From Sneathiella aquimaris (lineage in GTDB: Bacteria > Pseudomonadota > Alphaproteobacteria > Sneathiellales > Sneathiellaceae), in the NCBI RefSeq assembly GCF_026409565.1, contig NZ_CP112881.1:2093501-2157500 (forward strand): a DNA stretch of 64,000 nt, read 5' to 3'. Position numbers and translations under genes: made by a program. Positions 1-64,000 of the stretch are shown here, one piece after another. Position 1 is the stretch's first letter, and every line of letters starts with the position of its first letter. The notes beneath the pieces are model-generated. The model had not been told where the DNA came from, did no database searches, and worked only from the letters and a program-made list of their open reading frames with translations.

Positions 1-135
1 CTCCATATATTTTTATATTCGAGGACTGACCACAGAAACTCACACCCAGATGATAGTTACTTGGCAGCAACATAACAAACGAATAATTACATATGGTTAA
101 AAAAACTTTTGACGAATAAGATGCTTTGGTCGATT

Positions 136-149
136 GCCTACTAGTAGGC
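136..149. repeat. 14-bp perfect palindrome ahead of the amidase gene
   Basis: The sequence GCCTACTAGTAGGC is a perfect palindrome ending 10 bases before the amidase start codon. It could be a protein-binding site or a small hairpin in the leader. No matching regulator is visible nearby and no second copy was noticed, so its role is unknown. Confidence 0.35.
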
Positions 150-159
150 GTTTTAAGAG

Positions 160-1374
160 ATGTCGTTTTACCAAGGGGTTTGTAGTTTGAGATATAGGCG
201 TGTAACAGGTTTACTGAGTGTTCTGTTGCTTTGTTTTCTTTTCGGTGAAACAGCAATTGCAAAACCAGAAGTGACTTCTGTTCGGCTTGGCTTACACAAA
301 GACAAAACCCGCTTTGTAATGGAGATGTCCGAGAAGCCGGAATACAAAATATTTTTCCTGCCCAACCCCTATCGTATCGTCATTGATATGCAGGAAGTTT
401 CCTGGAAACCGGGGAACAAAAAAGTTCGAAAAACAGGGGTTATCGAAAATTATCGTTACGGGTTGTTTCGTCAAGGTACGTCTCGGGTTGTGCTTGATTT
501 GAACCGCCCTGTTAAGGTCCTTCGAAAAGTAATTCTGCCCCCCTCAGAAGGGAAGCCCTATCGATTTTTCATTGATGTCCAGAAAACCGACCAGTCGACA
601 TTCCAAACCGCCGTAACAGAATCGCGAAAACGTCAGGTAGCGATGACCGTTCCGGCCATTAAAACGGCGCCGCCCCCGAAAAATGAGAAGCAGTTAAACA
701 TTATTATTGATGCCGGGCATGGCGGGATTGACCCAGGGGCTATTGGCAAAAGCGGCGTTTATGAAAAACAGCTTACCTTGGCCGTGGCCCGTAAACTGAA
801 ACAGAAACTTTCGCTGAATAAGCGATATCATATTCTGATGACCCGCTCGAACGACACCTTTGTCAGTTTGCGTGAACGAGTGAATTTTGCCAGAAAGAAC
901 GAAGCAGATCTGTTCATATCCATTCACGCCGATTCTATTGGCCGTTCAGACATCCGCGGATCGACTGTCTATACCCTGTCCGAAAATGCATCGGATGACG
1001 AAGCGGCCGCCCTTGCCAATACGAATAATAAATCGGATGTTATTGCCGGTGTAGATCTGGAAGAACAGGACGATACGGTTCAGGGAATCCTGATTGATCT
1101 TGCGCAGCGGGAGACAATGAATTTTTCGGTAAAATTTGCCAAGATGCTGATCCCGGAAATTGCCCGTTCAGGAATGAAGGTCGGTGGCCATTCTCATAGA
1201 TTTGCAGGATTTCGGGTTTTAAAGGCCCCGGATGTTCCTTCAGTTCTGGTTGAGTTGGGATATCTTTCCAATAAAAAAGATGAACAGATTTTAAAATCCG
1301 AGATTGGTCAACGAAAGCTGGCAAATTCCATTGCATTGGCAATCGATAAGTATTTTGAAGCAATCAAGCCTTAA
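160..1374 (+). CDS. amiC: N-acetylmuramoyl-L-alanine amidase, AmiC type
   Basis: This 404-residue zinc amidase cleaves the bond between MurNAc and the stem peptide and would act in the periplasm during daughter-cell separation. A signal peptide covers about residues 15-34 (cleavage near TAIA). An AMIN domain follows at about 36-145 and an Amidase_3 domain at about 180-400. The zinc ligands H187 (DAGHGG), E202 and H256 (SIHADS) and the catalytic E365 (VELGYLS) are all present. The region at about 275-335 between H256 and E365 is the helical insert typical of EnvC/NlpD-activated amidases, which suggests autoinhibition. The gene precedes PBP1A in the same direction, as is usual in alphaproteobacteria. 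The start ATG has only a weak AAGAG ribosome site, so the exact N-terminus is less sure than the function. Confidence 0.93.
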   Translation: MSFYQGVCSLRYRRVTGLLSVLLLCFLFGETAIAKPEVTSVRLGLHKDKTRFVMEMSEKPEYKIFFLPNPYRIVIDMQEVSWKPGNKKVRKTGVIENYRYGLFRQGTSRVVLDLNRPVKVLRKVILPPSEGKPYRFFIDVQKTDQSTFQTAVTESRKRQVAMTVPAIKTAPPPKNEKQLNIIIDAGHGGIDPGAIGKSGVYEKQLTLAVARKLKQKLSLNKRYHILMTRSNDTFVSLRERVNFARKNEADLFISIHADSIGRSDIRGSTVYTLSENASDDEAAALANTNNKSDVIAGVDLEEQDDTVQGILIDLAQRETMNFSVKFAKMLIPEIARSGMKVGGHSHRFAGFRVLKAPDVPSVLVELGYLSNKKDEQILKSEIGQRKLANSIALAIDKYFEAIKP

Positions 1375-1487
1375 AATCGCCACTCGGAACGCTAATATTA
1401 GCAATATAAACGAAAAATAGACAAAGTTGCCGTTAAGTATGCAAACGATAAAAAACGCAGGCGTTCCTTTGTTAAGTGTTGAGCTCT

Positions 1488-3923
1488 ATGAATAGATTTT
1501 TGAAAATATTTTTGATTTTATCTGGTTTGGGTCTGCTGGGTCTTTTGATCGGTGTCAGTGCGATTTTTTACGGGTTCTGGCATTTCGGCAAAGGGTTACC
1601 CAATTACGACCAGCTTGCTGGCTACGAACCTCCCGTTATGACACGGGTTCACGCCGCAGACGGTAGCCTGATTGCGGAATATGCGCGCCAACGACGACTT
1701 TTTGTCCCCGTGGATGCTATTCCAAAAAAGGTAAAACAAGCTTTTCTTGCAGCAGAAGATCAAAATTTCTACGAACATATCGGAATTGATTTTCAAGGCA
1801 TTGCCCGCGCCTTCTTCGTGAACCTTAAAAATTTGGGGCAGGGGCGTCGCTTGGTTGGCGCGTCAACAATTACCCAGCAGGTCGCAAAAAATATGCTGCT
1901 GACCAACGAAGTATCCTATGAACGCAAGGCAAAGGAAGCGATCCTTGCCATCCGTGTCGAACGGATCCTGCCGAAAGATCGCATTCTGGAACTGTATTTA
2001 AACGAAATTTATCTGGGACATCGGGCGTATGGTGTCGCGGCGGCGGCCCTGTACTATTTCGACAAATCGCTGAATGACCTGACGATCGCCGAAGCGGCGT
2101 ATCTGGGGGCGCTTCCAAAGGCTCCGAACAATTATAGTCCCTTCCGATACCCGGAACGGGCACTTGCGCGCCGGAACTGGGTTATTTCCAGAATGCTGGA
2201 TGAAAAGTTCATTACTGCGGAAGAGGCGGAGAATGCAACAAATCAGCCTTTGAATGTAAAGCAGGGCGGCGACGCACAGGTCATAGAAGCAAAATGGTTC
2301 GTTGAGGAGGTACGCCGGGAACTCTATACGCTTTACGGTGTGGAAGGCTTATATGACGGGGGCCTGTCTGTTCGAACAACCATGCAGACCTCCTTACAGA
2401 AAATTGGCGAGAAGGCGCTTCGTGAAGGCCTCCGGCGGTATGACCGCCGCCACGGTTGGCGCGGTCCGATTGCTCAGATCAAACCTGAAGAAAACTGGAT
2501 TGAACAGCTTAAATCGGTGTCCCCACCCAAAGGTCTCGGGAACTGGAAATTAGCTGTCGTCCTTGAAATGAGCAAAAATGAAGTAGCCATCGGATTTGAC
2601 ACGGGTGCACAAGGTCGGATCGAATTGCAGGACATGAAATGGGCACGGCCATGGCTGAAAGATCAACGGGTTGGTCCGGGCGTTTCAAAAGCATCCGATG
2701 TTGTCGCCGTCGGAGATGTGATTACTGTGACCCCAATAACCGGAGAACGGGCGAAAGAAGGGCTTTATAGCCTGGAACAGATACCTGATATTTCGGGCGG
2801 ACTGGTGGCGATGGATCCGCATACAGGGCGCGTTCTGGCACTTGTTGGTGGATGGGATGCTGACGCGTCAGAATTCAACCGTGCCGTTCAGGCGCGCCGC
2901 CAACCCGGATCCTCGTTCAAGCCCTTCGTCTATGCAGCCGCATTGGATAACGGCTTTACACCAGCCAGCAAAGTCATGGATGGCCCATTCGTTTTGAACC
3001 AGGAAAACGGCGACCGATGGAAACCGTCCAACTATACAAAGAAATTTTACGGCCCCAGTACCTTGCGTCTGGGCCTTGAAAAATCCAGAAACCTTATGAC
3101 GGTTCGATTGGCGCGTTCAATTGGAATGGCTACCGTTGCCGATTATGCTGAACGATTTGGCATCCACGATAATCTTCAGGAAACCCTGGCCATGTCATTA
3201 GGCGCAATGGAAACAACTCTGTTAAGGATGACAACGGCGTATTCCGAACTGGTAAATGGGGGTAAGGAAATTGCACCAACCCTGATCGACCGCGTTCAAA
3301 ACCGCCGCGGTATTTCCATCTACCAGCATGAAACGCGGGCCTGCACCGGCTGTCGTGCCAGCCGCTGGCAGGATCAGGAAGAACCGGAAATTGAAGATAA
3401 TCGCAAACAGATTATTTCTCCTGCAACAGCCTATCAGGTTGTCTCTATGCTGGAAGGTGTTGTGCAAAGAGGAACGGGGCGTAAGGTTTCTGTCATCAAG
3501 AAGCCACTGGCCGGAAAAACAGGGACTACCAATGAAGCGCGGGATGCTTGGTTTGTCGGTTTTTCGCCAGATCTGGCTGTTGGTATCTATATCGGATTTG
3601 ACACACCTAAAACGTTAGGCCCCAAAGAAGGCGGCGGCGGGGTCGCTTCTCCCGTTTTCCGGGATTTCATGCAGGAAGCCCTGAAAGATAAATCTGCTAT
3701 TCCTTTTCGGGTGCCGGAAGGTATCCGTCTGGTTCGGGTTAATCAGACAACTGGAATGCCGGCAACCGCTGGTGACAGAGAGGTCATCCTTGAAGCCTTT
3801 AAAACATCGGATGCCATCAAGGCCAATTCAGTACTCGATGGGTCAGATGGGGGTGGTCTTTCGATCATTTCCAACGATTTACCAAAAAATCCGGCAACAC
3901 ATGGCACAGGTGGTCTTTACTGA
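1488..3923 (+). CDS. mrcA: penicillin-binding protein 1A (bifunctional transglycosylase/transpeptidase)
   Basis: This 811-residue class A PBP polymerises glycan strands and cross-links peptides in the inner membrane. It has one N-terminal membrane helix (about residues 4-28). The GT51 domain carries E90 in EDQNFYEH, the GASTITQQ motif and the RILELYLNEIYLG motif. The transpeptidase has all three active-site motifs: SxxK at S475-K478, SRN at 533-535 and KTGT at 677-680. An OB-like insert lies between the two domains, as in PBP1A. An in-frame GTG at 1476 would add four residues, but ATG 1488 has a GAG ribosome site five bases upstream and is preferred. The symbol mrcA (ponA) follows the E. coli family name. 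Confidence 0.95.
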   Translation: MNRFLKIFLILSGLGLLGLLIGVSAIFYGFWHFGKGLPNYDQLAGYEPPVMTRVHAADGSLIAEYARQRRLFVPVDAIPKKVKQAFLAAEDQNFYEHIGIDFQGIARAFFVNLKNLGQGRRLVGASTITQQVAKNMLLTNEVSYERKAKEAILAIRVERILPKDRILELYLNEIYLGHRAYGVAAAALYYFDKSLNDLTIAEAAYLGALPKAPNNYSPFRYPERALARRNWVISRMLDEKFITAEEAENATNQPLNVKQGGDAQVIEAKWFVEEVRRELYTLYGVEGLYDGGLSVRTTMQTSLQKIGEKALREGLRRYDRRHGWRGPIAQIKPEENWIEQLKSVSPPKGLGNWKLAVVLEMSKNEVAIGFDTGAQGRIELQDMKWARPWLKDQRVGPGVSKASDVVAVGDVITVTPITGERAKEGLYSLEQIPDISGGLVAMDPHTGRVLALVGGWDADASEFNRAVQARRQPGSSFKPFVYAAALDNGFTPASKVMDGPFVLNQENGDRWKPSNYTKKFYGPSTLRLGLEKSRNLMTVRLARSIGMATVADYAERFGIHDNLQETLAMSLGAMETTLLRMTTAYSELVNGGKEIAPTLIDRVQNRRGISIYQHETRACTGCRASRWQDQEEPEIEDNRKQIISPATAYQVVSMLEGVVQRGTGRKVSVIKKPLAGKTGTTNEARDAWFVGFSPDLAVGIYIGFDTPKTLGPKEGGGGVASPVFRDFMQEALKDKSAIPFRVPEGIRLVRVNQTTGMPATAGDREVILEAFKTSDAIKANSVLDGSDGGGLSIISNDLPKNPATHGTGGLY

Positions 3924-3984
3924 TCGACAACTAACCATTAGTTTCTCAAACCAAATCGAAATTCAAGAATGAAGTGGAATGAAC

Positions 3985-5092
3985 ATGCGCGCCGAACATC
4001 AGGCCGTTGTTGATGAAATCAAGCAGGCATTAGGACTGCTGAGGAGGCATCTTTGACTGGGAAAACGCGACAAGACGCCTCGAAGAATTAAACTCGCTTG
4101 TTGAAGATCCTGATCTTTGGAACGACTCGTCCAAAGCACAGGCTTTGATGCGGGAACGAACCAATCTGGATACCGCCATTACCGCCTATAACCGAATTGT
4201 ACAGGATCTGGACGATACGGTAGAGCTGATGGAGCTTTCAGAGATGGAGGACGACGAAGAAACTCTTGGCGAAGCGGCTGAAGCCCTGCGTGAGTTGCAG
4301 GTTGAGGTGGATAAACGACGCCTCGAGAGTATGCTTTCCGGTGAAGTGGACGGAAACGACTGCTATCTTGAAATCCATGCTGGGGCGGGGGGAACCGAGT
4401 CTCAGGATTGGACCCAGATTTTGCTGCGTATGTATATGCGTTGGGCGGAACAGCATGGCTGTAAGGTTAAAACACTTGAAGAAAGTGCGGGCGAAGAGGC
4501 GGGCCTCAAGTCCGTAACGATCGAGATTTCCGGTGAGAATGCCTACGGATGGCTGAAAACGGAATCTGGTGTTCACCGGCTTGTCAGGATATCTCCGTTT
4601 GATTCTAATGCGCGTCGCCATACCAGCTTTTCCTCGGTCGGTGTTTTTCCTGTGATCGATGACGATATTGACATCGAAATTGAAGAAAAAGATCTGCGTA
4701 TTGATACATATCGCGCGTCTGGCGCCGGTGGACAGCACGTGAACAGAACCGAGTCGGCGATCCGGATTACGCATATTCCGACAAATGTTGTGGTTCAATG
4801 CCAAAACGACCGTTCACAGCACAAAAACAAGGCCTCTGCCATGAAAATGCTGAAGTCTCGTTTATATGAGTTGGAACTTCAAAAACGTGAAGAAGCGGCA
4901 CAGGAAACCCGAGGTCAGCAAACAGATATTGGTTGGGGGCATCAGATCCGATCTTATGTGCTTCACCCCTATCAAATGGTCAAGGATTTGAGAACCGGTG
5001 TCGAAAAAGGCAACGCGCAGGGTGTTCTGGATGGCGATCTGGATGATTATCTTGCCGCCGCGTTATCCCAACGGGTAGGCGACGGAGAGTAA
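3985..5092 (+). CDS. prfB: peptide chain release factor 2, programmed +1 frameshift
   Basis: RF2 reads UGA and UAA stop codons and releases the finished peptide. The gene is in two frames. Residues 1-23 run from ATG 3985 to CTT at 4051-4053, followed by an in-frame TGA at 4054-4056. A +1 slip then continues with GAC at 4055. An AGGAGG element at 4042-4047 sits three bases before CTT, the classic geometry of the autoregulatory prfB shift. The joined product is 368 residues. It has the RF2 anticodon-like SPF tripeptide at 203-205 and GGQ at 248-250, matching E. coli positions within two residues. An in-frame ATG at 3979 is an alternative start; the MRAE start resembles other alphaproteobacterial RF2 proteins. 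Confidence 0.96.
4042..4056 (+). promoter_or_regulatory. prfB +1 frameshift signal
   Basis: An internal Shine-Dalgarno AGGAGG, a three-base spacer, CTT and then the recoded stop TGA followed by C. When RF2 is scarce, termination at this TGA is slow and the ribosome slips from CTT to TTT, restoring the main frame. All elements are visible in the sequence. Confidence 0.95.
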
Positions 5093-5099
5093 AAGATGT

Positions 5100-5130
5100 G
5101 GGGCCAGCGATGAGTCAAATGGCTGGTCCC
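5100..5130. terminator. hairpin between convergent prfB and solute-binding gene
   Basis: Nine-base arms at 5100-5108 and 5122-5130 pair with one G-U and a 13-base loop. There is no clear T-run on either side, so it may be a weak or Rho-assisted terminator for the two converging genes. Confidence 0.4.
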
Positions 5131-5131
5131 G

Positions 5132-5872
5132 CTAATTCACGGTTAGATATTCCGCCCGAATTCTACTATACAAACCGGATGATTTTATCGCCCGTAATCC
5201 ACGATTAAACTCTTTTAGAACGCGGTCCCCGTCAGGGATCTTTCTGGAAATACAGACATAATTTGGCTGGGTAGAGATTTCCGAATAATCCAGCGGCAGC
5301 TCTAATCCCATCAAATTCAAATCATATAAGATTATATCGCGATACGCGTATATATTCTTAACCCGGTCACTTTCCAGCATCCGGATCAATTGTATTTCGT
5401 CTTTTACACCGACATTTTCTACGTCATGATCATTAAGTTCTTTTTGCAGCACATACCCGGTTATGGTTGCAACTGTTTGCCCTTTCAGCTTGGAAAGGCC
5501 GTTGATTGACTGCTCCGCATTCTTTTTTTTGCGAAAAACACCCTGACTGATATTGCCAAGCATATCTGAAAAGAAAAAGCTGGTTTCCCGTTCTTCGCGA
5601 TAACTGCACCCACATAAAGCGTCATAATCACCGTTTTTCACGAGTGCCATGGCGCGAGAAAACGGAAAAAAATCAAACGATACTTTTCTGCCTTGGTTAG
5701 CCAATGCCGCTTTAATAACATCGACGTTCATACCCGAGGCGGTTTGCTGTTTAAAGTTATAGGGAGGGAAATGATTACAGGCGAATTTCAGGTCCGGTTT
5801 TGTTTCAGACGCAGAAACAACAGAAACAAACCCTGAAGTGATCAACCCAATTAAAAATAGTACTCTTTTCAT
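5132..5872 (-). CDS. periplasmic solute-binding protein, family 3 (amino-acid-binding type)
   Basis: About 246 residues from the preferred start. A signal peptide (MKRVLFLIGLI... to VSAS) is followed by a type II periplasmic binding fold with the usual opening LKFACNHFPPYNF and the GMNVDVIKA stretch. Such proteins capture amino acids or similar small ligands for ABC importers, or act as sensors. No permease or ATPase gene lies next to it, so it is an orphan binding protein and the ligand cannot be told. A longer in-frame start at 5923 would add 17 residues ahead of the signal peptide, which seems less likely. It converges on prfB. Confidence 0.8.
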   Translation of the reverse strand: MKRVLFLIGLITSGFVSVVSASETKPDLKFACNHFPPYNFKQQTASGMNVDVIKAALANQGRKVSFDFFPFSRAMALVKNGDYDALCGCSYREERETSFFFSDMLGNISQGVFRKKKNAEQSINGLSKLKGQTVATITGYVLQKELNDHDVENVGVKDEIQLIRMLESDRVKNIYAYRDIILYDLNLMGLELPLDYSEISTQPNYVCISRKIPDGDRVLKEFNRGLRAIKSSGLYSRIRAEYLTVN

Positions 5873-5923
5873 GCAACTGCCGATCACTATGTAAGTTTCA
5901 TATATGACATGCCGTTCATTCAT

Positions 5924-6829
5924 TATTCTTCATTTTTATTACATTTTCCAGTAATTTTTTTCATCTCTATCTTCTGTATACCTCACTATATTTTAAACGA
6001 TCGCTTATAAGTAGTTGATATTAAATTAATAAAATTAAGGCAAAAAGCACTCGATTATTGAATTTATAATATTATGATAATACTGATATTACAAAAAGTT
6101 ACATTTTAGATGCGCGTTAAAGATGTGCATTTTTGATGAGGCAGGCTGTTGTGACCAATAAAAAAGTCGAAAAATTTAATCCTTAACACAAACGCTTATT
6201 AGGAAAGAACGAAATGGGGTATTCGAGATCATGAATTTTGATTTATCCTTCACCCTCATGGGGATATGGCATTTCTCCACGTACCAATTAGAATAAAAAC
6301 CAGAAAAGACCGCGAATATTTTATTCGCACATCTATTCAGGCCCGCCTATTTGACGGCATGGAAACTCCCAATCTTCTCAAACCTGACTTAAAATACCAG
6401 AGGTTGGATAAACGGGCGCCCTATCGTTGATTATAAAAACTACAAAATGCTGAATATTTTCCGTGTCTCTTATTGGTCATATAAGGCGTCATGGGCCGTG
6501 GAATGGGATTGCTTTTTTTTACGAGCAGGGATGTCCTGAAGCCATTCGTTCCTCCAATTTTTTTAAATCCGGTTGTTTGGGCATGCCTGCGGGGCTCCGG
6601 TATTTTGGTACTCCCTCTGGAATTGAATTAGGTGCCCTCTCGCGTGACAGAAAGCCAGGACTGCGCGAATTTTATCCCGCGTTCTCCAAGTCGAGTGTCA
6701 CAACACCGCTTTTATGGCCTTCACGATTAAGGAACTGGGGCGTAACACACACTTGCAATGCGTTTTCAAACGGGCCCGAAAAGCGTCGGTCAATTACCCG
6801 CCAGGCAAACCGGCAGGGTTTATGTCACC
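5924..6829. other. gene-poor, AT-rich gap of about 0.9 kb
   Basis: The first 300 bases are strongly AT-rich and hold no convincing reading frame. From about 6266 onward there are short protein-like frames on the plus strand (see the 54-codon frame at 6266-6430), with apparent continuation in a shifted frame up to about 6540. A 146-codon frame starting at 6463 runs into the 3' end of the neighbouring gene and has no ribosome site. I recognise no family. The stretch may be decayed coding DNA plus promoter sequence for the solute-binding gene. Confidence 0.5.
6266..6430 (+). CDS. possible small basic protein, or gene remnant
   Basis: A 54-codon frame beginning MAFLHVPIRIKT and ending KRAPYR. 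It is rich in Arg and Lys and has a GGGG run just ahead of the ATG as a poor ribosome site. A second open stretch in the +1 frame, beginning near 6393 and reading GWINGRPIVDYK, overlaps its end and continues to a stop near 6540. That pattern is what a frameshifted old gene would leave. No family is recognised, and chance is a serious alternative. Confidence 0.25.
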   Translation: MAFLHVPIRIKTRKDREYFIRTSIQARLFDGMETPNLLKPDLKYQRLDKRAPYR

Positions 6830-7804
6830 TTAAGGGCTACTCTTTTTACTGTACCAGTAGCGAAAGAAAGTCTTATCGGAAACACGCAGAACATAGAAAC
6901 TGACAGGAAGGATCAGCAGGATTGAAATGACAAGTCGGCCAACCAGAACACCACTCCAATGCCCACCATAGGCAATTGCAATAATCGTATCTTCAATCAG
7001 GCTATGACACAGCCCCATAAAAATCATGGAGATAAATATACTTCTCGGCTGAAGGGCCCCTTTTTCGACTTCGCGTAAGATGAGCGCGCCTCCAAAAGAA
7101 AGGCCCAGCAATATTCCAATCATCGCAAGGGGGGCCGCATTTGGTCCGACCCCCATGAGGCGCAGCGCGGGTGTTAAGGCCCGGGTGATAAGCTTTGTAA
7201 TACCAAGAAATTCCAGAACACGAAGCAGGGTGATCAAAAAGACGAGAACACCGAAAACTGAAATGAGACCGGTAAGGGAAGAGATTCCCCACGCCATCCA
7301 GCTGGTATCACCCGTCTGGTTTTCCGCCGTGATCAATATGGTTGCCGGACCATCAAGAGCGCCAAAAAACTGATAGACCACATGCATTATCCAACCATAA
7401 AATCCCGCGGCAAAAACCCGAGTGAAAATGGAAAAAACAAGCGGTGTGCCGGTCTTTTTTACGATCGTCTGTTCCACGGGAAGGGCATGCGCAAAAAGGA
7501 GCATTCCTGCCAGAACGGTCATATTTTCAACAGTAAGATCCAAACCGGGGGCCAAGGTAACAAGGGCAGCCCCGGCACCATAAAGGCCCACAATCAGATT
7601 GGTCGCCAAAACAAGGGAAAGCTCAGCTGGAAGGCCGAACACAGACATTATAGGTGCGCACCATTTACTAATGATTTCCACGACGCCCAAACGAACACCG
7701 ATTTCAACAATAACCATGACGGGAACCATGATTTTCAACAGTCCCCAATAGACAATGAAACTTTCCTGGAAAATTTCCGTTAATGCCTTAAGCATCGCAT
7801 TCAT
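6830..7804 (-). CDS. membrane protein with nucleoside-recognition (Gate) domains
   Basis: About 324 residues, very hydrophobic, with roughly eight membrane segments. Two Gate-type halves are suggested by the ENMTVLAGMLLFAHALPVEQ stretch in the first half and a GALILREVEKG...FISMIFMGLCHSLIEDT stretch in the second. The family (PF07670, including SpmA/SpmB- and YjiH-like proteins) is linked to transport but the substrate is usually unknown. TTG 7813 is in frame, but ATG 7804 has an AAGG ribosome site ten bases upstream and is preferred. It directly follows the esterase gene (stop at 7810), so the two are probably co-transcribed. Confidence 0.75.
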   Translation of the reverse strand: MNAMLKALTEIFQESFIVYWGLLKIMVPVMVIVEIGVRLGVVEIISKWCAPIMSVFGLPAELSLVLATNLIVGLYGAGAALVTLAPGLDLTVENMTVLAGMLLFAHALPVEQTIVKKTGTPLVFSIFTRVFAAGFYGWIMHVVYQFFGALDGPATILITAENQTGDTSWMAWGISSLTGLISVFGVLVFLITLLRVLEFLGITKLITRALTPALRLMGVGPNAAPLAMIGILLGLSFGGALILREVEKGALQPRSIFISMIFMGLCHSLIEDTIIAIAYGGHWSGVLVGRLVISILLILPVSFYVLRVSDKTFFRYWYSKKSSP

Positions 7805-7809
7805 CGCAA

Positions 7810-8841
7810 TCAAACCTTGGAAAATACAGTTTTCAAGGTGTCTGCAGAGGTCCGAATTGCTTCATCTCCCTTTTCCAATAAACCGCTTAGCGACATAAAG
7901 CCATGTACCATGCCTTCATACCGGATAACGCCCATGGGAACCCCGGATTCTTTTAAACGTTTGGCATAATCTTCTGCCTCATCTCGCAACGGATCAAATC
8001 CTGCGGTAATGATCAGGGCGGGCGCAAGCCCTTCAAGATCTTCCTTCAATCCCGGTGAGGCTCTTTCATCATTCCAAAGGTCGGGATCAGGAAGATAGTG
8101 TCCTCTATACCAATGCATTCGCTCCGCTGTTAGGAAAAACCCATTTGCAAATGTGCGATGGCTGGGTGCCGTAAAGTTGGCGTCTGTCGTGGGGTAAAGC
8201 AATAACTGAAATACGGGCGAGGGGGTACCATTGCGCAGTGTATCCTGTGCAACGACTGCCGCCAGGTTACCGCCAGAACTATCGCCGCCGACAGCAACCT
8301 TTCCGGTATCCAGACCTTTCGACTGGCCGTTCAAACGAGCCCAGTCATAGGCAGCGTAGGCATCATCTACAGCAGCAGGAAAAGGACTTTCCGGGGCCAG
8401 ATGGTAATCAACGGATAAAACAGCAAAACCGCCAAATTGAACAAGGCGCCGGCAAAGCCCGTCATGTGAGTTAATTGACCCCCGAATAAACCCACCCCCA
8501 TGATAATAAACCAGAACCGGAAGCAGGCTGTTATCAGTTTCTGGTTTATACAAACGGACAGGGATGTCGCCTAAGGGACCGTCAATGGTGAAATCTTCTA
8601 TAGACCCTATGTGCACTGCCTCACCAGACAGCAAGTCAGAAAGGTTCTCCATTTGCAGCCGTGCGTTTTCAACGGTTTCCTCTTCAATAGGGAGGCTTTG
8701 TTTTTCAACGATGGAACACAAAAACTGTGCCTTTGCGTTCAGGAGTTGTTTGTCCTTTTTGATCCGCCGGGCAATATATAAAAGATTGAACAACCCATCG
8801 GGTAACGACGCAATGATTTTCACTAGTTTTTCTTGATTCAC
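7810..8841 (-). CDS. alpha/beta hydrolase, hormone-sensitive-lipase (family IV) esterase
   Basis: A 343-residue carboxylesterase. The oxyanion motif HGGG is at 114-117, the nucleophile S188 is in GDSSGG, and the likely acid D283 (DPLRDE) and H313 (VHGF) complete the triad. About 80 N-terminal residues form the cap region. There is no signal peptide, so it is probably cytoplasmic. Family members hydrolyse short- to medium-chain acyl esters; the natural substrate is unknown. The downstream gate-domain membrane protein begins at its stop codon. Confidence 0.88.
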   Translation of the reverse strand: MNQEKLVKIIASLPDGLFNLLYIARRIKKDKQLLNAKAQFLCSIVEKQSLPIEEETVENARLQMENLSDLLSGEAVHIGSIEDFTIDGPLGDIPVRLYKPETDNSLLPVLVYYHGGGFIRGSINSHDGLCRRLVQFGGFAVLSVDYHLAPESPFPAAVDDAYAAYDWARLNGQSKGLDTGKVAVGGDSSGGNLAAVVAQDTLRNGTPSPVFQLLLYPTTDANFTAPSHRTFANGFFLTAERMHWYRGHYLPDPDLWNDERASPGLKEDLEGLAPALIITAGFDPLRDEAEDYAKRLKESGVPMGVIRYEGMVHGFMSLSGLLEKGDEAIRTSADTLKTVFSKV

Positions 8842-8953
8842 ATTGCCCCCCAGAGTGCAAATTCCCTCATTTTCTGTGGGCAGAGTAGATTATTTTTTAA
8901 AGACATCAACGTATTTTCGTCGAAATGTCAGGGGGATCTTTCGAATTTAGGTC

Positions 8954-8986
8954 AAAAAAAACGGCGCTCTACCGCACCGTTTTTTG
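8954..8986 (-). terminator. intrinsic terminator after grxD
   Basis: Seven-base arms (8961-8967 and 8974-8980, one G-U pair) extended by A/T runs, with a six-base loop. Read on the minus strand the stem is followed by a run of seven T. It lies just past the grxD stop codon and would end the purSQL-bolA-grxD transcript. Confidence 0.8.
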
Positions 8987-9006
8987 ATCTCGTCAGGTAT
9001 AGGCAA

Positions 9007-9345
9007 TTAAGCAGTTGCTTTGGCAACATTCTTTTCTTCAAGAATGCCCTGCAATTCCCCTGTTTCAAACATTTCGCGCATAATGTCGCAACCGCCAAGA
9101 AACTCGCCTTTTACATAAAGCTGAGGGATGGTTGGCCATTCACTATATTGTTTTATGCCGTCACGAATGCTGGGATCACTGAGGACATCAATGCTGTGAA
9201 ACTTGACATTCAGGTGCGATAAAATCTGAACCGCTGTCGCTGAAAAACCGCATTGCGGGAAGATTGCCGTCCCTTTCATGAACAGGACAACATCGTTCGA
9301 GGACACTTCCTGTTTAATCCGTTCTTCGGTAGCTTGATCAAGCAT
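9007..9345 (-). CDS. grxD: monothiol glutaredoxin, Grx4/GrxD type
   Basis: A 112-residue CGFS glutaredoxin with the active site C32-G-F-S35 in PQCGFSATAVQ. These proteins carry a bridging [2Fe-2S] cluster with glutathione and pass clusters on, often as a heterodimer with BolA. Here the bolA gene lies immediately upstream in the same operon, which supports that partnership. The start has an AAGGA ribosome site. Confidence 0.95.
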   Translation of the reverse strand: MLDQATEERIKQEVSSNDVVLFMKGTAIFPQCGFSATAVQILSHLNVKFHSIDVLSDPSIRDGIKQYSEWPTIPQLYVKGEFLGGCDIMREMFETGELQGILEEKNVAKATA

Positions 9346-9376
9346 TTGTAAGTCCTTCTTAAACTATTAACGTAAT

Positions 9377-9613
9377 TTATGATTTAGGGGTTGATGTCTG
9401 CAATGCAAGTGCATGCAGGTCACCGCCCATTTTCCCTTTGAGAGCGTCATACACCATTTGATGTTGTTTGACACGTGGAATACCTTCAAAAGCCGAAGAT
9501 TCAACCAGCGCAGCATAATGATCGCCATCACCCCGCAAATCTGTGATTTGTACGGAAGCACCCGGGATACCTTCGAGAATGAGGCGTTCGATTTCACCTG
9601 CGTCCATTGCCAT
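9377..9613 (-). CDS. bolA: BolA family protein
   Basis: A 78-residue BolA-fold protein (FEGIPRVKQHQMVYDAL... and DLHALAL motifs). The likely role is as partner of the CGFS glutaredoxin encoded next to it, in iron-sulphur cluster handling or iron signalling. Its ATG lies seven bases after the purL stop, with a GGAG ribosome site formed at the end of purL, so translation is probably coupled. Confidence 0.92.
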   Translation of the reverse strand: MAMDAGEIERLILEGIPGASVQITDLRGDGDHYAALVESSAFEGIPRVKQHQMVYDALKGKMGGDLHALALQTSTPKS

Positions 9614-9619
9614 GCTTAA

Positions 9620-11827
9620 TTACTCCTGCTCAACACTTTGTTTTACCATCAGATTTGGCAGCCAATTGCTGTGCACCTGACGGATATCTTCTACAGATAT
9701 GTGCAGTTCACCTGCAATATTCAATTCATTATGACCGGTCGTTCCAATAATTTGAAGGGGAACGTTGGCATTCTTTGAATTTTCCAGAAGTTTCTCTGCA
9801 TTTTCAGGCGATGCCGTCATTACATAACGACCCTGATCTTCTGCAAAAAGTGCCGCATGCGAAGGAAGATCCATATCCAGATCGATCGTTGCGCCCATCT
9901 TACCGGCAAGCGCCATTTCGCTCAAGGCGACAGCCAAACCACCATCTGAAAGATCGTGACACGCTGTTACCAAACCAGTGTGAATTGTCTGTCTCACAAA
10001 ATCACCGTTTCTTTTTTCAACAGCAAGATCCATCCGAGGCGGTGCCCCTTCTTCACGGCCCTCGATTTCTCTCAGGTAAATAGACTGGCCCATGTCTCCC
10101 GATGTATCACCAACCAGAAGAACAACATCCCCTTCGTTTTTAAAAGCGATCGTGGCCATATGATCGGACTGTTTCAACAAACCTACGCCGCCAATTGCGG
10201 GGGTCGGATGAATGCCGGTTCCGTTTGTTTCGTTATACAAGGACACATTACCAGACACGACTGGATAATCCAGATCTGTGCAGGCTTTTCGCATGCCGTC
10301 AATACATCCAACAAACTGTCCCATAATATCAGGACGTTCCGGGTTTCCAAAATTCATGCAATCCGTAACCGCAAGAGGCAGGGCCCCGGTTGCGGTCAGA
10401 TTACGCCAGGTTTCCGCAATCGCCTGCGCCCCGCCGGTTTCTGGATCCGCATAACAATACCGCGGTGTACAGTCTGTTGTGACGGCAAGCGCTTTATCTG
10501 TTCCGTGGATACGGACAACTGCGGCATCGCCGCCAGGACGTTGAATGGTGTCGCCCATGACCATATGGTCATACTGTTCCCAAATCCATTTTCGGCTGGC
10601 AATTTCAGAAGAGCCCATAATCGTCAGCAGGGCCTGTTTCAGATCCTTGCATTCGGCGACATCTGCGGCCTTGATCGGTGCAGGCGTTTCTGTCTTTACC
10701 CATGGACGATCATATTCAGGCGCGGCATCCGCCAAAGGAGCAACCGGAAGGTCTGCCACCACATCACCGAACATTGTCAGGACCATGCGCCCTGTGTCAG
10801 TAACGGTTCCGATGACTGAGAAATCAAGTTCCCACTTGTCAAAGATCGCTTTTGCTTCTGCTTCCCGACCGGGTTTCAGAACCATAAGCATTCTTTCCTG
10901 ACTTTCCGACAGCATGATTTCATAAGGCGTCATGCCTTCTTCGCGCATCGGAACGTGATCAAGATCCAGCTGAATTCCAACGCCGCCTTTATCTGCCATC
11001 TCAAAAGAAGAAGAGGTCAGACCGGCAGCCCCCATATCCTGAATAGCAACAATCGCGTCCGTTGCCATTAATTCGAGGCAGGCTTCCAGAAGGAGTTTTT
11101 CCGTGAACGGATCCCCTACCTGCACTGTCGGGCGTTTCTCTTCGCTGTCATCATCGAATTCGGCTGATGCCATCGTGGCGCCGTGAATACCATCGCGCCC
11201 GGTCTTCGATCCCACATAGACAACCGGATTGCCGATACCGGCGGCGGCTGAATAGAAAATATTATCGGTATCTGCAAGACCAACGGTCATCGCATTTACC
11301 AGAATATTACCGTCATAAGACGCATGAAAATTGGTTTCACCGCCCACTGTTGGAATGCCCATGCAGTTGCCATAGCCACCGATACCAGCCACGACACCAG
11401 ACACCAGATGTCGTGTTTTTGGGTGCTCTGGTCGGCCAAACCGAAGGGCATTCAGATTAGCAATCGGGCGGGCGCCCATTGTAAAGACATCCCGCATAAT
11501 GCCGCCAACACCGGTCGCTGCACCTTGATAGGGCTCGATATAAGAAGGGTGGTTATGGCTCTCCATTTTAAAAATGGCGGCCTGGCCATCGCCAATATCA
11601 ACCACACCGGCATTCTCCCCGGGCCCGCAAATGACCCAAGGGGCTTCAGTCGGTAGGGTCTTGAGCCATTTTTTGGAAGATTTATAGGAACAATGCTCAC
11701 TCCACATTACAGAGAAGATCCCAAGTTCCGTCAGATTTGGTTCGCGTCCCAGAATTTCCAGAACCCGTTCATATTCGCTTTCGGATAAACCGTGTTCAGC
11801 GACAATTTCTTTTGTGATTTCGGTCAT
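9620..11827 (-). CDS. purL: phosphoribosylformylglycinamidine synthase subunit PurL
   Basis: A 735-residue small-type PurL that uses ATP to convert FGAR to FGAM with ammonia delivered by PurQ. It has two AIRS-type halves. The [20 protein letters not shown] and GGVGGIMRD segments belong to the conserved ATP/FGAR site. The separate purS and purQ genes upstream confirm the three-subunit PurSQL enzyme rather than the fused large form. It lies eight bases after purQ in a minus-strand operon. Confidence 0.97.
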
Positions 11828-11835
11828 GTCGTCAA

Positions 11836-12525
11836 TCAGTTCAGAGAATTGATAAGATTATCGAAGAAAACTTTGCCGTCCGTGCCACCAAGCTGGTCAC
11901 TGATCAGGCGTTCAGGGTGAGGCATCAAACCAAGGATATTTCCAGCCTTGTTATAAACACCGGCAATATTATTGCGCGAACCGTTTATGTTGCTCTCGCC
12001 TGAAACAACGCCATTTTCATCGGCATATTTAAAGGCTATCTGGCCTTCACCTTCGAGCCGGGCAAGGGTCTCATCATCGGCAAAATAATTACCGTCATGA
12101 TGGGCCACAGGAAAGCGCACAATATCACCTGAAGAAAAACCAGCTGAGAAGTTCCGGTTTTCGCCCACAACTTGCAAATGCACATCTTTACAAATGAAAG
12201 CCTGATTAGCATTGCGAAGCAACGCACCGGGAAGCATTCCGGTTTCCGTTGCGACCTGAAATCCGTTGCAGACCCCAAGAACTGGCGTCCCGGAGGCCGC
12301 TTTTTTCACAACTTCTCTCATGATCGGTGAGTTCCCCGCGATTGCGCCACAACGCAAATAGTCGCCGTAGGAGAACCCGCCGGGAATGGCAATTAAATCG
12401 CATTCCGGCAATTGACTGTCTGCATGCCAGACCATAGCCGGGGCGGTACCCAAAGACTGTTCGATCGCAACTTTCATGTCACGGTCACAGTTGGACCCCG
12501 GAAAAACAATAACGACGGCCTTCAT
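11836..12525 (-). CDS. purQ: phosphoribosylformylglycinamidine synthase subunit PurQ
   Basis: A 229-residue class I glutamine amidotransferase that supplies ammonia to PurL. The nucleophile C86 (GVCNGFQ) and the His-Glu pair H203/E205 (MPHPE) are intact. It sits between purS and purL with short gaps, as in most organisms with the PurSQL complex. Confidence 0.97.
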
Positions 12526-12549
12526 CGGTCTTTAGTCTCCCAGTAAAGG

Positions 12550-12792
12550 TTAGTCCAACAATTCAATGGAGTAATTTTCGATCACTGTATTGGCCAACAA
12601 TTGTTTACACATCCTGTCGACAGTGTCCGGTGCTTCATTTTCTGAGATATTCCCCAGATCGAGTTCGATCACTTTCCCCTGACGGACATTATTTGCCTGT
12701 TCAAAGCCCAACCCGTGCAACGCATTTTCAATTGCCTTGCCTTGTGGATCCAGTACACCGTTCTTGAGTGAAATAGTAACGCGAGCTTTCAT
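12550..12792 (-). CDS. purS: phosphoribosylformylglycinamidine synthase subunit PurS
   Basis: An 80-residue PurS. Its opening MKARVTISLKNGVLDPQG and the ENALHGLGF stretch are typical. PurS dimers bridge PurL and PurQ and help channel ammonia. The start has a good purine-rich ribosome site (AAGGTAAGGATAA). A terminator-like hairpin lies between purC and this gene, so it may also have its own expression control. Confidence 0.95.
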   Translation of the reverse strand: MKARVTISLKNGVLDPQGKAIENALHGLGFEQANNVRQGKVIELDLGNISENEAPDTVDRMCKQLLANTVIENYSIELLD

Positions 12793-12820
12793 TTATCCTT
12801 ACCTTCTTGAAATGCCCAAG

Positions 12821-12844
12821 AAAAAAGGCGCAAAAATGCGCCTT
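12821..12844 (-). terminator. terminator or attenuator hairpin between purC and purS
   Basis: Perfect eight-base arms (12825-12832 and 12837-12844) with a four-base loop, followed on the minus strand by six T. The first arm overlaps the purC stop codon. It has the form of an intrinsic terminator but lies inside the purine gene run, so it probably lowers read-through from purC into purSQL or responds to translation of the purC end. Confidence 0.75.
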
Positions 12845-13607
12845 ATTGAATTGCTGTAGAACCTTTAAGATCACCGGGACCGCCCTCGGGCAGGATACCC
12901 AGCCGCCGAGCGACTTCCTGATAGGCATCTTCAATCCCACCAAGGTCCCGACGGAATCTGTCTTTGTCCATTTTTTCGTTGGTTGCAATATCCCAAAGAC
13001 GGCAGTTATCAGGGCTTATTTCATCGGCCAGAATAACCTGCACTTCATCGTCAGAATAAAGACGTCCAAATTCCAGTTTAAAATCGATCAGTTTAATGCC
13101 GATCCCAGTGAACAGTCCGGTCAAAAAGTCATTGACCCGCAAAGACTGGTTCATAATGTCGTCCAGTTCCTGCGGCGTTGCCCAGCCAAAGGCTGTGACA
13201 TGCTCTTCAGAAACAAGGGGATCGTTCAGTTCATCGGACTTGAAGCAGTATTCAATGATGGTCCGCGGAAGGGCTGTGCCTTCTGTAATCCCTAAACGAC
13301 TGCAAATAGAGCCTGCAGCGACATTCCGAACAATAACTTCCACAGGAATGATTTCGACTTCCCGGATCAATTGTTCGCGCATGTTCAGGCGCCGAATAAA
13401 GTGATTATGAATACCGATCTCAGAAAGGCGGTTCATCAGATGTTCTGAAATACGGTTATTAAGGACGCCTTTACCGGTCACGGTGGATTTCTTCTCGCCG
13501 TTGAACGCAGTTGCATCGTCTTTAAAATATTGAACAAGGGTTCCTGGCTCTGGTCCTTCAAAAAGAACTTTTGCCTTGCCTTCGTAGACACGTCTACGTC
13601 GGGTCAT
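12843..13607 (-). CDS. purC: phosphoribosylaminoimidazole-succinocarboxamide synthase
   Basis: A 254-residue SAICAR synthetase that joins aspartate to CAIR with ATP, step 8 of IMP synthesis. The start [22 protein letters not shown] and the central [12 protein letters not shown] motif are characteristic. A GTG at 13616 is in frame, but ATG 13607 has a CTGGAG ribosome site at proper spacing and gives the usual family length. It is the first gene of the purC-purS-purQ-purL-bolA-grxD run. Confidence 0.96.
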
Positions 13608-13913
13608 GGACGTCACTCCAGCTATGGGGCTATAAAAGCCAACAGTAAATAGGGAACGGCTGACTTGATCTGTCGCAATGACTTGTCAACAAATCCGGTC
13701 TATCCGTCTTGAAATACCAGTGATTAGTGATTTCACGGGGAACATAGTTCAGTTATGCCGCAAACACAACAACTCGTGACACATTATAGGCGGATAATTT
13801 CAAAAAAAGTTCTTGTCGCTTTTTAAAGAAATAACCATCTTACATGTTTAGTCTTGTGATAAGCTGTAATAACAGTATTTTCGGCACTGAAAAGTGACTT
13901 TAAGGGGTTAAGA

Positions 13914-14234
13914 ATGTCAGGTTTGGACGATTTTGGTAAAACACACGAAAACAAGTTCGCGCATGATAGCGATCTTGAGTTCAAAGCAAATGCGCGCCGC
14001 AACAAGCTTCTGGGTCAGTGGGCCGCAGAATTGATGGGACTCTCTGGAGATGCCGTTGCCGCTTACGCAAAAGAAGTAATCACGGCCGATTTGGAAGAAA
14101 AAGGCGACGACGATGTCTTCCGTAAAATCCGTCGTGATTTCGATTCAAAAAATGTTGAAATGTCGGACCACCGAATTCGCCGGGAAATGGATGAATTGCT
14201 GGTGAAAGCCCGCGAACAGATCAAATCTGAATAG
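13914..14234 (+). CDS. DUF1476 protein, zeta-type F1-ATPase inhibitor
   Basis: A 106-residue, highly charged helical protein beginning MSGLDDFGKTHENKFAHD. This family is confined to alphaproteobacteria and includes the zeta subunit of Paracoccus denitrificans, which blocks ATP hydrolysis by F1FO through its N-terminus. It is a single gene ended by a strong hairpin terminator. Confidence 0.9.
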   Translation: MSGLDDFGKTHENKFAHDSDLEFKANARRNKLLGQWAAELMGLSGDAVAAYAKEVITADLEEKGDDDVFRKIRRDFDSKNVEMSDHRIRREMDELLVKAREQIKSE

Positions 14235-14251
14235 GATTTGACAAACAGTTG

Positions 14252-14286
14252 AAAAAGAAGCCGGTTATAAAGACCGGCTTTTTTTA
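14252..14286. terminator. bidirectional intrinsic terminator
   Basis: Eight-base arms AAGCCGGT (14258-14265) and ACCGGCTT (14273-14280) with a seven-base loop. T-runs follow on the plus strand and (as A-runs) on the minus strand. It serves both the DUF1476 gene and the converging GNAT gene, whose last codons overlap it. Confidence 0.88.
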
Positions 14287-14834
14287 TGCCAGTCGTCTCT
14301 GGACAATCGGTATAAAACATGGGGACGAAGGGGATGCCCTTCAGGAACATCAGGATGATCGAAGTCTTCATCTTTGTTCTGTCGGAAGCCCAGACGCTGC
14401 ATTACTTTTTGCGATTTAAGATTGATCGTCGCTGTGAAAGAGACAACCTCCACCAAGCTCAGATTATCAAATGCAAAATCCAGACACGTCGCCGCTGCTT
14501 CAGTGGCGTAACCAAATCCCCATGCTTCTTTGCCAAGACGCCATCCGATTTCAACACAAGGTTTAAAGGGCAGGGGGGCAGCGGGATTATTAAGGCCGAC
14601 AAACCCGATAAACTTCCCCGTTTCTTTCAACTCGACCGCGAAAAAACCATATCTATTGCGATCAATCTTTTCGCGAATAACAGCCGCCATCGCATTACTT
14701 TGTTCAGCCGAAAGGATCGCCGGGAAAAATTCCATGACGTCCGGGTCACCGTTTAAAACGGCAAAAGGCTCCAGATCAGTTTCTTTCCAGTCCCTGATCA
14801 GAAGCCTTTTTGTTTCAATCGCTTGAAACGGCAT
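14265..14834 (-). CDS. GNAT acetyltransferase, RimJ/RimL-like
   Basis: A 189-residue N-acetyltransferase. It opens IETKRLLIRDWKETDL, as in ribosomal-protein and small-molecule acetyltransferases, and carries the acetyl-CoA loop region GKEAWGFGYATEA. The final part (INLKSQKVMQRLGF) is also typical. The substrate cannot be predicted. It starts six bases after purB and is likely the second gene of that transcript. Confidence 0.85.
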   Translation of the reverse strand: MPFQAIETKRLLIRDWKETDLEPFAVLNGDPDVMEFFPAILSAEQSNAMAAVIREKIDRNRYGFFAVELKETGKFIGFVGLNNPAAPLPFKPCVEIGWRLGKEAWGFGYATEAAATCLDFAFDNLSLVEVVSFTATINLKSQKVMQRLGFRQNKDEDFDHPDVPEGHPLRPHVLYRLSRDDWHKKSRSL

Positions 14835-14839
14835 TTTAT

Positions 14840-16132
14840 TTAGCCAAAAACGCGCTTGAACAATGTGTCTACATGTTTCGTATGATACTCAAGATCAAAC
14901 ACACTCTCTATTTGTTCGTTGGAAAGGGCTGCTGAAACTTCGTCATCATTTTTCAACAGATCCATAAAGTCGGCGCCTTCACGCCAAACTACCATGGCAT
15001 TCCGCTGCACCAGGCGGTACGCATCTTCGCGGCTGACACCAGCTTGCGTCAACGCGAGAAGAACACGCTGTGAATGGATGAGCCCACCAAGCTTGTTCAT
15101 GTTGTTCATCATATTTTCGGGATAAACAACAAGTTTGTCGATGACGTTTGTCAAACGAACCAGTGCAAAATCAAGTGTGATTGTTGCGTCTGGACCAATG
15201 CCACGTTCAACAGAAGAATGCGAAATATCGCGTTCGTGCCACAGGGCCACATTTTCCATCGCAGGAATGGTTGCCATCCGAACCAGACGGGCAAGCCCCG
15301 TCAAATTTTCGGTTAGAACAGGATTACGTTTATGCGGCATCGCAGACGATCCTTTTTGGCCTGGGGCGAAATACTCTTCCGCTTCCAGAACCTCTGTCCG
15401 CTGCAAATGACGGATTTCAACGGCCAGCCGTTCAATAGAACTGGCGATCACGCCCAATGTTGCAAAAAACATCGCGTGGCGGTCACGCGGAATGACCTGT
15501 GTCGAAATTGTTTCCGCTTCAAGCCCCAAAGCTTTCGCGACATGTTCTTCAACGAACGGGTCAATATTGGCAAATGTCCCGACTGCCCCGGAAATTGCGC
15601 AAGTCGCGATATCTTTTCTGGCGTTTATAAGACGCTCTTTATTCCGTTCGAATTCGGCAAACGCCTGTGCCATTTTCAAACCAAATGTAACAGGCTCGGC
15701 ATGGATACCGTGAGACCGGCCAACACAAACATCGTCTTTATGCTCGTAGGCCTTTTTCTTCAGGGCCGCCAGCAATTTGTCCATGTCGTCCAACAGAATA
15801 TCGGATGCCTTGGTCAGCTGTACGTTCAGGCAAGTATCCAGAACGTCTGATGACGTCATTCCCTGATGCACAAAACGGGCTTCGTCACCGACATATTCCT
15901 GAAGGTTGGTCAGGAACGCGATGACATCATGTTTTGTTTCCCGTTCGATTTCGTCGATGCGATCGATTTCGAAATTGCCTCGGTCCCAGACAGCCTTGGC
16001 GGCCTCTTTAGGGATGACGCCCAGTTCTGCCTGTGCGTCACATGCGTGGGCTTCAATTTCAAACCAAATGCGGAATTTGCTTTCTGGTTCCCAGATTGCT
16101 GTCATTTCCGGGCGGGCATAACGGGGTATCAT
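14840..16132 (-). CDS. purB: adenylosuccinate lyase
   Basis: A 430-residue fumarase-superfamily lyase that acts twice in purine synthesis: SAICAR to AICAR and adenylosuccinate to AMP. The signature loop GSSAMPHKRNP is at 261-271 with the catalytic serine, H141 is in GRSHGIHAEP, and TSSDVLDT lies at 93-100. It is separated from the main pur run by the plus-strand DUF1476 gene. Confidence 0.97.
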   Translation of the reverse strand: MIPRYARPEMTAIWEPESKFRIWFEIEAHACDAQAELGVIPKEAAKAVWDRGNFEIDRIDEIERETKHDVIAFLTNLQEYVGDEARFVHQGMTSSDVLDTCLNVQLTKASDILLDDMDKLLAALKKKAYEHKDDVCVGRSHGIHAEPVTFGLKMAQAFAEFERNKERLINARKDIATCAISGAVGTFANIDPFVEEHVAKALGLEAETISTQVIPRDRHAMFFATLGVIASSIERLAVEIRHLQRTEVLEAEEYFAPGQKGSSAMPHKRNPVLTENLTGLARLVRMATIPAMENVALWHERDISHSSVERGIGPDATITLDFALVRLTNVIDKLVVYPENMMNNMNKLGGLIHSQRVLLALTQAGVSREDAYRLVQRNAMVVWREGADFMDLLKNDDEVSAALSNEQIESVFDLEYHTKHVDTLFKRVFG

Positions 16133-16377
16133 GGAGCGTCACCTTGTATGTAAAACAAAAGGGTGTCTTTTGTTATCAGAGATTGTCAAAGACCAGTTAT
16201 CAGATCGTTGCGCACTCACTAACAGGAAGCATCAAGAATCTCAACCATTTCTGAAGCCAATTGCTGAAATACAGGTCGCTAAAAACAGTATGAGCCCCGT
16301 GGAAAGTAACCAAAACTGCGATAACGATATTTTTTCAGTTGCTATTCTCCCCAATCGACAGTCTGCTTAAGGCGGGG

Positions 16378-16396
16378 TCAATTAACGATGAATTGA
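16378..16396. promoter_or_regulatory. candidate operator for the adjacent TetR gene
   Basis: Inverted repeat TCAATT-N7-AATTGA ending four bases before the TetR start codon. Its size and position suit a TetR autorepression site. Six-base AT-rich arms can occur by chance, so this is tentative. Confidence 0.35.
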
Positions 16397-16400
16397 TTGT

Positions 16401-16946
16401 ATGGTAACTGACGAAGACATTATTGAAGCAACAATCACAACCCTCGCTCATAAACCCGAAGCCACGATGCAGGAAATTGCGAGAGAGGCCGGGGTAAGCC
16501 GGATTACGATCAATCGAAGATTTGGATCCAGAAATGACCTACTACAAATAGCAGCAACCTATAGCCTTGATTTATTTGAGGATATCCTTCTAAACGCCCA
16601 AAAGTCCCGCAAACCGCCGCTGGATCAAATACGTCAGATTTTTGAAGGTTATGCGGGCTTGAGTAATCACTACTTCTTCTGGATGAGAGGGTTTGTCGAG
16701 GACCGCAAAAAATATGAGACAATCTTCCTAAATCAACTGGCCATGGTGGAAAAGCTGGTTCTGGCCGCACAAGACCGGGGGGAACTCAGGAAAGATTTGC
16801 CAACCGGCTGGATCGCGGGGATGTTTGACTATCTTGCCATCACTGTAAATTCGTCGTTGAATCGAGGCGTTATCGCTCAACGTGACGCACTGAACCTGGG
16901 GTGGGATACATTTTTGAACGGTGTGAGCCCGAAAAAATTCTTTTGA
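16401..16946 (+). CDS. TetR/AcrR family regulator
   Basis: A 181-residue regulator with an N-terminal helix-turn-helix (ATMQEIAREAGVSRITINRRFGSRNDLL, about residues 18-48) and a helical ligand-binding C-terminal part. The gene stands alone, converging on radC, so its target is not evident from position. An inverted repeat directly ahead of the start suggests autoregulation. Confidence 0.85.
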   Translation: MVTDEDIIEATITTLAHKPEATMQEIAREAGVSRITINRRFGSRNDLLQIAATYSLDLFEDILLNAQKSRKPPLDQIRQIFEGYAGLSNHYFFWMRGFVEDRKKYETIFLNQLAMVEKLVLAAQDRGELRKDLPTGWIAGMFDYLAITVNSSLNRGVIAQRDALNLGWDTFLNGVSPKKFF

Positions 16947-17002
16947 TCCATGGCGCCCAATATTGCTAAGGAAAGGCAAAGGCTGGTTTGAAGCTGAAAA
17001 CG

Positions 17003-17839
17003 CTACATCAAGCCCAAAGATTTCAGGCTGGTACTCTCATTGGCGCTAACAATCAGATGATCGTGAACTTTGATACCCAATGCTGCCGCAGCGGTGACAA
17101 TTTCCTTCGTAATCGCAATATCCGCCTTAGAAGGGGTTGTGTCGCCCGACGGATGGTTGTGCACCAGAATAAGCGACGTGGCACTAAGCTCTAAGGCTCG
17201 CTTAATAACTTCTCGGGGATAGGCTGCGGTATGGTTGACCGTTCCCGTCTGTTGCACCTCATCAGCAATCATGTGATTTTTATTATTCAAAAACAGAATT
17301 CTAAAATGCTCGATTTCGCGATGCCCCATGATCCCTTGACAATATTCCAGCAACGCCTGCCACGAACTCAACACATTGCGTTTTTCCGTTTTGGCGCGAA
17401 GGAGTTTCACCCCCAGTGTTTCAGCAACCTTCATGGTCGCGATGGTCGCATCACCAACCCTGTCAACTTTTCGCAATGCTTCTGGGGAGGCCGTTAAGAC
17501 CTTCGCCAGTGAGCCAAATTCCTTGATCAGTGATTTTGCAATTGGACGGGTATCCCCGCGTGGTGCCGCAGCAAAAAGCAGCATTTCCAATATTTCGTAT
17601 TCCGCAAGGCTTTCCGCGCCGGCAGAGAGCACCTTGCTTCGCATGCGTTCACGGTGTCCCAGTTTATGATCATGCTTCTTTTTTAACGAAGCACTGCCTT
17701 CTTCTATATTGAAATAAAAATCATCCGGCAGGATCGTTAGACCAGAATGATCCGTAAATCCGGCAGTATTCCCCTCCAAATCCTGAGAGGATATGCTATC
17801 TGCCGAACTTTCCGGAGTATCTTCTGTCTCAGAGGGCAT
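17003..17839 (-). CDS. radC: RadC family JAB domain protein
   Basis: A 278-residue protein with a helix-hairpin-helix-like N-terminal part and a C-terminal JAB/MPN domain. The metal motif is complete: H227 and H229 in VHNHPSG and D240. RadC was once linked to recombinational repair, but its biochemical role remains unsettled. The first 55 residues are a low-complexity extension beyond the usual RadC start. Its ATG overlaps the end of map by 11 bases, implying coupled translation. Confidence 0.92.
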   Translation of the reverse strand: MPSETEDTPESSADSISSQDLEGNTAGFTDHSGLTILPDDFYFNIEEGSASLKKKHDHKLGHRERMRSKVLSAGAESLAEYEILEMLLFAAAPRGDTRPIAKSLIKEFGSLAKVLTASPEALRKVDRVGDATIATMKVAETLGVKLLRAKTEKRNVLSSWQALLEYCQGIMGHREIEHFRILFLNNKNHMIADEVQQTGTVNHTAAYPREVIKRALELSATSLILVHNHPSGDTTPSKADIAITKEIVTAAAALGIKVHDHLIVSANESTSLKSLGLM

Positions 17840-18653
17840 AAGGCGGGCAATTCAATCCTTCAGGCGACAGCGTAAAAATTTCGTATCCGGTTTCGGTGAC
17901 GCCGAGAGAATGCTCAAACTGCGCAGACAGGGACCGATCTTTTGTAACAGCGGTCCAACCGTCTTCCAGTACTTTTACCTGCCATTTTCCCAAATTAATC
18001 ATGGGCTCAATGGTAAAAATCATACCGGCTCGCAGTTCAACCCCTTCACCTGGTGTCCCATAGTGAACAATGTTCGGTGCGTCATGGAAAATTTGCCCAA
18101 GGCCATGTCCACAAAAATCGCGAACAACAGAACAGCGTTTACTTTCCGCATAGGATTGAATGGCATGTCCAATGTCACCAGTTGTTGCACCGGGCTTAAC
18201 AACATCAATCCCGCGCATCAGGCATTCATAGGTAATGTCAATCAAACGACGGGCTTTTACGCTGGGCTTTCCTGCAACAAACATTCGGCTGGTGTCACCG
18301 TGCCAGCCGTCAACAATTGGTGTCACATCTATATTGATAATATCGCCGTCTTTCAGTTTTTTGGGGCCGGGAATGCCATGACAGACAACGTGATTTATGG
18401 AAGTGCACACTGATTTCGTAAAACCGCGATATCCCAAGGGCGCGCATATTCCGCCCCGTTCAGTAATAAAATCATGGCAAAGAGTATTGATTTCTTCCGT
18501 AGTAATGCCGGGCACAACATGTTCTGCGATCATGTCCAGTGTTTCCGCACCTAACCGACCTGCTTTACGCATGCCTTCAAACCCTTCGGCACCATGAAGT
18601 TTGATGACACCGTTGTTTTGTTGGGGCGCGTCTTTGCTATCAATATATTTCAT
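17829..18653 (-). CDS. map: type I methionine aminopeptidase
   Basis: A 274-residue metalloenzyme that removes the initiator methionine from nascent proteins. All five metal ligands are seen: D109, D120, H183, E216 and E247. It lies between sfsA (66 bases upstream) and radC (overlapping) on the minus strand, a common alphaproteobacterial grouping. Confidence 0.97.
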   Translation of the reverse strand: MKYIDSKDAPQQNNGVIKLHGAEGFEGMRKAGRLGAETLDMIAEHVVPGITTEEINTLCHDFITERGGICAPLGYRGFTKSVCTSINHVVCHGIPGPKKLKDGDIINIDVTPIVDGWHGDTSRMFVAGKPSVKARRLIDITYECLMRGIDVVKPGATTGDIGHAIQSYAESKRCSVVRDFCGHGLGQIFHDAPNIVHYGTPGEGVELRAGMIFTIEPMINLGKWQVKVLEDGWTAVTKDRSLSAQFEHSLGVTETGYEIFTLSPEGLNCPPYAL

Positions 18654-18719
18654 TTATCTCGGTTCTTAACTAATTTAAGATTTATATCATACTCAATCTA
18701 TTCAATGATAGATCAAAAT

Positions 18720-19421
18720 TTATTCTACCATCTGGATAGCCGTTCTGACGTCAATACCATTCGGATCTATCGTGCAGTCATAACAATATACTTCGACTCC
18801 ACGGGATTTTGCATCCAAAAATGCAGCGCGGTATGTCGGGTCAATATCTGATGCCAATTGGAAAGACTGGCAATCGCTGCGTTGGACTAAATAGAACATA
18901 GCGGCTCTATAACCACTTTCAACCATATTTGCCAGTTCATTCAGGTGTTTTGTGCCACGGCTTGTGACCGCATCTGGAAATTCTGCGATGCCAGCATCCC
19001 GGCTCAAAGTCACACTTTTCACTTCAACATAGCAATCGGGCCTGTTTTCGTCGGTCAGCAGAATATCAATGCGCGAATTCTCACCGTATTTTACTTCATT
19101 CTTTAATCCACTATACCCGGCAAGAGGCTCTATTTTACCGGCTATAATGGCGTCAGAGACAATTTTGTTTGGCAGGGAGGTGTTTATCCCCACCCATGAA
19201 CTCCCCGGATTGACCAGCTCCCATGTGAATTTCAGTTTTCGTTTTGGGTTGTCAGACGGGGATAAACAAACGGCATAACCCGGTTCTTTCAAGCCCATCA
19301 TTGATCCTGAATTCGCGCAATGTGCCGTGACGACAGAGCCATCCTCCAGCTCAATATCGGATAAAAAGCGTTTATACCGCTTTATCAGGGTGCCTTTTAC
19401 AAGCGGGTGACTGAATTTCAT
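18720..19421 (-). CDS. sfsA: SfsA family DNA-binding/nuclease-like protein
   Basis: 233 residues, close to the E. coli SfsA length. It has the N-terminal OB-like part (LVKGTLIKRYKRFLSDIEL) with the HCANSGSM motif and a C-terminal nuclease-like fold (RIDILLTDE...CYVEVKSVTL). SfsA was named for stimulating maltose genes in E. coli; its true activity is not settled. It is the first gene of the sfsA-map-radC run. Confidence 0.92.
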   Translation of the reverse strand: MKFSHPLVKGTLIKRYKRFLSDIELEDGSVVTAHCANSGSMMGLKEPGYAVCLSPSDNPKRKLKFTWELVNPGSSWVGINTSLPNKIVSDAIIAGKIEPLAGYSGLKNEVKYGENSRIDILLTDENRPDCYVEVKSVTLSRDAGIAEFPDAVTSRGTKHLNELANMVESGYRAAMFYLVQRSDCQSFQLASDIDPTYRAAFLDAKSRGVEVYCYDCTIDPNGIDVRTAIQMVE

Positions 19422-19537
19422 ATTGCGTCCCAGATACTTTTAGATTGGAATAAGTTTAATTTACTTTGAAATTTTTCGGGTTCCGGCGATAACATATATC
19501 CAAGTCAGACAATAATAATGTGATCGGGAAAGCGCAA

Positions 19538-20308
19538 ATGGCAGATACTCCTTCTGGAAAACAAATTGTAACAGCCTCCATGCTGGTGATTGGCGATGAA
19601 ATTCTGTCGGGCCGGACACAGGATAAAAATATTGCCTTTCTTGCGACAAAACTCGGAGATGTTGGAATTCAGCTGAAAGAAGTTCGCGTAATCCCTGATA
19701 TTGAACAGGAAATTGTTGAAGCGCTGAACCATTGCCGGCAAAAATATGACTATGTTTTTACCAGTGGTGGCATTGGGCCAACACATGACGATATTACCGC
19801 AGATTCAGTCGCCAAGGCGTTTGAGATCGGCATTGATCACCACCCAGAGGCCATGAAAATCCTGACGCAGCACTATGATCAAAACGGTATCGAATTTAAC
19901 GAAGCCCGCAAACGAATGGCAAGGATCCCGGATGGCGGTATCTTAATCGATAATCCGGTTAGCAAGGCGCCCGGCTTCCGGGTTGAAAATGTCTATGTTA
20001 TGGCCGGCGTCCCGCAGATCATGCAGGCAATGATGGAAAGCATTCTTCCGACCCTGTCTGGCGGCGAGAAAATGCGAAGCCGGACGTTGAATGTTAACAT
20101 GCCCGAAGGGAAGGTCGCAAAAACCCTCGGTGAACTACAAGATGCTTATCCAGCCGTTTCAATGGGCTCTTATCCCTATTTCAAACAAGGAGAACTCGGC
20201 ACCAATCTTGTCCTGCGGTCAATTGAGCCGGACACATTGGACGCCGCCTTTGACGCTCTAAAAGAAGCCCTTATTACCTTTGATTGCGAGTGTGTTGAAA
20301 CAACCTGA
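19538..20308 (+). CDS. CinA-type molybdopterin-binding domain protein
   Basis: About 256 residues corresponding to the N-terminal MoaB/Mog-like half of CinA (ASMLVIGDEILSGRTQDKN, TSGGIGPTHDD). The C-terminal PncC amidase half is missing, as in many alphaproteobacterial versions. Possible roles are in pyridine-nucleotide or ADP-ribose metabolism. An upstream in-frame GTG (19520) exists, but ATG 19538 has a GGGA ribosome site. An acyl-CoA ligase gene follows 19 bases later. Confidence 0.87.
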   Translation: MADTPSGKQIVTASMLVIGDEILSGRTQDKNIAFLATKLGDVGIQLKEVRVIPDIEQEIVEALNHCRQKYDYVFTSGGIGPTHDDITADSVAKAFEIGIDHHPEAMKILTQHYDQNGIEFNEARKRMARIPDGGILIDNPVSKAPGFRVENVYVMAGVPQIMQAMMESILPTLSGGEKMRSRTLNVNMPEGKVAKTLGELQDAYPAVSMGSYPYFKQGELGTNLVLRSIEPDTLDAAFDALKEALITFDCECVETT

Positions 20309-20327
20309 AAGATGGCGGTGATAATAA

Positions 20328-21926
20328 ATGAAAACAATTCCGCAACTACTTGATAAACAAAAAACATTGTATGGAAGTAACATCGCGATCCATGACCGCG
20401 GAGCCTCCTATAGCTATGACGATTTACATGATTTGAGCCTGCGATTTGCCAACGGATTAAAGGCTCAAGGACTTGGAAAGGGAGACCGGGTCGGCCTGTG
20501 GCTTCCGAATATCGCCGCCTATCTAATTGCGTTCATGGCCTGCGCACGGCTGGGCATCATCGTCGTTTCCATAAACACCAAATTCAAATCTTTCGAAGTC
20601 TCAGACATTGTTACCCGATCAGGATGCAAGGCTCTTGTTCTTTGGCCAGATTTCAAAGGCATTCCGTTTTTAGATATTTTGGAGGAATTACCCGAAGGCG
20701 CGCTTGAAAATATTGAAACGGTTATTCTATACACGGAAAATGACATCACAGTTGAGTGTCCGCCCTGTCTGCGGGCCTCCCAAATTATCTCGTTTGATAA
20801 AATCGCGTCGTTCCAAACAAACCCTGTCCCACCGGTAGAGGCGGAAGAAGGGGTTTTAATTTTCACCACCAGTGGAACAACAGGAAAGCCAAAATTCGTC
20901 CTTCATTCTCAGTTTAGCTTAACTCAGCATGCCATTGAAGTTGCTGAACATTATTCTTATGAGAACAGGGTTTGCCGACTGCTGCAAGCGGTCCCTCTAT
21001 GCGGTACATTCGGGCTAACACAGGCACTGGCTGTTTTGGCTGGCGGGGCGACACTTTATTGCTTGCCGGTCTTTGATCCTCAGGAAGCGGCGCGGTTGAT
21101 ACGGGAGTATGCGGTAACCGACATGAACGGGTCTGACGATATGTTTGCCATGCTGCTCGATCAGGGAACTGGAGCGGTTCCTTATCCAAGCCTGAAAAAG
21201 GCGGGTTATGCCGCCTTTAACCCGTCCCTTACCGATATTGTCGAGCGGGCAGAAGCCGCCGGAATAAAATTAATGGGTCTTTGGGGTATGAGCGAAGTTC
21301 AGGCCCTGATCGCTCATCAGGACCCGAACCTGCCGGCAGAGCTTCGAAAGCGGGCTGGTGGGCGACTGATATCACCTTCTGGTCATATTCGAATAACCGA
21401 TCCGGACACCGGCGCAATTCTGCCTTTTGGTAAAAATGGCGAGATAGAGCTTAAACTGCCCAGTCAACTGAAGGCCTATTTCTTAAATCCGGACGCGACT
21501 GAACAGGCTTTTACGGAAGATGGGTATTTTAAAACCGGAGATTTGGGATATCAGGAAGAGGCCCGTAGCTTCGTATTTTTGACCCGCATGGGGGATGTCC
21601 TGCGTTTGGGCGGTTATTTGACCGATCCGGTGGAAATCGAAACCTGCCTGCTGGACGTCGAGGCGGTCCGACAGGTTCAAGTGGTGGGAGTTGTCACACC
21701 AAAGGGCGAAAGAGCTTATGCTTTTGTGACAAGTAACCGCCAACAGGTGCTTGATCTGGACGATCTTCAGGCGCATTGCCGACAAAAACTGGCCGGATAT
21801 AAAGTACCGGTGAAGGTTCAGCAATTATCTGAATTTCCGATGACAGAAAGCGCGAACGGAAAAAAGATACAACGATCCAAATTGCGTGAAATTGCTCAAA
21901 GGGCCATTGATGAAGGTCGATCATAA
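20328..21926 (+). CDS. AMP-dependent acyl-CoA synthetase/ligase
   Basis: A 532-residue ANL-family enzyme that activates a carboxylic acid as acyl-AMP and transfers it to CoA. The P-loop FTTSGTTGKPKF is at about 179-190, a FKTGDLG motif lies near 395, and the C-terminal catalytic lysine region is SANGKKIQRSKL. The acid substrate is unclear; the length and style fit fatty or aromatic acids. It probably shares a transcript with the CinA-type gene. Confidence 0.87.
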   Translation: MKTIPQLLDKQKTLYGSNIAIHDRGASYSYDDLHDLSLRFANGLKAQGLGKGDRVGLWLPNIAAYLIAFMACARLGIIVVSINTKFKSFEVSDIVTRSGCKALVLWPDFKGIPFLDILEELPEGALENIETVILYTENDITVECPPCLRASQIISFDKIASFQTNPVPPVEAEEGVLIFTTSGTTGKPKFVLHSQFSLTQHAIEVAEHYSYENRVCRLLQAVPLCGTFGLTQALAVLAGGATLYCLPVFDPQEAARLIREYAVTDMNGSDDMFAMLLDQGTGAVPYPSLKKAGYAAFNPSLTDIVERAEAAGIKLMGLWGMSEVQALIAHQDPNLPAELRKRAGGRLISPSGHIRITDPDTGAILPFGKNGEIELKLPSQLKAYFLNPDATEQAFTEDGYFKTGDLGYQEEARSFVFLTRMGDVLRLGGYLTDPVEIETCLLDVEAVRQVQVVGVVTPKGERAYAFVTSNRQQVLDLDDLQAHCRQKLAGYKVPVKVQQLSEFPMTESANGKKIQRSKLREIAQRAIDEGRS

Positions 21927-22017
21927 GATAAGTTGCATATGATAAAAAAAATAGTTTTCAAGCCAGGCTAAAATAGCACTTGTCTGTAGAACAATCTGCT
22001 ATTAGGTTAGCCCTGCT

Positions 22018-22104
22018 GCCCGCATGGTGAAATTGGTAAACACAGTAGACTTAAAATCTGCCGCTCGTATGGGCTTCCCGGTTCAAGTCCGGGTGCGGGC
22101 ACCA
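22018..22104 (+). tRNA. tRNA-Leu (anticodon TAA)
   Basis: 87 bases with a seven-pair acceptor stem (GCCCGCA/TGCGGGC), a long variable arm typical of class II tRNAs, anticodon TAA in CTTAAAA, the T-arm GGTTCAAGTCC and an encoded 3' CCA. It is followed at once by a terminator. Confidence 0.96.
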
Positions 22105-22114
22105 TCTAAAAAAT

Positions 22115-22140
22115 CCGTCGCTTTTGTGGCGGTTTTTTTT
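22115..22140 (+). terminator. intrinsic terminator after tRNA-Leu
   Basis: Seven-base arms CCGTCGC and GTGGCGG (two wobble pairs) with a four-T loop, followed by eight T. It starts 11 bases after the tRNA end. Confidence 0.85.
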
Positions 22141-22294
22141 GTGTTTTTTTCACCGATAGCAGGAGAGACTGGTACTTATTGCCAGGTATCTGGTTTTCCA
22201 GCACTGACATCTGGACTAATGATCCAAATAGGCTCGGTGACACTTCCCGAAGTGGCAACTCCAGCTTTCAGGGGCAGCGTCTAACTGACTTTAC

Positions 22295-22330
22295 ATAACA
22301 CTGTTATCTGATCATTCATAACAATGTTAT
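22295..22330. promoter_or_regulatory. pair of 13-bp palindromic operators
   Basis: Two copies of ATAACANTGTTAT, at 22295-22307 and 22318-22330, each a perfect palindrome. The centres are 23 bases apart, about two helical turns. Together they also form a larger inverted repeat, ACATAAC...GTTATGT. This is the form expected for a cooperative TetR-type operator. They lie 133 bases upstream of a TetR gene in the otherwise empty stretch between tRNA-Leu and that gene. Confidence 0.65.
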
Positions 22331-22386
22331 GTTTAGAAAGAAACTTCATTGAAGGTTATATTTTTCAATCAGTTATAGAACAATGC

Positions 22387-22416
22387 TTGACACCTAGTCT
22401 TTTATCAACCGTTAAT
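22387..22416 (+). promoter_or_regulatory. putative sigma-70 promoter of the TetR gene
   Basis: A perfect -35 box TTGACA (22387-22392), an 18-base spacer and a -10-like GTTAAT (22411-22416), about 45 bases ahead of the TetR start codon. Confidence 0.5.
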
Positions 22417-22462
22417 AGATTTCTCGTATCATATGACAGTTACTTAAAAAAAAGAGAAAAAC

Positions 22463-23095
22463 GTGACTGAAATACCGCCTAAAAACAATCAGGCAAAAGC
22501 CTTCTTAGTTCGCCAACAAATTCTGGAGGCCGCACGGATTTTGTATCGGGATAAAGACGGACAGGAAGTATCTGTTCGGGACATAGCCGCCCGTGCCGGA
22601 TATTCAACAGGTGCCGTTTATTTCCATTTCAAGAATAAAGAAGCGATTTATGCAGAGCTATTAATTCAAGGCCTTACTGACCTTTCAACGCAGGTAAAAC
22701 AGGCTTCAGAGGCAAAATCAGACGCTTTTAGCAGCCTTATGGCGGGCTATTTATCATTTTACCGGTTTTATGATGAAAACCCGGGAGACCTTATTGATAT
22801 CCTGTCCCGGATACATTCTCCGTTGATGAAACAGAGAGACGAGCCGGTTCGGGTCGCCATAAATGAACATTTTCGGCAAATTAAATGGTGTTTCAGGGAA
22901 AACCTTGTGCGCTTTGGTGTTTCAGATCGTCAGGCAGAGCAGGAGGCCGCCGTCTTAATCAGCGACATAATCGGCCTGCTTCTGTCCTCTGCCCGCAAAA
23001 CTGATATTCTGTTCAGTATGCCATCAGACGATCTTCTGAATACCCATTTGGAGCGCTTGCAAAAACGCATTCAACATATCATTCACACCCCATAA
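22463..23095 (+). CDS. TetR/AcrR family regulator
   Basis: A 210-residue regulator. The helix-turn-helix is at about residues 34-62 (VRDIAARAGYSTGAVYFHFKNKEAIYAEL); the C-terminal part is a helical effector domain. Its start is a GTG at 22463. The twin palindromes upstream are probable binding sites. The convergent neighbour, a DUF2855 protein ending seven bases away, could be part of its regulon, but nothing in the sequence proves that. Confidence 0.87.
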   Translation: MTEIPPKNNQAKAFLVRQQILEAARILYRDKDGQEVSVRDIAARAGYSTGAVYFHFKNKEAIYAELLIQGLTDLSTQVKQASEAKSDAFSSLMAGYLSFYRFYDENPGDLIDILSRIHSPLMKQRDEPVRVAINEHFRQIKWCFRENLVRFGVSDRQAEQEAAVLISDIIGLLLSSARKTDILFSMPSDDLLNTHLERLQKRIQHIIHTP

Positions 23096-23101
23096 GGACG
23101 A

Positions 23102-24211
23102 TCAAACCTTAATCAAAAGAGATTTCTGCGGATCAACTGCGCCGTTCACAAGCTGATCATAGGTGTCTTTTGCCGCTTGCGGGCCTGTCAGGTCCATCAT
23201 CTGTGTTAAAGTGGGGGCAAGGGCCGCAAAACTATCCCAGGCGGCATTCATGCGTGCCTTCAGGCCACCAGCGCCCCAATCAGCTGAGCGGGCCTTGATG
23301 CGGCCGGGGGCGAAAAAGGGAGTGGGTTGAGGACCAGGAAGCCCTTTTGCGGGACGGGAGGAGTCCCAGTGCGAAATACCGACAAGCAAACTAAATGTCA
23401 GATTTTCAGTAAAATGCTGATGAACCGAATTGATAAACTCACCATTACCCGCCATATCGATCAAGGCTGTCTTCGTCCCGGGGCTCAATTCCGAAATGTC
23501 ATCATAGGTTATAACATGGTCATAAAGCTTTGTTTTTTCTGTATATTTTTTGTTTTTTGATGATGTAACACCGATCAGTTTCGGCGCTCCCTCAAACAGC
23601 CTGAACGAATTGGCTGTCATCATGGCGGTTTTGCTGGAGGCACTGGCAATCAGGATCTGGTCAGCGCCATAAAAACCGTTTTCATCAAACTGATCACAAA
23701 TCATGTAGCCCGTAACCAGTAGAGGGCGGAAAACGGGCCACAGGTCCTTTTCCTCAGCTTTCAAGTCGTCCATGGCCTGCACCCGGTTATACTGGTTGTA
23801 GACGGGTGCCAGCGCTTGTCTGTGGGCGGTCATATCGACAAGGGAACCTTTACTGATATGCCCCGGGGTCATTCTCAAGTGCGACGATAAGGGGAAATAG
23901 CCGTAAAGCTCTTCACCCACCTCTATATCTGGATTTTCTGAACCGGTCACAGTGGCAAAACCCCAAACAGGCAATTGACCAACCGTCTCGCTTTCAGCTG
24001 GAAAAAAGGCCCAGTAACCGGGCATATCTGTCCAGCTACCGAAGGACTTTCCCAATGTCGCATAGGTAATATTATTCGCGGTCAGGGCAAACCTGTTCAA
24101 GGCGACTTCGATCTGTCCGGCTTTTAACGGAGTATGGTCCGCGGCGGGATGCAAGCTTGATTTGGTTATGTCATCTTTATCAATCAGGATTGTCCAGCGA
24201 GAGAGCGTCAT
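23102..24211 (-). CDS. DUF2855 family protein (quinone-oxidoreductase-like)
   Basis: 369 residues that fit DUF2855, a family with distant resemblance to zinc-free medium-chain reductases. Visible features are an N-terminal beta-rich domain (QIEVALNRFALTANNITYA) and a Rossmann-like segment (DQILIASASSKTAMMTANSFR). No activity is established for the family as far as I know. It converges on the TetR gene. Confidence 0.8.
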   Translation of the reverse strand: MTLSRWTILIDKDDITKSSLHPAADHTPLKAGQIEVALNRFALTANNITYATLGKSFGSWTDMPGYWAFFPAESETVGQLPVWGFATVTGSENPDIEVGEELYGYFPLSSHLRMTPGHISKGSLVDMTAHRQALAPVYNQYNRVQAMDDLKAEEKDLWPVFRPLLVTGYMICDQFDENGFYGADQILIASASSKTAMMTANSFRLFEGAPKLIGVTSSKNKKYTEKTKLYDHVITYDDISELSPGTKTALIDMAGNGEFINSVHQHFTENLTFSLLVGISHWDSSRPAKGLPGPQPTPFFAPGRIKARSADWGAGGLKARMNAAWDSFAALAPTLTQMMDLTGPQAAKDTYDQLVNGAVDPQKSLLIKV

Positions 24212-24340
24212 TATTCTTTTCCGTTCATTTTGTTTTTGTCCCAGTTTCTATTTTAGTTTGATATTTTTATCGTGGAAATATCAAGTGCTGCGTGTCATAT
24301 TTGGTTTAAATAATAGACAGACAATTGGGAGGTCTGGTTT

Positions 24341-24955
24341 TTGTTGCCCGCGGTGAGAATATTTATCGTCATCCTGTTGATGGTTAGCCTGCAAAGTTTT
24401 CCTGCCCGGGCAAATGACAGAACAACCGAAGCAGAACGGATGGTCAGCAATCTGATCAAGACAGCCACAAAAATTCTGAACGATCCAAACGGAACCCTGA
24501 CAGAACGTGAAAAATCCTTTCACGCAGTTTTAAGGGACAATATTGATTTCCCTTTCATATCCGTTCTGGTCGCCGGAAAGTTCTGGGAAAAAATGGCGCG
24601 CGAACAACAGCTTGAGTTTCAAGAACTGCTCACCAGTTTTTACCTATGGTCCTATGGGCCTCTACTGGGGGGATATCCAGGCGATAATACAGTCTTGGTT
24701 GCAGCCAAACAAATCGGATCGTCAGATGTCATTGTCACGACCCGGCTGAAACGAAAACAGAGAAAAGATGCAAATGCAAAATGGCGTCTTCGCGAAATAG
24801 CCGGAGATCTCAAAATTATCGATGTGGTTATTTCAGGATCAAGTGTTGGTTTTTCCCATCGATTTGGTTTTACACAGCGGATGGAGAAAAAAGGGATAGA
24901 GGGCCTATTGACCCTGCTTCGGGTAAAAGCAGAACAGGTGAGGACAACACCATGA
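24341..24955 (+). CDS. MlaC/Ttg2-family lipid-binding periplasmic protein
   Basis: 204 residues with a signal peptide (cleavage near ARA-ND) and the MlaC fold, which carries phospholipids across the periplasm for the Mla system. The start is TTG 24341: a GGGAGG ribosome site eight bases upstream fixes it over a later GTG. No mlaD, mlaE or mlaF gene is nearby. The stop overlaps the start of the Sel1-repeat gene (ATGA), so the two are translationally coupled. Confidence 0.82.
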   Translation: MLPAVRIFIVILLMVSLQSFPARANDRTTEAERMVSNLIKTATKILNDPNGTLTEREKSFHAVLRDNIDFPFISVLVAGKFWEKMAREQQLEFQELLTSFYLWSYGPLLGGYPGDNTVLVAAKQIGSSDVIVTTRLKRKQRKDANAKWRLREIAGDLKIIDVVISGSSVGFSHRFGFTQRMEKKGIEGLLTLLRVKAEQVRTTP

Positions 24956-25791
24956 CGAGATCACTGTCACGCTTTGGCAAAGAAACAGGCCGCGCGCTAC
25001 TGACTGTATTTATTGTTCTCTGTATATGGCTGACGCCCGGTATTTCTCTGGTTTCGGCAAACGACCACTCTCTGAGCAGAGCCATGGAGTATTATCAATC
25101 CGGACAATTTGCCAGCGCGTTGAAAATTTGGAAAAAACTCGCCTCGGAGGGGGAGGCGGAAGCCCAGTATAATCTCTTTTTATTATACGAGCAGGGGCGC
25201 GGAACCGACCCGGACCCTGATCAGGCGCGGCGCTTTCTCAACATGGCCATACAGAAGGACTATGCGCCCGCCCTGCATTATCAGGCCCTCGACCTGACAG
25301 CACAGGATAAATTTGCGGAAGCCCAGGGCTTCTTAATCCGGGCCGCCGGGCAATCTTTTCCCTCATCACTCTATACGCTTGGAAAGTTCTATCAGGCCGG
25401 ATTACTAGGGACAGAAAAGCCAGCTCTTGCCTTTCGTTACATTTCCAAAGCCGCAGACCTGGGACATGTAAAGGCGCAGTATAATATGGGGAAAATGTAC
25501 CGTGATGGATATGGTACGTTGCAAAATGATGTCATATCCACTGCCTGGTTCCTAAGAGCCGCGAAACAGGGGCATCCATCGTCCCAGGGAAAACTTGTAA
25601 CACGATATATGAAGGGGGTGGGAGTCCCCAAAGATGAAATAGAAGCCTTCAAATGGATGCTTATTTCAGAAAAGAACGCCAAAAATATCTCACTGGATAT
25701 TAAAAACCGACTGAAGTCCCAACTCACCACCGAAGAACAGAAACGGGCGGTACACGCGGCAAAAATCTTTACACCAACAATAGAAAAGTAA
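24952..25791 (+). CDS. Sel1-repeat protein, exported
   Basis: 279 residues with an N-terminal hydrophobic export segment ending near VSAN, then about four to five Sel1-like (TPR-related) repeats (AEAQYNLFLLYEQGRG, VKAQYNMGKMYRDGYG, SSQGKLVTRYMKGVG). Such proteins are scaffolds for protein contacts. An upstream in-frame ATG lies inside the MlaC gene; the ATG overlapping the MlaC stop is preferred because it exposes a proper signal sequence. Confidence 0.83.
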   Translation: MTRSLSRFGKETGRALLTVFIVLCIWLTPGISLVSANDHSLSRAMEYYQSGQFASALKIWKKLASEGEAEAQYNLFLLYEQGRGTDPDPDQARRFLNMAIQKDYAPALHYQALDLTAQDKFAEAQGFLIRAAGQSFPSSLYTLGKFYQAGLLGTEKPALAFRYISKAADLGHVKAQYNMGKMYRDGYGTLQNDVISTAWFLRAAKQGHPSSQGKLVTRYMKGVGVPKDEIEAFKWMLISEKNAKNISLDIKNRLKSQLTTEEQKRAVHAAKIFTPTIEK

Positions 25792-25833
25792 GGCTGCACG
25801 GCGATGAAGATGAGGGGGAGGCTGTCATTTGGA

Positions 25834-25870
25834 CAAAAAAAATCCTAGCAACATTTCTGTTCCCAGGATT
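25834..25870 (-). terminator. intrinsic terminator after tRNA-Lys
   Basis: Thirteen-base arms (25841-25853 and 25858-25870) with one G-G mismatch, a GAAA tetraloop on the minus strand and eight T after it. It lies two bases past the tRNA 3' end. Confidence 0.88.
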
Positions 25871-25872
25871 GA

Positions 25873-25948
25873 ATGGTGAGCCCGACAGGATTCGAACCTG
25901 TGACCCACTGATTAAAAGTCAGTTGCTCTACCAACTGAGCTACGGGCC
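25873..25948 (-). tRNA. tRNA-Lys (anticodon TTT)
   Basis: 76 bases on the minus strand with acceptor stem GGGCCCG/CGGGCTC (one G-U), D-arm GCTCAGTTGGTAGAGC, anticodon loop CTTTTAA, T-arm GGTTCGAATCC and an encoded CCA. Confidence 0.97.
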
Positions 25949-26177
25949 CACACTCTCAATTACAGCGTTGGTTTGTCGTTTGTTAAAAGCGACATGCCGT
26001 TGCTGTGGAGCGCAACATAGGGACGTCTTTAAGATTGGTCAAGCCGCTTTTTTACATTTTTTTATGAGAAGTGAAATTTCATTATTTATGAGGAAATGCT
26101 ATATGAAACAGGAGGTTTGTAAAACAGTTTGCAAACTTGCTGAAAACGCCTGAAAACTAACATTAATGAGAGAATTC

Positions 26178-26735
26178 ATGGGTCTGCCACAATTATGCAA
26201 ATGCCTGATGGCTTTAGCGGTTTTTTTTCTGATCTCCACACCGGTCAAGGCCGCGGATATTAAAAATCCAGAAAACACACTTCTGCTCGAGCTTAAATAT
26301 GGTCAGGTTGTCATCGAAATGCTGCCCAGAGTGGCACCACGACATGTCAAACGGATCAAAGAACTTACACGCCAGAAATTTTACGATGGGGTTAAGTTCC
26401 ATCGGGTAATCGAAGGGTTTATGGCTCAGACCGGCGATCCAACCGGGACGGGACGCGGCGGATCGGGTAAAAAAATTCGCGCCGAATTTTCCAATGAGCC
26501 CCATTACCGAGGCGCCGTCTCAATGGCGCGGGCAAACAACCCCAACAGTGCAGACAGTCAATTCTTTATTGTCACCGCTGATTCCAACCATCTGGACGGA
26601 AAATACACACTTTGGGGAAAAGTTCTGTCAGGCATGGAATTTGTCGACATGATCAAAAAAGGATATGGGAGTGGCGGCACGGTCCGTAACCCCGATATCA
26701 TTGTCAGCATGCGTGTAGCGGCTGACGTCAAATAA
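26178..26735 (+). CDS. periplasmic cyclophilin-type peptidyl-prolyl isomerase
   Basis: About 185 residues. A signal peptide (to PVKAAD) is followed by a bacterial cyclophilin domain with the catalytic region KFHRVIEGFMAQTGD (arginine R76) and NSADSQFFIVT. It would speed proline isomerisation during folding of exported proteins. An earlier ATG at 26166 is in frame; ATG 26178 was chosen because a GAGAG stretch precedes it. A bidirectional terminator follows. Confidence 0.92.
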   Translation: MGLPQLCKCLMALAVFFLISTPVKAADIKNPENTLLLELKYGQVVIEMLPRVAPRHVKRIKELTRQKFYDGVKFHRVIEGFMAQTGDPTGTGRGGSGKKIRAEFSNEPHYRGAVSMARANNPNSADSQFFIVTADSNHLDGKYTLWGKVLSGMEFVDMIKKGYGSGGTVRNPDIIVSMRVAADVK

Positions 26736-26756
26736 GCCTGCTTGTTTGAGTCAAAG

Positions 26757-26790
26757 AAAAGGGGACTGATCAAAAATCAGTCCCCTTTAT
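26757..26790. terminator. bidirectional intrinsic terminator
   Basis: Twelve-base perfect arms AAGGGGACTGAT and ATCAGTCCCCTT with a five-base loop, flanked by A/T tracts on both sides. It ends both the cyclophilin gene and the converging SDR gene. Confidence 0.9.
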
Positions 26791-26813
26791 AATGATAGAG
26801 TGATCCGTCGGTA

Positions 26814-27572
26814 TTAGATGCAGCGCCCGCCATCAACTTCCATGGCAACACCTGTAATGAAAGACGCTTCGTCAGATGCGAAATACAAGGCTGCATTGGC
26901 AAGATCACGCGGCGTATTCATCCGGCCCAACGGAATCGTCGAAACAAATTTATCGCGAATTTCCTGAGTGTCCACACCCCCCATAAACTCGACGGTCATA
27001 CCGGTTTGCGCGATCACGGGACACAACGCGTTCACTCGAACCTGTTGCGGCGCAAGCTCGACAGCCATGGCTTTTGTCATCGTCACAACAGCACCTTTAC
27101 TGGAGTTATACCAGACAAGGCCCGGGCGCGGGCTCAGGGCCGCTGTAGAGGCGATGTTGATGATGTTTCCTCCGCCTTGCTCAAGCATCACAGGAACAAC
27201 CGATTTCGTGGTTAGAAAGATGCTTTTGACATTTACATCATAGATTTTTTGAAAGGTCTCTTCGTCAACATCGAACATTGACCCATTTCGCTGAGGCATA
27301 CCTGCATTATTGACCAGAATATCCACCTGACCGAAGGCATCCAGCGTATTCTTTGTCATGGCAGCGACATCGGCGGCAGAAGAAACATCCGTGACATCAA
27401 CAATGGCAGTTCCGCCATTTTCCGTTATGTCCTTAGCAACACGTTTCGCGGCCTCTTCGTTAATATCACTGACAACGATTTTTGCGCCTTCTTCAGCAAA
27501 GCGAATAGCCATGCCTTCACCAAACCCGGAACCGGCTCCTGTAATGATGGCAACTTTATCTTGCAGTCTCAC
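26814..27572 (-). CDS. short-chain dehydrogenase/reductase, FabG-like
   Basis: A 252-residue classical SDR: cofactor motif TGAGSGFG, NNAG, catalytic serine in IASTA and YNSSK. It ends with a glucose/3-ketoacyl reductase-like tail (EVDGGRCI). The start is GTG 27572, with an AAGGAGG ribosome site six bases away; the longer frame from TTG 27587 would begin inside this ribosome site. The D in VVSDINEE after the second strand suggests NAD preference. The substrate is unknown. Confidence 0.88.
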   Translation of the reverse strand: MRLQDKVAIITGAGSGFGEGMAIRFAEEGAKIVVSDINEEAAKRVAKDITENGGTAIVDVTDVSSAADVAAMTKNTLDAFGQVDILVNNAGMPQRNGSMFDVDEETFQKIYDVNVKSIFLTTKSVVPVMLEQGGGNIINIASTAALSPRPGLVWYNSSKGAVVTMTKAMAVELAPQQVRVNALCPVIAQTGMTVEFMGGVDTQEIRDKFVSTIPLGRMNTPRDLANAALYFASDEASFITGVAMEVDGGRCI

Positions 27573-27673
27573 ATTTTCCTCCTTCAAGAAAAACCATGTG
27601 TTTACTATCCGGTTTTACCGGACGCATTGTTAATTCGATTGAAATCAAACAATATACAGGGATCAGGGAGAGA

Positions 27674-29776
27674 TCAAGCGGCGCTGCGAGTGACGCGTTT
27701 TTGCGGCAAGGTCACGATTACTGTTGTGCCTTCTCCATGAACACTTTCCAGAGTCAGGCTACCGTCATGAAGTTCCATGAGGTTTTTGGAAAGAGGGAGG
27801 CCAAGACCGGTTCCATTATATTTTCGGTTCAACTCACTATCCACCTGGACAAAGGGTGTCAGTGCTTTTTGAATATCATCTTCACGGATACCAATCCCGG
27901 TATCTTTGACAAAAAAGTTAAGGGACCCATCTGCACCAAATTCAGAGAAGAGGAAAATTTTCCCCCCATTGGGCGTAAATTTGATGGCATTTGACAACAG
28001 GTTAATGACAACCTGCTTTATCATCTTCGCATCAGCATGAATAAGTAATGGAAATCCGGAAAGATTATTCAGGACGACGACATTTGAAGCTTCCTGTTGT
28101 GTATGGGTTAATCGCACACACTCATTTACCAATTCTGTAAAATCAAGTTCTTCCTCAAACAACTGCTGTGTACCCGCTTCAAATTTTGACAAATCAAGAA
28201 TGTCATTGATCAAATCCAATAGATGTCTGCCACTTGCGTGAATATCTGCGGCATATTCTATATATTTCGCATGACCAATTTTACCGAAAATCTCGTTTCG
28301 AATAATTTCAGAAAATCCGATGACAGCATTCAGTGGTGTCCTTAATTCATGGCTCATATTGGCAAGGAAAGTGCCTTTCATTTGAGACACATATTCGGCT
28401 TCTTCTTTGGCTTTCAGCAGAATTTCTTCCGCTTCTTTCTGCGCGGAAATATCCCGCAGGATCAGTTGCATAACGGGGCGACCACCATATAGCAAAGCTG
28501 TGGCCTCGACCTCTACATCGGTTTGTTTCCCGAATTGATTGATTGTACGGGTTTCGATGGGCGAAATATTATCACCCGGTTCCATATGATCCGCATTTCC
28601 AAGATGATGTTTTAATTGCTCGTAATCGATTGTTGGAAAAAACTTTCGAACCTGTTTGCCGATCAGGCTATGCAGATCCCGTTCACCAAATAATTTAATG
28701 GCAGAGACATTTGCATAAATGATCAACCCGTCCTTTTGAACAAGAATAGCATCGGGGGAAAGTTCGACCATTTCACGGTGGCGGGTTTCGCTTTCCTGTA
28801 GCATCAACTGAGCGGTTTTTGTCAGGGTAATGTCTGTAAAGGTACAGATATAGCCGCCGTCCGGTAGTTTGGATCTTTGTATCTCGACAATCTTACCAGA
28901 TTTCGTTTTCCGCTCTATTTTGGTATAAATATTGGCCTGCAACGCCCGAATAGCACTCGCTGCATACTCTTCCGGGGAGTCACCAACCTCATCATAAGAG
29001 GAATAGTGCGCCTCCAGCAATTGCTGCATATGAATGCCTTTGAATATTGTATTGGGTTCAACATCCATGATTTTCATGTAGTTCTGGTTCCACCGAACGA
29101 CGCGGAAGGTACTGTCCAGAACACAAATTCCAATGGCAATCGTTTCAAACACGTTCGACAACAAGGCTGATTTTTCGTACAACTCTTCCTTCTTCTGATG
29201 CGTCTCAGTTATATCAGAGAAGATTGAAATTAACCCGTTTTCCTTTGTTTCTTTCTCCAGCACCTGAATTACCTTGCCGTTTGGCAAGGCCCATTCCTGC
29301 GCTTTTCTGGAAGAAGCTAAAGTTACTTGGGCACTGTCCAGCTCTTTCTTGGGTTCGGTGGCCATACCTTCGTCAGCCAGCCATTTTCTGATCGCGTCCG
29401 ATATTTCGTTCCGGGTAACACCGGCGGTAATTGAAATCCCAATACCTTCAAGCATTTTATCGACCGTTTTATTAGCAACAATCACTTTCCGGTCTTTGTC
29501 AAACAGCAGGAAACCTTCGTCAAGAGATTCGACTGCATCAAAACACTGCGTCATCAGTACGGCAGCTTCGTTCGTTTTAGATTTGAACTTCAAGGAGGAA
29601 CAGACCGCCATTACGAGGCCAACCGACAATCCTGTGGCAATAAATAATGTTATATCCAGCATGAAGCTTCGCTCGGCGGCTGGTAGTAAAAAATTAACGA
29701 TCAACAACCCAACACTAACGCCAAGCAGCCCTATACAGGCATATGTCGGCTTGGTTATTAAACGAAAATCAAACAA
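27674..29776 (-). CDS. multi-PAS sensor histidine kinase
   Basis: A 700-residue inner-membrane kinase. Two membrane helices (about 13-33 and 40-60) with almost no periplasmic loop are followed by about three PAS domains, a HisKA domain with H476 in MSHELRTPLN and a HATPase domain with NLLSNAIKF, GIGIREDD and GTGLGL motifs. The sensing is probably intracellular, through the PAS domains. No response regulator or receiver domain is encoded beside it, so it is an orphan kinase. Confidence 0.92.
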   Translation of the reverse strand: MFDFRLITKPTYACIGLLGVSVGLLIVNFLLPAAERSFMLDITLFIATGLSVGLVMAVCSSLKFKSKTNEAAVLMTQCFDAVESLDEGFLLFDKDRKVIVANKTVDKMLEGIGISITAGVTRNEISDAIRKWLADEGMATEPKKELDSAQVTLASSRKAQEWALPNGKVIQVLEKETKENGLISIFSDITETHQKKEELYEKSALLSNVFETIAIGICVLDSTFRVVRWNQNYMKIMDVEPNTIFKGIHMQQLLEAHYSSYDEVGDSPEEYAASAIRALQANIYTKIERKTKSGKIVEIQRSKLPDGGYICTFTDITLTKTAQLMLQESETRHREMVELSPDAILVQKDGLIIYANVSAIKLFGERDLHSLIGKQVRKFFPTIDYEQLKHHLGNADHMEPGDNISPIETRTINQFGKQTDVEVEATALLYGGRPVMQLILRDISAQKEAEEILLKAKEEAEYVSQMKGTFLANMSHELRTPLNAVIGFSEIIRNEIFGKIGHAKYIEYAADIHASGRHLLDLINDILDLSKFEAGTQQLFEEELDFTELVNECVRLTHTQQEASNVVVLNNLSGFPLLIHADAKMIKQVVINLLSNAIKFTPNGGKIFLFSEFGADGSLNFFVKDTGIGIREDDIQKALTPFVQVDSELNRKYNGTGLGLPLSKNLMELHDGSLTLESVHGEGTTVIVTLPQKRVTRSAA

Positions 29777-29970
29777 GAATTGTCTCTACACAAATGGTTC
29801 TACAAGTGCCGAAGCTTCAGTTTTCTGGCAACAGCAGTGAACATAGACGAAGACCGTTAAAGTAAAGTTTATGAAACTTCATCAAGAGGGTGAAAAATTA
29901 AAAAGCTATCTTAGATATGAATATGGTAGCGTTGTCCAATGAACGGTTCGTGTGTCAGGAAATGGTGAAT

Positions 29971-30729
29971 ATGAAAAAGAATAAGAGGTCTGGTGAGAAG
30001 TCTGATCACCCCAAAACAAAGGCGCTCGTTGAACCTGCGCCCAAGGTTGGGGCCTGGTCGAAGTTACGAAATTATTTTCTGACGGGTATTGTCGTAACGG
30101 CACCAATCGGTATCACGATCTATTTAACTTATGTGTTCGTTGATTTCGTCGATGCAAATATAACACCCTTGATTCCGGCCCGGTATAACCCTGAAACATA
30201 CCTGCCGTTTGGCGTTCCGGGTTTGGGCGTTCTGATCGCTGTTTTCGCGTTGATCCTCATTGGCTTTTTGACAGCCAACTTTTTAGGTCGGTCCTTCCTG
30301 CATTTTGGGGAACGGATTGTCGGGCGGATGCCTGTCGTTCGATCCGTTTATAATGCCTTGAAGCAGATCATGGAAACGGTCCTTGCCCAATCCAGTACTT
30401 CCTTCAGGGATGTTGTGCTGGTTGAATATCCCCGCAAGGGTTTGTGGGCCATTGCTTTTGTGACGAGTACCGCCAAAGGTGAAGTCGCGGAACTGGATGA
30501 CGAAGACATGATCGGGCTGTTCCTGCCAACAACTCCAAATCCAACATCAGGATTTCTACTCTTTTCTCCAAAACGAGATTTGAAATTCCTCGATATGTCC
30601 GTGGAAGAGGGGGTTAAGCTTGTTATTTCAGCCGGTATGATCTGGCCGGAAGATCAGCTTCCTGAAAAAGTTCAGCCCCAACCAAACGATCAGGACGGTG
30701 AAAATACAGTGAAAAAAGAAACCGCTTAA
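29971..30729 (+). CDS. DUF502 family membrane protein
   Basis: About 252 residues with two membrane segments (YFLTGIVVTAPIGITIYLTY and the GLGVLIAVFALILIGFLT region) and a conserved soluble part (GRMPVVRSVYNALKQ, LVEYPRKGLWAIAF). The function of DUF502 is unknown in bacteria. In-frame ATGs at 29917 and 29962 would extend the N-terminus; 29971 has an AGGA at workable spacing. The end overlaps recG by four bases, tail to tail. Confidence 0.83.
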   Translation: MKKNKRSGEKSDHPKTKALVEPAPKVGAWSKLRNYFLTGIVVTAPIGITIYLTYVFVDFVDANITPLIPARYNPETYLPFGVPGLGVLIAVFALILIGFLTANFLGRSFLHFGERIVGRMPVVRSVYNALKQIMETVLAQSSTSFRDVVLVEYPRKGLWAIAFVTSTAKGEVAELDDEDMIGLFLPTTPNPTSGFLLFSPKRDLKFLDMSVEEGVKLVISAGMIWPEDQLPEKVQPQPNDQDGENTVKKETA

Positions 30730-32819
30730 CCTGACCGCAAATAGTGAATAGCGCTATCTCTTTCAAATAAATAGAGAAGGGTGCGGACAGCATTTCCGCG
30801 CTTTGATTGAAGTTCTGGATCTTTCTCAAGGAAAAGCCGGGCGTCATCCCTTGCGATAGTGACCAGATGTCCGCATTTTTCCAGTTCCGCAATTTTAAAC
30901 TCGGGCAGGCCACTTTGCCGGGTGCCCAAAAGTTCCCCAGCCCCGCGCAATCGCAGATCCTCTTCGGCGATCACAAAACCATCTTCGGTTTCGCGCATGA
31001 TTTTAAGACGGGCTTTTTGAGTCTCTCCAAGGGGACCGGCATATAATAAGAGGCAATTTCCAGCGAGACCGCCGCGGCCGACCCTGCCGCGCAACTGATG
31101 AAGCTGCGCAAGTCCGAAGCGTTCGGCATGTTCGATGATCATGACGGTTGCCTCGGGCACATCAACACCCACTTCAATGACAGTTGTTGCCACAAGGATT
31201 TGCGTCTCCCCTGACTTGAAGGCCTCCATCGCGGCTTCTTTCTCGTCAGATTTCAGCTTGCCATGGACAATGCCAACCTGACCGGGATACAGGGCTTCCA
31301 GATAGGTCTTGCGGTCTTCCGCAGCCGCAAGATCACTGACCTCGCTTTCTTCAACAAGAGGGCACACCCAATATATACGTTCATTTTCCGCTATTTTTCG
31401 CCCCAAGCCTGTCGCCAGGGCATCCAGTCGTTCAATTTCAATAGCCCGTGTGTCGACCGGCTTTCGTCCCGGTGGCTTTTCATCAATGATCGACACGTCC
31501 ATATCGCCGTAGGCCGTCAGGGCCAAAGTGCGTGGAATGGGTGTTGCGGTCATCACAAGCACATCAACCCCGCCGGTCTCTGGTTTTCCTTTGGCGCTTA
31601 AGGCCAAGCGCTGGTGCACACCAAAACGGTGTTGCTCATCAATGACCGCAAGACCCAGATCATGATATTGAACATCCTCCTGAAACAGAGCATGGGTTCC
31701 AATGGCCACATGGATCGTTCCCTCAGCCAGTTCCTGTAAAACGGCAGCCCGTTTTTTACCCTTCAGGCGTCCGGTCAATAAGGTGGTTTTAAGGCCAAGT
31801 TGTTTGAAATATGGATCCAGGCCTTCCAAATGCTGACGCGCCAGAATTTCAGTGGGGGCCATCAGGGCTGCTTGCGCCCCGTTTTCCAAAGCCTGCAGGA
31901 TGGTCATAAGGGCAACCATGGTTTTACCGCTTCCCACGTCCCCCTGAACCAGTCGCAACATCCGATAGTTTGCGGTTAGATCCGCCGATATTTCTGAAAT
32001 TGCGCGGCGTTGAGCCCCTGTTAAAGCAAAGGGAAGCAGATCAATGACCGCTTCCGTCAGGGTTCCATTGCTCGGCAGGGACCGGCCTTTCTTACGTTTC
32101 ATACTCCGCCGGGCAAGCTCCAACGCCAATTGATTTGCAAATAACTCATCATATGCCAGCCGCTGCCTTGGAAGACTTTCTGGCTCCAGATCCTTCTCCC
32201 CCGTTGGATTATGAACCGTCATGACGGCAGTTTTCCAATCGATCCATTTTTCCCGGGTGATCAATGTCGGGTCCTGCCATTCAGGAAGGACGGGCACGAA
32301 AGAAAGGGCCTGTTGGATGGCTTTGCCCAGCATATTATTCGTTATACCCCCCGTTAGCGGGTAAACAGGCTCATGAATTGAAATATCAGCGTGATCATTA
32401 ACGTCGAGAATATGATCGGGATGGGTAATTTGATAAACGCCGCCATATTCTTCAAGCTTTCCGGCAACGATCCTTTGTTTATCCAGTGGAAGTTTTTGCT
32501 TTAAATAGTCTTCCCGTCCGTTAAAGAAAGTCAGTGTTAAAGCTTCGCCATTAACATCGCAGTCTATTTTGTAGGGAACCCGACGGCTTCTGGATGGATG
32601 GTGTTTTCGGGTGGTCACGGTCACAATCACCTGACCTGTTACATAATCCGGTAACAAGTGGTCGATTTTTTGCCGTGTCACGATACCGCTGGGCAGATGC
32701 CAGACAAGATCAATGACATGTTCGCCCGTTAATTTACGCAGCAAACCCATCATGCGCGGCCCCACGCCTTTTAGACTTTCAGCTGATTTGAAAAGCGGAA
32801 ATAGTAATTCCGGGCGCAT
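30726..32819 (-). CDS. recG: ATP-dependent DNA helicase RecG
   Basis: A 697-residue superfamily 2 helicase that remodels stalled replication forks and branched DNA. It has an N-terminal wedge (OB) domain at about 60-150, Walker A GDVGSGKT at 293-300, the DEQH box at 394-397 and the usual C-terminal RecG signature (RLRGAGELLGTRQSG). Confidence 0.97.
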   Translation of the reverse strand: MRPELLFPLFKSAESLKGVGPRMMGLLRKLTGEHVIDLVWHLPSGIVTRQKIDHLLPDYVTGQVIVTVTTRKHHPSRSRRVPYKIDCDVNGEALTLTFFNGREDYLKQKLPLDKQRIVAGKLEEYGGVYQITHPDHILDVNDHADISIHEPVYPLTGGITNNMLGKAIQQALSFVPVLPEWQDPTLITREKWIDWKTAVMTVHNPTGEKDLEPESLPRQRLAYDELFANQLALELARRSMKRKKGRSLPSNGTLTEAVIDLLPFALTGAQRRAISEISADLTANYRMLRLVQGDVGSGKTMVALMTILQALENGAQAALMAPTEILARQHLEGLDPYFKQLGLKTTLLTGRLKGKKRAAVLQELAEGTIHVAIGTHALFQEDVQYHDLGLAVIDEQHRFGVHQRLALSAKGKPETGGVDVLVMTATPIPRTLALTAYGDMDVSIIDEKPPGRKPVDTRAIEIERLDALATGLGRKIAENERIYWVCPLVEESEVSDLAAAEDRKTYLEALYPGQVGIVHGKLKSDEKEAAMEAFKSGETQILVATTVIEVGVDVPEATVMIIEHAERFGLAQLHQLRGRVGRGGLAGNCLLLYAGPLGETQKARLKIMRETEDGFVIAEEDLRLRGAGELLGTRQSGLPEFKIAELEKCGHLVTIARDDARLFLEKDPELQSKRGNAVRTLLYLFERDSAIHYLRSG

Positions 32820-32928
32820 ACGGGATCCTTGCCTATATCAGAAAGATAATCATGTTGTTGCGTAGCTTAATGCTGACAGAAGGGAACATAAAGGGTATAT
32901 CCTTGCTCATTCAATAAAAGAGCTAGTC

Positions 32929-33222
32929 ATGACCGAAGATATTGTTATACGCCGAAAACGTCTGTTACATCGTTCCCGCTATACCGGAATGAAAGAGACT
33001 GACCTGATGCTGGGACGGTTCGCTGAGAAATATGTGCATACATTTGATCAGGGTGAACTGGACCTCTATGAAACATTGTTACATGCAGGGGATCCCAGTA
33101 TTTATGCCTGGGCTGTTGGGCGGGAAGAAACACCCGCAGAGTTTGATACGCCCGTCATGGACAAGCTCAAGAATTTCGCAGTATTTGAACATGATCCGGC
33201 TAATTTAAGACGTGATGACTAA
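32929..33222 (+). CDS. sdhE: FAD assembly factor SdhE
   Basis: A 97-residue SdhE/SDHAF2 family protein that helps attach FAD covalently to the succinate dehydrogenase flavoprotein. The family's RGxxE motif appears here as T19-G-M-K-E23, so the arginine is replaced while G and E remain. The four-helix body (LMLGRFAEKY...LDLYETLL...DPSIYAWAVG) is normal. It overlaps mfd by a few bases and faces away from recG, a common alphaproteobacterial order. Confidence 0.9.
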   Translation: MTEDIVIRRKRLLHRSRYTGMKETDLMLGRFAEKYVHTFDQGELDLYETLLHAGDPSIYAWAVGREETPAEFDTPVMDKLKNFAVFEHDPANLRRDD

Positions 33223-36200
33223 CACCCTTCAGTCCAGCGTAATCAGTAAACTGATTGGCCTCGAAAAAACCAACCAAAACTGCCGTCTTGAATCTGTTCC
33301 TGAAGGATATGACGCATATTTGCTGGCGAAAATAGCCGCGCAGGCGTCGCACGACATTCTTTATGTTCTGCGCGAAGATATCCGCATGGCCGCGACAGAA
33401 TCGACCCTTAACTTTTTTGATCCTTCTTTGGAAGTGATCAGCATTCCCGCCTGGGATTGTCAGCCCTATGACCGGGTCTCTCCCAACTCCGAGATTGTCG
33501 CCCACCGCATGACAAGCCTTGCCCGATTGACAGAAAGGGCGGAAAAGCCGCGCATCATTCTGACCACGGTCAACGCGATGTTACAACGCACTCCTTCCAT
33601 AGACATGATCAAAGGGGCCAGGTTCTCTGCGAAGGTAGGCGACACTGTTGATATTTCAGCGTTGACCGCGTTTCTGGTTGCCAACGGTTTTTCCCGGATC
33701 GGTACTGTGATGGAGCAGGGGGAATTCGCAGTTCGCGGCGGATTGATAGATATTTTCCCACCTGCCCTGAAAGAACCTGTGCGTCTCGATTTTTTTGGTG
33801 ATACTCTTGAAGGGATCAGAACCTTTGACTCGCTCAGTCAAAAATCAACTGGCAAACTGAAACAAATTGAATTTACAGCAGCAACGGAATTCCTGTTGGA
33901 TGATGCCGCCGTTACCCGGTTCAGAAAAGGGTATCGCGAGAATTTTGGAAGTGTAACAGGCGACGACCCTTTGTATGAAGCGGTCAGTGAAAAGCGCAAA
34001 CATGCCGGTATGGAGCATTGGTTACCCTTGTTCCATGACAAAATGCAGCTGATAACGGACTTCCTGCCAGATGCGATGATCTTTCTGGATTATTTGTGTG
34101 ATGAATCTAGGGACGCCCGTCTGGAAACAATCAAGGATTATTTCGAAACCCGCGAAGCGGCCGCCATTGGTAAAAATGTCGACTATCACCCGCTTTCACC
34201 TGAAAAACTGTATGTCACACTGGAAGAATGGAACGACTTGCTGTCGGTTCGGGCAACGTGCCAGATTTCTCCATATCGCAGCGGCGCTGAAGGCGCGGAC
34301 ATTTTCGATGCTCAAGGAAAAGAAGGGCGTGATTTTGCCCCTGAACGAAAACTTCAGGACAGCAATATTTACGACCATCTGCGAAAGCATATTACGCAGA
34401 TACTGGGGCAGGGCAAACAGACCATTTTGACCCACTTTTCAGAAGGCTCCCTGGAAAGAAACGAAAAGGTTCTGAAAGACCACGGGATCAGCCCGATCAG
34501 TCGTATTTCGTCTTTTGAAGACCTTAAAAGCAACCTGAACATCCCTTATTTAACCGTATTGGGTTTGGAAAAAGGCTTTGAGGCACCAGATTTCGTTGTC
34601 ATTGGAGAGCAGGATGTTTTGGGAGACCGTCTTGTTCGGCCCCGTAAAATATCCCGTAAAAGTGACAATTTCATTGCCGAAGCTTCACAGCTATCGCCAA
34701 TGGATTATGTTGTTCACGTTGATCATGGTGTAGCTCAATATGAAGGATTGAAAACCATCGATATTTCCGGCGCACCGCATGATTGTGTCACGCTGTTATA
34801 TGATGGTGGGGACAAAATCTACCTGCCTGTTGAAAATATTGAAATGCTGTCCCGTTATGGCGGCGCTGACGCGGGGGCGACCCTTGATCGGCTTGGCGGT
34901 AGTGGCTGGCAGGCTAAAAAAGCCAAGCTGAAGAAAAAGGTCATGGAAATGGCCGATCAGCTTATTAAAATTGCCGCATCCCGCCACTTGAAAAAAGCCG
35001 AACGATTGATACCGCCGGATGGGGCGTATGCAGAATTTTGTGCGGGCTTTCCATTTGAGGAAACCGAAGATCAGCTAAATGCCATCAATAATACGCTGGA
35101 TGATTTGACCTCTGGCAAACCCATGGACCGATTGATCTGTGGGGATGTTGGGTTCGGTAAAACAGAAGTAGCGCTGCGGGCTGCTTTTTCAGCCTCCCTT
35201 GCTGGCAAGCAGGTCGCAGTTGTAACGCCAACAACGCTTCTGTCCCGTCAACATTACAAAACTTTCAGTCAACGATTTTCTGGCCTTCCCGTTAATGTTG
35301 CGCAACTGTCCCGCATGGTCACAACGAAAGAGGCAAACCTGACCAAAAAAGGGCTGGCCGCCGGTCAAGTGGATATTGTGATCGGTACTCATGCTTTGCT
35401 TGGAAAAAGTGTCGATTTCAAAAATCTGGGCCTTGTGATCGTCGATGAAGAGCAGCATTTTGGTGTGGTTCATAAAGAACGACTAAAAGAAATGCGAGCG
35501 GACCTGCATGTTCTGACATTGACAGCAACCCCCATACCCAGAACCTTGCAACTGGCAATGACAGGCATTCGGGATCTATCGATTATTGCAACCCCGCCTG
35601 TGGACAGACTTGCTGTTCGCACATTTGTCTTGCCCTTCGATCCGGTTGTGATCCGCGAAGCCTTGCTGCGCGAACATTATCGAGGCGGCCAAAGCTTCTT
35701 TGTCTGCCCCCGATTGGCCGATTTGAAAGAAGTCGGCAAATACCTGAAAGAGCATGTCCCCGAAGTCAAATTTGTAACGGCTCACGGACAGATGCCCGCA
35801 AAAGAGCTGGATGACACCATGAACGCCTTTTATGACGGGGCTTATGATGTTCTGGTCGCAACAAATATTGTTGAGTCTGGTTTGGATATTCCAACAGCCA
35901 ATACCCTTATAACTTATCGCGCGGATATGTTTGGTCTGGCGCAACTTTACCAAATTCGGGGTCGAATTGGCCGTTCGAAAACGCGGGCCTATGCGTATCT
36001 GACGTTACCCCCCCGCAAAAAACCGACAGCCGCAGCCGAACGGCGGCTGCGTGTTCTTCAATCTCTTGATACCTTGGGAGCAGGCTTCACATTAGCCAGC
36101 CATGACCTTGATATTCGTGGTGCCGGAAACCTGCTGGGGGATGAACAATCCGGTCACGTGAAAGAGGTTGGGTTCGAGCTATACCAGGAAATGCTGGAAG

Positions 36201-36712
36201 AAGCCGTTGCGGCTGCCCGTGATGGTACCCTTGAGGGCGGTGAAGAAGCCGAAGATAAATGGTCCCCATCGATCAATATCGGTACATCAGTGTTGATTCC
36301 TGAGACTTATGTCTCTGACATTACGGTCCGGATGGATTTGTATCGCCGGATCGCGGCCCAGGACACAGAACAGGAAATAAATGCATTTGCTGTTGAAATG
36401 GTCGACCGTTTTGGCTCGATGCCGGAAGAGGTTAAACATCTGGTGGAAGTCATGACCATCAAACAATATTGTAAAGCCGCAAATATTGAGAAAATTGAAG
36501 CGGGACCAAAAGGGGCCGTTTTGACCTTCAGGGATAATCGTTTTGATAATCCGGGCGGACTGGTCGCTTTCATATCGAAACAACCCGGTTCGGCGAAATT
36601 GCGAGCCGATCACAAAATGGTCTACACTCGGTCGTGGGATCACCCGGATGATCGTTTGAAAGGTGTTTTATGGTTGTCCCAAAATTTGGCCAAAATTGCC
36701 AAGGCAACATAG
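33215..36712 (+). CDS. mfd: transcription-repair coupling factor
   Basis: A 1165-residue Mfd that removes stalled RNA polymerase and recruits UvrA. The UvrB-like N-terminal domains carry the segment SVPEGYDAYLLAKIA, and an RNA-polymerase-interacting domain lies at about 495-570 (YVVHVDHGVAQYEG). The RecG-like motor has Walker A GDVGFGKT at 643-650 and DEEQ at 744-747. A TRCF C-terminal domain ends the protein. ATG 33215 is preferred over the GTG three bases upstream. It overlaps the end of sdhE. Confidence 0.97.
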   Translation: MTNTLQSSVISKLIGLEKTNQNCRLESVPEGYDAYLLAKIAAQASHDILYVLREDIRMAATESTLNFFDPSLEVISIPAWDCQPYDRVSPNSEIVAHRMTSLARLTERAEKPRIILTTVNAMLQRTPSIDMIKGARFSAKVGDTVDISALTAFLVANGFSRIGTVMEQGEFAVRGGLIDIFPPALKEPVRLDFFGDTLEGIRTFDSLSQKSTGKLKQIEFTAATEFLLDDAAVTRFRKGYRENFGSVTGDDPLYEAVSEKRKHAGMEHWLPLFHDKMQLITDFLPDAMIFLDYLCDESRDARLETIKDYFETREAAAIGKNVDYHPLSPEKLYVTLEEWNDLLSVRATCQISPYRSGAEGADIFDAQGKEGRDFAPERKLQDSNIYDHLRKHITQILGQGKQTILTHFSEGSLERNEKVLKDHGISPISRISSFEDLKSNLNIPYLTVLGLEKGFEAPDFVVIGEQDVLGDRLVRPRKISRKSDNFIAEASQLSPMDYVVHVDHGVAQYEGLKTIDISGAPHDCVTLLYDGGDKIYLPVENIEMLSRYGGADAGATLDRLGGSGWQAKKAKLKKKVMEMADQLIKIAASRHLKKAERLIPPDGAYAEFCAGFPFEETEDQLNAINNTLDDLTSGKPMDRLICGDVGFGKTEVALRAAFSASLAGKQVAVVTPTTLLSRQHYKTFSQRFSGLPVNVAQLSRMVTTKEANLTKKGLAAGQVDIVIGTHALLGKSVDFKNLGLVIVDEEQHFGVVHKERLKEMRADLHVLTLTATPIPRTLQLAMTGIRDLSIIATPPVDRLAVRTFVLPFDPVVIREALLREHYRGGQSFFVCPRLADLKEVGKYLKEHVPEVKFVTAHGQMPAKELDDTMNAFYDGAYDVLVATNIVESGLDIPTANTLITYRADMFGLAQLYQIRGRIGRSKTRAYAYLTLPPRKKPTAAAERRLRVLQSLDTLGAGFTLASHDLDIRGAGNLLGDEQSGHVKEVGFELYQEMLEEAVAAARDGTLEGGEEAEDKWSPSINIGTSVLIPETYVSDITVRMDLYRRIAAQDTEQEINAFAVEMVDRFGSMPEEVKHLVEVMTIKQYCKAANIEKIEAGPKGAVLTFRDNRFDNPGGLVAFISKQPGSAKLRADHKMVYTRSWDHPDDRLKGVLWLSQNLAKIAKAT

Positions 36713-36722
36713 GGTCAGGAAC

Positions 36723-36959
36723 ATGCAGATAGGGCTAAGTGACGAAAACAAGGATCAGATCGCGACGGAACTTGGTCGGTTCTTCGCCACAGAATTTGAC
36801 GAAAATATCAGCCATTTCAGAGCGTTACAACTCGTAGACTTCATGGTGAAGAAAGTGGGTCCGTCACAGTATAATCAGGCTGTGACGGATATTCAGGCAT
36901 TCCTGCTCTCTAAGGTCGAAGATCTGGACATCGAATTTAACCAGCAGGAAGAAGACTGA
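36723..36959 (+). CDS. DUF2164 family protein
   Basis: A 78-residue small acidic protein (LSDENKDQIATELGRFFATEF, LVDFMVKKVGPSQYNQAV) matching DUF2164. Its role is unknown. ATG 36723 has an AGGA ribosome site and follows mfd by ten bases, so it probably rides on the mfd transcript. Confidence 0.83.
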   Translation: MQIGLSDENKDQIATELGRFFATEFDENISHFRALQLVDFMVKKVGPSQYNQAVTDIQAFLLSKVEDLDIEFNQQEED

Positions 36960-36964
36960 CCCTC

Positions 36965-37609
36965 CTAAGAGGTCGCTTCTTTACCTTCTGCCTCGATCTG
37001 TTCAATGACCTGTATAAAGGTTGCAGGATCCTGTGCACCTGACAACGCATATTTGTTGTCAAAAATGAAGAACGGCACGCCGCTGATACCCATTTCACGG
37101 GCCCGCGCATCTTCTTGGGACACAAGTTCGACATCGGCGTCACTTTCCAGAAGGTTCTTGACGATCTCGACATCCATTCCTGCTTCTTTGGCAGCATCGA
37201 TCAACACCTGGTCATCGCCCAGATCGGCCCCTTCCATAAAAAATTTCCGAAACAGGATTTCCACGACTTCATTTTGCAAGCCCGCTGTTTCGGCCCACCG
37301 AATAAGCCGGTGCGAATTCAACGTATTGGGAGATCGCTTTACCTTGCCGAATTGAAAGTCAAGTCCGACGGCGGCACCCGCCTGCCTGACATTTTCATAC
37401 AATTCTTTGGCCCGTTCTATGCTGCCAAATTTTTGGGTAATGAATTCCGTCCGATCGGCGCCTTCTTTGGGCATATCGGGATGAAGCTGAAAGGGATGCC
37501 AAGTAATCTCGACATCCAGATCAGGTCGCTCTGCCAACGCAGTTTCTAGTTTGCGTTTGCCAATAAGGCACCAGGGACAGACCGTATCAGAGACAATATC
37601 TATTTTCAT
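36965..37609 (-). CDS. DsbA-family oxidoreductase, FrnE-like
   Basis: A 214-residue thioredoxin-fold protein without a signal peptide. The redox motif C11-P-W-C14 lies in DTVCPWCLIGK, and the conserved cis-proline region is GISGVPFFIF. FrnE-type proteins are cytoplasmic dithiol oxidoreductases linked to stress or polyketide oxidation. A longer in-frame start at 37645 seems less likely. Confidence 0.88.
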   Translation of the reverse strand: MKIDIVSDTVCPWCLIGKRKLETALAERPDLDVEITWHPFQLHPDMPKEGADRTEFITQKFGSIERAKELYENVRQAGAAVGLDFQFGKVKRSPNTLNSHRLIRWAETAGLQNEVVEILFRKFFMEGADLGDDQVLIDAAKEAGMDVEIVKNLLESDADVELVSQEDARAREMGISGVPFFIFDNKYALSGAQDPATFIQVIEQIEAEGKEATS

Positions 37610-37673
37610 AGGATATAGGATAGGGAGCCCGGCGGTCTGAAACAAGCCCCTTATTTGAATGATTGTTCCAGAA

Positions 37674-38978
37674 TTAACTGGCCGCCGCTTGTGTTGTGAC
37701 CATACTCACACCTTTGCACCGTCGAATGGTTTCTTCGACAGTTTCCTGTTCCGCCATTTCAGCCAATCCCATCTCAACCGTAGCGGCAACCGGTTTATCC
37801 TGTCCCGCAACCGCAAATTCGGTCGTTTTTGTAACACCGTAAACACGATTTAGGGCAAAGCGGGCCTGATCAATTCCGGTGCCGGGCAGGGCGATCAGAA
37901 ATTTGTTCCCTTCATACCGACAGCAAATATCTTCACCGCGCACCAGAAAGGAAATGATATTTCCAATCTGCCGCAAGACCTGATCCCCGGCGGCATAGCC
38001 GAATTCTTCGTTAATGGCGCCCAGATTAGTGATATCCAAAGTCGCAATCGTCAAATACTTGTCTTCCGCACGATGATCTGAGATCAGGTTGTTCAGATGG
38101 GCCCGCATGAAGCCAAAAGAATACAAATCGGTGGGACCATCTGTAACCGGCAGCGGTTTTGACGTTTTAAAAAGCTTTTGAAGGGAAAATCGATAGTCAG
38201 CCTGATTGATATGCAAAAAGGTTCTTACGCGCAGATTTTTCATTTCAGACGGATTTAAAACAATATCGGAAGCGCCGTGGATATAAGCCGCCTGCCGATT
38301 GCTTTCATGATCAAGAATAAAGATGATTGGCAGATTGAAAAGCCGGCTATTTGCCCGAACATCGTTGGCGAAGCGAAGATTCACATCTCCTTGGCCTGCC
38401 CCTAACAGGATCATCGCGTCATATTGCGTAGACTGCAACTCGTCCATCGCTGACACGGCGTTTTGGCAGACATTTATCTGGGTTCCGCGATCCAGCTGCA
38501 ACATCACTTGGCCTAAAACGTCGCTCTCTGTACCCACAAGAAGAATATTTTTGCTGATTTCGTCTGATACGGGATCCGGAAGATCTTTTGTTTTCAGCCC
38601 ATATAGCGCCGTGGTTTCAGAGCGTCTTATAAATTCACGTTTCATGACCTGCAGGCGCACAAGAGAGGCAAGCCGTCGTTCCAGTTCCATATCACAAAAT
38701 GTCGTGGGGATAGACTGGATGCTGTCTGAAAAAGGATTTTCTCCGATGATCAGGATTTGAGAAGTCTGTTCGGTCAATGCCTCCTTCAAGCCGGATAACT
38801 GATCACGCCCATCATTATTCAGGAACAAAATCAGGTCATATAAAGGGGAGACAATTTTTTCACTTTTGAACTTGGAATAGTCCATTCTTGAGGCGGCATA
38901 TCCAAAGCCCGTCAGGCATTTGGTCAGGGCCGCTTCCTCATTATTCGAAACGACCAAAATCTGAGCGGAGACAGACAT
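37674..38978 (-). CDS. PleD-like protein with degenerate receivers and GGDEF domain
   Basis: 434 residues. The layout resembles PleD: receiver-like domain 1 (about 5-110), receiver-like domain 2 (about 142-255) and a GGDEF-type domain (about 285-430). The diguanylate cyclase signature is replaced by E356-G-N-K-F360, and neither receiver shows the phospho-acceptor Asp after its third strand (LILFLNN and AMILLGAG). It is therefore unlikely to make c-di-GMP or be phosphorylated normally. A role as a scaffold or ligand sensor is an inference. It stands alone with no kinase next to it. Confidence 0.8.
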   Translation of the reverse strand: MSVSAQILVVSNNEEAALTKCLTGFGYAASRMDYSKFKSEKIVSPLYDLILFLNNDGRDQLSGLKEALTEQTSQILIIGENPFSDSIQSIPTTFCDMELERRLASLVRLQVMKREFIRRSETTALYGLKTKDLPDPVSDEISKNILLVGTESDVLGQVMLQLDRGTQINVCQNAVSAMDELQSTQYDAMILLGAGQGDVNLRFANDVRANSRLFNLPIIFILDHESNRQAAYIHGASDIVLNPSEMKNLRVRTFLHINQADYRFSLQKLFKTSKPLPVTDGPTDLYSFGFMRAHLNNLISDHRAEDKYLTIATLDITNLGAINEEFGYAAGDQVLRQIGNIISFLVRGEDICCRYEGNKFLIALPGTGIDQARFALNRVYGVTKTTEFAVAGQDKPVAATVEMGLAEMAEQETVEETIRRCKGVSMVTTQAAAS

Positions 38979-39140
38979 ATTTTTTCTTCCCTGATTTATT
39001 AGTACCCTATTGAAGCAAAATTTAGTTAAAATTGTCTTTTTCGCGGGCCAGAATTTTGAGAAATCTCAAAGCCTTGATTTTATTCGGCCTGCAGTGAATG
39101 ATGTGCGCCAATGAAACAAGAAAAAATGAGGAGATAAACA

Positions 39141-39908
39141 GTGAATTCACCCACATTTCTAGAGGGAAAACATGCTCTGGTGACAGGAGCCTCTTCCGGA
39201 TTAGGGTGGCAGTTTGCTCTGACGCTTGCCCGGGCTGGCGCCAAAGTTACGCTGGCTGCGCGCAGTACCGATAAGCTGGAAACACTGGCGAAGGAAATCG
39301 AAGGCTTCGATGGCCGCGCCCTACCTGTTCGGATGGATGTAACAGATGTTGCAAGTATCCGTTCGGCAGTTGCCGCCGCTGAAACAGAATTGGGACCGGT
39401 TGATATTCTGGTCAACAATTCAGGAATAAGCGCGTTGTCTCCTTCGGAAGCCATTAGTGAAGAAGATTTCGACGCTGTGATGGATACAAATGCCAAAGGG
39501 GCTTTTTTTGTCGCGCAGGCGGTCGGTCAAAGCATGATCAAACATGGGCATGGCGGTAAAATTATCAATATCGCGTCCGTCGCCTCAAACCGGGTCTTGA
39601 AGCAGAATATTGCCTATTGCATGTCAAAAGCAGCCGTTAAGCATATGACAGCCGCCCTTGCCGATGAATGGGGGCGTTATAACATCAATGTAAATGGCAT
39701 TAACCCTGGATATATTGTCACTGGTATTAATCGCGATTATTGGGAAACGGATCACGGGAAAAAACTGATCAGTCGTTTGCCGCGCCGCCGTGTGGGGGAT
39801 CCTGAGGTGTTGGATGGCGCTTTACTGCTTCTTGCAGGACCCGGCTCTGATTTCATGACCGGTAGCATGATTGATGTTGATGATGGTCTAACAGCCAAGG
39901 GATTCTGA
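39141..39908 (+). CDS. short-chain dehydrogenase/reductase
   Basis: A 255-residue classical SDR with TGASSGLG, NNSG, the serine in IASVA and YCMSK. ARST after the second strand suggests NADP preference. The start is GTG 39141 with an AGGAG ribosome site. The substrate is unknown. An intrinsic terminator follows, and the gene has no obvious operon partner. Confidence 0.88.
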   Translation: MNSPTFLEGKHALVTGASSGLGWQFALTLARAGAKVTLAARSTDKLETLAKEIEGFDGRALPVRMDVTDVASIRSAVAAAETELGPVDILVNNSGISALSPSEAISEEDFDAVMDTNAKGAFFVAQAVGQSMIKHGHGGKIINIASVASNRVLKQNIAYCMSKAAVKHMTAALADEWGRYNINVNGINPGYIVTGINRDYWETDHGKKLISRLPRRRVGDPEVLDGALLLLAGPGSDFMTGSMIDVDDGLTAKGF

Positions 39909-39921
39909 TTTTTCTCTGGAC

Positions 39922-39957
39922 AACAGGTGATACCCAGATCAGGTTTCACCTGTTTTT
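39922..39957 (+). terminator. intrinsic terminator after the SDR gene
   Basis: Nine-base arms AACAGGTGA (39922-39930) and TCACCTGTT (39946-39954), followed by T on the plus strand. It overlaps the last codons and the stop of the converging 74-residue gene. Confidence 0.8.
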
Positions 39958-40163
39958 CCCGGACGCAAATTCAGGGAAACTACAAAATGTTTAGCTTCTT
40001 CATCTTCCATGCTGGTCATCGATGCCAGAAGCATTGACGCCCCTGTAACACCTTCTTTATGTGCGATAAGCTTGCTGTGGCCGGCCCCCATAGCCTCATC
40101 AACAGTTTCGAGATAACATTCTTCAATCATTTCAAGGATTGACGGATCAATTTCAACGCTCAT
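39939..40163 (-). CDS. uncharacterised 74-residue acidic protein
   Basis: No family is recognised. The sequence opens MSVEIDPSILEMIEECYLE and is rich in Glu, with a central AHKEGVTGASMLLASM stretch and a basic tail. There is no signal peptide or membrane segment. It has ATG 40163 and a weak ribosome site, and it is flanked by a terminator shared with the converging SDR. Composition and codon use look like a real gene. Confidence 0.5.
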   Translation of the reverse strand: MSVEIDPSILEMIEECYLETVDEAMGAGHSKLIAHKEGVTGASMLLASMTSMEDEEAKHFVVSLNLRPGKTGET

Positions 40164-40379
40164 CCAAAAATTTCCACTTAAAATTTAAACAAGCTTTCGG
40201 TGACCAAAACCCATTTTATCCAATCAGGGATATCAGCCAGAATGAAAGCAAGTGACATAGTACAGTATTAAAAATAGACAGCTTGCACACATCTGTCATC
40301 CAATTATCTACCTGTCACTTTTTTAGAAACACATCAATACCACTTACTTTAAATCATAAATAAAAGTATAGGTTGTATT

Positions 40380-41387
40380 ATGTGTCCTCAAAGAAATTTT
40401 ATTGTCGTTGGCGGTGGGGTCGGACCCGCAGCTGGCGTTGCTTTTCATCAGAAACTTATTGATATGCTTGATAACCGAGGCATGGGAGATCAGGGGCATG
40501 CCCCGGTAATTCATCTTTCAATGTCACCCTACGTTCTTGATCGGACTGCGTACCTGCTTAGTAACCAACAGGGGATCAATCCTGGAACGGCCATGGGATC
40601 TTCCGTCAATGCCGCCTGTCTTGCATTTGAAGGAGTGGCGCAGAAATTTGTGGTCGGCGTTCCCTGCAACACTTTTCACTCTAAAGTTGTGTATGAAGCC
40701 TATCTCGAACAATTGGAAAGCAACCAGATTTGCCCCATCAACATGATCGAAGAGACAAAAAATTACATTCAGCAGAAGCTGCCGACCGACAAGATCATCC
40801 TTTTGTCGACCTCTGGCACTCGGGAAACCCAAGTCTATAGTTCGCAAATTCCAGTTCTCGAAACTAGGGATGTTCCCAACCCACAGGACAAAAACACTAA
40901 GAGACTGAGTTACTTCCTAACGCAGGAAGGAAATCCTGACCTAAGGAAAATCAGTGTTGCGCCGCAAGCGGCTGTCATGGCTGCAATTTATGACCCGGAA
41001 ATCGGTGTAAAGGGAAGTGAGCCCAATTTTTCCCAAGCAAAATGGGTTTTTGATGTTGTCATCGATCTATTGAAAGAAGGCCATGCCCAACGGTCTGCAA
41101 AAAAGGAAAATTACAGCGTCATTATGGGGTGCACAGAAATACCGCTGGCCTATGCCTATGGCGAAGGCCCGCTCATTTTAGGAGAGTTCGAAAAATATAT
41201 CGATCCAATGGAAATCCTGGCCGCCCGCTTGATCACTGCCGCGGGGTATCCGCTTAAACGGGCGTTTGCAGAAAAGTATGATTACATGTTGAGTTCAGAA
41301 GTGCTCGCAGAACCGGAGGACAGCGCACAAATTCGCCTTCACGTCGAAGACTTTGCGGAAAACATCAAGATCCGGTCGAAACTGTAA
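40380..41387 (+). CDS. aspartate/glutamate racemase family protein
   Basis: 335 residues, longer than the usual 230 or so of this family. Both catalytic cysteines are present: C96 in GVPCNTF and C251 in MGCTEIPL. Family members racemise Asp or Glu, isomerise maleate or act on related acids by a two-cysteine mechanism. The extra length lies mainly between the two cysteines and at the C-terminal end. A flavin monooxygenase gene follows 79 bases later in the same direction, which may indicate a shared catabolic pathway. Confidence 0.82.
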   Translation: MCPQRNFIVVGGGVGPAAGVAFHQKLIDMLDNRGMGDQGHAPVIHLSMSPYVLDRTAYLLSNQQGINPGTAMGSSVNAACLAFEGVAQKFVVGVPCNTFHSKVVYEAYLEQLESNQICPINMIEETKNYIQQKLPTDKIILLSTSGTRETQVYSSQIPVLETRDVPNPQDKNTKRLSYFLTQEGNPDLRKISVAPQAAVMAAIYDPEIGVKGSEPNFSQAKWVFDVVIDLLKEGHAQRSAKKENYSVIMGCTEIPLAYAYGEGPLILGEFEKYIDPMEILAARLITAAGYPLKRAFAEKYDYMLSSEVLAEPEDSAQIRLHVEDFAENIKIRSKL

Positions 41388-41466
41388 TTGCCGAAGACCC
41401 TTGCGTTTGAACCAGCCCCCTGGATATAGTTACAAATAAAACTAATTAGCGGGAGGATAAAGGGTC

Positions 41467-42720
41467 GTGCAAAAACCAGAAGGCATTATCGTAGGGGGAG
41501 GGCTCGTTGGTTTGACGTTGGCCCTCGCCTTGCACCAAAAAGGATATAAATGCCGCATTTATGAGACCGTTCCTGAACTATTACCGCTTGGTGTCGGGAT
41601 TAACCTTCTTCCGCATTCCGTCCAAAATCTGGCGAAACTGGGTTTATTGGACGCCCTTAAAAAGGTTGCGATCGAAACATCCAGTCTCAGCTATTATACC
41701 GAAGATGGGAAAACAATCTGGAGCGAACCCAGAGGCTTGGCCGCCGGTTATGACGTCCCTCAGTTTTCCATACATCGCGGCGATTTTCATATGATCCTGT
41801 TGGCGGCAGTCAAAGAACGCCTGGGCGAAGACTGCCTGTTTATGGATCACCGTTTCAGTCGTTATGAACAGGATGGCGACGGTGTAACGGCCTATTTCAC
41901 AAACCATGCGGGTACCCAGGAACAGCAAACAGTCCATGCTGACTATCTGGTTGGCGCAGATGGCATCAATTCCCGTTTACGTAAGATATTGTATCCTGAT
42001 GAAGGACCGCCGCACTATTCCGGTCAAATGTTATGGCGCGGAGTGACAGAAATGGCGCCCTTCAAGGACGGGAAATCCATGTTCATGGCGGGACATAATG
42101 ATTTGAAACTCGTCGCTTATCCGATCCGGGCGGAAAGTGCGGCGCGTGGAAAATCCTATATTAACTGGATCGCAGAACGGCGGATCCCGTCTGATTTAGC
42201 GGGACGGCAGGCTGATTGGAATGCAGAAGGCCTGTTATCAGAGTTCAAATTTGATTTTGACTCGTGGGATCTTGGTTGGCTGGACGTTAACGCATTATTT
42301 GATAACGCAATTTCCATTCACAAATTTCCCATGATTGACCGGGACCCAATTCCGAAATGGAGCTTTGACAGGATCACCCTGATGGGTGATGCGGCCCATG
42401 CCATGTATCCGAATGGATCCAACGGAGTGTCTCAGGGCGTACTGGACGCCATGGAGTTTGTTTCCCTATTGCAAAAGGGCGGAAACATTACCGATATTCT
42501 GACACAATATGAAGGTAATCGGCGCCCGCATACAACACGCATCAGTCTTGCCAATCGGGAGACAGGGCCGGAAAAGGTCATGGAAATGGTGAAAGACGCC
42601 TGTACCGGAGACTGCGCGGACACGCATACCTGTATTCCGGCCGACAAACTGGAAGAGGTTGCGACAGCGTATAAAAAACTTGCTGGATTTGATAAGGAGA
42701 GCTTGAAAAAAGCCCTTTAA
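41467..42720 (+). CDS. FAD-dependent aromatic-type monooxygenase
   Basis: A 417-residue class A flavoprotein monooxygenase. The N-terminal FAD motif is GGGLVGL, the DG motif is GADGINSR, and the second FAD motif is GDAAHAMYP with D308. Relatives hydroxylate salicylate-type or other ring compounds with NAD(P)H. The start is GTG 41467 with GGGAGG upstream. The C-terminus has a cluster of cysteines and histidines (CTGDCADTHTC) not typical of the family. It overlaps the converging GNAT gene by four bases. Confidence 0.85.
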   Translation: MQKPEGIIVGGGLVGLTLALALHQKGYKCRIYETVPELLPLGVGINLLPHSVQNLAKLGLLDALKKVAIETSSLSYYTEDGKTIWSEPRGLAAGYDVPQFSIHRGDFHMILLAAVKERLGEDCLFMDHRFSRYEQDGDGVTAYFTNHAGTQEQQTVHADYLVGADGINSRLRKILYPDEGPPHYSGQMLWRGVTEMAPFKDGKSMFMAGHNDLKLVAYPIRAESAARGKSYINWIAERRIPSDLAGRQADWNAEGLLSEFKFDFDSWDLGWLDVNALFDNAISIHKFPMIDRDPIPKWSFDRITLMGDAAHAMYPNGSNGVSQGVLDAMEFVSLLQKGGNITDILTQYEGNRRPHTTRISLANRETGPEKVMEMVKDACTGDCADTHTCIPADKLEEVATAYKKLAGFDKESLKKAL

Positions 42721-43169
42721 AGGGTTTTGAACATGCAGACGCGCGGTTGCCTATCCAGACCCTGCGCTTTTTCCTGTTGACGAATTTCCAAAAGCGCGGG
42801 CCACGCCGCGGATGGCGTAAAAACTGTATATCCCATGCTCTCATAAAAAGGGGCGTTGAAAGGTATAAATTCATAGGTCGTCAGGGTTATCTTTTGATAG
42901 CCCTGATCCCTGGCCCATTTTTCTGATAGTCCAAGCAGTTGTTTTCCAATTCCCTGCCGCATATATCGGCGTAAAACTGAGATTTCCTTAAGGTGCGCCT
43001 GACCGTCAATTGACTTCACAAAAGCAAACCCAATAGGCTTGTCGGCTGCATCGCAGGCAACAAGCAGCAGGCACTCTTTTTCAAGTCCAATCGAGTAGGC
43101 ATCAGAATTAACCGGCAGGTCAGCAACGTTTTCAAGGCCATATGCACGTAAAGCTTCCCCTGCATCCAT
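42717..43169 (-). CDS. GNAT acetyltransferase with unclear start
   Basis: At least 150 residues of a GNAT (HLKEISVLRRYMRQGIGKQLL, NAPFYESMGY). The first ordinary start codon, ATG 43169, falls inside the first helix. Upstream in the same frame the sequence reads YRNAKKQDCVEISAIE, which matches the usual GNAT opening (I/Y-R-x-A...), but no ATG, GTG or TTG occurs before the stop further up. An ATT at 43226 is the only plausible candidate. The gene may use a rare start, or may have lost its start. It follows the FMN reductase gene. Confidence 0.75.
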   Translation of the reverse strand: MDAGEALRAYGLENVADLPVNSDAYSIGLEKECLLLVACDAADKPIGFAFVKSIDGQAHLKEISVLRRYMRQGIGKQLLGLSEKWARDQGYQKITLTTYEFIPFNAPFYESMGYTVFTPSAAWPALLEIRQQEKAQGLDRQPRVCMFKTL

Positions 43170-43228
43170 CTCAATTGCCGAAATTTCGACACAATCCTGC
43201 TTTTTAGCATTTCTATAAAGGAAAATGA

Positions 43229-43834
43229 TTACATTCCATTTTTATATTTTTTCAGATTTTGGTTCTTCTCGCGAACCGGCTTCAACGCTATTGCGGTATC
43301 AACCAGAAATCCTAGAGAATAATTAAGCCGCTCGGTTAGTTCCAGATCCAGACTATTCGGCGGTGTATCTGCAAAAAGCTTTGTCACATTTCGTAAAATC
43401 ATGTGATCGGGTAGCCACATCAGCATGTTGTTTTTATATCCGCTCATCCGTAGTTCAGCAACAGGATAGGCGCCGCCCATACCAGAACTAATTCCGATCA
43501 ACTGACAGGGTTTATGGGCCAGTTCACCCTTGTCGCACATCAATAGGAAGTTTTTAAGATGAGGAGGGGCCATTCCAGCCCATTCAGGAACCACAAAAAC
43601 AAATCCATCACACTCAGACAACTTACGTGAAAGCGGCAACCAGTTTTGACTAACCGGACTATTGCTATCCCATTTGTCTTCAGTCCATAAAGGAAGGTCC
43701 AGCAGACGCAAATCAAAAATCTCTGTATCGCAATCCAAATGAGTCCGGTGCAATAAACCATCAACGTAATGAGATACTCGGGAAGACTCAGAATTTTCCC
43801 TGATACTTCCAATTACTATACCAATTTTGATCAT
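43229..43834 (-). CDS. NADPH-dependent FMN reductase-like flavoprotein
   Basis: A 201-residue flavodoxin-fold protein. It opens KIGIVIGSIRENSES, which binds the FMN phosphate, and has the VVPEWAGMAPPHLKNFLL segment around the isoalloxazine. Such enzymes reduce quinones, azo compounds or free flavin. It lies downstream of a DUF1330 gene that is divergent from a LysR gene. Confidence 0.85.
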   Translation of the reverse strand: MIKIGIVIGSIRENSESSRVSHYVDGLLHRTHLDCDTEIFDLRLLDLPLWTEDKWDSNSPVSQNWLPLSRKLSECDGFVFVVPEWAGMAPPHLKNFLLMCDKGELAHKPCQLIGISSGMGGAYPVAELRMSGYKNNMLMWLPDHMILRNVTKLFADTPPNSLDLELTERLNYSLGFLVDTAIALKPVREKNQNLKKYKNGM

Positions 43835-43957
43835 GCTATTTCCTTAAAGTATGTAGACCTTTTAGGTAAGCACGCCTGTAATTACGTCAAGCAAAACTAA
43901 TGAGGACGGGGGTTTCATTGGTTAATAAAAAGACACCCCCGCCTGATTAGCAAAATT

Positions 43958-44251
43958 TTATTTTAAGGCAGGAAGGGCTAAAATAGTCGAACTTCCGGCC
44001 CCATTTCTTAAGGCATGAACCGGGGCAAGGTCTGGATCCTGGCGCCACGCACGCGCATGGTCAATTGATGGAAATTCGAGGATTGCAATAACATCCGGTA
44101 TTTCACCAGTCGCTTCCAACGCTTCAGGAGCAGGAAGCCCGCCAAGTACTTTTCCCTGATGTTTCGCCAGGGCGTCCGACGACACTTTTTTATACTCATT
44201 CATTTTATCCGGATGTTTTACAGAAATAAGCGCGATGAATTGTACTGACAT
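43958..44251 (-). CDS. DUF1330 domain protein
   Basis: A 97-residue dimeric alpha-beta barrel-type protein (FIALISVKHPDKMNEY, VLGGLPAPEALE, AILEFPSIDHARAW) matching DUF1330. These are often small proteins of unknown function next to oxidoreductases. It is divergent from the LysR gene and likely regulated by it. Confidence 0.82.
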   Translation of the reverse strand: MSVQFIALISVKHPDKMNEYKKVSSDALAKHQGKVLGGLPAPEALEATGEIPDVIAILEFPSIDHARAWRQDPDLAPVHALRNGAGSSTILALPALK

Positions 44252-44336
44252 TTCAAAAACCTTTAATTGTGGAAGTTGTTGCTTTTTATCTAGCCAGCAT
44301 CGACTTGATAATAAATGCTAAACATTGCGAAAAATC

Positions 44337-44352
44337 TGTGCAAAAATGCACA
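44337..44352. promoter_or_regulatory. 16-bp inverted repeat at the LysR start
   Basis: TGTGCA-AAAA-TGCACA, perfect six-base arms, ending one base before the preferred LysR start codon and 85 bases upstream of the divergent DUF1330 gene. It is a candidate autoregulatory or bidirectional operator. Confidence 0.45.
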
Positions 44353-44353
44353 T

Positions 44354-45247
44354 ATGGAAGATTGGGATAGTTACAAATTTATACTGGCTGTGGGGCGGCA
44401 CGGTAGCCTGAGCGCTGCAGCGCGATCGCTTTCTGTGAACCACACGACGGTTTCCAGAAGAATTACCGCCATTGAAGAAAAAATGAATGTTCGGTTATTC
44501 GACAGAATCGCTAAAAATTTTGTGCCAACAGATGCCGGACATAAAGCGATTGCCTCGTCTGAGCGCATTGAGAAGGAAGTCTTTGCGTTGCGCCGTGAAA
44601 TCGCATCTAAAGACTCGGAAATTGCAGGTCCCTTACAAATTACGGTCGCTGATCAGCTATATCAGACCTATATCGCAGATATCGTGCATTCCTTTATGGC
44701 CCTATATCCTCAAATCGACATCACCGTCCGAACGGCGAGCGAGAATTTCAATCTTAGCAAAAGGGAAGCCGACGTTGCCATCCGGGTCGGAGATCAACCG
44801 GACACCCACTTATTTGGTCGCCGCATTATGCGGCAAAATCGGTGCTTTTATATCTCTGACACTTACTTGTCCCATTTGCAAGCAACAGATGGGACAATAG
44901 ACAAATCAACAAACATAAAGTTTATCAATCATGTAGAATGGTCCTCAACTATTTTAGATGAACTGAAAAAAGTATATCCAGGCTGCAATGAAATTCTTAA
45001 AACAGATGCGATGATTGTTCTTCTGACCGCTGTTAAAAAGGGGGTCGGTGTTAGCCGATTGCCCTGTTTTTTAGGGGAGAGTGATCCCGATCTTGTACAG
45101 TTACCCGGCTGCACGCCCACAAAAAATAAGGATATTTGGGCGCTCACCCATCCCGATCTAAAGAATGTGTCGCGGATCCGGTTGTTTATGCAATTCGTGT
45201 CTGACAGATTGAAAAATCACACCGACATTTTCTTGGGAAAGGGATGA
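44354..45247 (+). CDS. LysR family transcriptional regulator
   Basis: About 297 residues. A winged HTH (WDSYKFILAVGRHGSLSAAARSL..., residues 3-60) is followed by a LysR substrate-binding domain. An in-frame ATG at 44315 would add 13 residues, but MEDWDSYKFILAV aligns with the normal start of this subgroup. It is divergent from the DUF1330-FMN reductase genes, the usual arrangement for a LysR regulator and its target. Confidence 0.88.
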   Translation: MEDWDSYKFILAVGRHGSLSAAARSLSVNHTTVSRRITAIEEKMNVRLFDRIAKNFVPTDAGHKAIASSERIEKEVFALRREIASKDSEIAGPLQITVADQLYQTYIADIVHSFMALYPQIDITVRTASENFNLSKREADVAIRVGDQPDTHLFGRRIMRQNRCFYISDTYLSHLQATDGTIDKSTNIKFINHVEWSSTILDELKKVYPGCNEILKTDAMIVLLTAVKKGVGVSRLPCFLGESDPDLVQLPGCTPTKNKDIWALTHPDLKNVSRIRLFMQFVSDRLKNHTDIFLGKG

Positions 45248-45338
45248 TATTACAGCATTACATTAATTAAGATTAACAATAAATAAAGGAAAGATGAAGT
45301 AAGAAGACATTAGTTTAAACGAAAGTTTTTGGTATCAA

Positions 45339-46550
45339 ATGAGCGAAATCGAAACATATTTATCTGCGATCAGGTTCACTATTTTAGCGATCGCATTTTT
45401 ATACTTTTTTCGAATTCGCCGACAGGTCCCGTATTCAGACAAAGGGATAAATCTTATTCAAGTTGGTTTCGGTGCCTTAGCTGTCGCGGGACTTGCCAAC
45501 TTACTATTCCTATCGCCAGTTTTTATTGATACTTTTTCTCCCACTTTCGAAACACGTGACATCATCCGTATTTCCTATAACAGCGCATATTATGTGGGTA
45601 TTCTTTGCGTCGTTATTGGTCTCATACGATGGAGTAAAGCTGTCATTCTATTGAATGATCAAATCAGAAAAAGACGGACTTTACAAAAAGAATTAGAGGA
45701 AAATAATAAATTCCTGAGCTTACAGGCCCGAGATCTTGAGGTTTTGACCGTTGAATATATCGAGCAGCGGGAAGTGGCCATACAGGCGGAAAAATCGAAA
45801 ACTGATTTTTTAAGAAATACCAGTCACGAACTCAGAACTCCATTGAATGCGATCATTGGTTTTGCCGATATTCTGAGGGGCAGCCCCCCGGTTTCGGATG
45901 AAGAAAAAAAGGAATACGCCAATTATATTTCTGTTTCTGGCAACAGACTTCTTAATCTGGTGAACTCCATCATCGAAATGGCCCACATAGATACCCGAAA
46001 TTATGTGGCTAAAATCGAGCCATTGAATATCCTGGAAACGCTTGATCCTTTGGTAAAGCATATGCGATCAATCGCAAAAAACAGGGACATTACGATAAAA
46101 ATAAAAGCAAACGGTGATACACCAATCTTTGCTGAGTTTGACGAAAACGCAACCCGGCAGGCTATAATGCACGTGCTTGATAATGCCATTAAGTTCTCAC
46201 CTGCAGAAGACACTATTATTGTCCAGATATCTGAACAGCTTAAAACCGACTTCGTCGCCATTTCTGTCACTGATAATGGCCCCGGAATTCCGCCCGAGCA
46301 AATAAAAACAGTCTTCGATATTTTTTCCAAATCTGGAAATGCTTTGACGCAGGCAGATGAAAATCTTGGTCTTGGCCTGACTTATTTTCAGAAATTGGCT
46401 GAATTGCAAAATGGTAAAGCGGCTGTCGAAAGTGACGGTAAGAACGGCACGACATGTATCTTGTACTTACCAAAAGTACGACACACCACCAATCAAGCGA
46501 AACCAGACGCCATCGAAACTGACGACTTAAAAGTAAGCCCAGAAACATAA
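45339..46550 (+). CDS. membrane sensor histidine kinase
   Basis: 403 residues with three or so hydrophobic helices in the first 100 residues, a short coiled-coil (about 105-150) and a HisKA domain with H163 in NTSHELRTPLN. A HATPase domain follows (HVLDNAIKF, DNGPGIP, LGLGLTYF). There is no PAS domain and no adjacent response regulator, so it is an orphan kinase and its signal is unknown. Confidence 0.9.
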   Translation: MSEIETYLSAIRFTILAIAFLYFFRIRRQVPYSDKGINLIQVGFGALAVAGLANLLFLSPVFIDTFSPTFETRDIIRISYNSAYYVGILCVVIGLIRWSKAVILLNDQIRKRRTLQKELEENNKFLSLQARDLEVLTVEYIEQREVAIQAEKSKTDFLRNTSHELRTPLNAIIGFADILRGSPPVSDEEKKEYANYISVSGNRLLNLVNSIIEMAHIDTRNYVAKIEPLNILETLDPLVKHMRSIAKNRDITIKIKANGDTPIFAEFDENATRQAIMHVLDNAIKFSPAEDTIIVQISEQLKTDFVAISVTDNGPGIPPEQIKTVFDIFSKSGNALTQADENLGLGLTYFQKLAELQNGKAAVESDGKNGTTCILYLPKVRHTTNQAKPDAIETDDLKVSPET

Positions 46551-46705
46551 CCTGACGGTTAGGTTCACAGAATGGGCTTGATGCGAGCCTTAATAAGGCC
46601 AATCCATCAGGCAATTCCTCTGCAATCTGGATCAAAAATAAATCACGCCACGCAAAATGTACAAAGATTAAAATCAAACCTAGAAGCGCCCATCTGTTCC
46701 GATTG

Positions 46706-47125
46706 CTAAAAGGGGAGCTTATAATCTCTGGGAAGACCTAACCATTCCAAGGCGGGTTCTGGTGCTGTGAATATATTCACTGTCGGCAACCCTTCGTTCA
46801 GGAAGCTACCATACATGCGGGAAATACCGTGGGTTAGTTTTGAAGCTGTAACAAATGCGATTGGAAAAACACCGCGCCAGGCCATCTTCTGTTGAACGAA
46901 GTTATTTACCTTCCGCACATCATCACTTGTGAGATCAATCCGTTCACAAGCTCTGAAATCAACAAAACTGCCATATCCGGGCAATAGTCCAGGTGTTTCA
47001 TTCGCTTCCGTTGCGACACGCATCAGAATGTCGAAATTTAATACCGCACCATGTCTAATAAAAATCACACCTGCGGTTTTATCAAGAAAAACTTTATGTG
47101 AGAAAGCATCCGAGTTGCTCGTCAT
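46706..47125 (-). CDS. SpoIIAA/STAS-like protein
   Basis: About 139 residues. The pattern fits the STAS-like SpoIIAA-related family: an initial strand pair (GVIFIRHGAVLNFDILMRV), a GSFVDFRACERIDL stretch, an IAFVTASKLTHGISRMYGSF helix and a final EPALEWLGLP. Function is unknown. An in-frame TTG at 47146 would add seven residues. It converges on the histidine kinase gene. Confidence 0.6.
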   Translation of the reverse strand: MTSNSDAFSHKVFLDKTAGVIFIRHGAVLNFDILMRVATEANETPGLLPGYGSFVDFRACERIDLTSDDVRKVNNFVQQKMAWRGVFPIAFVTASKLTHGISRMYGSFLNEGLPTVNIFTAPEPALEWLGLPRDYKLPF

Positions 47126-47294
47126 TAGTATAAACGTCCATTTCAAATTGAATTTTTCACGTTATACAAACTGAACTGGTTTTATTCTGGATACGAAGAG
47201 AGTATCTTGTCAAGTCATTCAACAAATAAGCGTAGAATAGTATGACGTTTCATATCTGGCTTAAACCAGCCGATACAATCTGAAAATAAACCCA

Positions 47295-47657
47295 CTATCG
47301 ATATAGCAATGGCAGGGAATAAATCAGAACACCGTTGTTTTGGTGCGGGAGAAAACAAAGAGAGAAGGGCCGGGGATCAAACGCCCCATGTTCCTGCATC
47401 TGGTCTTTCACATTATCAAGACCAATAAACCCTTTTGTGCGGTCCGAACCTGAAACTGTTTACAGTTCCGCCATTAGACTGGTCGAAGGTTCAAAAAAGC
47501 CCGAAATTCTAGTCTTATCCCGAATTTACCGTGATGGACCATAGGGATTTCTCGATATTTTGGTGACGGCAGCATTGTGTGTCAGCAAGGCGCCAGGGGT
47601 ATAAGTCGCGTTTTCCAGAATATTGGGACGGCCATTTTCGACCACCCCCCCTCCAAT
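47295..47657 (-). pseudogene. possible decayed gene downstream of the YCII-domain gene
   Basis: One minus-strand frame is open from about 47657 to a stop at 47295 except for two internal TAA codons (one at 47526-47528, one near 47472). Its pieces read like protein: NATYTPGALLTHNAAV, RISGFFEPSTSLMAEL and KGFIGLDNVKDQMQEHGAF. I do not recognise the family. No functional gene is seen in the 47147-47671 stretch otherwise. Chance is possible, so the call is tentative. Confidence 0.3.
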
Positions 47658-47671
47658 CTGGTCTGGTCAGG

Positions 47672-47992
47672 TCACATTTCCATATTAAGGGCAGGCGCGA
47701 TTTCAATTGATCCGCCACCCTTTATATGTGGGCATGGCTTTGTCATCCTGATTGCAGCCTCTATATCTTCAGCCTCGAGGATTGTGTAGCCAGAGATCGG
47801 ATTGGCCCCTCCATCATCGGTAACGGTTCCATCTGATTGAATTGTTTTGGAGGGTCCGACAGGCAACCCTGGCTCAGCGACAGCATCCCCTAATGATTCC
47901 ATCCAAGTACGCCATTCTGCCATATGTTGCGCCCCGTCTTCATTCGATTCAATTTTGGGTTGGCCATGATAAGCCAATACAAATTTGGGCAT
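47672..47992 (-). CDS. YCII-related domain protein
   Basis: A 106-residue alpha-beta barrel-type protein (KFVLAYHGQPKIE, GYTILEAEDIEAAIRMTKPCP) of the YCII-related family, known as small dimeric proteins sometimes linked to dehalogenation or sigma-factor genes. It has an AAGGA ribosome site. It is divergent from a TetR gene, with a 20-bp palindrome between them, so it is a probable target of that regulator. Confidence 0.82.
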   Translation of the reverse strand: MPKFVLAYHGQPKIESNEDGAQHMAEWRTWMESLGDAVAEPGLPVGPSKTIQSDGTVTDDGGANPISGYTILEAEDIEAAIRMTKPCPHIKGGGSIEIAPALNMEM

Positions 47993-48048
47993 GTCTTAAT
48001 CCTTTTCGCTACAAGTGTGTTGAGAAGAAGAATTTTGACATCGATCTA

Positions 48049-48068
48049 AATATGATCAAGATCATATT
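48049..48068. promoter_or_regulatory. 20-bp palindromic operator between YCII and TetR genes
   Basis: AATATGATC-AA-GATCATATT: perfect nine-base arms around a two-base centre. It lies 57 bases from the YCII-domain start and 40 bases from the TetR start, an ideal place to control both divergent genes. Confidence 0.7.
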
Positions 48069-48107
48069 AAAAATAATGCTATGCTTGCCCGATATTGGAG
48101 AAAACCC

Positions 48108-48710
48108 ATGCCTTATAGCGCCGAGCACAAAAAAAACACCCGCGCCACCATCATCGAGACGGCACGGACCCTTTTTAATATTCATGGATTTCGGGGGGTG
48201 ACGATTGGCATGATCATGAAGCAGGCCGGCCTGACCCATGGCGGTTTTTACAATCATTTTGATAACAAAGAAGCGCTTTATGCAGCGGCGGTCAAAAGTT
48301 TTCTTGGCGGGCGCGGGGCCCAATGGCGCGAAGAGGCCGGTATTGATCCCAGCCGTCTCAATCCTGAAATGGCCCAACATATGCTGGACAGTTATTTGTC
48401 AAACGAACATCTGGAAGATATGGAAAACCAATGTCCGATGATTGCCCTGCCGTCTGATGTGGCGCGGGCCAGTCCCGATGTCCAACAGGCCTATCAGGAA
48501 CTTCTAACAGCAATGGTTTGGCTGTTTGAAAACACCTTGGACGGTCCAGAAGAAGGCGTGCGGCAACGCGCCTTATCAATGGCAGCCCTTTGCGTTGGTG
48601 GCATGGTGCTTGCCCGGACCCTTCCGGATTCAGGACTTGCAATAGAAGTTCGCGACGCGGCGCTCAAAGCGGCCAGTGATATGAGAGAAGTGTCTACAGC
48701 TACCCCATGA
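48108..48710 (+). CDS. TetR/AcrR family regulator
   Basis: A 200-residue regulator with HTH GVTIGMIMKQAGLTHGGFYNHFDNKEAL (about residues 32-60). ATG 48108 is chosen over 48081 because a GGAG ribosome site lies seven bases upstream and the protein then starts like its relatives (MPYSAEHKKNTRATIIETA). It is divergent from the YCII-domain gene, sharing a strong palindrome. Confidence 0.9.
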   Translation: MPYSAEHKKNTRATIIETARTLFNIHGFRGVTIGMIMKQAGLTHGGFYNHFDNKEALYAAAVKSFLGGRGAQWREEAGIDPSRLNPEMAQHMLDSYLSNEHLEDMENQCPMIALPSDVARASPDVQQAYQELLTAMVWLFENTLDGPEEGVRQRALSMAALCVGGMVLARTLPDSGLAIEVRDAALKAASDMREVSTATP

Positions 48711-48791
48711 GATTTATCTATTGGGATCAGGTATCGCTTTGCAACCTGCTTGCTTTAACGCCAAAAAAGATTGAGAAACCTCGCTTTTTTC

Positions 48792-49009
48792 CTACCCTTC
48801 GCGGATAACGGTGAGGTGCGGACCCCGCATATAGAATAGATCGATTTCGCAATTTTCGAAATATGAGTTGGCTGTCTCACTTGGGGCGAAATGCATGGCA
48901 CTTCACCGGGCTTAACCAAAGATTGCCAGCCTGCAAACGTTTGGATGCCCTGTTGATACCAGTGTTCTGTACCATTAGTCTGTTCGCCTTGATTTGTTTG
49001 AAAAGCACT
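48792..49009 (-). pseudogene. frameshifted gene remnant, possibly cupin-like
   Basis: On the minus strand one frame reads GTEHWYQQGIQTFAGWQSL then KPGEVP, and after a single-base shift the adjoining frame continues MHFAPSETANSYFE, CEIDLFYMRGPHLTVIREG and a stop at 48792. The two halves join naturally at GEVP/MHFAPSE, the kind of PGE-x-MH pattern seen in small cupin proteins. No start is seen: a TAA precedes it at 49010-49012. It appears to be the 3' part of a broken gene and fills most of the gap between the TetR gene and tRNA-Ser. Confidence 0.45.
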
Positions 49010-49084
49010 TTAGGATCGCGTGAAAAATAACCGCATTAAAACCAATAGGTTACATCTTACTTGATCGTTAGGGTGAAGATAAAG

Positions 49085-49174
49085 TGGCGGAGGGACGGGG
49101 ATTCGAACCCCGGAAGGGCTTGCACCCTTGCTGGTTTTCAAGACCAGTGCATTCAACCGCTCTGCCATCCCTCC
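49085..49174 (-). tRNA. tRNA-Ser (anticodon TGA)
   Basis: 90 bases on the minus strand. It has acceptor stem GGAGGGA/TCCCTCC, discriminator G, a long variable arm, anticodon loop CTTGAAA (TGA), T-arm GGTTCGAATCC and an encoded CCA. Confidence 0.97.
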
Positions 49175-49403
49175 GCAATACTCAAAATCAATTATTATCG
49201 ATTTTGAAGGCCAAAAGACCTTCGTCTGTTTGGCGTTCGAGACGTTTACTCGTTCAGGCACCACGCTGTCAATAGGGTAGATTGGTAAAAAATCATTTTT
49301 GGTAGAAAAAAGAGGCAATTATGAACAAGTTTCGGCCATGCAATCGTTGCACCATATGGCTGGGTATGGCAAAAAGGATAAAAGCTTGTTCTAAGAGGGG
49401 TAA

Positions 49404-50387
49404 ATGCTGAAAATTTCCACAAAATTAGGATCTTTGGTTGTCGCAGTTGCGATGGCAATGCCGATCAGCAGCGCGGTCGCTGCAAAAAAGGAATTTGGTC
49501 TGTGGCTAGAAGAATTGAAAGCGGAAGCCCACGCCAATGGAATTAGTAAGCCGATACTCGATACTGCCTTTCGAAATGTGAAGTTTAAAGAAAAAATTAT
49601 TACTTTGGATCGCAAGCAGCCCGAAGTAACACAGACCTTTCAGCAATATATGGCGAAAAGGCTCCCGAAATCCCTCGTTGATATGGGAAAAGCCCGGCTG
49701 CGCAAACATAAAGCCGTATTGGATGAGGTGAGCCGGATATATGGTGTTCAACCCCGCTTTATCGTCGCTTTGTGGGGTGTGGAAACCCGTTTTGGAAAAT
49801 ATACAGGCGGGTTTAATGTTGTCGAAGCCTTGACCACACTGGCATATGATGACCGCCGCGCCGATTATTTTCGCAAAGAACTGATGATCGCACTGAGGAT
49901 TCTCGAAGACAGGCATATTAAGCCCGGCGACATGAAAGGGTCCTGGGCAGGAGCCATGGGTCAAGCTCAGTTTATGCCATCAAGCTTTGTGAATTTTGCG
50001 GTCGATCATGATAAGGATGGTCGGCGCGACATTTGGACAACCAAACCGGATGTTTTCGCGTCTGCGGCAAATTACTTATCTAAATCGGGCTGGCGTGGGG
50101 ATCAGACATGGGGACGGGAGGTTAAGCTTCCGGCCGACTTTGATAAGAACCTGATCAGCCTGAAGATACAAAAGCCCATGCAGGAATGGCAGAATTTGGG
50201 TGTCAGAAAAGTAAACGGCACAGATTTACCCACCCGCCAGCTCGTGGGCTCGCTTGTCCAGCCAAAGGGCGGGAATGGGCAGACTTTTCTGGTCTACAAT
50301 AATTACCGGACCATTTTGAAATGGAATTATTCAACTTATTTTGCCATGTCCGTTGGACAGCTGGCAGATAAATTGGTTTCGCCTTAA
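49404..50387 (+). CDS. mltB: lytic murein transglycosylase, MltB family
   Basis: 327 residues with a signal peptide (to about A27; no lipobox). The SLT-type domain carries the catalytic E127 in LWGVETRFG, followed by MKGSWAGAMGQAQFMPSSF. It cleaves the MurNAc-GlcNAc bond, giving 1,6-anhydro ends. It heads the run to rlpA, dacA, tmk, holB, tatD and an MBL protein. The start ATG follows a GAGGGG ribosome site. Confidence 0.95.
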   Translation: MLKISTKLGSLVVAVAMAMPISSAVAAKKEFGLWLEELKAEAHANGISKPILDTAFRNVKFKEKIITLDRKQPEVTQTFQQYMAKRLPKSLVDMGKARLRKHKAVLDEVSRIYGVQPRFIVALWGVETRFGKYTGGFNVVEALTTLAYDDRRADYFRKELMIALRILEDRHIKPGDMKGSWAGAMGQAQFMPSSFVNFAVDHDKDGRRDIWTTKPDVFASAANYLSKSGWRGDQTWGREVKLPADFDKNLISLKIQKPMQEWQNLGVRKVNGTDLPTRQLVGSLVQPKGGNGQTFLVYNNYRTILKWNYSTYFAMSVGQLADKLVSP

Positions 50388-50407
50388 TCTAAAAGGGTTA
50401 TTGCAGT

Positions 50408-51403
50408 ATGGGTATTACAAGACATTTTCGGCATTTCAGAATTATCGGCACGACCACAGCGATATTGATTTCGGCGGGTTTATTATCCGGTTGCGCCGAG
50501 ATTAGTTTGCTGGGGCATGCTGCATCTGAGATGAAATCATCAGATAACACGGATTTGTCAAAGGTCAATCGGGGGAGCCGGAAAGTCGGGAAGCCCTACA
50601 AAGTAGATAATATCTGGTATTATCCGGCAGAAGATCCACAGTATAGCGAAACCGGTATTGCATCCTGGTATGGCGAGCCATTTCATGGACGTAAAACTGC
50701 GAACGGTGCAGTCTATGACATGAACCAGCTGACAGCAGCCCATAAGACCCTGCCTATGCCGACAGACGTCAGGGTCACCAATCTGGAAAATGGCCGTTCG
50801 CTGGTCGTAACCGTTAATGATCGCGGGCCATTTGTCCATGGCCGGATCATTGATCTCTCACGGCGGGCTGCGCAGCTTCTGGGTGTTATTCGAAATGGCA
50901 CGGCCAAAGTTCGCGTAGAGTTGGCCAATCCGGCCGGGCAGGATGTACGATATCTTGCAAAAGCAGAAACAACAGAAGAAGAAAAGAAAAAAGTAAAAGC
51001 GGCGCCCAAGGCAGATGTACAAACAGCCACATTGGCACCGCCAAGCGATGTTAAGGCCGCGCCAAAACCGGATGTGGCTGAATTGCCCAAACCAGTGGAT
51101 AGGGCAAACGAAACAACACCGACCCCGTCCGTCCCGGATAATGTACTATCAGTAGAGCCTGTCGCGGACAGTGAAATTTTTATTCAGGCAGGCGCGTTCA
51201 TCGATTTTAACAATGCTAATCGGCTAAGCGCTCAACTATCCGGTCTTGCACCAACAAAAGTAAATCAGGTTCTGGTGAACGGTCAGGATTTCTACCGTGT
51301 TCGGCTTGGGCCCGTTTATAGCGTGGACGAAGCGGACATTCTATTGGCGAAACTGATCAATTCTGGTCATACAAATGCCAGAATTATCATCGAACAACAG
51401 TGA
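50408..51403 (+). CDS. rlpA: septal ring lytic transglycosylase RlpA, SPOR domain
   Basis: A 331-residue lipoprotein. The lipobox LLSGC puts lipidation at C29. The double-psi beta-barrel domain (about 78-170) has GIASWYGEPFHGRKTANG and VNDRGPFVHGRIIDLS with its catalytic Asp. A Pro/Ala/Lys-rich linker (about 185-250) leads to a C-terminal SPOR domain (about 255-331) that binds denuded glycan at the septum. It cleaves strands lacking stem peptides, the product of AmiC-type amidases such as the one at the start of this window. Confidence 0.95.
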   Translation: MGITRHFRHFRIIGTTTAILISAGLLSGCAEISLLGHAASEMKSSDNTDLSKVNRGSRKVGKPYKVDNIWYYPAEDPQYSETGIASWYGEPFHGRKTANGAVYDMNQLTAAHKTLPMPTDVRVTNLENGRSLVVTVNDRGPFVHGRIIDLSRRAAQLLGVIRNGTAKVRVELANPAGQDVRYLAKAETTEEEKKKVKAAPKADVQTATLAPPSDVKAAPKPDVAELPKPVDRANETTPTPSVPDNVLSVEPVADSEIFIQAGAFIDFNNANRLSAQLSGLAPTKVNQVLVNGQDFYRVRLGPVYSVDEADILLAKLINSGHTNARIIIEQQ

Positions 51404-51471
51404 CCGACCCTTCGATACTCAGATTAAAGAATGTGACTTTGAAAATTATTTGGCAGAAAAAAAGTGAGAGA

Positions 51472-52659
51472 ATGTTGAAATTTCTTCCCGCTATCGGAAT
51501 CAAACTCAGAAAAACGCTTGTTTTTGCAGCCGCGGTAACTGGTCTCACGATCATGGGATCGTCGGCGCAGGCGTTGGAAACAGCTGCCCGGCAAGCCTTT
51601 CTAATGGATATGGATACCGGTGCCGTTCTTCTTGAAAAAGATGCCGATACCTTAATGCCACCCGCATCAATGAGTAAATTGATGACAGTGACCATGTTGT
51701 TTGAACGGTTGAAAGACGGCTCACTTAAAATGGATGATACATTTCCAGTAAGTGAAAAAGCCTGGCGTAAAGGGGGCTCCAAAATGTTTGTGGAGGTCAA
51801 TAAACGTGTCAAAATCGGAGACCTTCTTCGCGGTATCATTGTTCAATCCGGTAACGATGCCTGCATAGTTGTCGCCGAGGCTTTGGCCGGGTCAGAAGCT
51901 GCCTTCGCAGACTCAATGACCGCCCGCGCCCGAGAAATTGGACTCGAAAAAAGTATTTTTGCGAACGCTACCGGTTGGCCGGACCCTAATCACCGCATGA
52001 CTGCCCGGGAACTGGCGCTGCTTTCTAAATACATAATCCGGAATTTCCCCGATTATTATGGAATATTCAGCGAAAAAAGTTTCACCTTTGGCAAAACCAA
52101 CAAAGGTAAAGACATCAAACAAGGAAACCGCAACCCGCTTTTATATTCAAATAATGGCGCGGATGGTCTGAAAACCGGTCATACGGAAGAATCCGGTTAC
52201 GGCTTGACGGGCTCAGCAAAACGCGGGGATAGACGTTTAATCCTTGTTGTTAATGGGTTATCCAGTGCAAAGGAACGGGGCAGGGAGTCAGAACGGTTGC
52301 TGGAATGGGGATTTCGCGAGTTTGACAATTACGCCTTGTTTAAAAAAGATCAGGAAGTTGCCAAAGCGCGCGTCTGGTTGGGCGAAAAGGAACTGGTTTC
52401 CCTTTCCGTCGAAAAGGACCTGACCGTCACGATGTCTCGTAAAGACAGACGATCCATGCAGGTCAAACTGGTCTATAACGAACCTATTCCGGCCCCAATT
52501 CTTAAGGGAACCCCCGTCGCACGGCTGATCATTACTGCGCCAGAGATGGAAACCATCGAAGTTCCATTGATTGCGTCAGAAGACATTAGCCGGCCCGGCA
52601 TTTTTGGCCGCGTCAGCGGAGCCATTAAATACGTTCTTTTCGGGGCTTCAGCCAACTAG
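51472..52659 (+). CDS. dacA: D-alanyl-D-alanine carboxypeptidase (PBP5/6 type)
   Basis: 395 residues. A signal peptide (to SAQA) is followed by a serine peptidase S11 domain with S66-M-S-K69, S126-G-N128 and K234-T-G236, then a PBP5 C-terminal beta domain (about 290-375). It trims the terminal D-Ala of pentapeptides. A GTG at 51400, overlapping the rlpA stop, is in frame, but ATG 51472 gives a normal signal peptide and has a GAGAG site. Confidence 0.95.
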   Translation: MLKFLPAIGIKLRKTLVFAAAVTGLTIMGSSAQALETAARQAFLMDMDTGAVLLEKDADTLMPPASMSKLMTVTMLFERLKDGSLKMDDTFPVSEKAWRKGGSKMFVEVNKRVKIGDLLRGIIVQSGNDACIVVAEALAGSEAAFADSMTARAREIGLEKSIFANATGWPDPNHRMTARELALLSKYIIRNFPDYYGIFSEKSFTFGKTNKGKDIKQGNRNPLLYSNNGADGLKTGHTEESGYGLTGSAKRGDRRLILVVNGLSSAKERGRESERLLEWGFREFDNYALFKKDQEVAKARVWLGEKELVSLSVEKDLTVTMSRKDRRSMQVKLVYNEPIPAPILKGTPVARLIITAPEMETIEVPLIASEDISRPGIFGRVSGAIKYVLFGASAN

Positions 52660-52666
52660 GTATTTT

Positions 52667-53314
52667 ATGAGTAATTCAATAACTTATCCCGGAAAATTCA
52701 TCACACTTGAAGGTGGGGATGGCACTGGAAAATCTACGCAAGCGCGATTGCTGAACGAGTATATTCAGGCAAATTTCAACACGAATGTATTGCTTACGCG
52801 AGAACCCGGCGGTGCGCCCGGTGCTGATGAAATTCGCGAACTGATCTTGACGGGCGATCCGGATCGCTGGGACGCTGTTGGCGAAACTCTGTTATTTTAT
52901 GCCTCCCGCCGAAATCATCTGCGCCTCACGGTTTGGCCCGCATTGGAAGTGGGAACATTTGTTATTTCTGACCGATTTGCCGACTCGACAATGGCGTATC
53001 AGGGTTACGGAAATCAGTTGGGTGTTGAAAATGTCCAGAAAATTCATGATGTGACGGTCGGTGACTTCGAACCTGATCTGACCCTCATTCTGGATATTGA
53101 TGTGGCGCGTGGCTTGGCCCGGACCCAGGGCCGGTCCCATAATGAAGATCGGTTTGAAAAAATGGATCTGTCGATGCATGAGCGCATGCGGCAAGGGTTC
53201 TTTGATATTGCTGAGAAAAACAAACATCGCTGTGTGATTGTCGATGCAGACCGCCCAATTGATGAAATTCAATCTGATCTACGGGCCATCGTAAAAGAAA
53301 GGCTCTTTTCTTGA
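52667..53314 (+). CDS. tmk: thymidylate kinase
   Basis: A 215-residue dTMP kinase with P-loop EGGDGTGKST (15-24), the DR(F/Y) segment SDRFADSTMAYQG and a LID region RTQGRSHNEDRFE. It makes dTDP for DNA synthesis. The start ATG lies eight bases after dacA, and the stop overlaps the holB start (TTGA). Confidence 0.96.
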   Translation: MSNSITYPGKFITLEGGDGTGKSTQARLLNEYIQANFNTNVLLTREPGGAPGADEIRELILTGDPDRWDAVGETLLFYASRRNHLRLTVWPALEVGTFVISDRFADSTMAYQGYGNQLGVENVQKIHDVTVGDFEPDLTLILDIDVARGLARTQGRSHNEDRFEKMDLSMHERMRQGFFDIAEKNKHRCVIVDADRPIDEIQSDLRAIVKERLFS

Positions 53315-54402
53315 GCGAAGAGCCAACAGCAGATGCCCTGGAAGGGTTTCCTCATCCACGGGACAGCGGAGCTCTTATCGGGCATCACGCCGCTGAAACT
53401 GAATTTCTGGCAAGTTTCAACGGCGGCCGATTTCATCATGCCTGGCTGATTTCTGGAAAAATGGGGATCGGTAAAGCCAGTTTTGCCTACCGGGCAGCGC
53501 GTTTCCTTCTGTCGCAGGAAGGATCGGGAAGCGGATTGTTTGGCCCACCAGACAGTCTGGATACGCCAGCGGATCACCCCGCCGTAGCGCTTATGAACGC
53601 AGGATCCCATCCCGGATTGGCGGTTCTTAGACGCCAGTATGACCCTAAAGGAAAGAAACATTTCAAAGTTATTCGGATCAATGACGTACGGTCACTGTCC
53701 AACTTTTTTGGATTGAAATCCAGCGACGGAGGATGGCGGGTCGTTATTGTTGATACAGTCGACGACATGAATGTCAGTGCGGCCAACGCGTTCTTGAAAA
53801 TTTTGGAAGAACCCCCTGCACGCACCATTTTCTTCTTGTTATCCCATACCCCGGCAGGATTGCTTCCGACCATTCGGTCCCGGTGCAGAATGCTGCCCCT
53901 TAAACCACTGGAAGATCAGGATTTAAAAACGGTTTTAACAAGTTTAAGCCCTGATCTAGCAGATCACGATCTGGATATTTTGGCCGTGCTTGCTGAGGGA
54001 AGTCCCGGACAGGCGCTCAGGTTGCAACAGGCGGGCGGTACCCAGGTCTTCTTATCAATGCTTGAATTATTTAACGGATATCCCCATTTCTCGCCGGATA
54101 AGCTTCATGGTCTTGCTGATGCCGCTGGTAAAAAAGGCGGCGAGACGCTTTACGATGTGCTCACGACGGTGTTTCCCTGGTGGATCTCCCGACTTGTGAG
54201 AGGGATTAGCACCGGATTTGATGGTACGGTATATGTGCAGAATGAAACAGATGTGATGAACAGACTTGCCAGCCATCAATCTGTTGCATTTTGGATAGAT
54301 ATCTGGGAAAAGTCGAACCATCTGATCAATCGGGCGGAAAGCGTCAATCTGGATCGCAAACAAGTGGTTTTGGATTTGTTTTTAAGCACAGCCCGAAAAT
54401 AA
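53311..54402 (+). CDS. holB: DNA polymerase III delta prime subunit
   Basis: A 363-residue clamp-loader subunit. It opens FPHPRDSGALIGHHAAE and has a P-loop-like GKMGIGKAS at 49-57, DTVDDMNVSAANAFLKILEEPP and the SRC-type motif TIRSRCRM. The start is TTG, overlapping the tmk stop codon. tatD follows after 17 bases; many relatives carry metG in that gap. Confidence 0.94.
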   Translation: MSEEPTADALEGFPHPRDSGALIGHHAAETEFLASFNGGRFHHAWLISGKMGIGKASFAYRAARFLLSQEGSGSGLFGPPDSLDTPADHPAVALMNAGSHPGLAVLRRQYDPKGKKHFKVIRINDVRSLSNFFGLKSSDGGWRVVIVDTVDDMNVSAANAFLKILEEPPARTIFFLLSHTPAGLLPTIRSRCRMLPLKPLEDQDLKTVLTSLSPDLADHDLDILAVLAEGSPGQALRLQQAGGTQVFLSMLELFNGYPHFSPDKLHGLADAAGKKGGETLYDVLTTVFPWWISRLVRGISTGFDGTVYVQNETDVMNRLASHQSVAFWIDIWEKSNHLINRAESVNLDRKQVVLDLFLSTARK

Positions 54403-54419
54403 ATAATCAAGGATGAATT

Positions 54420-55205
54420 ATGCTTGTTGATAGTCACTGCCATCTCGATTTTGAGCAGTTATCATCACAAATGGATGATGTATTAAGACGCGCCGAATTG
54501 GCAAATGTCGGCCATATGCTGACAATTGGCACTAAACTGCGCCAGTTTGATGGGGTCCGCGCTATTGCAGAAGCCCATGACAATATTCATTGTTCCGTCG
54601 GGATCCATCCTCATGAAGCGGAAGAAGAGGGGAGTGATATCACTGTTCAAAAGCTGGTGGATCTTGCCAGCCATCCAAAAGTTGTAGCCATCGGTGAAAC
54701 CGGCCTTGATTACTTTTATGAGCATTCCCCCCGCGACATTCAAAGACAGTCTTTCAGAATTCATATCGAAGCCGCCCGGGAAACCGGCCTGCCGTTAATC
54801 GTTCATACGCGAAACGCGGATCAGGACACCATCGATATTCTACATGAAGAATATGCGAAAGGCCCTTTTACGGGCGTTATACATTGCTTTAGCTCTGGCT
54901 GGGAAGTTGCTGAAAAATCAATGGAAATTGGGTTTCTTATTTCTATATCTGGAATTGTCACATTTAAAGCCGCTGAGGATTTAAGAGACCATGTTCGGAA
55001 AATTCCGCTGGACAAATTGCTGGTCGAAACTGATAGCCCTTATCTTGCGCCCATTCCCAACCGGGGAAAAACAAACGAACCCTCGTTCGTCGCCCATACC
55101 GCGGCCAAGGTTGCCGAGTTAAAAGAAGTAAGTCAGACTGAAATCGCGGACATTACTACGCAGAATTTCTTTGCTTTGTTTAATAAAATTCAACGAGAAG
55201 ATTGA
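54420..55205 (+). CDS. tatD: TatD family metal-dependent deoxyribonuclease
   Basis: A 261-residue amidohydrolase-fold nuclease with metal residues in VDSHCHLDF, GIHPHE, GETGLD and VETDSPYLAP. TatD-type enzymes degrade 3' DNA ends and have been linked to DNA quality control. It has an AAGGA ribosome site; the stop overlaps the start of the next gene by one base. Confidence 0.93.
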   Translation: MLVDSHCHLDFEQLSSQMDDVLRRAELANVGHMLTIGTKLRQFDGVRAIAEAHDNIHCSVGIHPHEAEEEGSDITVQKLVDLASHPKVVAIGETGLDYFYEHSPRDIQRQSFRIHIEAARETGLPLIVHTRNADQDTIDILHEEYAKGPFTGVIHCFSSGWEVAEKSMEIGFLISISGIVTFKAAEDLRDHVRKIPLDKLLVETDSPYLAPIPNRGKTNEPSFVAHTAAKVAELKEVSQTEIADITTQNFFALFNKIQRED

Positions 55206-55963
55206 TGAAAGTAAGAATTTTAGGATGCGGAACGTCAGGCGGCGTTCCTCGGATAGGGAACGACTGGGGTGCTTGTGATCCGAACGAGCCGAAAAACAGG
55301 CGTAGTCGGTGCAGTATTCTGGTGGAGAACGAGGGAACAAAGGTTCTGATTGATACTTCACCGGATATGAGAAATCAGTTACTGGATGCGGATGTGGGTA
55401 AACTGGATGGGGTCGTTTGGACCCATGAACATGCGGATCAATGCCACGGCATCGATGAACTGCGTGTCCTGGCCATCCGCAATCGGGAGCGCGTGAAGGT
55501 GTGGGGGAACAAGGTTACTCTTGACGTGTTGATGCGCCGTTTTGACTATTGTTTCCAGCAACTGGATGGTAGCCCATATCCCGCAATCCTTGAAGAACAT
55601 TTCATTGATGGCCCTTTTGATATTGGCAATATCAACTTTATTCCGTTCGATCAGGACCATGGCAGTGTCATCAGCCTTGGATTCCGAATGGGGAATATCG
55701 GCTATTCAAACGATCTGGTCAATCTGGATGATAATGGCTTTGATATTCTCAAAGGTGTGGATACCTGGATTGTTGATGCCATGCGCTACACTCCCCATCC
55801 CACCCACGTTAATCTGGAAACCGCATTGAAATGGATTGAGCGCCTGAAGCCGCGCCGGGCAATTTTGACAAACATGCATGTTGATCTCGATTATCAGACA
55901 CTCCTCAAAGAACTCCCGGCAGGGGTTGAGCCTGCCTATGATGGAATGGAGATAATAACTTGA
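55205..55963 (+). CDS. MBL-fold metal-dependent hydrolase (PhnP-like)
   Basis: 252 residues of the RNase Z/PhnP-like beta-lactamase fold: GCGTSGGVPRIG, DTSPDMR and the metal motif H74-E-H76-A-D78-Q79, with Q where many relatives have a second DH histidine. A later SLGFRMGNIGYSNDLV stretch and the TNMHVDLDY motif complete the site. It is probably a phosphodiesterase. The start codon overlaps the tatD stop (TGATG). Confidence 0.88.
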   Translation: MKVRILGCGTSGGVPRIGNDWGACDPNEPKNRRSRCSILVENEGTKVLIDTSPDMRNQLLDADVGKLDGVVWTHEHADQCHGIDELRVLAIRNRERVKVWGNKVTLDVLMRRFDYCFQQLDGSPYPAILEEHFIDGPFDIGNINFIPFDQDHGSVISLGFRMGNIGYSNDLVNLDDNGFDILKGVDTWIVDAMRYTPHPTHVNLETALKWIERLKPRRAILTNMHVDLDYQTLLKELPAGVEPAYDGMEIIT

Positions 55964-56433
55964 CCGACATTGACTTTATAATCCGTCAGGCCACTGAAGA
56001 AGACATCCTGCAAATTGTCTATCTTTTGGCGGACGATCAGTTGGGCGCAATTCGGGAACAGGCTGAAAACCCATTGCCAGATTTCTATATGAACGCCTTC
56101 TCACAGATGCAGCAGCAAATGGGCAACGAACAGTATGTTGTTGAAAGTAAAGGAAAGATTAAAGGGTGCATGCAACTGACAAAGATTGCCGGTCTTTCCA
56201 GAAAAGGAATGAGCCGCCTGCAGATTGAAGCGGTGCGGATTGATAAATCGATCAGATCATCAGGTCTTGGGCGAAAAATGATAGAGTTTGCGATCGAACA
56301 TGCAAAAACGACAAATTGTGAGCTAGTGCAACTAACAACGGATTTAACCCGTAAGGATGCGCATCGGTTTTATGAAAACCTTGGTTTTGAAGCCTCTCAT
56401 GTCGGTATGAAGCTGGATCTTTCAAAGAACTGA
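55960..56433 (+). CDS. GNAT acetyltransferase
   Basis: A 157-residue GNAT (IRQATEEDILQIVYLLADD, RIDKSIRSSGLGRKMIEFAI, HRFYENLGFEASHVGMK). The start is TTG 55960, overlapping the MBL stop, with a GGAG ribosome site nine bases away. It is the last gene of the mltB-to-here run. The substrate is unknown. Confidence 0.86.
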   Translation: MTDIDFIIRQATEEDILQIVYLLADDQLGAIREQAENPLPDFYMNAFSQMQQQMGNEQYVVESKGKIKGCMQLTKIAGLSRKGMSRLQIEAVRIDKSIRSSGLGRKMIEFAIEHAKTTNCELVQLTTDLTRKDAHRFYENLGFEASHVGMKLDLSKN

Positions 56434-56435
56434 TT

Positions 56436-56933
56436 TTATTGAGAAAAAGATCTTCGGTGATGGACCAGATCGATCATCGGTTCGTCAGCTCCATTGCCTG
56501 GACGAACCTGCACATCACGTGCCGTTAAAGGACGTCCGTCATGGGCAAGCACGCTCACCGGGCCGATCGGCTTTCCATCCTGGCGGTCAACGAGCAGCAA
56601 GCGCTCCCCACAAGAGGAGGGCGCATATTTCTCGCCCCAATCCATCAGCGCGATCAAAATTGGATAGATATCCAACCCTTTTTCAGTGAGTTTATATTCC
56701 ACAGAACGGCCATCTGTTTTGCTTTTCCGTTTTTCAAGAATATCGTTTTCCGTTAGTTTCTTAAGCCGCTGACTTAAAACCGTTGGTGAAATAGACAGTT
56801 GCTGCTGAAAGTCTTCGAACCGACGAATTCCCATAAAGGCATTGCGCAGGATCATAAAGGTCCAGTGTTCTCCGATCTGGTCCAGTGTCTGTGCAATACT
56901 GCAATTCAGATCTTTAAAATCCTTTTTGCTCAA
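56436..56933 (-). CDS. HxlR family transcriptional regulator
   Basis: About 165 residues. The winged-helix HxlR domain (CSIAQTLDQIGEHWTFMILRNAFMG...RFEDFQQQLSISPTVLSQRLKKL) is followed by a C-terminal extension of about 65 residues beyond the usual 110. A GTG at 56948 is in frame, but it overlaps the GGAGGA ribosome site that best serves TTG 56933. It is divergent from the nitronate monooxygenase gene and is the likely regulator of it. Confidence 0.85.
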   Translation of the reverse strand: MSKKDFKDLNCSIAQTLDQIGEHWTFMILRNAFMGIRRFEDFQQQLSISPTVLSQRLKKLTENDILEKRKSKTDGRSVEYKLTEKGLDIYPILIALMDWGEKYAPSSCGERLLLVDRQDGKPIGPVSVLAHDGRPLTARDVQVRPGNGADEPMIDLVHHRRSFSQ

Positions 56934-56984
56934 TGAAAATTCCTCCACCCTTTGGCTGAAATACCGGATGATGCATTTATACGG

Positions 56985-57040
56985 GTGACAAATTTTAATT
57001 GCCGCCCCATTATTGCGTTCAATAACTACAATAATAGTAG
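56985..57040 (+). promoter_or_regulatory. putative promoter and operator of the nitronate monooxygenase gene
   Basis: A -35-like GTGACA (56985-56990) and a -10-like CATTAT (57008-57013) with 17-base spacing. Just downstream lies an inverted repeat CTAC-N7-GTAG (57026-57040), a possible HxlR site. The boxes match the consensus only in part. Confidence 0.35.
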
Positions 57041-57056
57041 CTAAATGGAGCTGAAA

Positions 57057-58034
57057 ATGAAAACAAAAATCACAGAATTATTTGGTATCCAACATCCTAT
57101 TATTCAGGGTGGTATGCACTTTGTCGGTTTTGCGGAAATGGCAGCAGCTGTTTCAAATGCAGGGGGACTTGGCATTATTACAGGGCTGACCCAGAAAACG
57201 CCAACTGATCTGGCCAACGAAATCGCCCGCTGCCACGATATGACCGACAAACCGTTTGGCGTAAATCTGACCTTCCTGCCCGGTTTTGCTGCCCCGCCTT
57301 ATCCTGAATATATTGAAGCAATTGTAAAAGGCGGCGTCAAAATCGTCGAAACGGCGGGCAGAAGCCCTGAAGCCTATATGCCTGCGTTGAAAGAAGCCGG
57401 CATCAAGGTTATTCATAAATGCACGTCTGTTCGCCATTCGTTAAAAGCAGAGAAAATTGGCTGTGATGCAGTCAGTGTTGACGGCTTTGAATGTGGCGGC
57501 CATCCTGGCGAGGATGACATTCCGAATATGATCCTGCTTCCGCGGGCAGCGGAGGAACTTTCCATCCCTTTCGTTGCCTCTGGCGGTATGGGAAATGGTA
57601 AGCAACTGGTTGCGGCCCTGGCTTTGGGCGCGGACGGCATTAATATGGGAACCCGTTTCATTGCAACAAAAGATGCGCCGGTACATCAGAATGTCAAAGA
57701 CGCATTGGTTCAGGCAACTGAACTGGACACGCGCCTGATCATGCGCCCGCTACGGAACACAGAACGGGTTCTGGCCAACCCAGCCGTCGAGAAAATCGTT
57801 GAAATTGAACGAGAAAAAGGCGCAAGCCTTGGTATTGACGATATTAAAGAGCTTGTGGGTGGGGTCTATCCTAAAGTCATGCAAGAAGGGGACATGGATG
57901 CCGGTGCCTGGAGTTGTGGCATGGTCGCGGGCCTTATCCATGACATACCAACCTGCCAGGAACTTGTTGATACGATTATGGCGGATGCTGAAGCTATTAT
58001 CCAACAAAGGCTGAACGGCATACTATCCGCTTGA
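57057..58034 (+). CDS. nitronate monooxygenase-like FMN enzyme
   Basis: A 325-residue TIM-barrel flavoprotein of the 2-nitropropane dioxygenase family. H149 in GFECGGHPGE is the catalytic-base position; the FMN phosphate site is SGGMGNGKQ (175-183) and NMGTRF. Relatives oxidise alkyl nitronates such as propionate-3-nitronate; others are enoyl reductases. An in-frame ATG at 57045 exists, but ATG 57057 has TGGAG seven bases upstream. Confidence 0.88.
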   Translation: MKTKITELFGIQHPIIQGGMHFVGFAEMAAAVSNAGGLGIITGLTQKTPTDLANEIARCHDMTDKPFGVNLTFLPGFAAPPYPEYIEAIVKGGVKIVETAGRSPEAYMPALKEAGIKVIHKCTSVRHSLKAEKIGCDAVSVDGFECGGHPGEDDIPNMILLPRAAEELSIPFVASGGMGNGKQLVAALALGADGINMGTRFIATKDAPVHQNVKDALVQATELDTRLIMRPLRNTERVLANPAVEKIVEIEREKGASLGIDDIKELVGGVYPKVMQEGDMDAGAWSCGMVAGLIHDIPTCQELVDTIMADAEAIIQQRLNGILSA

Positions 58035-58046
58035 ATCCCATGAATA

Positions 58047-58083
58047 GAAGCGCGTCTGACACGATATTTGACAGACGCGCTTC
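58047..58083. terminator. strong hairpin between convergent genes
   Basis: Perfect twelve-base arms GAAGCGCGTCTG (58047-58058) and CAGACGCGCTTC (58072-58083) with a 13-base loop. It lies between the nitronate monooxygenase gene and the converging hydrolase gene. No T-run directly follows on the plus strand, only an A-rich tract. Confidence 0.65.
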
Positions 58084-58116
58084 GATAAAAAAATATTTAA
58101 TAACAATGTGTTATTT

Positions 58117-59121
58117 TTATTGTTGAATAAACTGCTTTATCAGCTCGTGGGCACGGCTGTTATTGACAATATCCAAATGTCCAACCCCTTCAATCAGATG
58201 ATAGCTGCCCTTATCCGAAACGCTGCTGAGTAAGGGCTGAAAAGCGTCTGCGACAAAGGCTTCGTCTTCTTTTCCGACCAACAATAGGAAGGGGGGAAGT
58301 TGCTTTATATCAGCCAGATAGTCATTTCGCGGGGCATAGCTTGCATTCAGGCGATAGGAATACGACGGGGTTGCCGTATGGCCAAGAGGACCGTTCAGAA
58401 CGCTGTTTGGTATTGCAAACTGAATAACCGTTAAGTCATTGAGCCCTTTAATCCCAACCTGATTGAGCATGCTTAACCCGATTAGTCGCCGGGTCAAGGC
58501 AAAGGCCCAGCCACCTGAATTTGGCCGCATCGTCGGGGCGTCATACTTCAAAAAAGGGGCCAGCAAAATGGCTTTATCGATGCGGTCTTTATAGGGCCCG
58601 CCAACCATCCTAACGACCAAACCTCCTCCCGAAGAATGCCCGGCAACGACAACCTGCTGATTATCTGATCGCATATGGTCAATCAGATCTGCCATGTCTT
58701 CTTCAAATTGCCCGATATGATCAACGTCACCCCGTTTTTCAGGCGCCGCCCCATGGCCACGCAAATCAGGCACAGCAACAACTGCCCGTTTGGATAACTC
58801 AGTTGCCAGAGCGTGATATTGAAGCCCATGCCAACCTGATCCATGGATCAGGACAACAAGGGTCCCTTGATTTTCCCGGCCATATACCCGTACTGGCAAC
58901 GCGTAACCATCCCGCATCGGAAGGATGTCAGGCACGGGCGGGTTTATGGCTGATTTGCTGGTAATTTTAGAAAAGTCTAACCCTTTGCCTCCTGTATTCA
59001 GCTCTTTGGGCCACTGTGAAATAATCAGAGCACCAGCGATACTGAAATAAATAACAGGAAAAAGGAGAATAGCGCCTAGAAACCGGCGGATTATTGGAGT
59101 TTGTAATAAGTCTAAAACCAT
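58117..59121 (-). CDS. membrane-anchored alpha/beta hydrolase
   Basis: 334 residues with one N-terminal membrane helix (about 14-34) and an alpha/beta hydrolase domain. Visible are HGSGWHG at 93-99, the nucleophile S163 in GHSSGGG, and a C-terminal GVGHLDIV supplying the histidine. The annotation is generic (lysophospholipase-like); the substrate is unknown. It converges on the nitronate monooxygenase gene. Confidence 0.85.
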   Translation of the reverse strand: MVLDLLQTPIIRRFLGAILLFPVIYFSIAGALIISQWPKELNTGGKGLDFSKITSKSAINPPVPDILPMRDGYALPVRVYGRENQGTLVVLIHGSGWHGLQYHALATELSKRAVVAVPDLRGHGAAPEKRGDVDHIGQFEEDMADLIDHMRSDNQQVVVAGHSSGGGLVVRMVGGPYKDRIDKAILLAPFLKYDAPTMRPNSGGWAFALTRRLIGLSMLNQVGIKGLNDLTVIQFAIPNSVLNGPLGHTATPSYSYRLNASYAPRNDYLADIKQLPPFLLLVGKEDEAFVADAFQPLLSSVSDKGSYHLIEGVGHLDIVNNSRAHELIKQFIQQ

Positions 59122-59316
59122 CGGGGCCTTCTAGGGAGAGAAAAACAGGGCGTAGATCTAGACCATAATTCCGGTCTGGATGAAAGGAAAACTTCTTATT
59201 CAGCATTAATCAAACCGTCTTCTTTTCTGCTGTCCTTCCATTGCAGGTGCTTGACCGATCCTGGTTATCTTCAACCTTCAAGAGCGCTTTTTGCACGCCG
59301 GGCAAGTCCACTTTGG

Positions 59317-59742
59317 TTATCCCTCTTTTTCCTGCTGCGTAATCAAGCCAATTTCCTGCCCATAGGCCAACTCCAGGGAATGCCCGTCAGGGTCACTGAT
59401 AATGGCCCAATAACCAACTGGCGGGCCCGACCGTGTTGGCCCCATTTTAAGAATTCCTTCGTTTCTGGCCAAGTCGCAGAACGCGTCTACATCCGCCTCG
59501 GACGGGCATCCAACCCCTAAATGCGCAATGGGCTTGAGAATGGGATCTGCGGTCTCTTCTTCGATTAAGACAAGAACAAAAGGACGCGTTTTATCAGAAA
59601 GCCAGACAACACGCATCCCTGATTCCGGATCGGCTCTTTGGTGCACGGGTTCCATTTGAGCGTATTTTTTGTAAAACCCGATGCTTTTATCCACATTCGT
59701 AACCGCAAGGGCAACATGTGTAAAACCAATATCTACGGTCAT
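59317..59742 (-). CDS. VOC family protein, glyoxalase-like
   Basis: A 141-residue vicinal-oxygen-chelate protein: two beta-alpha-beta-beta-beta units with probable metal ligands H9 (FTHVALAV), H74 (IAHLGVG) and E124 (DPDGHSLELAYG). It could be a lactoylglutathione lyase or a related isomerase or dioxygenase. It lies 68 bases downstream of the second hydrolase gene in the same direction. Confidence 0.83.
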   Translation of the reverse strand: MTVDIGFTHVALAVTNVDKSIGFYKKYAQMEPVHQRADPESGMRVVWLSDKTRPFVLVLIEEETADPILKPIAHLGVGCPSEADVDAFCDLARNEGILKMGPTRSGPPVGYWAIISDPDGHSLELAYGQEIGLITQQEKEG

Positions 59743-59810
59743 CTTACTTCCTTTCCGTCAAAAGGGCTCAACAAGGATATAAACGAAACGGTTTGCCCGC
59801 AAGACGGATC

Positions 59811-60686
59811 CTAGCGCCGACCTTCGATATATTCCGCCGTTAATGCCGGATCTTCCATCGGAATAAAGTGACTTAAATGTTGAAGCCAGACATCCCGGCC
59901 ATTTTCAAAGGCATGTGCCAGCTTTTCATCTGTGGGGGACGCAGAAAAATCGATTTTATGGGGAGCATCTGGACGCCTGCCACGAGCCCGCAAAACCAAC
60001 ACAGGGCATTTCAATTGAGACATCACATTGTGCAGATTGACACTGCAATGGCCCATATAAACAGAGGCCTCGATATCCGGTGCGCAGGCAAGACTGGCCC
60101 TTAACGGGTTATCTTTCGCTGGAACAACGCCATGGCGACAGTAATTTTTCAGAATTTCAGGCTGCCAGTCAGAGTAGGGGGCACGGGCCCGAAAAATGTC
60201 ATACATATCGCGCCAGTCTGAAAAATCGTTTTTGCGGCGGGCAATCGGATTGTCTTTCGGATGTCCTTTCTCAAAGTCGGAAAGCGTGTCATAGCGTTCT
60301 AATGGAAAGACAACCGGATCGATCAAGACAAGGCGTTTGAACCGTTGCTGTAGCGCCAGGGCGGCCTGAAGCATTACATGCCCGCCCATGGAGTGTCCCA
60401 CACCGATAATGTCATTCAGATCCAGTTTTTCAATCAAATTAATGGCATCGTTTCCCATCAGCGACCAATCCAGCAAATATTGGTCCGACTGACTGCGCCC
60501 ATGCCCGCGCTGGTCAACTGCAATAATATGATAGTCAGATTGAAGCTGTTGAATTACCGCTTCCCAAACCAGCCCATGCATACCGGTTGCGTGTATAAAA
60601 AGAAGGGTCTGGTTTTGCGGATCGCCCCATTCATAGTAGGATAGCGAGAAATCCTCTAGGGGAAGAAATTTATTTTTATAAGTCAC
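59811..60686 (-). CDS. alpha/beta hydrolase
   Basis: A 291-residue soluble hydrolase: HATGMHG oxyanion loop, DQRGHGRS, the nucleophile S99 in GHSMGGH and a LSHFIPMEDP segment with the catalytic histidine near the end. It resembles C-C bond hydrolases and haloperoxidase-like enzymes. It probably shares a transcript with the VOC gene. Confidence 0.86.
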   Translation of the reverse strand: MTYKNKFLPLEDFSLSYYEWGDPQNQTLLFIHATGMHGLVWEAVIQQLQSDYHIIAVDQRGHGRSQSDQYLLDWSLMGNDAINLIEKLDLNDIIGVGHSMGGHVMLQAALALQQRFKRLVLIDPVVFPLERYDTLSDFEKGHPKDNPIARRKNDFSDWRDMYDIFRARAPYSDWQPEILKNYCRHGVVPAKDNPLRASLACAPDIEASVYMGHCSVNLHNVMSQLKCPVLVLRARGRRPDAPHKIDFSASPTDEKLAHAFENGRDVWLQHLSHFIPMEDPALTAEYIEGRR

Positions 60687-60805
60687 GTTTTTTCGTTCTT
60701 ATTATTGATAGGCCAGCCGTAGTTTAGGCACGAAACACCGAAGAAACAATGACTTTAAAAACCGGGAAATACAGTTCAGTTTATCCGACGAATTCGGGAG
60801 GGTTT

Positions 60806-61687
60806 TCAACCAACGCTTTGTCGTTGGTAAAAACCGCATATAAGCCCGGCAATCACAAAAAGAATGCCGCCAAGAAGGTAAAAGGTGATCGCTTCGCTTA
60901 ACAGCAAATATCCGAAGACCGCGCTGCTAATCGGCCCGAGTGACAGGAAAATTGTCACCCTTGTGGGGGAAAGATATTTCAGCGCCCATAACCAAAGAAA
61001 ATAACCCGCAGCACTGCTAAAGCCAATAAACAGGATAACCCACCAACCCATTGTATTTATGCCCGTAATTGAGGGCAGTCCGTCCACTATAACAGCATAT
61101 CCGCCTAGCACCAGTACCGATGCAAACATTGCGAGAACACTTACATTTTGGGCCGGGTATTTCCGCAGAAAAGGGGCATAAAGAACACTGCAGAGAGCGC
61201 CGGAGAATGCTGCAAAAAAGGCCGCAAGTATCGCGAAATACTCCGTTTCCTGCGGAATATTTAATGTCAGTTTATCAATGACGGAAATCCCGACACCGAG
61301 AATTGTCAGGAGTACGCCCATCGCTTTTAATAGCGTGAGTGTCTCACGTCCCCACAGCACAGAGAGGATCAATGTCTGTAAGGGAAAGGTTGAAAATATC
61401 AGTGCAACCTGCGCGGCGGGAAGAAATTGAACGGCGTAATTCAGGAGGGCAACCAGAAAACCAAACTGCACGACACCCAATGCCGATATCGGGACGATAT
61501 CAATTACGTCGAATGCCCGCCGGGAAAAGAGCAACATAACAGGAAACAAAAATAGAAATGCTACGAAATAGCGAAGGGCAGCCAGTGTTGCCGGCGTGGT
61601 TTGGTCAATCACATAGCTGGATGCAACCAATGCTGCGCCCACCTGAAGGCCCGTCAAAATGGCCGCAACAATCGGCAAGCCCTTCAT
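60806..61687 (-). CDS. EamA/DMT family transporter
   Basis: A 293-residue membrane protein with about ten helices in two EamA repeats (first about 1-135, second about 150-288; LRYFVAFLFLFPVML, SPTRVTIFLSLGPISSAVFGY). Drug/metabolite transporters usually export amino acids or small metabolites. Its start overlaps the stop of the MarR-GNAT gene (ATGA), so the two are coupled. Confidence 0.88.
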   Translation of the reverse strand: MKGLPIVAAILTGLQVGAALVASSYVIDQTTPATLAALRYFVAFLFLFPVMLLFSRRAFDVIDIVPISALGVVQFGFLVALLNYAVQFLPAAQVALIFSTFPLQTLILSVLWGRETLTLLKAMGVLLTILGVGISVIDKLTLNIPQETEYFAILAAFFAAFSGALCSVLYAPFLRKYPAQNVSVLAMFASVLVLGGYAVIVDGLPSITGINTMGWWVILFIGFSSAAGYFLWLWALKYLSPTRVTIFLSLGPISSAVFGYLLLSEAITFYLLGGILFVIAGLICGFYQRQSVG

Positions 61688-62613
61688 AACGGCCGGCTCC
61701 AGTTCTGACCAATCAGATCTTTACCGAAGCTATGATGCGGCTCTTCTTTTACTAATGTAAATCCAAGTTTTTTATAAATGTTAATCGCGGCAAGCAGGTT
61801 CGCATTTGTCCAAAGCGACATATGCCGATACCCGTATTTTTTCGCTGAATTCATACATTCTTCGACCAGTCTTTCTCCAATACCATGACCTCTAGCTTCC
61901 GGGTCAACTATCACCAGACGGAGTTTGGCGGTATCCGCATTTTCTTCAACAATCAGGGCCGAACCAACAGCCTTTCCGTCAAGTTCAGCAATCCAACAGA
62001 CCTCTCGATCCGGTTTAAAATGCGTTAGAAAATCGGACGCGATTTGGGCGACCAAAGCTTCAAAACTGTTATCCCACCCGTATTCTTCTGCATATAAACG
62101 CCCATGAGCGTTGATGATCCAGCCCATATCCCCCGGTTGATGGTTTCGCAAGACGAGGGGAGGCGCAGGCAAATCCGACTTTTCAAGAAGAGATTGAATG
62201 GACCCCATGGCCCGCAAAAGCGTATTTTGTTGATCCTCATTCAGATTGTTGATCATTACACTGAACAAGGCGCTTGATTGTTGGTCCAGTTGTTCTGCCT
62301 CACGGTCGCCTTTTTCAGTAAGAACAACAATTTGCCGCCTTCTATCCGCAAGGTCTGTTTTTCGCGCAATAATGCCTTGTTTTCCGAATTTTGTCAGTAA
62401 TCTACTGACATACGCCGGATCCAGATCCAGTTCATGGGCCAACTCTTTTGCAGTTGTTTGCCGTCGCTCATGAATTTCGTACAGAACACGGGCTTCTGTT
62501 AACCCGAAATTGCTGTCCAGTAGCATTTCATTCAGAATACCGGCTTTACGCGTATAAAAGCGGGAGAATGAGCGAACAGCCGCGACTTTTTCAAGAAAGG
62601 ATTGGTTTTGCAT
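61684..62613 (-). CDS. MarR-GNAT fusion regulator/acetyltransferase
   Basis: 309 residues. The N-terminal MarR winged helix (about 1-145: LTEARVLYEI..., TAKELAHELDLDPAYVSRLLTKF, RQIVVLTEKG) is fused to a GNAT domain (about 150-309: VIVDPEARGHGIGERLVEECM, NIYKKLGFTLVKEE). The fusion is a known architecture and may couple an acetylatable ligand to gene control. It is translationally coupled to an EamA exporter and divergent from an Old Yellow Enzyme gene. Confidence 0.9.
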   Translation of the reverse strand: MQNQSFLEKVAAVRSFSRFYTRKAGILNEMLLDSNFGLTEARVLYEIHERRQTTAKELAHELDLDPAYVSRLLTKFGKQGIIARKTDLADRRRQIVVLTEKGDREAEQLDQQSSALFSVMINNLNEDQQNTLLRAMGSIQSLLEKSDLPAPPLVLRNHQPGDMGWIINAHGRLYAEEYGWDNSFEALVAQIASDFLTHFKPDREVCWIAELDGKAVGSALIVEENADTAKLRLVIVDPEARGHGIGERLVEECMNSAKKYGYRHMSLWTNANLLAAINIYKKLGFTLVKEEPHHSFGKDLIGQNWSRPL

Positions 62614-62829
62614 TTGCTTATTGTCACTGGATTTGTCAATTAGATGATACTAGTCATATAATAGTTTGTCCAAATAGTGAACCCGCTTTCTTGAACATCC
62701 TGCTCAAAATCGATTTTTCGAATTATGTGACCGTCTTCACTGGATCAATAAACAACGTTGCGAAATAGAAGGGCGCTCCTTAAGTTGAGAAAAGCGCAAA
62801 GACAATATTCAAAGATTAAAGGTTCGAAA

Positions 62830-63909
62830 ATGAACAAAGACCTATTCACATCGCTTAACTTCAATCATGGCAGCCATATCGAAAACAGACTGGCAATGGC
62901 CCCAATCACGAATATGCAAAGTCATGATGATGGGCGGCTTTCCGATGAAGAATATAAATGGCTGACCATGCGGGCAAACGCTGGTTTTGGATTGACCATG
63001 ACCTGCGGGGCCTTTACTGAAATGTCGGGAAAAGGCTTTCCCGGACAGCTTGGTATCCATAATGACGACATGCTTCCTGGGTTAACCAAGTTCGCTAAGG
63101 GCCTGAAAGAAAATGGGTCTCTTGCGATTGTACAGCTTATTCATGGTGGTATGCGGGCCGCAGAAGAGCATACCGGCACTCAGCCTGTATCCGCGAGTGA
63201 CCAAGCCAAGTTTAATGCGCGTGGTTTATCCACGGATGAAGTGAAATCAGTCATAGAAAATTACATTCAGGCGGCTCTTCGTGCTGAAAAAGCGGGCTTT
63301 GACGGTGTTGAAGTCCATGGGGCTCATGGATACTTATTGTGCCAGTTTTTAAGTGCCACTCTTAATCAACGAACAGATGAATATGGCGGTTCACCTGAAA
63401 ACCGTGCTCGGATCATATTTGAAATTGTCGATGGTATCCGTGAAAAATGTCGGCCTGATTTTAACGTTAGCGTCCGTTTGTCGCCTGAACGGTTCGGAAT
63501 GCGACTGGAAGACGCACTTTACACGGCTAAACGTCTTTTCGACGAAGAAAAGATCGATTTTCTGGATGTCTCATTGTGGGATTTCAAAAAAGAACCAGAA
63601 GAAGAGGCTTTCAAGGGCAAAAAACTCATGTCGTATTTTGCTGAGCTGGACCGCAAGTCAGTAAAATTGACGGTTGCTGGTAAAATCATGTCTGCTGCCG
63701 ATGTTGATCTGGCCTATAAGATGGGGGCAGATTTTGTGATGGCAGGCCGGGCAGGTATCTTACATCACGATTTCGTTGCGCAAATCCAGAACAACGCTGA
63801 TTTTGAAAGTGCCAAGCTACCAGTGAGCGAAGCATATCTTGCAGAACAGGGTCTGAGCGAAACGTTCGTAAAATATATGGCCACATGGGATGGGTTCGTC
63901 AGCAAATAA
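62830..63909 (+). CDS. NADH:flavin oxidoreductase, Old Yellow Enzyme family
   Basis: A 359-residue FMN TIM-barrel enzyme. The substrate-anchoring pair H163 and H166 is in VEVHGAHGYLL, followed by the signature QFLSATLNQRTDEYGGSPENR. It reduces activated C=C bonds or nitro compounds. ATG 62830 has an AAAGG ribosome site; an upstream in-frame start at 62758 is not supported. It is divergent from the MarR-GNAT regulator. Confidence 0.9.
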   Translation: MNKDLFTSLNFNHGSHIENRLAMAPITNMQSHDDGRLSDEEYKWLTMRANAGFGLTMTCGAFTEMSGKGFPGQLGIHNDDMLPGLTKFAKGLKENGSLAIVQLIHGGMRAAEEHTGTQPVSASDQAKFNARGLSTDEVKSVIENYIQAALRAEKAGFDGVEVHGAHGYLLCQFLSATLNQRTDEYGGSPENRARIIFEIVDGIREKCRPDFNVSVRLSPERFGMRLEDALYTAKRLFDEEKIDFLDVSLWDFKKEPEEEAFKGKKLMSYFAELDRKSVKLTVAGKIMSAADVDLAYKMGADFVMAGRAGILHHDFVAQIQNNADFESAKLPVSEAYLAEQGLSETFVKYMATWDGFVSK

Positions 63910-64000
63910 CCATCGACCAATCGATCCGTATATATCAGCGAAAACCATTCGATGAAGGATTACCGTGATCTTCATCCGGTATCTTAAATACAGTCCGTCA

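Follow-up and report, generated by a model that had tools for sequence, protein, structure and literature searches.

A putative GNAT gene of Sneathiella aquimaris with no ordinary start codon ahead of its N-terminus, and a candidate coupled start at AUC or AUU

The stretch of DNA analysed here (64 kb of the Sneathiella aquimaris genome, referred to below as the window) contains a locus in which a divergent LysR-type regulator gene is followed by genes for a DUF1330 protein, an FMN reductase and a GNAT protein, and then by a convergent FAD monooxygenase gene (Table 1). The GNAT and monooxygenase genes share 4 nt at their 3' ends (42717-42720), and insertion of GNAT between reductase and monooxygenase left hardly any spacer.

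Table 1. Features of the GNAT locus, in window coordinates.
Feature	Position	Strand	Remark
LysR-type regulator gene	44315..45247	+	divergent
DUF1330 gene	43958..44251	-	first in the DUF1330 - FMN reductase - GNAT run
NADPH-dependent FMN reductase gene	43229..43834	-	gene preceding GNAT; ends ATG TAA, stop 43231-43229
GGA, weak Shine-Dalgarno-like triplet	43235..43237	-	5 nt before ATC, 8 nt before ATT
Putative GNAT acetyltransferase gene (PA2271-like), from ATC 43229	42717..43229	-	170 codons + stop
N-terminal stretch ahead of the first ordinary start	43170..43229	-	β1 and first half of α1
Candidate start 1, ATC	43227..43229	-	takes last A of upstream TAA (TAATC); start use inferred
Candidate start 2, ATT	43224..43226	-	2 nt past upstream stop; start use inferred
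First ordinary in-frame start, ATG	43167..43169	-	inside helix α1; probably just an internal Met, as in G004
FAD-dependent monooxygenase gene	41467..42720	+	convergent; overlaps GNAT end by 4 nt

The GNAT frame is open from 43241 to a stop ending at 42717 (174 codons), and is bounded upstream by a TAA at 43244-43242. The first-pass annotation held that this frame has no ATG, GTG or TTG upstream of 43169, and reading it back to the TAA confirms this: ATG 43169 is the first such codon. The residues encoded ahead of it are YRNAKKQDCVEISAIE, as the annotation gave them, and ATC 43229 and ATT 43226 are in frame where it placed them. The junction reads TAATCATTTTC, and the GNAT frame after the ATG TAA of the reductase reads ATC ATT TTC CTT TAT AGA. 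Two more ATT codons, at 43184 and 43175, occur within the first helix; codons of this kind are thus frequent in the N-terminal stretch, and their presence is by itself no proof of a start.

The protein passes the cut-offs of three Pfam GNAT models, scoring 48.1 bits against Acetyltransf_1 (cut-off 20.7). A structure model built from 42 aligned sequences has a mean pLDDT of 95.0, and places β1 at residues 4-7 and α1 at residues 12-28, where residue 1 is the ATC codon at 43229 and ATG 43169 encodes residue 21. This bears out the suggestion that the upstream residues correspond to the first GNAT strand and helix, since in the model β1 and half of α1 precede ATG 43169. The full predicted fold, including its N-terminal strand, would be present only if translation starts upstream of this ATG. 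The nearest solved protein is PA2271 (PDB 9cr5), which gives a profile match with E 9.2e-45 over positions 2-169, aligned from PA2271 residue 3. It is also the best fold match of the model (TM-score 0.86-0.91), at 26-29% identity. We found no paper in the open-access literature searched that names PA2271 together with acetyltransferase. The window protein keeps 27 of 30 conserved columns, and the three substitutions (L to I, V to I, F to Y) are conservative. Judged on its sequence, the gene is an intact putative GNAT acetyltransferase that has gained no stop or frameshift.

An FMN reductase was matched in 18 of 24 Sneathiella genomes (in L051 as a fragment only), and 15 of these 18 loci also have the convergent monooxygenase. 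A GNAT gene follows the reductase in only two, the window genome and G004, and is absent from the other 16. It was therefore either inserted at the window/G004 junction or survived only there. The G004 gene has the same neighbours and is 48% identical; it begins with an ATG located 4 nt past the stop of the reductase and includes the N-terminus. A comparison of orthologues had been proposed in the first-pass annotation as a check on the start, and in G004 the start is upstream of the equivalent of 43169, the Met being kept but internal. A true start at ATG 43169, giving a 150-residue enzyme, has in its favour that this is the longest ORF with an ordinary start, but it would lose β1 and half of α1. 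In view of the fold model and the G004 orthologue we regard it as very improbable, and it was rejected.

For a base rate, homologous frames were collected. A scan of genome contigs with a single protein as query gave 27 stretches and no relatives, and in viral contigs 12 stretches fitted the pattern, again with no relatives; a second genome-contig scan, made with A2 on one genome per species (GTDB r220), gave 125 relatives, of which the best 80 were kept. A plasmid search gave 46 records (30 of them listed), all with identities under 60%. There were 126 distinct homologous frames, of which three were left out because their N-terminus was unaligned. Among the 123 counted, 118 have an ATG, GTG or TTG in the open frame upstream of a conserved Arg (L132 solely through an ATG 67 codons upstream, within the preceding gene). 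The five that do not are the window, L107, L147, L180 and L027, the last a weak paralogue.

The absence could be an artefact, with one wrong or missing base near 43224-43239 masking an ATG. A single base change would turn ATC or ATT into an ordinary start, and there is an ATG at 43239 that sits one base out of the GNAT frame. Against this, the genome is a single contig, 100% complete and 0.01 contaminated, which are genome-wide figures and do not refer to this base; likewise, long ORFs cover 91.5% of the 64 kb, a figure for the window as a whole and not for this base. We consider an error improbable.

Both candidate codons adjoin the stop of the preceding gene, a point absent from the first-pass annotation. 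The ATC in TAATC makes a one-base overlap like that in TAATG, and the distances from the reductase stop on the same strand, -1 nt for ATC and +2 nt for ATT, fall within the range of about -8 to +6 nt described as indicative of termination-reinitiation (PMC10666635). The explanation that we favour, and think probable from the sequence, is that an intact GNAT is translated at low yield from AUC 43229 or AUU 43226 by termination-reinitiation at the reductase stop. A ribosome ending the reductase would halt within one or two bases of both codons, so that contact between stop and start would supply the GNAT start with a ribosome. The poor codon and the weak Shine-Dalgarno sequence would hold GNAT output well under that of the reductase, and IF3 would restrain initiation at AUC or AUU. 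The Shine-Dalgarno duplex energy is -3.3 kcal/mol, compared with -5.0 for G004 and -8.2 for infC of the same genome.

These elements, namely initiation at AUC or AUU, coupling to the reductase, low yield and restraint by IF3, are ones that we infer with the help of work on other systems. In E. coli, N-terminomics has indicated initiation at ATT (ribE) and at an upstream ATC (PMC13245402). AUU reaches about 0.3% of AUG (Hecht 2017, as cited in PMC10666635), and a low GNAT yield is therefore expected. Codons of this kind are disfavoured by IF3, and reinitiation declines when more IF3 is supplied, to a lesser degree in the presence of a Shine-Dalgarno sequence (PMC2268962); GNAT output should consequently depend on IF3. 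The three options offered in the first-pass annotation were an AUU start, a recent loss of the start and a base error. Comparison favours the rare start, with the amendment that AUC 43229 and AUU 43226 are equally good candidates.

A serious rival is that the start was lost recently: an ATG at the junction has mutated, and the gene is silent or nearly so, in early decay, stops having not yet gathered. G004 has an ATG at its junction, and ATC/ATT at the junction occurs in one genome only, so that the conservation among close relatives that is a trait of IF3-restrained starts is not seen here. GNAT is absent from the other 16 reductase loci, and is thus dispensable. The window copy also evolves faster: its branch length is 0.77, compared with 0.46 for G004, its mean identity ranks second lowest of 42, and in 32 of 40 comparisons the other sequences are nearer to G004 than to it. 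The long branch and low identity are compatible with relaxed selection. Over the 18 codons before ATG 43169, window and G004 score 1.11 in frame and 0.39 and -1.67 off frame, and their mismatches by codon position (0.78/0.44/0.50) have no third-position excess; codon usage gives a weak signal, scoring 0.12 for the extension against a gene mean of 0.19, with 5 of the 24 other N-terminal extensions listed in the window scoring higher. The coding signal of these codons is weak, with no clear signature in the comparison with G004. On the other hand, the entire frame is intact with its conserved columns kept, and relatives keep junctions of this kind without an ordinary start, as described below. 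We regard start loss as rather unlikely.

Relatives were sought in the family of Oricola indica, which we take to be Rhizobiaceae, where 43 of 297 genomes match. The GNAT rows read number 47, consisting of 42 of these 43 (all but G647, a fragment interrupted by an in-frame TGA), L108, L145 and three trpC-linked rows. DUF1330 is directly upstream in 41 of the 47. Of these 41, 13 lack any ordinary start from the junction up to the conserved Arg, and 12 of the 13 have a CTG that overlaps the upstream stop (CTGA). The 12 include L107, L132 and L147 from the GTDB r220 scan, where GNAT lies behind DUF1330 with a GG[CTG]A overlap and no ordinary start before the Arg.

In 21 rows the base preceding the stop falls in the GNAT frame, as CTGA (15), GTGA (3), TTGA (2) or CTAA (1). 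The twelve CTGA rows without an ordinary start up to the Arg are L107, L132, L147, L196, L198, L200, L201, L203, L207, L210, L212 and L223, where L210 is counted although its CTG sits 24 codons before the Arg; the other three CTGA rows (L139, L197, L202) were left out because they also have an in-frame ordinary start. The thirteenth row, L204, likewise has no ordinary start, but is outside the NTGA register. In L195, L199, L217 and L224, the sole ordinary start in this stretch is the overlap's own TTG or GTG. The starting letter in NTGA is the last base of the last upstream codon, with GGC, GCC or AGC giving CUG, GGG or GTG giving GUG, and GGT or GCT giving UUG. A second possible CTG occurs at -7 in L107, L147, L196, L200 and L203, and in L132 alone the CTG of CTGA is the only near-cognate codon (CTG, ATT, ATC, ATA) between junction and Arg. 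The best Shine-Dalgarno duplex in L207 abuts the CTG and has little meaning.

With initiation confined to ordinary starts, the N-terminus would fall 29-83 codons past the Arg in eight of the CTGA proteins and 3-13 codons past it in three others. In the eight, the 33 codons that precede any ordinary start have a mean BLOSUM62 score of 2.65 in frame, compared with 0.65 and 0.77 off frame; this exceeds the value for a body stretch of the same genes (1.17), and mismatches by codon position (0.31/0.34/0.53) have a third-position excess. Two genes served as controls: an ordinary start lies within -12 to +2 codons of the N-terminus for DUF1330 in all 41 loci (in 39 it is ATG, right at the Met), and near the N-terminus for the FMN reductase in all 18.

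A second set of relatives is linked to trpC; of four genomes searched in one family, three gave a match. Each of the three carries ATA at the junction, 12 and 15 codons ahead of the Arg, and lacks an ordinary start there. In L234 an ATG and a TTG occur 31-32 codons before the Arg, upstream of a junction context that it shares with L180 and L233. The upstream gene is trpC by Pfam (IGPS) in L180, the only one on which Pfam was run, and for L234 we infer the same from this shared context. In a tree built from 89 rows, chosen by hand from those available, the ATA rows form one clade. The CTG label changes nine times, with at least four changes forced by well-supported branches, so CTG has been gained or lost several times. 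The window GNAT is outside both groups, which therefore back the reading of a rare start in the window by analogy only. As far as sequence comparison goes, the CTGA and ATA junctions make an odd start appear less exceptional for the PA2271-like family.

In the window genus, infC starts with ATA (ATA GCN CG) behind AGGAGA in all 23 loci (L052-L074, including L070), and the Sneathiella lineage thus tolerates such rare starts. As a side observation, the L180 junction (about 1462-1473) is AAAGGATAAGATCCATAG, with the same context in L233 and L234, and its ATAGCTC is similar to ATAGCTCG at the infC start, a likeness that may be due to chance.

Elsewhere the family occurs behind DUF1330 or trpC as a gene of its own, with variable spacing. 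This speaks against a further possibility, a frameshift origin of GNAT, either out of the reductase or starting at ATG 43239. From the latter, the sequence reads ATG GAA TGT AAT CAT TTT C, and a +1 slip at TTT C would reach the GNAT frame; by eye, there is no canonical X XXY YYZ heptamer that would lead from the reductase into the GNAT frame past the 43244 stop. Judged by eye on the sequence, we find such an origin hardly credible and rejected it.

A start outside AUG, GUG and UUG is not in itself new. infC, which encodes IF3, has a conserved start outside this set, AUU in E. coli and ATC in Streptomyces (PMC5472188), and resembles the window GNAT in this respect. It differs in that its Shine-Dalgarno sequence (AGGAGA) is strong and its autoregulation is known, whereas the Shine-Dalgarno sequence of the window GNAT is weak. 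In Streptomyces, the GTC start of sigR is held down by IF3, as tested by experiment (PMC5472188). As with the window GNAT, a rare start there is proposed to set a low protein ratio against a partner; the codon is a different one, and sigR has an experimental basis where the window GNAT is known here from its sequence. Gene pairs coupled through ATGA or TAATG overlaps (PMC6728339, PMC10666635) likewise have stop and start a few bases apart on one strand, but the start would be AUC or AUU in the window and CUG or AUA in its relatives. The main text of PMC6728339 has no 'CTG' string. Both non-canonical starts and coupled overlaps have been described before, each on its own. In the open-access literature searched, with subscription papers mostly outside it, we found neither a recurring gene pair whose start junction is CUGA nor a family repeatedly lacking ordinary starts at such junctions.

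We suggest, as a tentative and somewhat doubtful generalization, that PA2271-like GNATs located behind the stop of another gene have repeatedly taken CUG (in CUGA), AUA or AUC/AUU, and that these starts are kept as an IF3-sensitive coupled device giving a low protein ratio and are not there by chance. The DUF1330-GNAT pairs offer a natural experiment: because the last upstream codon sets the start letter at NTGA, they could be used to compare across species what CUG initiation costs in coupled translation and how it is used.

Gene prediction relies on AUG, GUG and UUG as the sole starts (PMC5472188), and genes like the window GNAT are therefore easily truncated or called broken. Elsewhere in the window, prfB (RF2; 3985-5092, plus strand; NCBIfam TIGR00020, 520.5 bits) has the classical programmed +1 frameshift, AGGAGG CAT CTT TGA C after 23 codons, with the shift site CTT TGA C at 4051-4057; the mechanical ORF list gives this gene only from ATG 4145.
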